From positions 1 to 33,800 of the forward strand of contig JAUIHO010000026.1 in the NCBI GenBank assembly GCA_030432035.1: DNA of 33,800 nucleotides. Direction: 5' to 3'. Within the stretch, counting starts at the first letter, position 1. Each line of letters opens with the position of its first letter. This document shows positions 1 to 33,800 of the stretch, in pieces. Both the position numbers and the translations under genes were made by a program. Origin of the DNA: Phycisphaerae bacterium (GTDB taxonomy: Bacteria > Planctomycetota > Phycisphaerae > UBA1845 > UTPLA1). Under the pieces are notes generated by a model. It did no database searches. It was not told the origin of the DNA and was given only the letters and a program-made list of their open reading frames with translations.

Positions 1-58
1 GTGCCGCGTCGAGCGGTCGAATTTCGGGGCGGGTTAGCGTGGTCGCGTCCGTGCGCAT
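1..58 (-). CDS. Partial 5' end of an unidentified leftward gene
   Basis: On the minus strand an ATG at 58 opens a frame that runs to the left edge and reads MRTDATTLTRPEIRPLDAA. An AAGGAG-like ribosome binding site lies at 77-72, about 13 bases before the ATG, which is a little far. The Ile-Arg-Pro-Leu-Asp-Ala-Ala stretch resembles the beginning of many GNAT acetyltransferases, but 19 residues are too few to assign a family. If real, the gene is divergent from the phosphatase gene that follows, and both would share the spacer 59-210. Confidence 0.33.
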   Translation of the reverse strand, partial: MRTDATTLTRPEIRPLDAA

Positions 59-210
59 GGCGGTCAGCAGGCTCCTTCACGAAAGATTCATGATTATAAG
101 GGGGTTTGATGGTTGCGGGGTCGTGACAAAAGGGTGTGAATTGTCGTTTCTAATATAACGCAACTCTCGTCAAATCGAGAAAATCACATGAACCGGGAGG
201 AGTCTGCCCG

Positions 211-1623
211 ATGATGAATCGAATTCGAACTATTTCCGCGCTCTGGCTATTTGCCTTGTGCGTTGCCGATGTCAACGGACAAGCCATGATCAATTGGACT
301 TCCGGTGAAGGACCGACGGACTTTTACCGAATGACCTCCGCGACAATTCTCGCTGGACCAATGCTGACTTGGGACACGCACAGCGGCGATGCGAAGGTCT
401 GGCTTATGACGCGCGCCGGCGGTCGCATCCGTGTAACTTGGAAACGTGCAGGCGGCGGCTTTCCCCCACTTGATCAAAATCATCCTCAGTGGCATTACGT
501 CTATGGGCGACCGGACCATGCCGATGTGTCTGCCTTTACCATTGGCTCGCATCGTGCGCTACTAGACGGCGGCCTGAGCTTGCGCTTTACTGACTGGGTC
601 GTAAATCCGGTGGGTGAGGGAGTCCTTCCTAGGACTTTGGCAGAATTGACGGCCAATCGCGTGCCAGCGCCGACCGAACCCACCCAACTCACCCTCGCCT
701 TTGGTTCTTGCTCACATCAGGAAAAATTCGCCGAATCGCAACCGATCTGGAACGCCGTCGTGAAAGAAAAGCCCGACATCTTTCTGTTCATCGGGGATAA
801 CATCTACGCTCCGAGCGGCGCGAGCGATTATCCAGACGACAAGGAACAAGTCCGTGCCATCTTTCGCGAACGCTATTCGCAGAATCGCCAAATCCCCGAG
901 TTGCAACCGCTCTTGCGTTCGGCGTATTGCTTTGGCCTGTGGGACGATCACGATTACGGACCGAACAACTCCGACAGCACGTTTAAGCATAAAGATGTCG
1001 CGCTCGAGATCTTTCGCGAGTTCTTCCCCGGTACGTATGGCCTGCCCGATGCGCAGGGCTGCTTTCAGAAAATCACGTGGGGCGATGTCGATATCTTTAT
1101 GCTCGACGACCGCAGCTTTCGCGATGGAAACTTTGATGGCGGTCGCAAGACGATGTTCGGCACGGCGCAGCTTGACTGGCTGAAGTCGGGCCTGAAAAAC
1201 AGCAAGGCGAAGGTCAAGCTGATCGTCAACGGCAACCAGATGCTCAGCGACAAACACATCTACGAAAGCTGGGGTGGGTTGTTCCCGGAAGAATGCGGGG
1301 ACTTCCTGCGGTTCATTTGGGACAACAAAATCACCGGCACGATCTTTCTTGCCGGCGATCGACACTTTGCCGAACTGATCCGCAAGCCCGACCCCAAGGG
1401 CATCGGACCCGATTTGTACGAACTAACGAGCAGCCCGCTGGCCAACGGCCATTTCGACCGTGGCGGCAAAGAGCCGAACGCCGAAAGGTTGGCCAAATAC
1501 ACCGACGGCGTGAATTTCGGGCTTCTGAAAATCGACACGACGGTTACGCCGCCGGTGGTTGAAATGATGGTGAAGGATGTGGATGGGAAGGCGGTGATTC
1601 GCGAGCGGGTGGTGGTGAAGTAA
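211..1623 (+). CDS. Secreted PhoD-like phosphatase/phosphodiesterase
   Basis: 470 residues, beginning with a Sec-type signal peptide (hydrophobic core about residues 7-20, likely cleavage after VNGQA). The metallophosphatase motifs of the PhoD family occur in order: FGSCSHQ near residue 164, GDN at 195-197, WDDHDYG at 244-250, NGNQML and GDRHF at 382-386. The FGSC cysteine and the GDN/DDHD aspartates are the expected metal ligands of the PhoD family, which hydrolyses phosphate mono- or diesters outside the cytoplasm. The ATG at 211 has an excellent ribosome binding site, GGGAGGAG at 195-202; a second ATG follows directly. The substrate cannot be told from sequence, and no phosphate transport or regulatory gene is adjacent. 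The protein ends shortly after the metallophosphatase domain with no extra module. Confidence 0.9.
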   Translation: MMNRIRTISALWLFALCVADVNGQAMINWTSGEGPTDFYRMTSATILAGPMLTWDTHSGDAKVWLMTRAGGRIRVTWKRAGGGFPPLDQNHPQWHYVYGRPDHADVSAFTIGSHRALLDGGLSLRFTDWVVNPVGEGVLPRTLAELTANRVPAPTEPTQLTLAFGSCSHQEKFAESQPIWNAVVKEKPDIFLFIGDNIYAPSGASDYPDDKEQVRAIFRERYSQNRQIPELQPLLRSAYCFGLWDDHDYGPNNSDSTFKHKDVALEIFREFFPGTYGLPDAQGCFQKITWGDVDIFMLDDRSFRDGNFDGGRKTMFGTAQLDWLKSGLKNSKAKVKLIVNGNQMLSDKHIYESWGGLFPEECGDFLRFIWDNKITGTIFLAGDRHFAELIRKPDPKGIGPDLYELTSSPLANGHFDRGGKEPNAERLAKYTDGVNFGLLKIDTTVTPPVVEMMVKDVDGKAVIRERVVVK

Positions 1624-1808
1624 GTCGCGTAGCGGTCGGTTGAGCCCGCGAAATTGGCGGCCAATCCGCGCCCTGAATTCCTTGCGAGGCCCCCTAAACT
1701 CCTCTACCATACTACTTTGTGAAAAAAGGCACGATCTCGCCCTTTGCGGGGCGTGCCGACCTCCGATTTCCGGCGGTTTGCCGCTGCCGGGGAAGGACCG
1801 ACACCCGC

Positions 1809-3062
1809 ATGGCTACTTTGCCCGACATTCAACCGACGCGGCTGGAACGCGAAGACGTCGGCGGCGATTTGTGGACGCTGAACTTCGGCCCGCAGCACCC
1901 GGCGACGCACACCACGCTGCGCCTCGTGCTCGAACTCGACGGCGAAAACGTGATGAGCTGTGTGCCGCACATCGGCTATCTGCACAGCGGCTTCGAAAAG
2001 CTGGGCGAGCACCTAAATTACAACCAATACGTGGTCGTGACCGACCGCATGAACTACATCAGCCCGATCTCGAACAACCTTGCATGGCACACGGCCTGCG
2101 AAAAGCTGTTCGGCATCGAGATCACACCGCGCTGCAAAGTTATCCGCACCATTCTCGCCGAATTGGGTCGCATTCAGGATCACCTGCTCTGCCTCGGCAC
2201 CGCGGGGCTCGACCTCGGCGCGTTCACGTCGTTCTTGTATGCGTTTAACGAACGCGAGACCATCTACGACTTGCTCGAAGAGATTTGCGGCGCACGGTTT
2301 ACCGTCAGCTACACCCGCGTCGGTGGATTGATGTACGACATCACGCCCGAATGGCCGGCGCACGTGAAGGCATTCATCAAACACCTGCCCAAGCCGCTGG
2401 CCGATTTTGAGTCGTTGCTAACGCGCAATCGCATCTTCGTCGAACGCACCAAGGGCATCGGCGTGATCAGCAAGGAAGACGCCATCTCGTGGAGTTGGAC
2501 CGGCCCGTTGGCGCGCAGCGCGGGTGTGGTGCGCGACCTGCGTAAGGACGAGCCCTATTGGTGTTATGCCGACAACTGGGACGGCAACGGCTCCAGTGCG
2601 GTGGACTTCAGAGTGCCCATCGCCCACGACGGCGATGTGTACGCTCGCTATCTCGTACGGCTCGAAGAAATCCGCCAGTCGATGCACATCATCATGCAGT
2701 TGGTGGACAACATTCCGGCCGGCCCCGTCAACGTGTTGCCAAACGAAAAAGCCACGTTGCCCGACAAACGCGAAGTCTATTTCAGCATCGAAGGGTTGAT
2801 TCACCACTTCGAGCAAATCATGACCAACCGCGGCTTCGAACCGCCTATCGGCGAAGCATACGGTGCCAACGAAACCGCCAATGGTGAGCTTGGCTTCTAT
2901 CTCGCGTCGGACGGTGAGAACGCGCCATACCGTGCGCGATGCCGACCGCCGAGTTTCATTAACTACCAGTGCTTCGACAAGTTGGTCGTGGGCCATAGCA
3001 TCAGCGATGTGGTGGCAGTGCTGGGTAGCTTGAATGTCATTGCCGCCGAATTGGATCGTTAA
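1809..3062 (+). CDS. nuoD: NADH-quinone oxidoreductase subunit D
   Basis: 417 residues of the 49-kDa subunit of respiratory complex I, which lies in the peripheral arm and helps form the quinone site. The N-terminal FGPQHPATHTTLR segment and the HSGFEKLGEHLNYNQ and DRMNYI segments are hallmark NuoD sequence, and the C-terminus (PPSFINYQCFDKLVVGHSIS, ending VIAAELDR) is also typical, so the protein is complete. The frame stays open upstream to 1719, but those 30 residues are basic and unlike NuoD. I therefore start at the ATG at 1809, preceded by GGAAGG at 1791-1796. It is followed by nuoE after 54 bases. nuoA-C are not upstream; the preceding gene is an unrelated phosphatase. Confidence 0.96.
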   Translation: MATLPDIQPTRLEREDVGGDLWTLNFGPQHPATHTTLRLVLELDGENVMSCVPHIGYLHSGFEKLGEHLNYNQYVVVTDRMNYISPISNNLAWHTACEKLFGIEITPRCKVIRTILAELGRIQDHLLCLGTAGLDLGAFTSFLYAFNERETIYDLLEEICGARFTVSYTRVGGLMYDITPEWPAHVKAFIKHLPKPLADFESLLTRNRIFVERTKGIGVISKEDAISWSWTGPLARSAGVVRDLRKDEPYWCYADNWDGNGSSAVDFRVPIAHDGDVYARYLVRLEEIRQSMHIIMQLVDNIPAGPVNVLPNEKATLPDKREVYFSIEGLIHHFEQIMTNRGFEPPIGEAYGANETANGELGFYLASDGENAPYRARCRPPSFINYQCFDKLVVGHSISDVVAVLGSLNVIAAELDR

Positions 3063-3116
3063 TAAACCCTCGAAGAACGGTTGCATTAGCCAAGTTGATT
3101 CCGGAGACCGATCCCC

Positions 3117-3800
3117 ATGGGTTGGAAAACACTCGATCGCAGAACAGCCAAGCATGACACCGAGGCCGGTCCGGTTCTCAACGAGGCGGTGCGCGACAAG
3201 ATTCGCTCGTTTTTCCCACGCTACGAAACCAAGCGCGCCGTGTTGTTGCCGGCGCTGCATGTCGTGCAGGATGCGCTGGGCCACGTGAGCTATCAAGCTA
3301 TGGCCGAAATCGCCGAAGTGCTGGAGATTCCGCCCAGCGCCGTGCTCGATACGCTGACGTTCTATACGCACTTTTGGGATCACGATAAGGGTAAGAAAGT
3401 GGCCGTCGTTTGCCGCAGCCTGTCGTGCCAATTGATGGGTGCCGATTCCGTCCTAGATGCGTGCAAGAATGAACTCGGCATCGACGAACACGGTACAACC
3501 GAAGACGGCAGCTTTAGCCTGGTGACCGAAGAGTGTTTGGCCGCGTGCGATCATGCCCCTTGCATGTTGATCAATGAAAAGATGCACAAGTGCGTGAAAC
3601 CCGAGCAGGTCGGCAAACTGTTGAAGGATGCGAAGAACGCCGAGATTGAGCCCGAGCGTTCCGATTTATTTGACGGACCGACCGCCAGCGCCACACCGGC
3701 CCCGAGCCAAAAGAACAACGGCGACGAAGCCGTCGCGGATAATGGCGACGACGATGTGTTGGGCAAAACGTCGGACGTTGACGAGATGCGCGATTCATAA
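3117..3800 (+). CDS. nuoE: NADH-quinone oxidoreductase subunit E
   Basis: 227 residues, the 24-kDa thioredoxin-like subunit of the NADH dehydrogenase module, which pairs with NuoF. The four ligands of its binuclear 2Fe-2S cluster are visible as C99-x4-C104 and C140-x3-C144. The N-terminal helical region (ALHVVQDALGHVSYQAMAEI) matches the family. The last 50 or so residues are an acidic, low-complexity extension (PTASATPAPSQKNNGDE and onward) absent from typical NuoE proteins of about 160-180 residues; it is probably disordered. The ATG at 3117 has CCGGAGA a short way upstream. It lies between nuoD and a membrane protein gene that precedes nuoF. Confidence 0.95.
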   Translation: MGWKTLDRRTAKHDTEAGPVLNEAVRDKIRSFFPRYETKRAVLLPALHVVQDALGHVSYQAMAEIAEVLEIPPSAVLDTLTFYTHFWDHDKGKKVAVVCRSLSCQLMGADSVLDACKNELGIDEHGTTEDGSFSLVTEECLAACDHAPCMLINEKMHKCVKPEQVGKLLKDAKNAEIEPERSDLFDGPTASATPAPSQKNNGDEAVADNGDDDVLGKTSDVDEMRDS

Positions 3801-3978
3801 ATGCGGGTAGCACAACGGATCGACGGAGCCGTGCCCGCTTGGTCAAAGCCGCGACCACTCTTTCAGAGCCGCGCCCGTCAGGAAGCGGTAACCGTCAGAC
3901 CTAACTCGGCCCGTGAATACGCTAGAGAAACCAAGCCCGACCGCCTGAATAAACCGCAATGCCGGCCAAAACAGCACC

Positions 3979-5436
3979 ATGACCAACTCGAACCCCGACA
4001 TTCAGCTTGAGCCGAACAAACCGTCGGGAGACCCGCTGGAACCCATTGTATCCGCCGCCAATGCCGCCCCCGTCGGACCGACACTCGCAATGGAAACCGC
4101 TACCTGCGACGGCGACCGTCACTGGTCGCGCGGGGAAGTGCTTGGCTGCTTCATCCTTACCGTCATTATGATTCAGGTTTGCCTCGGCCCCAAGCTGCGT
4201 CTGTCGCAGTGGGAAGCCGACGCGAAGAGCAACGCCGGCATCGCCGAAGGCGTCGCCTGGCTCAATGGTCGCTACGACATCACGCCCGCCAACGCCGACG
4301 AACTCGACCTACGCGACCCCGAACAACGCCAACACGATACGGCATACTTCGAAGACAGGGTTTACAACGTCTTCCCGCCGCTGGTATCGATGCTGACAGT
4401 CGCGTTCTCACCGTTGCACAACTATCTGATAGATAAGGCCGATTTCTGGTTGCCGCAGCCTTACGTCTATACCTTTTTCTGGCCGTTGGTTATCGCGACA
4501 TTTGTCGTTTTTTATCGTCAACTGCGACATCCCGTCTACGCGGCAGTCCTCACGCTCGGTTTCATCGGCGGCACCGCGGTCCTGCCCAACCTGTATTTCT
4601 GCCGCAGCGGCTACCTCGGCCAGATGGATCACGTGATATCGCAGGTGGGCTTGCTGATCCTCGCCGCCGATGTGTTGGGCAAACAGCGAATCTGGCCCGC
4701 GCTGCTCGGGTTAATGATCGCAACGTATAGCCGACAGCTCACGTCGCTGTATGGCTTGGTGTTGTTGTTTGTCGCGGCGCGACGCTACGGCGCTAAGGGC
4801 TTCATGCTGACGGGGATCGGCCTCGCGTTCATCGCCGCCCCCTTGCTGTTTCTAAATTATCAAAAGTTCGGAAACCCGCTCGATTTCGGCTACGCCAATA
4901 TTTACGTCGGCCGCGAAACGGAATTCATGGGGTCGCGCGTGGCCGAACACGGCGTGTTTTCGCCCGCCTTCATCGGCGACAACCTGTATTACATGCATGC
5001 CGCCCCGCCGCTGATTGCTGAGGCATCGCTCACGCAGTTGCGCTTCTCCGACGGCAACAACGTCGGCACCAGCCTTTGGATCACGACGCCGCTGGCCCTG
5101 TGGCTACTGCTGGGAGTTGGCGTTTGGTGGAAGCGCCCCGGAGCGCGGCCGTTGATTCTCGGAACCTTGCCGATACTGGTCGGGTTGGCCCTTTACCATT
5201 CGCCCGGCTATCTTCAGCACGGGTACAATCGCTTCGCGCTGGACTTCCTGCCGATTTGGCTGGTCGTCGCGGCCCCCGCAATGTTCCGCGGTAAGCGACA
5301 ATGGCGCACGTGGTTCAGCCTGGCTTGTATCGCGTGGAGCCTGTTGTACTTTCAATCGATTACGCCCGACGCCCGCGTCGCACAACCCGACGCGCACGTC
5401 GCCTCGATTTCAGGAGCAGAACATGGCCAAGTTTGA
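3979..5436 (+). CDS. Polytopic membrane protein, possibly GT-C-like, inserted between nuoE and nuoF
   Basis: 485 residues. A soluble N-terminal stretch of about 45 residues is followed by roughly ten hydrophobic helices, among them LGCFILTVIMIQVCLG, YVYTFFWPLVIATFVVFY, AAVLTLGFIGGTAVL, GFMLTGIGLAFIAAPLLFL, LALWLLLGVGVWW and FLPIWLVVAAPAMF. Between the first helices is a large loop rich in Asp and Glu. The topology and the Tyr-Asn-Arg-Phe-Ala-Leu-Asp-Phe-Leu-Pro segment before a late helix recall GT-C glycosyltransferase-like proteins of Planctomycetota, but I see no decisive catalytic motif. It is not a complex I membrane subunit: it lacks the patterns of NuoH, L, M or N. Its last 14 bases overlap the start of nuoF, so the genes are probably co-transcribed. 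The start at 3979 is the first ATG of the frame; an ATG 37 codons later is also possible. Confidence 0.8.
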   Translation: MTNSNPDIQLEPNKPSGDPLEPIVSAANAAPVGPTLAMETATCDGDRHWSRGEVLGCFILTVIMIQVCLGPKLRLSQWEADAKSNAGIAEGVAWLNGRYDITPANADELDLRDPEQRQHDTAYFEDRVYNVFPPLVSMLTVAFSPLHNYLIDKADFWLPQPYVYTFFWPLVIATFVVFYRQLRHPVYAAVLTLGFIGGTAVLPNLYFCRSGYLGQMDHVISQVGLLILAADVLGKQRIWPALLGLMIATYSRQLTSLYGLVLLFVAARRYGAKGFMLTGIGLAFIAAPLLFLNYQKFGNPLDFGYANIYVGRETEFMGSRVAEHGVFSPAFIGDNLYYMHAAPPLIAEASLTQLRFSDGNNVGTSLWITTPLALWLLLGVGVWWKRPGARPLILGTLPILVGLALYHSPGYLQHGYNRFALDFLPIWLVVAAPAMFRGKRQWRTWFSLACIAWSLLYFQSITPDARVAQPDAHVASISGAEHGQV

Positions 5437-6769
5437 GCCCGTGTTATCCAAAAACTTCGGCAAGGCCGACGCCCACAAGCTCAGCGTCTACAAAAAAGGC
5501 GGCGGCTACGCGACAGCCGAAAAGGTCATCAAAGAGATGACCCCCGACGACATTGTCGAGCGCGTTAAAGAAAGCGGCTTGCGCGGGCGCGGCGGTGCCG
5601 GTTTCCCCTGTGGCGTGAAGTGGACCTTCTTACCCGCCGATCGCGAAACGACTTACCTGTGCGTCAATGCCGACGAATCCGAACCGGGCACGTTCTGCAA
5701 TCGTTTCCTCATGGAAAACGACCCGCACCAGTTGCTCGAGGGTATTCTGATTGCCGGTCGCGCCACGCGCACGACGGTCGCATACATTTACATGCGCGTG
5801 GAGTTCCACGAGCAGTTTCACATTCTGCAAAAAGCGCTCGACGAAGCCTACGACGCCGGGCTCTTCGGCAAGAACATCTTCGGCACCGACTTTTCGATGG
5901 AGTGTTACATCCATCGCGGCGCGGGTGCCTACGTATGCGGTGAAGAAACCGGCCTGATCGAGAGCCTCGAAGGCAAGCGCGGTTGGCCGCGCATCAAGCC
6001 GCCCTTCCCGGCCATCGAAGGCGCCTTCTCTAAGCCGACGGTCGTGAACAACGTCGAAACGCTTTGCTGCTTGCCGCACATCTTCGAGCGCGGCGTCGAA
6101 TGGTTTCAATCGCTCGGTACCGACAACTCCAAGGGACCGAAGCTTTATACCGTCAGCGGGCCGGTCAAACGCCCGGGTTGCTACGAAGCGCCGCTGGGCA
6201 TTACCTGTCGAGAGTTAATCTTTGGCGACGACTTCGGCCAAGGCATGCGCGACGGTCTCGGCGTAAAGGGCTGCATCCCCGGTGGTTTAAGTGTGGGCGT
6301 GTTAACCGAGGAAGAGCTCGACTGCGTGCTCGACTTCGATGACGTGCGAAAGTACGGCTTGCTTGGTTTGGGAACAGCCGGCGCGATTGTTATTCCCGAT
6401 AACGCCGATATCCGCCAAGTATTGATGAACGTCGCGCGGTTCTACTCGCACGAAAGCTGTGGCCAATGCACGCAATGCCGCGAAGGCACCAACTGGGCTT
6501 ACAAAATCGCCTCACGCATCGCGCGGGGTGCCGGTCGTATTAGCGACCTCGACTTGATGGTCGACATCACGACCAACATGGGCATGATGCCCGGCCTGAG
6601 CATCTGCGGCCTGCCCGACGGTGCCGCGTTTCCGATGCGTACCATCGTGCAAAAATTCCGCGCCGAATTTGAAGAACACATTCGACAGCAACCGCCCGGT
6701 GCAGTCGAAGAAACGCTCCGCAAAACCAATGCGGCGATTTACGAGTTGCCGATTTTGGGGCGGGTGTAA
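5423..6769 (+). CDS. nuoF: NADH-quinone oxidoreductase subunit F
   Basis: 448 residues, the 51-kDa subunit of complex I that binds NADH and FMN and passes electrons to an iron-sulfur cluster. The Gly-rich FMN/NADH motif GLRGRGGAGFPCGVKW is near residue 53, followed by NADESEPGTF and GAGAYVCGEETGLIESLEG. The N3 4Fe-4S ligands are C346-x2-C349-x2-C352 and C395. Length and ending are normal. The ATG at 5423 has AGGAG at 5412-5416, inside the tail of the upstream membrane protein gene, which fixes the start and suggests translational coupling. No nuoG follows; the next gene is terC after a 329-base gap. Confidence 0.97.
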   Translation: MAKFEPVLSKNFGKADAHKLSVYKKGGGYATAEKVIKEMTPDDIVERVKESGLRGRGGAGFPCGVKWTFLPADRETTYLCVNADESEPGTFCNRFLMENDPHQLLEGILIAGRATRTTVAYIYMRVEFHEQFHILQKALDEAYDAGLFGKNIFGTDFSMECYIHRGAGAYVCGEETGLIESLEGKRGWPRIKPPFPAIEGAFSKPTVVNNVETLCCLPHIFERGVEWFQSLGTDNSKGPKLYTVSGPVKRPGCYEAPLGITCRELIFGDDFGQGMRDGLGVKGCIPGGLSVGVLTEEELDCVLDFDDVRKYGLLGLGTAGAIVIPDNADIRQVLMNVARFYSHESCGQCTQCREGTNWAYKIASRIARGAGRISDLDLMVDITTNMGMMPGLSICGLPDGAAFPMRTIVQKFRAEFEEHIRQQPPGAVEETLRKTNAAIYELPILGRV

Positions 6770-7098
6770 GCGGCGCAAGTTAGCCGCGCAATACCAAACT
6801 AATATCTCAATTCGAAGATATATTGGGAACAGGCGTGATCCGCCAAACGCTCGTCGATCCGCTGCCGTCGGACCTGCGTGCACGACTCGAACATACTCGT
6901 TCGACGATGTAGATGAACAATACCCAAATGCCCACTAACGTTTGATTTAAAACCGCATTAACCCTGCCGGCATCCCGCTCCAACGCGGCCATTTCGATAT
7001 CGCAAAAACCATCGAGTCGTGCTACGCTGCCATGACAGTATCAGAGATAGCTAATTCAGGCTTCGCGATCTAAGTCGCATTAGGAGTCTTCCTTCGTC
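6770..7098. other. Intergenic stretch between nuoF and terC
   Basis: 329 bases without a supportable gene. A short AT-rich inverted repeat (6802-6807 with 6816-6821) has no T run, so it is not convincing as a terminator. Only the ribosome binding site of terC, AGGAG at 7082-7086, is clear. I looked for a manganese riboswitch of the yybP-ykoY type, often found before terC-like genes, and did not see its conserved core. Confidence 0.5.
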
Positions 7099-7839
7099 AT
7101 GCTCGCCTTCGACTTCGCCGCACTACTCACCACTGAGAACGCCATCGCGCTACTTACGCTGACGCTGATGGAAATCGTGCTCGGCATCGACAACATCGTA
7201 TTCATCTCGGTCTTAACCGACCGACTTCCCGAGGGCGATCAGCCGAAGGCTCGCCGGACCGGGCTAATGCTTGCCATGGTCATGCGAATCTTGCTGCTGC
7301 TCGGCATCAGTTGGATCGCAAGCGCCAAAGCCGAGCTATTTAATGTGCTCGGCCATCCGATTTCCGCGCGCGATCTGATCATGCTCGCCGGCGGCTTGTT
7401 CCTCATCGCCAAAGCCACCAAAGAGATTCATAAGAAAATCGAAGAGCCCGACGAAAAGGAACAACTTAAAAAGACACGCGGCACCATGTCGGCCGTTTTG
7501 ATTCAGATCATTCTGATCGACCTGGTCTTCTCGCTCGACTCGGTCATTACCGCTGTCGGTATGGCCAAGTCGATCATCGTCATGGTGTTGGCCGTCGTCA
7601 TATCCATCGGCGTCATGCTGGCCGCCGCCGAATCGATCAGCGGCTTCGTCAATCGCAACCCGACGGTCAAAATGCTTGCACTATCGTTCCTAATTCTCAT
7701 CGGCGTCATGCTCGTCGCCGATGGTCTGGGCCAGCACATTCCCAAAGGTTACATCTACTTCGCGATGGCGTTTTCGTTGGGGGTCGAGATGCTCAACATG
7801 CGCGTGCGGAAGGTGACGTCACAATCGACGAACAGCTAG
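7099..7839 (+). CDS. TerC-family integral membrane protein
   Basis: 246 residues with about seven hydrophobic helices. The two family hallmarks are present: LMEIVLGIDNIVFISVL near residue 22, and IDLVFSLDSVITAVGMAK in the second half. Both carry the buried Asp residues of the LysE/TerC superfamily. Members include TerC and the manganese exporter Alx/MntX; relatives act in metal-ion homeostasis or in metallating exported proteins. The charged middle (KKIEEPDEKEQLKKTRG) is the usual cytoplasmic loop. No other ter genes are nearby, so tellurite resistance is not implied and manganese efflux is at least as likely. It converges on the methyltransferase gene with only 35 bases between them. Confidence 0.9.
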   Translation: MLAFDFAALLTTENAIALLTLTLMEIVLGIDNIVFISVLTDRLPEGDQPKARRTGLMLAMVMRILLLLGISWIASAKAELFNVLGHPISARDLIMLAGGLFLIAKATKEIHKKIEEPDEKEQLKKTRGTMSAVLIQIILIDLVFSLDSVITAVGMAKSIIVMVLAVVISIGVMLAAAESISGFVNRNPTVKMLALSFLILIGVMLVADGLGQHIPKGYIYFAMAFSLGVEMLNMRVRKVTSQSTNS

Positions 7840-7874
7840 GTCGCTTGGCTATGTTCGCCGACCGACCATGCCAT

Positions 7875-8546
7875 CTACTGCTTCAGCAAATAACCTGACG
7901 GGTTAAACGTCATCATATATTTCTCGCGAGATCGATCGATGATGAAGTCGTCGCAAGTCTCCATAAATGTCCGAACAGCCTCCATCGGTCCAGGTCCGAA
8001 ATCCGGATACACCGGATGCCCGTTCACATTCGTGTCTTCAACGATGCAATAGCACCCCGGCGTGACCAACGGTCCGATGAGTCGCAACTCCTCAGACACG
8101 TGCGGCTCACGGTGATCGCTATCCAAAATCGCCATAACGCGTTTGCAATCGTGGTCTTGGATTAACTGCTTCAAACTTGAAATCGTTTCGGGGGCGGTCG
8201 AACTCCGATTCCAATACTCGACGCGCGGATGCTTCGGAAACGGCTTCGACTCGATGTCGATCGATACGATTCGACGAGCCACGCGCTCTTCGGCATCGGG
8301 CATCGATACCATGCAGTCGAGCAACATGGCCATGAACAAGGCCGATCCGCCGCCGTACGTGCCAGTCTCGATGATGAGATCGGGCTTCGTTTCGAAGATA
8401 ATTTCCTGATACACCCACATATCGAGCGGGCACTTTAGCGCGTCGTGCCCCATCCAACGTGTGTTCGACCACGTCTGGTGCGGCTGCTCGTAATAAACGC
8501 GATGGTAGGCGTCGACGATATCATGGGGTATGTTGGGTGCCGACAT
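7875..8546 (-). CDS. CmcI-type cephalosporin hydroxylase / SAM-dependent methyltransferase family protein
   Basis: 223 residues. The glycine-rich IETGTYGGGSALFMAMLL near residue 60 is the SAM-binding loop. SIDIE, AILDSDHREPHVSEEL and VEDTNVNGHP follow in the order seen in the CmcI family, whose Asp residues bind a metal. Despite the historical name, many members are small-molecule or sugar O-methyltransferases, often in lipopolysaccharide or antibiotic pathways. Here no biosynthetic neighbours are present, so the substrate is unknown. The gene is 98 bases downstream of the MscS-type gene on the same strand and may be read with it. Confidence 0.85.
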   Translation of the reverse strand: MSAPNIPHDIVDAYHRVYYEQPHQTWSNTRWMGHDALKCPLDMWVYQEIIFETKPDLIIETGTYGGGSALFMAMLLDCMVSMPDAEERVARRIVSIDIESKPFPKHPRVEYWNRSSTAPETISSLKQLIQDHDCKRVMAILDSDHREPHVSEELRLIGPLVTPGCYCIVEDTNVNGHPVYPDFGPGPMEAVRTFMETCDDFIIDRSREKYMMTFNPSGYLLKQ

Positions 8547-8644
8547 TTCTTATTCCTTATCCTTTCTCACGGTCGAGTACACGGCGGCTTTCGGCTCGAT
8601 CTCGACTGCTTTTCCGGTCCCAAGTCTTAGTGAATGCTATATGC

Positions 8645-9793
8645 CTACACGCTACGGCGCAGCGTCGGATCCGTCACGTCGATCGGTGCATCCGCCGCGT
8701 AGCTCGCGCTTATGCCGTCGCCCTTTTCGATCTCGGCGCGTACGCGCGGCAAACATTCGGGAAACTCCGCCTGCAGATACGCGATCAGCTTCTCGCGCAC
8801 CTTGCAGCGCAAATCCCAACAACTGGGCGAATCGCCCGCGCTCACCAACGCGCGTAACTCGATCGTTGTCGGCCCGGCGTTGGTGACCTGCAATACACAC
8901 ACGCGCCCGTCGAATTCCTCGCAGGCCTCGGCAATCTTCTTCAACTCGTCGCGCACGCGGTCCACCGGCAAGCGATAGTCGGCGTGAATAAACACGCTGC
9001 CGATCAGGTCGGCCGTTTTACGCGTCCAGTTTTGAAACGGCTTTTCAATGAAATCATTGAGAGGCACAACCAGTCGGCGTTCGTCCCAAATCTTCACCAC
9101 CACATACGTCGAGCGGATTTCTTCGATCCAGCCCCACTCGCCTTCGATCACGACGGCATCATCGATACGAATCGGCTGCGTCAACGCGAGCTGCACGCCT
9201 GCGATCAGGTTCGCGATCGTCGCCCGCGCCGCTAGGCCGATGATCACACCCGCAATCCCCGCCGAAGCCAACAAGCTCTCGCCGAATTGCCGCACGCGCG
9301 GAAACGTCATGAGCACCGCCGCGATGCCGACCGAGCCGACGATGATCATCAACGTGCGCGATAGCACGCGCGTCTGCGTATGAATTTGCCGCGCCTTGAG
9401 ATTGTCGCGCACATTGATCGGATGGCGCGTCAGAATCATGTCGTCGATCACGCCCAATGCGCGAATCGCCAGCCACGTGATCGACAGAATCAACGCAATC
9501 GTCGTGACTTGCCGCACGTAACCGAGCGTAGGTTCGACCAACCCCGTCGTCGGCACCAACCAGTGCGCCACCAACATCACCATCACTGCCCGGGCCGCGC
9601 GGCGCGTGTTCTTCACGAGCAACACATCGACGTCTGTCTTGGTCTTTTCCGACAATCGTCGCGCGATCGAATACAGCAGCGCGTGCAGAATCATCGCGCC
9701 CAGAATACCGCCGATCAGCAACACGAACGGCTCCAACCAATCGGGCGTAACCTGCTTGATCTGGTCCCACAAGTCGGTAAGTGCGATCAACAT
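8645..9793 (-). CDS. MscS-family mechanosensitive ion channel
   Basis: 382 residues from the chosen start, beginning MLIALTDLWDQIKQ. Four hydrophobic helices are visible. The pore-lining helix (SLLASAGIAGVIIGLAARATIANLIAG) is followed by the beta domain with IRIDDAVVIEGEWGWIEEI and VVPLNDFIEKPFQNWTR, all typical of MscS. The channel would release solutes on hypo-osmotic shock across the inner membrane. The frame extends 18 codons further to 9847, but that extension (MTLLQNIDKCPIALHDSA) is not membrane-like. Neither start has a clear ribosome binding site, so the exact start is uncertain. The C-terminal cytoplasmic domain seems complete. Confidence 0.9.
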   Translation of the reverse strand: MLIALTDLWDQIKQVTPDWLEPFVLLIGGILGAMILHALLYSIARRLSEKTKTDVDVLLVKNTRRAARAVMVMLVAHWLVPTTGLVEPTLGYVRQVTTIALILSITWLAIRALGVIDDMILTRHPINVRDNLKARQIHTQTRVLSRTLMIIVGSVGIAAVLMTFPRVRQFGESLLASAGIAGVIIGLAARATIANLIAGVQLALTQPIRIDDAVVIEGEWGWIEEIRSTYVVVKIWDERRLVVPLNDFIEKPFQNWTRKTADLIGSVFIHADYRLPVDRVRDELKKIAEACEEFDGRVCVLQVTNAGPTTIELRALVSAGDSPSCWDLRCKVREKLIAYLQAEFPECLPRVRAEIEKGDGISASYAADAPIDVTDPTLRRSV

Positions 9794-9944
9794 AGCGCTA
9801 TCGTGTAACGCAATCGGGCATTTGTCTATGTTTTGTAACAGTGTCATCGCGGCACGTGCGGCGGGATGCTACGGTAACTGTTCGCAATCGATCGTTGGAA
9901 CAGCCGCACGCCATCAGCAGCGGCACCGAGTCATTATTAAGAAA

Positions 9945-9984
9945 CAAAAAATCGTCCGGCGATGGCAACATGACCGGACGATTT
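9945..9984 (-). terminator. Rho-independent terminator of the amidohydrolase operon
   Basis: A perfect 11-base inverted repeat, AAATCGTCCGG at 9949-9959 with CCGGACGATTT at 9974-9984, encloses a 14-base loop. Read leftward, the stem is followed by TTTTTGTTTC, a good U-rich tail. It lies 33 bases after the stop of the last operon gene and before the MscS gene, so the long operon probably ends here. Confidence 0.88.
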
Positions 9985-10016
9985 GATTGCATATTCAATT
10001 TTGCTGAACAAATCCG

Positions 10017-11540
10017 TTATTCAGCTTTTTCACTCCCACCATACCGACCGCCCTCGCCCGGTGCAGGCGCCGCCTTCGGCTTAAAGGGGCGCGGCCAGAA
10101 GCTGTAGGTCTCTTTGACCTCTTCCGTACCTTCGCGCGGTCGGATGTGAGCGAAGAAGCTTTCCTGAGCTTTGTCGTAAACGATTTCGCCGTTGACGATT
10201 GTCCATTGCACTTGCGTGAAGAAATCGAGCAACGGTCCGTCGGTGATGGCAAGGTCGGCGTCTTTGCCGACTTCGATTGAACCGACGCGGTCGTCGATGC
10301 CCAACGCACGCGCCGCCGCCAGCGTGACGGATTCGATCGCCGCCGGTTCGGGCAAACCGCCGCGCACCGCGTAAGCCGCTTCCATCGCGAGGTGTTGCAT
10401 ATCGCGCCCCCCCAAGCCGACGAGACTAATGCCCGACGACGACGGCGTAACCGCAACGTCGACGCCATGCTGATAAAGGATGGCGGCATTTTCGATGTTG
10501 TTGCCGCTTTCCTGCACGAGATACGGATTGGCGCCGACTTGGCGGCGCGGCGAAACGATGACTTTCACACCCGCGCGACCCAAACGATCCGCCACGATCC
10601 AACCTTCGGATGCGCCGCGAATTACCAGATCAAAACCGTACTGCGTGGCGAGATCGGCCAGTTCGATGAGCTGCGTCTTTTCTTCCGCATAGACGAGGGC
10701 CGCAGCTTCCTTCTTCAGCAACTTGTAGGCAGCTTGGTTTTCCTTGGCGACCGATTCGTCGGGCTTCTCGGCGTCTTCATCGCCTTCGGCCTTGGCCTTC
10801 TCGTATTGTTCGACATCGCGGAGATATTGACGCACCTTTTCGAGCGATTCGCGAAACTCGCGCTGCTCGGCGGTGCGGCCGTAGCGAACAGAAACGAACA
10901 ACTCGTTGCGTAGCGGCAAGTTTTCCACAACGCCGTACGACGCTTTGGCCGCGCTGGTGCGCGACGAGACCGTCGTGATGCCGGCAGTGTTTGCCAAACG
11001 CAACGTGGTGCTGAATACGTTGGTCGTGTTTTCTGCCGGCTCGCGCCCGACGATGCCGCGCGCTTCGCACGCCACGAGGCCGGGGTAAATGTGCATGCCG
11101 GATACATCGAGCACTTCGGTGCCTTCGGGCATTTCCACCTGCGAACCGATCGCTTCGATCACGCCGTCCTTACACAAAATCGTCACGTGACGCAGGTCGG
11201 CCCCCGAAACGGTATGCACGATGCCGCCGGTGATGGCGAGGTAGTCCGGCCCCTTGTCTTCGGGCTCGGATGCGGGTTGGCTTTCCGCTTCGTCGGCAGG
11301 TTGGCTGGACGGCTGGCTGGTCGGCTGGCTCGTCGACTCATCGCCCTTGTCCTTTTTGCCTTTGCGACCGCGCTTGCCGCGGCGCTTTTTCCGTTCCTTC
11401 TTTTCCGGCTTGTCGGGTTGCGTCGTTACAACTTCATCGTCATTCGACGGGTCGGTCGTCGGCGCGGCCTGCACCGCAACCCCGCTCGCCAACATGGCGA
11501 AGATCAACCCGGCGATGAAATATGTCAGCAGGTGTTTCAT
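10017..11540 (-). CDS. Exported amidohydrolase-like protein, metal site lost (gene A, last in operon)
   Basis: 507 residues with a signal peptide (MKHLLTYFIAGLIFAMLASGVAVQA). After it comes a Lys/Arg-rich segment (KKERKKRRGKRGRKGKKDKG) and a Ser-Gln-Pro repeat (TSQPTSQPSSQP). The rest follows the amidohydrolase composite fold: an N-terminal beta-sandwich piece, a degraded barrel, and the C-terminal GSIEVGKDADLAITDGPLLD with IVNGEIVYDK. The HxH metal pair after the first strand is Glu-Ala-Arg (LVACEARG), and the downstream His and Asp ligands are also missing (VTPSSS where TDAP is usual). It is unlikely to be a metal hydrolase. I start at the ATG at 11540, 4 bases after the upstream gene's stop. 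The frame is open for 34 more codons, but those lie in the upstream gene and carry no signal peptide. Confidence 0.87.
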   Translation of the reverse strand: MKHLLTYFIAGLIFAMLASGVAVQAAPTTDPSNDDEVVTTQPDKPEKKERKKRRGKRGRKGKKDKGDESTSQPTSQPSSQPADEAESQPASEPEDKGPDYLAITGGIVHTVSGADLRHVTILCKDGVIEAIGSQVEMPEGTEVLDVSGMHIYPGLVACEARGIVGREPAENTTNVFSTTLRLANTAGITTVSSRTSAAKASYGVVENLPLRNELFVSVRYGRTAEQREFRESLEKVRQYLRDVEQYEKAKAEGDEDAEKPDESVAKENQAAYKLLKKEAAALVYAEEKTQLIELADLATQYGFDLVIRGASEGWIVADRLGRAGVKVIVSPRRQVGANPYLVQESGNNIENAAILYQHGVDVAVTPSSSGISLVGLGGRDMQHLAMEAAYAVRGGLPEPAAIESVTLAAARALGIDDRVGSIEVGKDADLAITDGPLLDFFTQVQWTIVNGEIVYDKAQESFFAHIRPREGTEEVKETYSFWPRPFKPKAAPAPGEGGRYGGSEKAE

Positions 11541-11544
11541 GTGC

Positions 11545-12960
11545 CTACCGTTTGTCCTTTTCCTCTGTGGCGCGATCGAACACGACCTTGCCACCGACCA
11601 CCACCATCTGCACCTTGGCAAACGGGTCGAGCGGATCGCCATCGAGCAAAACCACGTCGGCAGCTTTTTCTTTTTCCAACGAGCCGTACTGCTTTTCGAG
11701 GCCCAGATACTGCGCCGGTACCAACGTGAGCGCCTTCAATGCGTCTTCGCGTTTCAACCCGGCACGGGTCAGCAGCGCGACGCGCTCGCGAATCAGTTCG
11801 TGTTCGCGCACGTTATCGTCCAGCGGATAGAAGCCGACCGTGCAGCCTTCTTCGATCAACTCGCGCGCCAAGTTGTACGGATTCACCGTCAACGGCATTT
11901 GCGGGAGCAACGGCTTGAGCATGACCGTCGCATCGGCCCCGCCGATGAGATCATGTTCGATGATATTGTGTAGGTCGTCGTAACCGCGCGAGGCAAAGGC
12001 GTAGCGCTGTGCAAACTCAAAGCCGTCGATGGCTTCGACAAAGTGCAAGACGTCCGACGCGCGAGCAAACTCGACCAGCGCAACGATGCCTTCTTCCATT
12101 TTCAGAAGCTTGACAGGCGCTTTGAGTTCATCCTTGATCTCAAACTTCTTTTCTTCCTTCTTCTCTTCTTTTTTCTCGCTCGGCTTGCTGGCGGGTTGCG
12201 ACGTCGGTTTTTTGTCTTTGCCGTCGCCTTTATCTTTGCCGCCTTTGTCGTCCGGCTTCTTTTGGTCTTTCTTTTCTTCCTTGGGCTTAGATGCGGCTTC
12301 TTTTTTCTTCTCTTCCGCTTCCTTCTCTGCCTTTTCCTTGGCTTCTTTTTCAGCCTTAATGGCCTTTTCGGCTTCTTTCAAAACGCCGCGCAACGCATCT
12401 TTTTCATTCGGCGGTCGCCCAAACGTAATACGCACCAACCCTTCGTCGCGCACGCCCTCGCCGGCCTTGGAACCGTGCGTCGGCACGACCAACGCCTGAC
12501 CAGGCAGGCCGCTACCATTGGGCAGCACGCCCAACAGCGTGTAACCGGCCTTCAATAAGTCGTGATACGTCTCATCCTCCGGCGGTTCGAACTCGTCTTT
12601 CACGAGAAAGTTCGACTTGTTACCGCGGTTGTTTGGCAGTTGTTGACCGATCATCGTGCGCGGATTGATCATGCCGGGCATGGCCGTCAGCTTGGTCGCA
12701 TCGATCACGATGCTATCCGACGGGTAGTCGACGTTTTTGCCGACCGCCTCGATCTTGCCGTCCACGATCACGATGCTCGCGTCGTCGATCTCTTCGCCGC
12801 CGACCGTCACCGCTTTCTTCGTCTTGATCACGGTATAACGATCGCCCGCCGCCTGCACCGTCGCCGTCAACACAAAGGTCGACACGATGAGAGCAGCAAC
12901 CAGCGTCGTACGCGCCGCCGTTAGACGTTTTGCAACCTGTCCGAGATAGATGCTATTCAT
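11545..12960 (-). CDS. Exported amidohydrolase-like protein, metal site lost (gene B)
   Basis: 471 residues. The signal peptide has a long basic n-region (MNSIYLGQVAKRLTAARTTLVAALIV and onward, ending VQAAG). It shares the family's start (ITVGG-type strand, DGKIEAVGKNVDYP) and end (GSLEKEKAADVVLLDGDPLDPFAKVQMVVVGGKVVFDR). The HxH pair is replaced: MINPRTMIGQ has Arg and Met at the two His positions. Between about residues 190 and 275 is a Lys/Glu-rich low-complexity block (for example KAEKEAKEKAEKEAEEKKKE) that also holds TSQPASKPSEKK. This block sits where gene C has an ordinary helical hairpin. The start codon overlaps the stop of gene C as ATGA at 12960-12957. Confidence 0.88.
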   Translation of the reverse strand: MNSIYLGQVAKRLTAARTTLVAALIVSTFVLTATVQAAGDRYTVIKTKKAVTVGGEEIDDASIVIVDGKIEAVGKNVDYPSDSIVIDATKLTAMPGMINPRTMIGQQLPNNRGNKSNFLVKDEFEPPEDETYHDLLKAGYTLLGVLPNGSGLPGQALVVPTHGSKAGEGVRDEGLVRITFGRPPNEKDALRGVLKEAEKAIKAEKEAKEKAEKEAEEKKKEAASKPKEEKKDQKKPDDKGGKDKGDGKDKKPTSQPASKPSEKKEEKKEEKKFEIKDELKAPVKLLKMEEGIVALVEFARASDVLHFVEAIDGFEFAQRYAFASRGYDDLHNIIEHDLIGGADATVMLKPLLPQMPLTVNPYNLARELIEEGCTVGFYPLDDNVREHELIRERVALLTRAGLKREDALKALTLVPAQYLGLEKQYGSLEKEKAADVVLLDGDPLDPFAKVQMVVVGGKVVFDRATEEKDKR

Positions 12961-14234
12961 CGGGTTCGGCGTTTAACCTCCACGTCGTAGGCGATGCGGC
13001 CATCGACGAATGTCTTTTTGCAAACCGAGCGCGGATCGATCGGGCTGCCGGTCCACAAACCGAAGTCCGCATCCTTACCCGCTTCCAGCGAGCCCACGCG
13101 ATCGATGATTCCCAACGACTCGGCCGGGATGCGCGTAATACCTTTAATCGCCGCGTAGTGATCGTTCCAACCATACCAACAGGCCATCGTCGCCTGATAC
13201 GGCAAATCTTCCTGCGGAATCACCGGCGCGTCGGTGTTGATGCCCAGCCGCTTAATGCCCTGTTCGGCGAAGCGCGCGGCACAACCGTTGATCGTGCGAT
13301 CGCGCCTGTCGAAGTGAAACACGCGCGGGCCGACGATGGCGTACATGTCGCGCTCTTTTATGAGCGACGCCAACTTGTACGAATCGAACGTCGAGTGATC
13401 TGTCACCACATCGAGACCGAAGTGATCGCGCAACATCGTGATCGTGGTCATATAGACCTGATAAATCTGCGTGTGCACCGATACCGGGAATTGTCCGTCG
13501 AATAGATCGCGGAAGTCGCTCCACACGATATCGAAGGTCGGCGGCTCGGGGATTTCACCCTTCTGATACGCCGTCCAACCGTCGTGATATAGCTTGGCCT
13601 TTTCAAGCGTTTGCCGCAGGTTCCAATTCATGAATCGGCGACCCACGCGATACCAATAGCGCTCGGGGTTACCGGCCTGGGCTATCTTGAGCGAGCCCGG
13701 CGCTTTGATAACCATTTCGTCGGTGCTGTTACCAAACGTCTTGGTCGTCGTGCCGAAGCCGGACATGTTGTTACCCGAGCCGGGGATCAACAACACGCTC
13801 GTTATGCCGCCGGAGAGGCAGTTTTCCAGATTCTCGTTCCGCGGCGTGACGACATCGACCGTTCGCAAGCCCGGATTGGTGAGATACACGCCGTCGTTCA
13901 AATCAAACAGCGAGCCGGCGATATGGTTATGGCAATCCACCAGACCCGGCAGAATCCAACCATCGCCGTGATCGATCACGTCGAAGCCTTCGGGTATTTC
14001 CACCTTGCTTTGCTTGCCGACGGCGACAATCTTGCCATCCGCAATGAGCATCACGCCGTTGTTGATGACCGTATCATCGACATCCATCGTGATGATCTTG
14101 GCGGCTTTGATCGCCACCTTCGGTCGCGCCGCCGCGTCACCATCCGCCGGCACCGACGCCTGCGCAATGGCCGTCAGCATCAACGACGCAATCAACATCC
14201 CTGCAACCCACGATCGCCGAACGTATGCGTTCAT
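12957..14234 (-). CDS. Exported amidohydrolase with intact metal site (gene C)
   Basis: 425 residues with a signal peptide (MNAYVRRSWVAGMLIASLMLTAIAQA). It is the one member of the operon with the whole expected ligand set: H102 and H104 (LVDCHNHIAG), H254 (FPVSVHTQ), H280 (VVTDHSTF) and D335 (GINTDAPVIP). It belongs with the imidazolonepropionase-like or dipeptidase-like exported amidohydrolases, which hydrolyse C-N bonds of cyclic amides or peptides; the substrate is unknown. The C-terminal GSLEAGKDADFGLWTGSPIDP and VDGRIAYD strands are typical. The hairpin KAKLYHDGWTAYQKGEIPEP is unexpanded, unlike in its neighbours. GAGGAGG lies 7 bases before the ATG. The start overlaps the stop of gene D by four bases (ATGA). 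Confidence 0.92.
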   Translation of the reverse strand: MNAYVRRSWVAGMLIASLMLTAIAQASVPADGDAAARPKVAIKAAKIITMDVDDTVINNGVMLIADGKIVAVGKQSKVEIPEGFDVIDHGDGWILPGLVDCHNHIAGSLFDLNDGVYLTNPGLRTVDVVTPRNENLENCLSGGITSVLLIPGSGNNMSGFGTTTKTFGNSTDEMVIKAPGSLKIAQAGNPERYWYRVGRRFMNWNLRQTLEKAKLYHDGWTAYQKGEIPEPPTFDIVWSDFRDLFDGQFPVSVHTQIYQVYMTTITMLRDHFGLDVVTDHSTFDSYKLASLIKERDMYAIVGPRVFHFDRRDRTINGCAARFAEQGIKRLGINTDAPVIPQEDLPYQATMACWYGWNDHYAAIKGITRIPAESLGIIDRVGSLEAGKDADFGLWTGSPIDPRSVCKKTFVDGRIAYDVEVKRRTR

Positions 14235-17020
14235 CGAGCGACCTCCTCACCATTAATAAAGACGCGCTTCAGCGCCGTGCCCGGCATCAACGGCGGACCG
14301 TCGAAGATCAACAGATCGCCACGGCAACCGCGCTTCAGCGTTCCCACATACTCATCCATTTTCAACATTGACGCGGCATTGCCCGTCAGCGCTTGCAGTG
14401 CAGCCGTCGGATCCATGCCGTAACGCGTGTCGTACATCGCTCGTAGCGGTAGATGCCGCGCGCCGTCTTCGGCATTGCTTTGATAGGCAACGTCGATACC
14501 CGCCGCCGTTAGTTCGGCAGCTTCGTAATACTCGCGTTTGTCAACTTCCAACACCGGTGCCGTGTGCAAAATAACGCCCACGTCATGCTTCGCGAGCGTG
14601 TCTTTGATCTTGTGCGCTTCGTCGGCATTGATCAGCACGAACGGCACCTTGTACTCATTCTTGAGCACCGGCAGCACCGCTTCGATCGCCTTGTCGTCAT
14701 CGATGTCGAGCATCATGGCGATATCGCCCGCGAGCAATTCGCGATACGGCTCCAGCGATTCATCTTTGGGCGGCGGTTGCGGACCTTCGGTATCTTTCGA
14801 TTTGCGGCGACGCTTGATCTTGATCGTGGGCACGGCGCGTTCGGTACGCGTCGCTTCCATCTCGAGACTGAAACGCCCGACGATGAAATTCCCGATGATA
14901 TGATCTTCCTTATCGACCGTCGCTTCGACGGTCGGCTTGCCCATCGGCCCTTCGACATCGAGCGTGATCTTAAGCTGCTTATCTTTGTACGTGCCGCTGA
15001 CAGGAATTTCTTCGCCGCCGCCAAAGAACGTCGCGAAGCTACCTTCAACTTTGCCGTCTTCGTGTTTGAGCTTCGCCGTAAACTTCTGCGGTTCGGGCAG
15101 CGGCGAGCCGGAGACTTCGCCCTCCCACGTGCCGGTGATGTCATCGGCCTTGGGCTTCTCAACGACGACGTTGTCTTTTTTCTCTTCTTTTTCGGCGTCG
15201 GCCTTTTTCTTTTCGTCGTCGTCTTTCGACTGATACTCGGCGAGATCCTTGGCGTACTTCTTCCAAGCCTCGTCGTATGCCTTTGCTTTCTTCAGTTGGC
15301 CTTTGAGTCGTTCGACCGCGTCTTTCGGTTTCTGACCGCGCAACGGGAAGTAGATGCCCGCCGTTTCGCGCACGATCAATTCGTCGGGCGTATCACCCGC
15401 CGTGTGCACTGCCGTGAGCCGCGCGCCGCCGTTGCCCGCGCGATAAGCACGCGTCATGACCGTCGTCACGCCGGCTTCGGCCACGCGTGCAAACTCAGGA
15501 CCGGCGTCGTACAAAATGCTACCGAGCGACACATCGGTCCCGGCACCAACCTGTTCACCTTCCAGGCCAAGATGGCCATGTGCGTCGATGAAACCCGGCG
15601 TGAGATACGCATCGCTGCCCGCATCGATCACTTGGGCATACGGACCCGCCGCCGCCGTCATACCGGCGCTCACGACCTTGCCATCTTCAACGTACAAAGC
15701 ACCCGGCGAGACCCAACGATCACCCATCCACACGTGGCCCGCCTTGACCAGCAAGCCGCCGTGCGTTTCTTTGTGCTGGCCAAACACCTGCGTACCGCCG
15801 ACGAAAACTTCGCGAACCCGCGCCGTCGGTAAAAGCGGCTTATCGCCGAGAATCACGAAGTCGGCATCGTGCCCCTTCGTCAGCGCCCCCACCCGTTCGG
15901 CCACGCCCAAGATGCGTGCGGCGTCAGAAGTAATCGCGGCCAACGCCTTGCGTTCGCTCAAACCCGCATCGCGCAGCGCACCCAGATAGAACAGCAAGTC
16001 GCGATGCGGCGCGTCCTGCGGTGGCGCGATGGCCAACGGCACGTCGTGCAACGCTTCCGGAATCGTTAGCGTTTCGGGCAGTGCATCTTCGTTGCCGCCC
16101 ATGTTCTCGAACAAGCGATACGGGTTACTCGGAAACTGAAAGATCACGGGCACGCGATACTCGGCGATCAGTTCCGCATTGCGAAACGCTTCGCGACCGC
16201 CGACCAATACGGCGGCGTGCTTTTGATCGTCGGCAAAGGCAATGCCCTGTTCGATATCGATATCGCGATCCGCAACGAGGCGCAGCGGCACTTTGCGTTG
16301 CAGCAGCGCCGCCAGTTCGGCATGCACCGCGTCGCGTTCGTCGTCTTGCGGCAGCGCTTGCTTGGCCCAATCAAACATCTCGCGCAATTCGAGGATTTGC
16401 CCCATGCGCGAGTTCGGTCGCTGTACATCCGACGGCTTGATGTCGTTATCCGACGACGGCGGCACCAACCAGTTTTGCTTATTCGGCGGATCGAAGGCGC
16501 GCTCGCCGAGATTGACCGTTAAATCGATCGCGTCACGCAAGATGCGTTCGCTGCGAGGTCCGGCTAGTTTCACCACGCCGCCTTGGCCGCTAATAAGCCG
16601 ATGCTCGCCCGGGCTTAGGTAGGCCGTCGTCACGCCGCCAGCCAACACCTTGGTGTAATCCGCAAAGCTGTTGTACGCATCGACGGCGCGATACTGCGGG
16701 CCGACCGTCTCTTCGCCGCGTTGGTTTGGCACCAAATGCGAATGGGCCAACACGAACGCCGGCACGATCACATCGTCGCTGCGGTCGATCACGTCGATAA
16801 ACGGCGGCAGCTTCAGGTCGCTACCGACCGCAACGACCTTGCCGTCTTGGATCAGCATCGTCGCGTTATCGATATACCACGCATCGCCCGCCGCCATCGT
16901 GTAGATGCGGCCCGCGCGAATCGCGTAGCTATCGGCGGCCTCGGCCTGCGCGACCGACCCCATCGTCGCCAGCAGCGCGACAAACGTATAAATCATGTTT
17001 GCAATCGTTCGTCGTCTCAT
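14231..17020 (-). CDS. Exported two-domain amidohydrolase-like fusion protein (gene D)
   Basis: 929 residues with a signal peptide (MRRRTIANMIYTFVALLATMGSVAQA). Two amidohydrolase-like units lie in tandem. The first, to about residue 425, has H93-S-H95 (VLAHSHLVPN) and ends GALTKGHDADFVILGDKPLLP. The second has H481-G-H483 (FIDAHGHLGLEG) and ends GTLKRGCRGDLLIFDGPPLMPG. Both keep HxH, but the later His and Asp ligands are not evident in either (LRLVADRDIDIEQ in the first, LAGDIAMMLDIDDD in the second). The second unit carries a Lys/Glu-rich stretch (about 580-620) and then an inserted beta-rich module (about 625-735, starting DITGTWEGEVSGSP) resembling small lipocalin-like or immunoglobulin-like sheets. 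The ATG is 6 bases after the stop of gene E. Confidence 0.9.
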   Translation of the reverse strand: MRRRTIANMIYTFVALLATMGSVAQAEAADSYAIRAGRIYTMAAGDAWYIDNATMLIQDGKVVAVGSDLKLPPFIDVIDRSDDVIVPAFVLAHSHLVPNQRGEETVGPQYRAVDAYNSFADYTKVLAGGVTTAYLSPGEHRLISGQGGVVKLAGPRSERILRDAIDLTVNLGERAFDPPNKQNWLVPPSSDNDIKPSDVQRPNSRMGQILELREMFDWAKQALPQDDERDAVHAELAALLQRKVPLRLVADRDIDIEQGIAFADDQKHAAVLVGGREAFRNAELIAEYRVPVIFQFPSNPYRLFENMGGNEDALPETLTIPEALHDVPLAIAPPQDAPHRDLLFYLGALRDAGLSERKALAAITSDAARILGVAERVGALTKGHDADFVILGDKPLLPTARVREVFVGGTQVFGQHKETHGGLLVKAGHVWMGDRWVSPGALYVEDGKVVSAGMTAAAGPYAQVIDAGSDAYLTPGFIDAHGHLGLEGEQVGAGTDVSLGSILYDAGPEFARVAEAGVTTVMTRAYRAGNGGARLTAVHTAGDTPDELIVRETAGIYFPLRGQKPKDAVERLKGQLKKAKAYDEAWKKYAKDLAEYQSKDDDEKKKADAEKEEKKDNVVVEKPKADDITGTWEGEVSGSPLPEPQKFTAKLKHEDGKVEGSFATFFGGGEEIPVSGTYKDKQLKITLDVEGPMGKPTVEATVDKEDHIIGNFIVGRFSLEMEATRTERAVPTIKIKRRRKSKDTEGPQPPPKDESLEPYRELLAGDIAMMLDIDDDKAIEAVLPVLKNEYKVPFVLINADEAHKIKDTLAKHDVGVILHTAPVLEVDKREYYEAAELTAAGIDVAYQSNAEDGARHLPLRAMYDTRYGMDPTAALQALTGNAASMLKMDEYVGTLKRGCRGDLLIFDGPPLMPGTALKRVFINGEEVAR

Positions 17021-17026
17021 GGCGTC

Positions 17027-18442
17027 TTACTGATCCGTCTTGGGTTCTTGGTACTCGCCCTTGTGGACTTCCGTGTGGCCTTCTTCAACCGGCTCGCTGA
17101 CCGGAGCCGTGCTCGGGCCAAGCTCGTCTTCCGGCGCGGCGAACAGGCGATTTAGGCGAATGTCTTCCGCCTTGTCGTACACCTTTTCCCCCTGCACGAA
17201 GCCGAGTTCGACCCACGTCGTCATATCCAGCGGGTCGCCGCTAAGCACGAGTACATTGGCGTCTTTGCCTTTTTCAAGCGAGCCCAGACGATCGCCCAAG
17301 CCCAGCATTTCCGCCGGCCAGAGCGTGATCGACTTGAGCGCGTGGTCGCGCGAAACACCTTCGCGAACGCAGCGTGCCGCCTGATACCAAAGATACCGTT
17401 CGCCCAGCGTGCTACCCCACTGCCGCTGCAAGGCAAACTTCAAACCCGCGTCGTCGATCACCTTAGGAACAAAGGTCTCTTCCTCTTCGCCCGTCAGTGC
17501 GTCGGCTTCGGTATGTACCAAGTTGCCATCGAGCACGACCGGTCGCCCGGCTTCTTTCAACGCATCGACGGCCTTGAATGTTTCGCTACCGAGCACCAAC
17601 ACGCTCTGATCGAGAAAGCCAAACTGTTTCGCCGTTCGAATGGCCGCAGGCACATCCATCGCCGCGCCGCAGTAGATGAAGTTTCGCAACTTGCCCTGAC
17701 TGAGCATGAGCAGGTTGCGATTCTTATCCGGAATATCCTTGGGCTCGATCAGTTCCTTGCCCTTTTCGCGCGCTTCGTCAGGCGGAACCGACAAGTCTTT
17801 TTCATCTTCGCGCAACTTGTCTTCGTATTTCTTTTCTGCGAGTTGGCCCATCTCTTCGTCGAGCTTGCGAAATGCTTCGCGAAACTCGGCCATCTGCCGC
17901 ATGCGGTCGTAGCCGGTTTTCGGCGTCACGCTCAGCTTCATCGCAACGTCGGGCGCCGTCGTCATTTGCTCGGGCGTTAGTCCGATCGGATGCACGACGC
18001 GCGTCATGCCGTCGATGATCGTGTTGTTACCCGGGCTAACGTGAATCGACAGCACACCGTCGCGCAGCGAATCTTCGAAGAACAACTGCGACGGATCGAT
18101 CGCGTCGTAGACATTCAGAAACGGCGTCACGCCCGGCGATTCATTCGGCACGTCCAGACCACGCCACGTGTGGGCGTCGATCATGCCGGGGAAGATCACC
18201 TTGCCTTCGCAGTCGATCACTTTCGCATCGAAAGGTGCGTCGACGCTTTCGCCGACGGCTTCGATGCGACCGTTCTTGATCAACACGCTGCCCTTTTCGA
18301 TCGGCTCACCGTTAACCGGAATGATCTTGCCGTTCTCCAGCACCACGGTTTGGGCCTGCGCCACCGATGCGAACGCGACAATGGCCGCGCTCAACATCAG
18401 CGTCATGGTTGCAAAATGATGCAAACGTCGTTGGTTCATCAT
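17027..18442 (-). CDS. Exported amidohydrolase-like protein, metal site incomplete (gene E)
   Basis: 471 residues from the ATG at 18442, with a signal peptide (MMNQRRLHHFATMTLMLSAAIVAFASVAQA). The HxH pair is His-Thr-Trp (GMIDAHTWRGL), so the second ligand is gone; no later metal His/Asp set is evident. The C-terminal GSLEKGKDANVLVLSGDPLD and FVQGEKVYDKA strands are typical of the fold. A charged helical segment (about 195-250, rich in Lys, Glu and Asp) again sits at the hairpin position. A GTG at 18454 would overlap the stop of gene F as GTGA; I prefer the ATG because AAGTGAG lies 7 bases before it. The last 35 residues form an acidic tail (GPSTAPVSEPVEEGHTEVHK). Confidence 0.87.
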   Translation of the reverse strand: MMNQRRLHHFATMTLMLSAAIVAFASVAQAQTVVLENGKIIPVNGEPIEKGSVLIKNGRIEAVGESVDAPFDAKVIDCEGKVIFPGMIDAHTWRGLDVPNESPGVTPFLNVYDAIDPSQLFFEDSLRDGVLSIHVSPGNNTIIDGMTRVVHPIGLTPEQMTTAPDVAMKLSVTPKTGYDRMRQMAEFREAFRKLDEEMGQLAEKKYEDKLREDEKDLSVPPDEAREKGKELIEPKDIPDKNRNLLMLSQGKLRNFIYCGAAMDVPAAIRTAKQFGFLDQSVLVLGSETFKAVDALKEAGRPVVLDGNLVHTEADALTGEEEETFVPKVIDDAGLKFALQRQWGSTLGERYLWYQAARCVREGVSRDHALKSITLWPAEMLGLGDRLGSLEKGKDANVLVLSGDPLDMTTWVELGFVQGEKVYDKAEDIRLNRLFAAPEDELGPSTAPVSEPVEEGHTEVHKGEYQEPKTDQ

Positions 18443-18450
18443 GCCTATGC

Positions 18451-19716
18451 TCACTTATCGATTCGCCCGCTTACCAGCATGCCGCCGGCAAAGACCAATT
18501 TCACTTTACTGGTTGCTTCAAACGGTTCGCCCGACCACACCACCAAATCGGCGCCGCGCCCGGCGGCCAGCGTGCCGGCCTGACCGTCAATTCCCAAGAT
18601 TTGTGCGGGCGTCGTCGTCGTCGCCGCCAACACTTCCTTTCGCGTTAGCCCGCAACGTCGGGCGTACGCGCCCATGCGACCGAGGCCGCCTTCGCCCTGC
18701 AATTCGCAGGCGCTCAGAGCCACCGTTAGACCCGCGTCGAGCAGTTCGCGCGGCGCGCTGAGACGAAAGCGATCAGCTTCACCCGCTTGCGCTCGCCAAC
18801 CGGACGGATAATCGAAAATCGGGCCGTAAATCACCGGCACGTTCGCGGCTTTCAACTCGTCGATGCAGCGATACGCTTCGGTGCCTTCTTCCAACACAAA
18901 CGTCAGATTGAATTCGCGCGCGACGCGCAGCGCCGTGAGAATATCGTTTTGTGCCCGCGCCTGAATGCGCAGCGGCTTCTCGCCTTTCACCACGTCGATC
19001 AAAATCGGTAGCGACTCGGCCGACGGCGAACCTTCGCCGCTCGTGCCGGGCGTTTCACCGCGATTTACCATCTGTGCGTCGTGAAACGCCTTACGCAAGA
19101 CCCAAGTCAGCCCCATGCGCGTGGTCGGTCGGCGCGTGAGGAACGACGTGCCGCTGAAGCGCGAAGGCGTGCGATTGAAGCTGGCCTTCACGATCGGCTC
19201 GCGCCCGATCGTCGCCTTAATCGACGACGCCGGATCGATAATGCGATGCGCTCGCGGCCCTGCCGTGCGCACGATCGCGCCTTGGCCACCGATGACGCTC
19301 GCGGCATCGGGCGAGATATACACCATCGTGACGCCTTGCGCCGCCAAGTTAGCAAAACCAGGGTCATGCAGATCGACGGTATCGAGAGCGCGCGTTTCGG
19401 GCACGACCTCGCTGCGATGTTCCGCATCGTGAAAACCCAATCGATACCCGACCGTCGCGGCGGCATCGATGAGGCCGGCTGTGATCGTGGCTTCTGGCAT
19501 ATCGACGACGCGTACGTCATCGATGGCCGGTAGCGATTCGCCCACGGCGTCGATCTTGCCGTCGCGAATCATGATCGCGCCGGGCTCAAACACTTCGTCG
19601 GGCGAGACGTAAACCTTACCGACCTTCAACAGCGTCGGCCCCGACTCGTCGGCATGCACAACCGTTGCAAAGACCAGCGGCAAGCACCACACCATCAGCA
19701 ACCATCGACGCATCAT
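18451..19716 (-). CDS. Exported amidohydrolase-like protein, metal site lost (gene F)
   Basis: 421 residues with a signal peptide (MMRRWLLMVWCLPLVFATVVHA). The HxH motif has become Ala-Ala-Thr (GLIDAAATVGYRL). The ring of the barrel is still recognisable: QGVTMVYISPDAASVIGGQGA, GEKPLRIQARAQNDILTALRVA, and GTLAAGRGADLVVWSGEPFEATSKVKLVFAGG at the end. There is no Lys/Glu-rich expansion, so this is one of the compact members. It starts at ATG 19716, which overlaps the stop of gene G by four bases; a second ATG follows at once, and CGGAG lies a few bases upstream. Probably a non-catalytic paralogue. Confidence 0.88.
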   Translation of the reverse strand: MMRRWLLMVWCLPLVFATVVHADESGPTLLKVGKVYVSPDEVFEPGAIMIRDGKIDAVGESLPAIDDVRVVDMPEATITAGLIDAAATVGYRLGFHDAEHRSEVVPETRALDTVDLHDPGFANLAAQGVTMVYISPDAASVIGGQGAIVRTAGPRAHRIIDPASSIKATIGREPIVKASFNRTPSRFSGTSFLTRRPTTRMGLTWVLRKAFHDAQMVNRGETPGTSGEGSPSAESLPILIDVVKGEKPLRIQARAQNDILTALRVAREFNLTFVLEEGTEAYRCIDELKAANVPVIYGPIFDYPSGWRAQAGEADRFRLSAPRELLDAGLTVALSACELQGEGGLGRMGAYARRCGLTRKEVLAATTTTPAQILGIDGQAGTLAAGRGADLVVWSGEPFEATSKVKLVFAGGMLVSGRIDK

Positions 19717-20873
19717 GATTCTCCGCCTTCCTTGCTGCCGTCGTGCGACGCCAATGCTTCGCTCACGTGCACCCGTTCGCCACCGATGAAGACCGCCTGA
19801 ATACGCGATCGCAAATCGAGCGGATCGCCGCTGTACAAAATGAAATCCGCATCCTTGCCGGGCGTTAAAGAACCGACGCGTTTTGCAACGCCCGCGATTT
19901 CCGCAGGCACCGTCGTCAGTGATGCGGCCACTGCCGAACGCGGCGCGCCCTGCTTCATCACCATCGCCGCGCCAACGCGGAGCAGCGCCGACTGATAGCG
20001 TGGGGCGCTACTCGTCAACGCAAACGGAATATCGTTCGAAGCAAGAATATGAGGATTGCGCGTGTATCGGCGGGGATCGCTGAATTCGTAGGTGCCCAAC
20101 ACGATCGGTTGGCCGAGCGACTTGGCATCATCCAACCGTTCGGCGGCTTGATTGGCATATAGCGCGACGCATTTCACGCCTTGCTCTTCGGCGAATTGCG
20201 CCAACGTGCTGACGCCCTCAGGCGTCGCGACTTCCACCAACGCGTGCGATTCGCCGCGTGCCCACCGGGCAAAGGCCGACTTGTCGTTCTTATTCTTCTC
20301 TGCAGCCGCGATCATCTGTCGCAAGTTGTAAAGTCCACCCGTCAAGCTGGTGGGCGTGCGCCGCAGGTTAAACGCTTCGCGCGTCAGCGACAGCTTCAGC
20401 GGGCCTTCACCCAATATGCGTTCTTTGCTCGGCCCGCCCGTTTTGACGACGACCGTGCGACCACCAACCAAATGCGTCGATGCCGGTGCGATGATGACCG
20501 TCGTGATACCGGCGGCAGCGGCTTCTTTGAAATCGTGATGATCTGGATCGAAGAGTTCTTTGGTTGCCGCTTGGGGCTGAACCGAATCGGCTTGCTCGAA
20601 GTTGCGACCATTCGTGCCGAGCGTCGTGTGCACATCGACCAAACCCGGGCCGATCATCTGGTCGCTGCGATCCACCACGGCCACGCCGTTCGGCACGCTC
20701 ACGTCTTGGCCAATCGCACCGATCTTGCCGTCGATCACCAACAGCGTGATATCTTTTTCAATCGACCCATCCGGCTTGAGATAGCCCGCCGCTTTGATGG
20801 CGTAGCTATCGCCGGCAAGCGCGACCGAGGCCGTTAACAACAGCGCGACCGTGAAGACCGTTCGCTTATGCAT
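19713..20873 (-). CDS. Exported amidohydrolase-like protein, metal site lost (gene G)
   Basis: 386 residues with a signal peptide (MHKRTVFTVALLLTASVALAG). This is the shortest member. HxH has become His-Thr-Thr (GLVDVHTTLGT); the later part keeps GITTVIIAPASTHLVGGRTVVV, HALVEVATPEGVSTLAQFA and the C-terminal GSLTPGKDADFILYSGDPLDLRSRIQAVFIGGERV. The ATG at 20873 is chosen because a perfect AAGGAGG lies 6 bases before it, inside the last codons of gene H, and the two genes share one base (TGATG). A GTG at 20876 is less well spaced. The coupling predicts that G is translated by ribosomes finishing H. Confidence 0.89.
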   Translation of the reverse strand: MHKRTVFTVALLLTASVALAGDSYAIKAAGYLKPDGSIEKDITLLVIDGKIGAIGQDVSVPNGVAVVDRSDQMIGPGLVDVHTTLGTNGRNFEQADSVQPQAATKELFDPDHHDFKEAAAAGITTVIIAPASTHLVGGRTVVVKTGGPSKERILGEGPLKLSLTREAFNLRRTPTSLTGGLYNLRQMIAAAEKNKNDKSAFARWARGESHALVEVATPEGVSTLAQFAEEQGVKCVALYANQAAERLDDAKSLGQPIVLGTYEFSDPRRYTRNPHILASNDIPFALTSSAPRYQSALLRVGAAMVMKQGAPRSAVAASLTTVPAEIAGVAKRVGSLTPGKDADFILYSGDPLDLRSRIQAVFIGGERVHVSEALASHDGSKEGGES

Positions 20874-22510
20874 CACTGGCCTCCTTCGCGCGAATACACT
20901 TCGACACCATCGACGAATACCTTTTCAACCACGCTGTCCGGTGCCAGCGGGTGACCGCTCCACAGAACGACATCGGCCTTCTTCCCTTTTTCGAGGCTGC
21001 CGATCTCGTCGGCCATCTTGCAACTGCGTGCGGCTTCAATCGTGATCGCGCGAATAGCGGCGTCTTCGCTAAGCCCGCCGCTCACGGCCAGTGCCGCGTT
21101 TTGCGTGAGATACTGAGCGCCCACGCCATTGCCTTGGCGACCGCTGGACAGCGCCAATAGCGAAACGTCGGCATGTTCCACAGCGGCGGCACTTTGCAAA
21201 TTCAAATCTCGCAAGTGGCTGCGATCGTTGCCGCCTGCCGAACCGATGACTTGCCCGACGATTACACCGACCTTCGCTTCGGCAACGTTTTCAGCAACAG
21301 GCGCCAAGCCCGAAGCACCGACCACCGTTGCATCCAAGTAATAAGTATCGATGAGTTTTAGAATGTGCAGTACATCACCGGGACGATGCACTTCAAATCG
21401 AATGGGGAGTTCGCGCTTGATGGCGCGCATGAGAACTTCTGACACCGGGTCGTAAGCGGGCTTCTCCGGCTTCTTGAGTTCGTCGTCGTCTTTCTTGTCG
21501 CCGTCTTTTTTCTCTTTGGCGTCGTCTTTCTTTTCTTTGGGTTCGTCGGATGCCCAATCGGGGTCGGCCCACGGGTCGTACTCGACGTGTTCGTTTCCGA
21601 TGTCGTCACCGGGAACGTGGCCCTCTTCCTTCTTCTCACCGAGCGATTGCAACCACTCGACGAACTCGTCTTCGGTGATCTCGTCGCAACAGCGAATACC
21701 GACGCACGTGTGACCGTGATGGTCGTGCTCGTGATCGTGCTCGGGATGCCGGCCGCGCCCGCGTCGTCCGCGACCGCGTCGCCCCTTGGCTTTCTTTTCC
21801 GCCTTCTTTTCTTTTTCTTTGTCGTCGTCTTTGGTGAGTTTGACGGTCTTCCCGTCTTTGAGCGCTTTCTTATAGTCTTCCAGCTTCTCGTCGTACTCGT
21901 CGAGCGCGTCGCGATACGCGGCGGCAGTTTCCAACAATTCGCGTAACGCTTTCAGCTCAGCCAAACGCGACACCGGCCCTTTGGTATCCAATCCAACTTG
22001 CGCGACGAGGCAAACATCATCCGTTACGCTGCCTGTCAGATCGTTGAGGTCCTTCAACCGCACAAACGCAGCCGTGCCGGAAAAACCGCCAAACGCCGGC
22101 GGCGCGACGCAAATCCCGGTCACGCCCATGCGCAGCGCATCGGCAAAGGCATCCTTATCGTAAATATTGAGTGCGTCCGTCGCGCGCGACGTCGCAATAG
22201 GTGCGATCGGTCCACCGGGGTTTAGCCCCAACGTCGACCACGAATCGATCAGACCGGCGGTTACGTATTTGCCTTCGGCTTCGATCAGATTGAGGCCCGG
22301 CATCGGCGGCACGGCTTGCCCGCTCGATTCGCGCACGTCGGCAATTTTGCCGCCGCGCATGATGACGACACCATTCTCAATCGTTCCTGCATCCGACGAC
22401 GTTAGAACCGTGGCACCGCGAATGGCAGTAATACCGCCACCTTGTGCCAAAACGCTCGTGGTGGTAGCCAACAGCACCCACCCGAGAATTACGCGACAAA
22501 TCACACGCAT
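20873..22510 (-). CDS. Exported amidohydrolase-like protein with His-rich insert, metal site lost (gene H, first in operon)
   Basis: 545 residues from the ATG at 22510, which gives a proper signal peptide (MRVICRVILGWVLLATTTSVLAQ). The frame is open for 50 further codons, but these have no such feature. HxH has become Trp-Ser-Thr (GLIDSWSTLGL). From about residue 200 a charged block (KDDDKEKEKKAEKKAKGRRG) leads into a Arg-Gly repeat, then a His-rich stretch (HPEHDHEHDHHGH, about 254-267), then CVGIRCC and an acidic segment. The fold closes with GSLEKGKKADVVLWSGHPLAP and VFVDGVEVY. The His/Cys stretch could bind metal although the catalytic pair is gone. It heads the operon. Confidence 0.87.
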   Translation of the reverse strand: MRVICRVILGWVLLATTTSVLAQGGGITAIRGATVLTSSDAGTIENGVVIMRGGKIADVRESSGQAVPPMPGLNLIEAEGKYVTAGLIDSWSTLGLNPGGPIAPIATSRATDALNIYDKDAFADALRMGVTGICVAPPAFGGFSGTAAFVRLKDLNDLTGSVTDDVCLVAQVGLDTKGPVSRLAELKALRELLETAAAYRDALDEYDEKLEDYKKALKDGKTVKLTKDDDKEKEKKAEKKAKGRRGRGRRGRGRHPEHDHEHDHHGHTCVGIRCCDEITEDEFVEWLQSLGEKKEEGHVPGDDIGNEHVEYDPWADPDWASDEPKEKKDDAKEKKDGDKKDDDELKKPEKPAYDPVSEVLMRAIKRELPIRFEVHRPGDVLHILKLIDTYYLDATVVGASGLAPVAENVAEAKVGVIVGQVIGSAGGNDRSHLRDLNLQSAAAVEHADVSLLALSSGRQGNGVGAQYLTQNAALAVSGGLSEDAAIRAITIEAARSCKMADEIGSLEKGKKADVVLWSGHPLAPDSVVEKVFVDGVEVYSREGGQ

Positions 22511-22895
22511 GGTCAGCGCATCCCGTCCAATAAGACTGCAATAACAAGAATACTTCAGCTTTCCCCATCTTCTGAGAGGCGGGCGATTCACTGGGTGAAT
22601 CGGACTTTGAGTATAACGGCTAACGGTTTCGGTCATGCCATCCTCACGCGCGATTCCCAAAATATTGTCGGTTTAACGCCGTCGGCGGCTTAGTAGCGAT
22701 CGAACGATTGCCTCAGATCATGTTGCGTTTTACCTGACCGGCGAATCACAGCGCAGGCCGCACAGTTCACTCCGATAATCCGTCAGTCACGTCCGGTAGC
22801 GAAACCGCAGCCCGGCATCGGAGCGCATCAAATCGTAAATATAGAACACACACGAACGAACGGGCACGAATAACCGCTGGGGGGATTCCACGTTT
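22511..22895. other. Divergent intergenic region between the amidohydrolase operon and the PilZ gene
   Basis: 385 bases with no supportable gene. It holds the candidate leftward promoter and operator-like inverted repeat described separately (22584-22615). A G-rich ribosome binding site, GGGGGGA, stands just before the PilZ ATG. I could not pick out a convincing promoter for the PilZ gene. Confidence 0.5.
22584..22615 (-). promoter_or_regulatory. Candidate promoter -10 box and operator-like inverted repeat of the amidohydrolase operon
   Basis: Read leftward, TATACT at 22615-22610 matches the sigma-70 -10 box at five of six positions; the -35 is poor. Directly downstream is a perfect inverted repeat, CGATTCAC at 22584-22591 with GTGAATCG at 22595-22602, separated by three bases. 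A regulator bound here would cover the expected transcription start. The link to the operon is inferred from position: the gene H start lies about 75 bases further on. Confidence 0.4.
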
Positions 22896-23327
22896 ATGGC
22901 CTCAATCGCTGTCACCGCACACCCATTAGCCGAAGTTCTGCAACGAGAGGTGGTCCGCTATGTCGAAACAGCTAAACCGTTTCGACAACTGCGCTCCACC
23001 ATGAACCGCAGAGGAACCAAGCGCCACGATCGTGAATGCCCGATATTTGTCGCCGCTTTGGCCCACGAAGCGACAAAAGACCGCGCGGCGACATTGCGCA
23101 ACATCTCGCGCGACGGTCTCGGCTTCCACTGCGACGCCGGGTTGAAGCCCGGCAGCCTCATTAGCGTGAAGCTGTTCTGGTCCGACCCGCATAGCCACCG
23201 AATACCCGCGCGGGTGAAACACTGTGAAATCGAGCAGGAAGGCTTCTTCGTGGGGGCCGAGTTCGTGATCACAGACGCCGAAGCGTGCAAGCTGATCGAA
23301 CGGCACCACGCCCGCTGGTACGGCTAA
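22896..23327 (+). CDS. PilZ-domain protein (cyclic di-GMP receptor candidate)
   Basis: 143 residues. The two PilZ motifs for binding cyclic di-GMP are present: RxxxR as R39-G-T-K-R43 and [DN]xSxxG as N69-I-S-R-D-G74. The beta-barrel continues to FFVGAEFVITDAE. The first 35 residues are an N-terminal helix with no recognised domain. Such small PilZ proteins usually act as cyclic di-GMP adaptors in motility, secretion or polysaccharide control; the partner cannot be told here. GGGGGGA before the ATG is a likely ribosome binding site. It stands alone, with a strong terminator behind it. Confidence 0.9.
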   Translation: MASIAVTAHPLAEVLQREVVRYVETAKPFRQLRSTMNRRGTKRHDRECPIFVAALAHEATKDRAATLRNISRDGLGFHCDAGLKPGSLISVKLFWSDPHSHRIPARVKHCEIEQEGFFVGAEFVITDAEACKLIERHHARWYG

Positions 23328-23388
23328 TTCGGCAGCTCTAGCCTCTTCCGATATAAAGACTGCAATCATCCATCATTTGCTCGATTCT

Positions 23389-23429
23389 CAAGGCGCGACC
23401 GATCTCGGCGCGCCTTGTTTCATTTTTAC
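23389..23429 (+). terminator. Rho-independent terminator after the PilZ gene
   Basis: A perfect 9-base inverted repeat, CAAGGCGCG at 23389-23397 with CGCGCCTTG at 23409-23417, has an 11-base loop and is followed by TTTCATTTTTA. It lies about 60 bases after the PilZ stop and separates that gene from the protease gene. Confidence 0.88.
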
Positions 23430-23609
23430 AGCGCACCTTCACACCACCGCCCCCGTGTAAACGGACCTCCCGGGCCCGGTTTGGTTATCCCCCCCTTAAC
23501 TTGAATATCACCCGCACCGCCTGCATAAGATTGACGTCGCCAAACGGCGGCATGACCCTGATATGGGGTTCACACACGAATTGCGGGCAACGACAGCACG
23601 GGGATTTTC

Positions 23610-26600
23610 ATGATCAAAGGCGCGAGATTTTGCGTTGCGCTCGGGGGCTTGGCACTTTTTGCGGCCGCGACATCGCTATTTGCACAAGCCGATTCAGCCA
23701 CGCTCAAATTGAAGGCTGGTGCCGTTGACGTTGCGCGCGGCGATGCCGCCGACCTCGAATCGCCGCATGTGGTCATCAAACTTGCGCGCCCGCTTTCACA
23801 TCGCGAGCGTCGTCTTCTCATCGACGCGGGCGTCACGCTCGACGCGTACATCCCCGACAACGCCTATCTTGCGAACATTACGAACGCCGACCTTAACGCA
23901 CTAAGTCGGCTGTCTTTCATCACCGGCCTTGGCGCTTGGCAGGCGGATTGGAAGCTCGCACCGTCATTAACCGACGCGAAGAACTTCATCACCGAAAAGC
24001 GCAAGGCTCTCGCGCGTGACGGCAAGCATCGGCTGATCGTGCACGCACATCGCGGCGCAGATGACGCAGCCTTAGTAGAGCAACTCACGGCGCTCGACGT
24101 TGACGTACTCGAACGATCGCGCGGTTATCACGGCTCGCAATTGCTCGTCGATGTCGATACCACGCAAGTCGACGCGCTCAAAACCATTGGCTCGATTCGT
24201 TACGTCGAAACCGCTCCGGAAGCGACGCCACGCAACAGCAGCACCAATTGGATTTCGCAAAGCAACATCCCAGACATGACGCCCATTTGGGATCAGGGCT
24301 TGCATGGCGAAAATCAAACGGTCGGCTTGATCGATTGGGACATGGACGAATTTCATTGCAGCTTTCGCGCGTCCGCACCGATCGGACCGCTGCACCGCAA
24401 AATCCAGGCGTACTTCGGTTTGGGCCAGAGCGCGTTATTCGGTTACCACGGTACCCATACCGCCAGCGTGTTAACGGGCAATCCGCTCGATGAAGCCGCC
24501 AGCTCCGATTTGACCGGCATTGCGTATGAAAGTCGTTTGGTGTTCCAAGATCAGGCGGCCATCATCACCGAAACCAACCTGGCCGAACGCTTGATCATCG
24601 CGCAAAGCGAAGGTGCCTTCGTGCACAGCAACTCGTGGGGTAGCACCTTTGACACGAGCTACAACGCTTGGGCGGCGGATATCGACGCCTTTAGCTTCGA
24701 GAACGAAGACAACCTCGTCATTTTCGCCATCATCAACGGCAACGCGTTTTCGAGTTTGCTGTCGCCGGAAAACGCCAAAAACTGCTTGGCCGTCGGCGCT
24801 GCTGGCGACGCGGGCGACCAAGGCAACCCCGGTAGCGGCGCCAGCGGCCCCACCGACGACGGTCGACAAAAACCGGAAGTATGGGCCACGGGCTGCCAAT
24901 CGCGCGCGGCCAACGTTGGAACGAATTGCGATGTGATTCAGCGCAGTTGCGCCACGTCATGGGCGGCCCCCGCCGTTGCGGGTTTGGCCACGCTGACGCG
25001 ACAGTACTTTACAGACGGCTTTTATCCGAGCGGAATAGCTGACGCCGCCGACGCGATTACACCGACCGGCGCGCTGTTGAAGGCTGTCTTAGTTAACAGC
25101 GCCGTCGATATGACGGGCATCGAAGGTTATTACGGCTCGCGCGAAGGCTACGGTCGCGTGCTGCTCGACGACGCGCTGTATTTCGACGGCGATGCGCGCG
25201 GATTGATCGTACGCGACGTGCGACACGCTGACGGATTGGAAACCAGCAACACTGCCGAATACGAATTTGCCGTCACAAGCGACGCCGAGCCCCTCAAAGT
25301 CACGATGTGCTACCACGACGCGCCGGCGTTGGTCGGTACCGACTTCGCCCCCGTTAACAATCTCGATCTCATCGTCATCTCACCCAGCGGTACAACCTAT
25401 CGCGGTAATGATTACGCCGGTTTCGAAACGCAAGCCGATGGCAACGCCGACGTATTTAACAACACGGAGCAGGTTACGCGTTTGGCTCCCGAAGTCGGCA
25501 CATGGCAAGTTATCCTTGAAGGCACAGCCGTGAACGATGGACCGCAAGGCTTTGCATTAGCGATTACCGGCGCCGTGGGTGAAGCCGACGCAGAACCCGG
25601 ATTCGACTTGGCAGTAACGATCGATCCCGTCGATCAGGTGGTTGAAGTGGGCGAGTTGGGTGCGATTCGTGTGACTGTCACCAACAACGGCAGTCTCCCA
25701 AGTACGGGTGGCGTCTTGCGAATCGATCTGAGCGACGGTTTGGAAACGCCTAACCGTCGCCCGGGACTGGGCTCGTGCGTTTCAACACCATCGAGTATCG
25801 AATGCGATCTCAACGGCCTAGCCGCAGGCGGTTCGCAAACACTGCAACGCTCGTTGCGCGTTTTGGAAGAGGGTGTGCATCCGTTTACGGCGTTATTCAC
25901 GCCTGACGAAGACGACATCGAATCTGACAACAACTCGGCAACGGGCATCATTCGAACGCCCGCGAATTTTGATCTGCAGGTACGCGGCATCACCGGCCCT
26001 GCGTCGATACCGGCGAACACGCCGACCGATTACACCGCCGTCGTTTACAACAGCGGCCCCGGTGAATCGACGCCGACGTCCGTCGTGATCGAAGTGGAGC
26101 CGGGGCTACGCATGCTTTCATCAACAGATTGCGATATCAAATCGGAACTGTCACTCGACTGTACGATTCCGGCGCTTCCGGCAGGCGCGACACACCAACT
26201 CGCGTTTCGCATCGCCGCCGACAGCACCTTCGCTTCTGCATTACAAATCCGCAGCAGCTTGGCGAAGCCACCAATCGACAACGACGACACCAACAACGAA
26301 TTGGCGTTAAGCGTTACGGTTCAAAGCGACGGCGCGACCAATCAGGACAAACCCGACGCCGATGGTGACGGCGTTCCGGATGAATCCGACGTGTGCGCCG
26401 ACGGCGACGACACGCTGGATGCCGATGGCGATGGCACACCCGACGCGTGTGACGCCTGCCCCGAGGATGCGAACAAGACCGACCCGCAACTGTGCGGCTG
26501 CGGCAATCCCGAGACCGACAGCGATGCCGATGGCATCCCCGATTGCGGCGACGGTTGCCCCGACGATCCCAACAAGCTCGACGCGGGCGATTGCGGCTGC

Positions 26601-26870
26601 GGCGTTGCGGACACGGACGCGGACGAAAACGGCACGAGCGATTGCCTCGAAGGCAACGCCCCGACGGAACCGACGGACGACTCGCCCGTACCCCTCGAGT
26701 TCCGATTGGAAGATTTGGACCCGTGTTTCGTGCGGTATTTGATGCAGAGTTTCCTTGGCATTCCGATGTGCGGCCCGTGTATTAGTTTCGCTTGCTGCGG
26801 CATTTACGCGGGAATCGCCACGATGCGACGACGCCATCGCAAACACCGGCGCAGAGCGCATTTGCGTTGA
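23610..26870 (+). CDS. Large secreted subtilisin-like (S8) serine protease with calcium-binding repeats
   Basis: 1086 residues. A signal peptide (to about residue 26, ending LFAQA) is followed by a propeptide-like region with GVTLDAYIPDNAYLANI. The S8 catalytic domain has D242 (VGLIDWD), H283 (GYHGTHTAS), the oxyanion Asn N378 (INGNAF) and S450 (CATSWAAPAVAG), so the triad looks intact although the serine motif varies from GTSMAAP. A P-domain-like sandwich (about 530-660) and two DUF11/CARDB-like repeats (about 665-790 and 795-900) come next. From about residue 913 there are thrombospondin type 3 repeats (DADGDGVPD, DADGDGTPD, DSDADGIPD). The end is a Cys-containing hydrophobic segment and a very basic tail (RRRHRKHRRR), resembling a C-terminal sorting signal. 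Probably cell-surface or extracellular and calcium-stabilised. Confidence 0.93.
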   Translation: MIKGARFCVALGGLALFAAATSLFAQADSATLKLKAGAVDVARGDAADLESPHVVIKLARPLSHRERRLLIDAGVTLDAYIPDNAYLANITNADLNALSRLSFITGLGAWQADWKLAPSLTDAKNFITEKRKALARDGKHRLIVHAHRGADDAALVEQLTALDVDVLERSRGYHGSQLLVDVDTTQVDALKTIGSIRYVETAPEATPRNSSTNWISQSNIPDMTPIWDQGLHGENQTVGLIDWDMDEFHCSFRASAPIGPLHRKIQAYFGLGQSALFGYHGTHTASVLTGNPLDEAASSDLTGIAYESRLVFQDQAAIITETNLAERLIIAQSEGAFVHSNSWGSTFDTSYNAWAADIDAFSFENEDNLVIFAIINGNAFSSLLSPENAKNCLAVGAAGDAGDQGNPGSGASGPTDDGRQKPEVWATGCQSRAANVGTNCDVIQRSCATSWAAPAVAGLATLTRQYFTDGFYPSGIADAADAITPTGALLKAVLVNSAVDMTGIEGYYGSREGYGRVLLDDALYFDGDARGLIVRDVRHADGLETSNTAEYEFAVTSDAEPLKVTMCYHDAPALVGTDFAPVNNLDLIVISPSGTTYRGNDYAGFETQADGNADVFNNTEQVTRLAPEVGTWQVILEGTAVNDGPQGFALAITGAVGEADAEPGFDLAVTIDPVDQVVEVGELGAIRVTVTNNGSLPSTGGVLRIDLSDGLETPNRRPGLGSCVSTPSSIECDLNGLAAGGSQTLQRSLRVLEEGVHPFTALFTPDEDDIESDNNSATGIIRTPANFDLQVRGITGPASIPANTPTDYTAVVYNSGPGESTPTSVVIEVEPGLRMLSSTDCDIKSELSLDCTIPALPAGATHQLAFRIAADSTFASALQIRSSLAKPPIDNDDTNNELALSVTVQSDGATNQDKPDADGDGVPDESDVCADGDDTLDADGDGTPDACDACPEDANKTDPQLCGCGNPETDSDADGIPDCGDGCPDDPNKLDAGDCGCGVADTDADENGTSDCLEGNAPTEPTDDSPVPLEFRLEDLDPCFVRYLMQSFLGIPMCGPCISFACCGIYAGIATMRRRHRKHRRRAHLR

Positions 26871-27009
26871 ATCGATAGGCAAGCCTTGGTTTTTCGGCCC
26901 CTACTTGAATAGAATCGACACGCGTCGATCGCAAGCGAACTCATCTCCGCGGTGCGAGACGGCTACTGGTGTGGGGTAAAAAACGGGCGCAAGGCCTGTA
27001 CAACGGATC

Positions 27010-27033
27010 GCGGTAACGATCTTCTGTTACCGC
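27010..27033. repeat. Perfect inverted repeat in the leader of the dockerin protein gene
   Basis: GCGGTAAC at 27010-27017 and GTTACCGC at 27026-27033 are exact inverted copies around an 8-base loop. The repeat ends 13 bases before the ribosome binding site (GGGAAGAAG from 27047). It could be an operator, a leader hairpin or a weak terminator for the protease gene: CATCGTTTT follows, which is not a clean T run. Confidence 0.6.
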
Positions 27034-27062
27034 ATCGTTTTCTCCTGGGAAGAAGACGGCAC

Positions 27063-28631
27063 ATGAAATATCAATCCATTAAACAAATCTTCGCGCTTTC
27101 GGTCTTGGCGTTGAGCGGCTTCGCGTATCAGTCGCCGGTGGTTGCACAAGACATACAGCCGGAAAACGTATTGGTTGTGTACAACAGCTTGGCGACGGGT
27201 TCGTCGGAAGTGTTGCACGCTTATATCCAAGCGCATCCGACCTTGCCGCCGGAGAATATCTTCGACGTTAATAGTGCGGCGCTCGCTGGTGTCGAGTCGG
27301 TTACGTACGACACGTTTGTGAATCAAATTCGCAATCCGATTCGCGCTTATCTGAACGACACGGGCACGCCTGCGCCGGCGGATATCATTAGCATTTTAAT
27401 CTTGCGACCGTTTCCTCATCGGTTGCGCGATATCGATAGCCCTTTCGTTTGCGACAACGTGAACCTCGTCGGCGGCGAGTTTTTGGGTGGCGATGCGACG
27501 TGTGCTTCCGTTGATGCCGACTTGGTTTTGTTATGGCAGAACCTCGAGTCGGGCGAAGCAGGTGGCACGCTCGACAGTCTGGCGGATAACTTTATCGACA
27601 ACCCGTATCATCGATTATCCCAACCGATAAAGACGATCCAACGAACGTTTATTCAAAATCCTATCCCGTTCAACACCCTTGAGGATGTCGCATACGTCAA
27701 TCTGCCCGGCTTTAGTGGATTAACGCCGGGAAAGATGTACTTGGTCTGCCGAATCGACGGCAACAATACAGACGACGCGATCGCATCGATCGAACGCGCG
27801 CAGAATCTGGTCGCCAATAAGGCGATTCACTCGATTTTGTTGGACGAATGGGACACGGTAGCGGCCGGTGACGAACTGGATGACGATCCGTTGCTGACGT
27901 CGGGCGATCCGTTCAACTCGGGTGATGACTACGAACTGACAAACACAGCGCTATCCAATGCCGGTTGGGATGTGATCTACGACAACACGTTCGATTTCAT
28001 TCTCGGCAATGAGATCACGGCGTCGATTCTCGGCTACGCATCGTACGGTGAGAACCACAGCATCGCCGGCAACGGTGAAAACCCGCCCGGCGACGGCACC
28101 TACATCGAAACATTTACATTTCCGCGCGGCGCCATCTTTAACACCATCGAATCGTTTAATGCACGCGCGCTAAACGGCAACGTGACCTTCTTCAGCCAGG
28201 AGCAGGTTGCCGACTTCATCGGCGCCGGCGGCACGTTTGCCGTCGGTCACGTGTGGGAACCCTTCTCGTTTACCATCGCAGACAATCAGTATCTCATGGG
28301 CAACATGCTATTGAACGGTCGCCAATGGGCGGAAGCCGCCTATCAAGCGATACCCGTGCTGAGTTGGCATCATGTCGTATTGGGCGATCCGCTGGCGAAG
28401 TTCAAAGTGGTTGACGATGCGGGTTTGCCTGCCGGCGATCTCGATGGTGATGGCGATGTCGATAGCGTCGATACGTCGTTGTTCGTCAGCCTCGTTTTCG
28501 GAGAATACGCAGCGTACAACGCGGCCTTCCCAATGCTCGATCCTTATCTGCGCGGCGACTTCAATGGCGACTTCAAATTTGACGGTCGCGACGTGCAGGG
28601 CTTCACCAACGCGTTTATCGCAGGCCCTTAA
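27063..28631 (+). CDS. TIGR03790-family exported protein with C-terminal dockerin-like module
   Basis: 522 residues with a signal peptide (MKYQSIKQIFALSVLALSGFA, cleavage near VVAQD). The mature start, NVLVVYNSLATGSSEVLHAY followed by PPENIFDV, is characteristic of the TIGR03790 family, an uncharacterised exported family known from bacteria with protein-sorting tails. Residues about 458-522 form a dockerin type I-like pair of calcium loops, GDLDGDGDVDSVD and GDFNGDFKFDGRD, of the kind widespread in Planctomycetota. The frame stays open upstream to 26952, but the ATG at 27063 has GGGAAGAAG upstream and gives the signal peptide. It follows the protease gene on the same strand after 192 bases; a functional link is plausible but unproven. 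Confidence 0.88.
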   Translation: MKYQSIKQIFALSVLALSGFAYQSPVVAQDIQPENVLVVYNSLATGSSEVLHAYIQAHPTLPPENIFDVNSAALAGVESVTYDTFVNQIRNPIRAYLNDTGTPAPADIISILILRPFPHRLRDIDSPFVCDNVNLVGGEFLGGDATCASVDADLVLLWQNLESGEAGGTLDSLADNFIDNPYHRLSQPIKTIQRTFIQNPIPFNTLEDVAYVNLPGFSGLTPGKMYLVCRIDGNNTDDAIASIERAQNLVANKAIHSILLDEWDTVAAGDELDDDPLLTSGDPFNSGDDYELTNTALSNAGWDVIYDNTFDFILGNEITASILGYASYGENHSIAGNGENPPGDGTYIETFTFPRGAIFNTIESFNARALNGNVTFFSQEQVADFIGAGGTFAVGHVWEPFSFTIADNQYLMGNMLLNGRQWAEAAYQAIPVLSWHHVVLGDPLAKFKVVDDAGLPAGDLDGDGDVDSVDTSLFVSLVFGEYAAYNAAFPMLDPYLRGDFNGDFKFDGRDVQGFTNAFIAGP

Positions 28632-28663
28632 GCGGCCGTGTCGTAGCGAAGGATCGCGGCATT

Positions 28664-28690
28664 CGTCAATTGACGGCACTCGTCTATAAT
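28664..28690 (+). promoter_or_regulatory. Candidate promoter with a 12-base palindrome before the zinc-ribbon gene
   Basis: TATAAT at 28685-28690 is a perfect -10 box, about 70 bases before the ATG at 28761. Nine bases upstream of it is the perfect palindrome CGTCAATTGACG (28664-28675), which covers the -35 zone. There is no good -35 at normal spacing, so a regulator at the palindrome could either help or block RNA polymerase. Confidence 0.42.
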
Positions 28691-28760
28691 CCGGGCTAAA
28701 CGTTAAAACCGAACGCGGTTTAGAAATCCTTACAACGCCCGAATTACACGCGATCCTTCC

Positions 28761-29297
28761 ATGGCCATCTCATTTGTTTGCGAACACTGTGACCGGCACA
28801 TTGAGGTCGACGACGAAGCCGCCGGCCAATTCGCCGATTGCCCCTATTGCCGCCGCGTGGTTCCCGTGCCAGAAGTCGGACCATCTGTTGCAGCGAATCA
28901 GGCTGTTGCCTTTAACCATTCCGCAACCACTGCAACGACGCGAGAAACCGTCACGACGTCGGTGCAACCTCACTTCGGAAAGGTGGCTTTGGCGTCGATC
29001 GTAATTGCGCAGCTATGTTTCTTCGTCGCGATGTTCTTGCAATTCAGCGATTTTCAGGAGATGAGCGCGGCCGACGGCGTTGAAATCACGCAAATCGATC
29101 GCGGCATCACGTATCCGCTGCTGTTTTTCGGCGCGTTCGGCGGCGGCAGCACGGCGGTCTTCGCGGGAATCATGTCGCTGACGCGGAAAGAGAAACCGCG
29201 CTGGCCGGCAATTACGGCACTGTGCATGGCAACGCTGTTTGTTTGCGGTTTCACGTTGCTAACGACGATTTCGATGATGTTCGCCGGATTTAGATAA
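28761..29297 (+). CDS. Zinc-ribbon membrane protein of unknown function
   Basis: 178 residues. The first 35 form a zinc-ribbon-like knuckle pair: CEHC near residue 8 and CPYC about 20 residues later, with VPVPEVG after it. A Ser/Thr/Ala-rich linker leads to three hydrophobic helices: VALASIVIAQLCFFVAMFLQF, YPLLFFGAFGGGSTAVFAGI and ITALCMATLFVCGFTLLTTI. The architecture (cytosolic CxxC...CxxC head on a small membrane domain) is common in Planctomycetota proteins of unknown role. I do not recognise a specific family. Confidence 0.8.
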   Translation: MAISFVCEHCDRHIEVDDEAAGQFADCPYCRRVVPVPEVGPSVAANQAVAFNHSATTATTRETVTTSVQPHFGKVALASIVIAQLCFFVAMFLQFSDFQEMSAADGVEITQIDRGITYPLLFFGAFGGGSTAVFAGIMSLTRKEKPRWPAITALCMATLFVCGFTLLTTISMMFAGFR

Positions 29298-29498
29298 TTG
29301 TATAAATAAAACTCTACACCCGATCGCGCAGCATGCTTGCGGTCGGCGTCTCATAAACCGCTTCTTTCGACTCGGACTCCGCTACTCGCAAATCACAACA
29401 GCGTCCTACGTTGCCATATCAAAAACGCGCTATTTACGGACCGTCCGCTAACGGCGCGCACGGATATCGGACAACCGAATTCGGACTCGGTTCTTTCG

Positions 29499-29527
29499 TT
29501 GACACTGCATTTTGCGACTGCTAATTT
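29499..29527 (+). promoter_or_regulatory. Candidate sigma-70 promoter of the DUF2203 gene
   Basis: TTGACA at 29499-29504 is a perfect -35 box. TAATTT at 29522-29527, after a 17-base spacer, is a weak -10. The ATG of the DUF2203 gene lies 54 bases on, with AGAAGG just before it. The spacing is right, but the -10 is poor. Confidence 0.33.
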
Positions 29528-29581
29528 CAAGTTCAATGTGAGTTGGGGGAATCGTGACGTTTGTCTATTTAGAAGGCTTGT

Positions 29582-30037
29582 ATGAGAACCGAACAGACCG
29601 TCAGTCCGCTGCATCCGAGCTTCGCAACGCGTCGCGCGGCCCGCTTCTTCACGCTCGAACGAGCGCGCTGCGCCCTACCGTTGGTGCGCCGCATCACCAC
29701 CGATATCGTCGACCAGCATCGATACGTCTGCGAATTGGAAGATCGCTGCCATCAATTGGGCGCGGCGTCCAATGACAACGCTCTGCGCGAACGATACGCC
29801 GCCGCACTCGACCGGCTGCGCGATCTGATCGACGAACTCGCCGCCGTCGGCTGTGAGTTGCGCGATTGGCGACGGGGCATCGTCGATTTCCCCGCCTATC
29901 ACGACGGACGTCGCATCGAGTTCTGCTGGCGACTGGGCGAGGCCGACATCACCCACTGGCACGATCCCGACGCCGGTTTCTGCGGACGCCGCGATGTGAC
30001 CGAGCTTCAGGTGCCACAACGCTCGCTAACGGCCTAA
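29582..30037 (+). CDS. DUF2203-family protein
   Basis: 151 residues. The family signature is clear: FFTLERARCALPLVRRI near the start, a long amphipathic helix pair, then VGCELRDWRRGIVDFPAYHDGRRIEFCWRLGEADITHWHDPDAGFCGRR at the end (given here as overlapping parts VGCELRDWRRGIVDFPAY, FCWRLGEADITHWHD and DAGFCGRR). DUF2203 proteins are small, cytosolic and of unknown function; the conserved Trp/His/Asp cluster in the second half suggests a ligand or metal site. AGAAGG shortly before the ATG is the probable ribosome binding site. It precedes dprA by 169 bases. Confidence 0.9.
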   Translation: MRTEQTVSPLHPSFATRRAARFFTLERARCALPLVRRITTDIVDQHRYVCELEDRCHQLGAASNDNALRERYAAALDRLRDLIDELAAVGCELRDWRRGIVDFPAYHDGRRIEFCWRLGEADITHWHDPDAGFCGRRDVTELQVPQRSLTA

Positions 30038-30206
30038 TCGCCAGCCAAAATCACAGCCCTGATTCCAATTTTCGTCCAACGGTGACAACCCGTGTCACTG
30101 CCTGCTCTGCTTGTGACCAACCGGTACGAGTTTCGGTTTATCATTCCGTTATCTACGTTGCCGGGAAGTAACCCGGTGAATGGGTCACGTGTAATGGGCT
30201 GGCACG

Positions 30207-31352
30207 ATGCCGCAGTTGGAATCGAACATTTCCGAGATCGCGCGCCGATACCTGCGGCTTCACCTTTGTCGTGGCGTTGGGCCGATTCGCGCGGCACGGT
30301 TGGTTGAGGCGTTTGGCGGCATCGACCCCGTACTCACAGCGTCGGCAGCGCGCCTGCAGGCGGTGGATGGCATCGGCCCCAAGATCTCACAGGACATTGT
30401 CGCCGGCAGGTCCGAGGCCGATGTCGATAAAGAAATTCAACTCGCCGAAAAGCACGGCGTGCGAATCATCTGTCGCGAAGATCCTAGCTACCCCGAATTG
30501 CTGCTTCGCATTCCCGACCCGCCCGCATGTCTTTACATTCGTGGAACCGTGCAGCGAGAGGACAACGTCGGCTTCGGCGTCGTTGGTGCCCGCCACGCGA
30601 CGCATTACGGCATCGAACAAGCCGAACGGTTCGCGGCTCGCGCCGCCACAGTTGGCATGACGGTGCATTCGGGTTTGGCGCGCGGCGTGGATACGGCGGC
30701 CCACCGTGGCGCGTTGGCGGCGGGCGGGCGCACGATCGCAGTGATCGGTTGTGGGCTGTGTCATCTCTATCCGCCCGATGCGGTCGATCTGGCTGCCGAC
30801 ATCGCCAAGAGCGGTTGCGTCATGAGCGAGTTGCCGATGGGCGTTGCGCCGGAGCCGGGTAATTTCCCCTCTCGCAATCGCATCATCGCGGGCATGTCGC
30901 TGGGTGTGCTGGTGGTGGAGGCGGCGCAACGCAGCGGAGCGCTGATCACGGCGCGGCTGGCCAACGAATACAACCGCGAGGTCTTCGCCCTACCCGGTCG
31001 GGTAGATGCGCCGCAATCTGCAGGATGTCACAACCTGATTCGCGCCGGCGCAGCACAGTTGGTCACCAAGTTTGAAGACATCCTCGACGAACTCGGGCCA
31101 ACGGGCGACATCCTGAAATCCGATTTCGAGGCCAAAACGCCGTCCGAGCGCCCTGCGGCGGTCCCCATGCCCGCCAACCTCTCGCCCGACGAAACCGCGG
31201 TTCTCGGGGCGATCGGGGGCGATCCGTTGCCAGTTGAAAGCATCTGCGAGGCCTGTGGCATTCCGCCCGGTCAGATCGCCGTCGCGATCACGACGCTACA
31301 GCTAAAGGGGCTGATTCGGCGGACGGATGGCGATCTGTTCATGCGGCCCTAA
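30207..31352 (+). CDS. dprA: DNA-processing protein DprA
   Basis: 381 residues. DprA binds single-stranded DNA taken up during natural transformation and loads RecA. An N-terminal helix-hairpin-helix-like region (LHLCRGVGPIRAARLVEAFG, AVDGIGPKISQDI) precedes the Rossmann-like DprA domain. That domain shows GVVGARHATHYG, VHSGLARGVDTAAHRGAL, FPSRNRIIAGMS, VVEAAQRSGALITARLA and FALPGRVDAPQSAGCHNLI. The last 60 residues form the usual winged-helix domain (LSPDETAVLGAIGGDPLPVE and onward). All parts are present, so the protein is complete. No other competence gene is in the window. Confidence 0.95.
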   Translation: MPQLESNISEIARRYLRLHLCRGVGPIRAARLVEAFGGIDPVLTASAARLQAVDGIGPKISQDIVAGRSEADVDKEIQLAEKHGVRIICREDPSYPELLLRIPDPPACLYIRGTVQREDNVGFGVVGARHATHYGIEQAERFAARAATVGMTVHSGLARGVDTAAHRGALAAGGRTIAVIGCGLCHLYPPDAVDLAADIAKSGCVMSELPMGVAPEPGNFPSRNRIIAGMSLGVLVVEAAQRSGALITARLANEYNREVFALPGRVDAPQSAGCHNLIRAGAAQLVTKFEDILDELGPTGDILKSDFEAKTPSERPAAVPMPANLSPDETAVLGAIGGDPLPVESICEACGIPPGQIAVAITTLQLKGLIRRTDGDLFMRP

Positions 31353-31828
31353 GCACTCGCCGCAGAGCCCCTATTTTTGCCAATTTTACCGGTCGACCTT
31401 GACGATTCGGCCTGTCTCGTCGACCCTAGTAGGTTCGGAGGGCGAATTATGCCGTCTGCACCTTGGCACCTAGTGCCGCCGGTGTCAGTACAGCCTTCGC
31501 CCGTGGATTCGTTTTTTATCGCAATCCTTTGGTGGTTCTTTTGATGCTTGGCACGCGAAACAATCTGGTCGAGGCGACGGCACATGCCTGCTAATTGCCG
31601 TCTATTTGATCGGTTCGTGACCACTCGGGCGGCCACCGTGGCAACGGGGACGCCAATGCGTTAGGCCAAAAGCTGCCAATTTGCGATCAGCGCAGGCGGA
31701 AGCGGTGCCCGCCCCGATTTAGCACCGGCGCAAAAGTGGGCTTATTTTTGGGGTCCGCTTTTTTGTTGCCCAAAAAAGGATCGGCGTCGCACCGAGACAC
31801 GACAATTTAGAAACGGAATCGATCGAAC
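31353..31828. other. Long non-coding leader between dprA and nusA
   Basis: 476 bases without a supportable gene on either strand. Near its right end an inverted repeat, TTTTTGGG (31745-31752) with CCCAAAAA (31769-31776), competes with a second pairing, TGGGC (31737-31741) with GCCCA (31768-31772). This may be leader structure of the nusA operon. No tRNA and no rimP-like gene, which often precedes nusA, could be found. Confidence 0.5.
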
Positions 31829-33352
31829 ATGAACCAGGATCTGCTGCGAATAATCGACGGCCTCGCCCGCGACAAGAACATTGATAAGGATTTGCTTTAT
31901 CAAGACCTCGAAGCGGCGATGGAAACCGCGATCCGCAAGAAATATCTCGACGCCGAAGAGGTGAGCGTCGACATCGATCGCCTGTCGGGCAGCATTTCGG
32001 CCAAGGCGGATGACATTCGCATCAGCATGGCGGAGTTGGGTCGCATCGCGGCTCAATCGGCCAAGCAGTTCATGATTCAGCGCATTCGCGAAGCCGAACG
32101 CGGCAGCATCTACGACGAATTCATCGAAAAGAAAGGCACCATCACCACCGGCACGATTTCGCGCTACGAAGGCGGCGGCATGGTGGTGAATCTGGGCCGC
32201 ACCGACGCGTTTTTGCCGCGCAGCGAGCAAATTCCGGGAGAGGCCCATCAGGCTGGCGAGCGCATTCGCACGCTGATTCTCGAAGTTCGCGAAGCGCCGC
32301 ACCAAGTGAAGATCATTCTCAGCCGCAGCCATCCGGATTTCATTCGACGCTTGTTCGAACTCGAAGTGCCGGAAGTGGCCGAGCGCATAATCGAAATCAA
32401 GGCGCTGGCTCGCGAAGCGGGCTATCGAACGAAGCTGGCCGTTTCATCGATCGATACCAAGGTCGATGCCGTCGGCGCGTGCGTCGGCGTGCGCGGTAGC
32501 CGTATCAAGAACATCGTTGAAGAACTCGGCGGCGAAAAGATCGACATTGTGCGATGGAATGAGTCGTCTCAAATCCTGATCGCCAACGCACTAAAGCCCG
32601 CCGAAATTCAGGACGCGGCATTGTGTTTCGAACTCGGTCGCGCGACGGTCGTGGTGCCGGAAGATCAGCTATCGCTGGCCATCGGTAAACGCGGTCAAAA
32701 CGTGCGACTGGCGGCACGGCTCACTGGCTGGGATATCGATATCCTCACGCCGACGGAATACAACAAGGGCCTCGACCGGTTGGCCAAGACGCTGCAGAAG
32801 GTCGAAGGCATCGAAGACGTGGTGGCCGAGCGCATTTCGCTCATGGGTCTTATCAGCGTACTCGATGTCGATGAAGTCGGCGTTGAACCGTTGGTGCGTG
32901 AACTCGGCATTGAAGAAGGCATGGCCAAGAAGATCGTCGAAGTCTGTACGACTGAGGCGAAGCTGGTTCAGGCCGAACAGGAAGCCGAAAAGGCCGCGGC
33001 CGAGAAGACCAAGAAACAAGACGAACTGGCGGCCAGCGGTGTCGAAGGCGTTGAAGCGTCGGACACGGCGGCAACCGAAGGTGCGGCTGCTGTCGATGCG
33101 GCCATGGCGGATACGGCGTCGGGCGACGACGCCACTGCCGAAGCACCGGCGACGCCGGATGCGGACGCAACGGCAACTGAGCCTGCGGCAGAAGCTGCCT
33201 CCCCTACTGACGATCAACCTTCGGCTGTAACCGAAGAAGCGAATCCCGAAAGTGCTGCGTCTGACGACTCACCCGAAAGTGAGCCCGTGACAAGCAGCGT
33301 AACGACGGATGAAGCGTCTTCCGGCGCAGCCGACGAGGAAACGAAGGAATAA
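31829..33352 (+). CDS. nusA: Transcription termination/antitermination factor NusA
   Basis: 507 residues. NusA binds RNA polymerase and nascent RNA and controls pausing, termination and antitermination. The N-terminal polymerase-binding domain (MNQDLLRIIDGLARDKNIDK and onward) is followed by an S1 domain (GTISRYEGGGMVVNLGRTDA, about 110-170) and two KH domains (GVRGSRIKNIVEELGGEKID near 222, LAIGKRGQNVRLAARLTGWD near 284). A helix-hairpin-helix-like region (VEGIEDVVAERISLMGL) comes next. From about residue 385 there is an Ala/Glu/Asp/Thr-rich acidic tail, longer than in most NusA proteins and probably disordered. The infB start 137 bases downstream is the usual neighbour. Confidence 0.96.
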   Translation: MNQDLLRIIDGLARDKNIDKDLLYQDLEAAMETAIRKKYLDAEEVSVDIDRLSGSISAKADDIRISMAELGRIAAQSAKQFMIQRIREAERGSIYDEFIEKKGTITTGTISRYEGGGMVVNLGRTDAFLPRSEQIPGEAHQAGERIRTLILEVREAPHQVKIILSRSHPDFIRRLFELEVPEVAERIIEIKALAREAGYRTKLAVSSIDTKVDAVGACVGVRGSRIKNIVEELGGEKIDIVRWNESSQILIANALKPAEIQDAALCFELGRATVVVPEDQLSLAIGKRGQNVRLAARLTGWDIDILTPTEYNKGLDRLAKTLQKVEGIEDVVAERISLMGLISVLDVDEVGVEPLVRELGIEEGMAKKIVEVCTTEAKLVQAEQEAEKAAAEKTKKQDELAASGVEGVEASDTAATEGAAAVDAAMADTASGDDATAEAPATPDADATATEPAAEAASPTDDQPSAVTEEANPESAASDDSPESEPVTSSVTTDEASSGAADEETKE

Positions 33353-33455
33353 CCGATTGTGCATGGTCGTCTCCCCCGCGCGGCGACGGCAAGGCAAGCC
33401 CAGCGCTAGCAACGAGCGTACGTAGAGCATTTGTGAATCGCGCGAACCAGTAAGG

Positions 33456-33479
33456 ACGCCGGAGTGAAAGTTCCGGCGT
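33456..33479 (+). repeat. Hairpin just upstream of the infB start
   Basis: ACGCCGGA at 33456-33463 and TCCGGCGT at 33472-33479 form a perfect 8-base stem around an 8-base loop. It ends 10 bases before the proposed TTG start of infB, within the region where a ribosome binding site would be. No T run follows, so it is not a terminator; it may influence translation initiation. Confidence 0.55.
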
Positions 33480-33489
33480 AGTAGAGACT

Positions 33490-33800
33490 TTGGCTGAAAA
33501 GAAAAAACGCATTCATAACCTCGCGAAGGAACTCGACGTCACCAGTAAGGCGATCATCGCCAAGTGTGAGGCCGAGGGCATTACCATTAAGAACCACATG
33601 GCCGTCGTCACTGCCGGTCTGGTACAGCTTGACGAGGTCGGCGGTGGCGTCGAAGCCTTCCAGGTCCCCCAGCTCGGAGACCATGCGCGCGGCCATCATC
33701 CCGGCCCGGCGGTCGTCCCCGGCGTTGGCCACCATGTCCTGGATCGCCTTCACGCCCTGCGCCGGGTCCAGTTCCAGCAGCACCCGGATGGCCTCGCCGG
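33490..33800 (+). CDS. infB: Translation initiation factor IF-2, N-terminal part only, probably chimeric
   Basis: From the TTG at 33490 the frame reads MAEKKKRIHNLAKELDVTSK, then AIIAKCEAEGITIKNHMAVV and TAGL, the classic IF2 N-terminal domain. IF-2 is the GTPase that brings initiator tRNA to the ribosome. No in-frame ATG or GTG lies between the preceding stop (33451) and the TTG. After about 33621 the frame stays open to the window edge but no longer resembles IF-2 (VQLDEVGGGVEAFQVPQLGD). The opposite strand becomes a good coding frame there instead, so true infB sequence probably ends at about 33610-33624. Confidence 0.75.
   Translation, partial: MAEKKKRIHNLAKELDVTSKAIIAKCEAEGITIKNHMAVVTAGLVQLDEVGGGVEAFQVPQLGDHARGHHPGPAVVPGVGHHVLDRLHALRRVQFQQHPDGLA
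33613..33800 (-). CDS. Fragment of a HEAT-like repeat protein, probably foreign to this locus
   Basis: On the minus strand, a frame entering from the right edge reads GEAIRVLLELDPAQGVKAIQ, then DMVANAGDDRRAGMMAARMV, then SELGDLEGFDATADLVKLYQ and TG. The alternating amphipathic helices look like HEAT or armadillo-type repeats. By my count, 60 of the 62 codons end in G or C, far more than in genes elsewhere in the window. The coding signal stops where infB begins (about 33610-33624). Both ends are missing: one at the window edge, the other at the apparent junction. Confidence 0.5.

Follow-up and report, generated by a model that had tools for sequence, protein, structure and literature searches.

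A histidine- and cysteine-bearing insert, a candidate metal-binding loop, in a noncatalytic amidohydrolase-fold subunit of a planctomycete operon

Results

Gene H heads a conserved amidohydrolase operon and has lost its metal ligands

The first gene of a conserved planctomycete operon, gene H, encodes an amidohydrolase-fold protein that lacks the metal ligands of the family and carries a charged insert with a dense His run and three Cys residues. The His/Cys part of the insert is kept in a sister species, and in other lineages a His/Cys element occurs in subunit F in place of H. The reading to which we give about even weight is that the insert is a metal-binding loop, probably for zinc, that acts locally on a noncatalytic subunit.

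The window (the whole stretch of DNA analyzed, 33,800 nucleotides) holds eight co-directional genes on the minus strand, from 22660 to 10017, in the transcription order H, G, F, E, D, C, B, A. As the original prediction had it, H comes first; its stop overlaps the start of G. All eight genes match amidohydrolase families in Pfam. Gene ends, here and in the genomes compared, are those of the open reading frames, taken without start calling.

20873..22660, minus strand: gene H, amidohydrolase fold without catalytic ligands (open reading frame; Pfam Amidohydro_1, PF01979, 2e-11; AlphaFold model matches 3ooq)
19713..20876, minus strand: gene G, amidohydrolase paralogue without full ligands
18451..19716, minus strand: gene F, paralogue; no His/Cys insert here, one present in families f4, f8, and f16
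17027..18454, minus strand: gene E, paralogue
14231..17020, minus strand: gene D, double-length paralogue with HxH in each half, beta-5 and beta-6 His missing
12957..14234, minus strand: gene C, the sole paralogue in the window with all five ligand residues (H102, H104, H254, H280, and D335)
11545..12960, minus strand: gene B, paralogue
10017..11642, minus strand: gene A, paralogue

Several planctomycete families share the gene order HGFEDCBA (window 10017-22660; L102-L109 and L122-L133), with F and H of distant genomes assigned by gene order and similarity. No description of a planctomycete eight-gene amidohydrolase operon was found in the literature searched. Scanning named genomes with H retrieved a single close relative, CP030884.1 (Planctomycetaceae bacterium isolate ECT2AJA-110-A), which is the nearest named record, alongside remote matches; searches of further classes added H matches in G232, G299, and G209. 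Four bacterial genomes have been sequenced from the marine diatom culture ECT2AJA-110, and the culture's planctomycete was placed in family UTPLA1 of the class Phycisphaerae (PMC12718438).

Among the genes looked for in the window, no metal-transport gene lies within the operon. A TerC-family membrane protein gene (PF03741) at 7099-7839 is on the opposite strand about 2 kb past gene A and was not accepted as linked to the operon. On the other side of the operon, a PilZ-domain gene at 22896-23327 is divergent from H. Two variations elsewhere may be recorded: subunit E of genome G001 (L102:26-1609) has a tail with several His residues and a long Arg-rich stretch (EHNHEIHK...RRGRREGRGRRPRRPRD), and G500 (L132:9450-13241) has two adjacent C-like genes, both with the five ligand residues complete.

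H belongs to the amidohydrolase superfamily by sequence (Pfam as above; 3ooq by phmmer) and by structure. Its AlphaFold model, made from an alignment of 16 sequences, has a confident barrel, and the top Foldseek matches are chains of 3ooq, the Thermotoga maritima amidohydrolase that is the nearest solved structure. H resembles 3ooq in fold and overall sequence (C-terminal part, phmmer 2e-27; Foldseek 7e-28, TM score of 0.83 on the target). What sets it apart from 3ooq is the loss of the ligand residues and the 127-residue His/Cys insert. A catalytically competent amidohydrolase would carry HxH, a beta-5 His, a beta-6 His, and a beta-8 Asp; at the five ligand positions H has W, T, E, G, and L, in contrast to H, H, H, H, and D in subunit C. 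The predicted replacement of HxH by WST is thus confirmed in the alignment of the two subunits. The true start of H is probably M51 (ATG at 22510-22508), and the sequence that follows resembles a signal peptide when read by eye, which suggests that H is probably exported to the periplasm.

A charged insert carries the His run and the Cys cluster

The features of H that bear on its role are the following.

22442..22510, minus strand: signal-peptide-like N terminus MRVICRVILGWVLLATTTSVLAQ from M51 (translation read by eye)
22232..22240, minus strand: WST, residues 141 to 143, in place of the metal-binding HxH (alignment A1 with subunit C, H102-x-H104)
21476..21856, minus strand: charged insert, residues 269 to 395 (127 residues), between a long helix and strand IRFEV (orthologue alignment; AlphaFold)
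21749..21784, minus strand: Arg/Gly-rich stretch GRRGRGRRGRGR, directly before the His run
21710..21748, minus strand: His run HPEHDHEHDHHGH, residues 305 to 317, inside the charged insert
21686..21706, minus strand: Cys cluster CVGIRCC, residues 319 to 325, inside the charged insert
21644..21673, minus strand: short helix EDEFVEWLQS with a hydrophobic x-x-W-L motif, the sole helix predicted in mid-insert

The His-rich stretch followed by clustered cysteines, predicted to lie in a charged insert of H, is therefore present. Chance can be ruled out as the origin of the run, since shuffling the protein (from M51 onward) 20,000 times did not once place seven His residues within any 14 residues. 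At the DNA level, a search for HxHxHxHH with one mismatch permitted gave a single hit in the 5.1-Mb assembly, and the reversed pattern, as a control, gave none. An assembly error is likewise ruled out, as the separately deposited chromosome CP030884 encodes the same 21 residues with five synonymous differences. H thus has a dense His run in a probably exported protein, as looked for in metal-storage proteins and metallochaperones, with export judged by eye. It does not have the two CxxC knuckles of a zinc ribbon, only CxxxxCC.

The insert is modeled as disordered (pLDDT mostly 28 to 44) except for the EFVEWLQ helix, from an alignment that is shallow at 16 sequences, and a disordered loop gives no reliable prediction of metal binding. 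In the periplasm, the Cys residues may form disulfides in place of binding metal. The x-x-W-L motif recurs in the inserts of six other genomes (G001, G007, G012, G338, G278, and G232), and by inspection several inserts have either a W-L helix or another short hydrophobic stretch; such a recurring element would suit docking. Arg-rich stretches are found at about the position of GRRGRGRRGRGR in family f1, genus g218, and some f4 inserts.

The His/Cys element is conserved in a sister species, and other clusters occur in H proteins of further lineages

The H protein of CP030884 is 94% identical to that of the window. Over the 21 codons of HPEHDHEHDHHGHTCVGIRCC, the sister species (G002) differs by five synonymous changes and no amino acid changes. 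Across the whole insert, pN is 0.018 and pS is 0.44, compared with a pN of 0.03 to 0.04 in the barrel domains. The insert is as constrained as the barrel domains, which indicates selection on it within the genus, as measured in one species pair; constraint on the His/Cys part is indistinguishable from that on the rest of the insert.

Conservation of the His run in orthologues had been proposed as a check on the metal role. It holds for the sister species, but the exact motif was found in just two species. Different clusters, of His or of His with Cys, are seen in H of two further f1 genomes, of g218 (a genus outside the class of the window), and of G312. The G001 insert, which keeps four His and no Cys residues, contains AHDHDDH; that of G007 contains HEGHDH, followed by CPQHPWVIVVCCC and CEHDH; and that of G012 has one His and one Cys. 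Three genomes of g218 have HxHDTPFxxWLxDTLGWxCDCGLP...HDH in common, and the G312 insert reads CEQCG...HHH. No significant match to a Pfam zinc-finger domain was obtained for the g218 and G312 H proteins tested. On a tree of H barrels built without the insert, the clusters fall at three places, which fits either three separate gains or one early origin followed by several losses.

These data bear on whether the His run is neutral low-complexity drift, in which His, Asp, and Glu codons, being one base apart, would yield such a run by chance in a charged linker. Most relatives do have inserts that are rich in Lys, Glu, Asp, and Pro, variable in length, and devoid of His and Cys, as drift would predict. 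However, the absence of nonsynonymous changes beside five synonymous ones over the 21 codons is not what drift would leave, the Cys residues are not explained by drift among His, Asp, and Glu codons, and similar elements recur in H or F of other lineages. We consider neutral drift quite improbable.

In other lineages, subunit F carries a His/Cys element

The H inserts of families f4, f8, and f16 are free of Cys and contain no more than two His residues; in the same operons, F has a His- and Cys-rich insert of about 70 to 150 residues just past the strand expected to carry HxH. In most f8 genomes, the F insert contains an invariant, zinc-ribbon-like CCGSxC..R...H..G..C..CGFP, with five Cys and one His invariant in nine aligned inserts; examples are the F genes at L124:10313-11908, L131:12992-14467, and L122:3535-5091, in which the insert occupies the position of the lost HxH strand. 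Two CxxC-like knuckles, as in zinc ribbons, are present in F across species of f8 and in f16, the latter being one sequence judged by inspection. A profile of the f8 F inserts found its best match in the eL37 ribosomal protein, at the zinc ribbon (E value of 0.001), a weak match with a sensible pattern. The two have C-x2-C ... R ... H ... C-x2-C-G-[FY]-P in common; unlike eL37, the f8 module is an insert in a probably exported pseudo-amidohydrolase, and H of the window does not show the pattern. The f8, f16, and f4 F inserts tested gave no significant match to a Pfam zinc-finger domain.

Where the cluster is in H (f1, g218, and G312), the F loop is just 12 to 16 residues long. We counted a cluster when His plus Cys numbered at least 4, a threshold of our own choosing, in the 36 operons for which both the H and F genes were read. 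The cluster was in F alone in 24/36, in H alone in 6/36, in neither in 6/36, and in both in none (0/36). Some f4 inserts barely reach the threshold (G032, three Cys and no His; G074, two of each). The Fisher value of 5e-4 for this pattern is overstated, because relatives share history and only about four independent events underlie the count: the F insert arose about once, and H clusters sit at the three tree positions noted above. The six operons without a cluster in either subunit indicate that it is not needed for the system.

Metal binding is likely, and delivery to subunit C is not favored

The His/Cys conservation in the sister species, the H clusters in other lineages, and the zinc-ribbon-like module of F make it likely, as our best reading, that the insert of H binds metal, with zinc probable. 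In this respect the metal role originally proposed for H gains in plausibility; its second part, supply to subunit C, finds no such support. Under that proposal, H would capture periplasmic metal and pass it to the empty site of C. The complete site is in C alone, H and C share one operon, and there are periplasmic zinc proteins with His-rich loops, PA4063 among them (PMC8561739). A cluster serving as metallochaperone should, however, be conserved wherever the client metalloenzyme is present, and all five ligand residues of C are retained even when H and F both lack a cluster (G171, G316, G500, G419, and G012). Together with the detection of the exact motif in just two species, and with the finding that the His-rich loop of ZrgA is dispensable in vivo (PMC9820375), this leads us to regard delivery to C as improbable.

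PA4063 and ZrgA, which take part in periplasmic zinc trafficking, resemble H in that an exported protein, probably so for H, bears a His-rich loop that is disordered when metal is absent (PMC8561739 and PMC9820375). They differ in having another fold and in being part of zinc transport systems, in contrast to the H operon with its lack of a transporter gene. The loop of ZrgA takes up several zinc ions, most of them weakly held, and is nonessential in vivo (PMC9820375); such a loop can thus bind metal without being required.

A purely structural role for the arm is also to be considered. A single zinc bound by the His and Cys residues, or a disulfide, would fold the W-L helix and attach the arm to another subunit, and no metal would be exchangeable. 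The W-L helix adjoins the Cys cluster, the g218 version forms one conserved core around W-L, and zinc-ribbon-like modules such as that of F are usually structural in other proteins. Seven His residues in a 13-residue run are nevertheless more than one structural site needs, and the arm is modeled as disordered, albeit from a shallow alignment. We judge this explanation possible but somewhat unlikely.

Discussion

The preferred explanation, a locally acting metal-binding loop, can be laid out as follows. H would be a noncatalytic amidohydrolase-fold subunit, probably exported and probably in complex with its operon partners, of which C alone has a complete metal site. From the H barrel, a flexible charged arm would extend that presents the His run, the three Cys residues, and the short W-L helix; it would most likely bind zinc or another late transition metal and act locally. 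It might be a small clip, closed by metal, through which the arm docks to a neighboring subunit, or a low-affinity metal reservoir beside C, the single metalloenzyme subunit. In other lineages, the element in F would take the place of that in H. In our assessment, H most likely serves as a scaffold subunit of an exported complex and bears a zinc clip or reservoir that works locally.

There is precedent for an amidohydrolase-fold scaffold, in that inactive dihydroorotase-like subunits scaffold aspartate transcarbamoylase. Like H, these are metal-ligand-free partners of an active enzyme; unlike H, they are cytoplasmic, comprise one pseudo-subunit, and have no His/Cys insert.

The H operon offers a testable example of dead enzyme copies retained for a noncatalytic job. 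Should the His/Cys arm prove to bind metal, the operon would be a system for the assembly or metalation of an active subunit by its inactive relatives, and the H-or-F switch provides natural variants for comparison. Tentatively, and as a prospect we hold doubtful, the operon may encode an exported complex, found throughout the phylum, that combines one active subunit with several lacking ligands. In it, a zinc-binding element would have moved between H and F, never residing in both, and pseudoenzymes would now handle metal, or support metal-held assembly, on behalf of their active paralogue.
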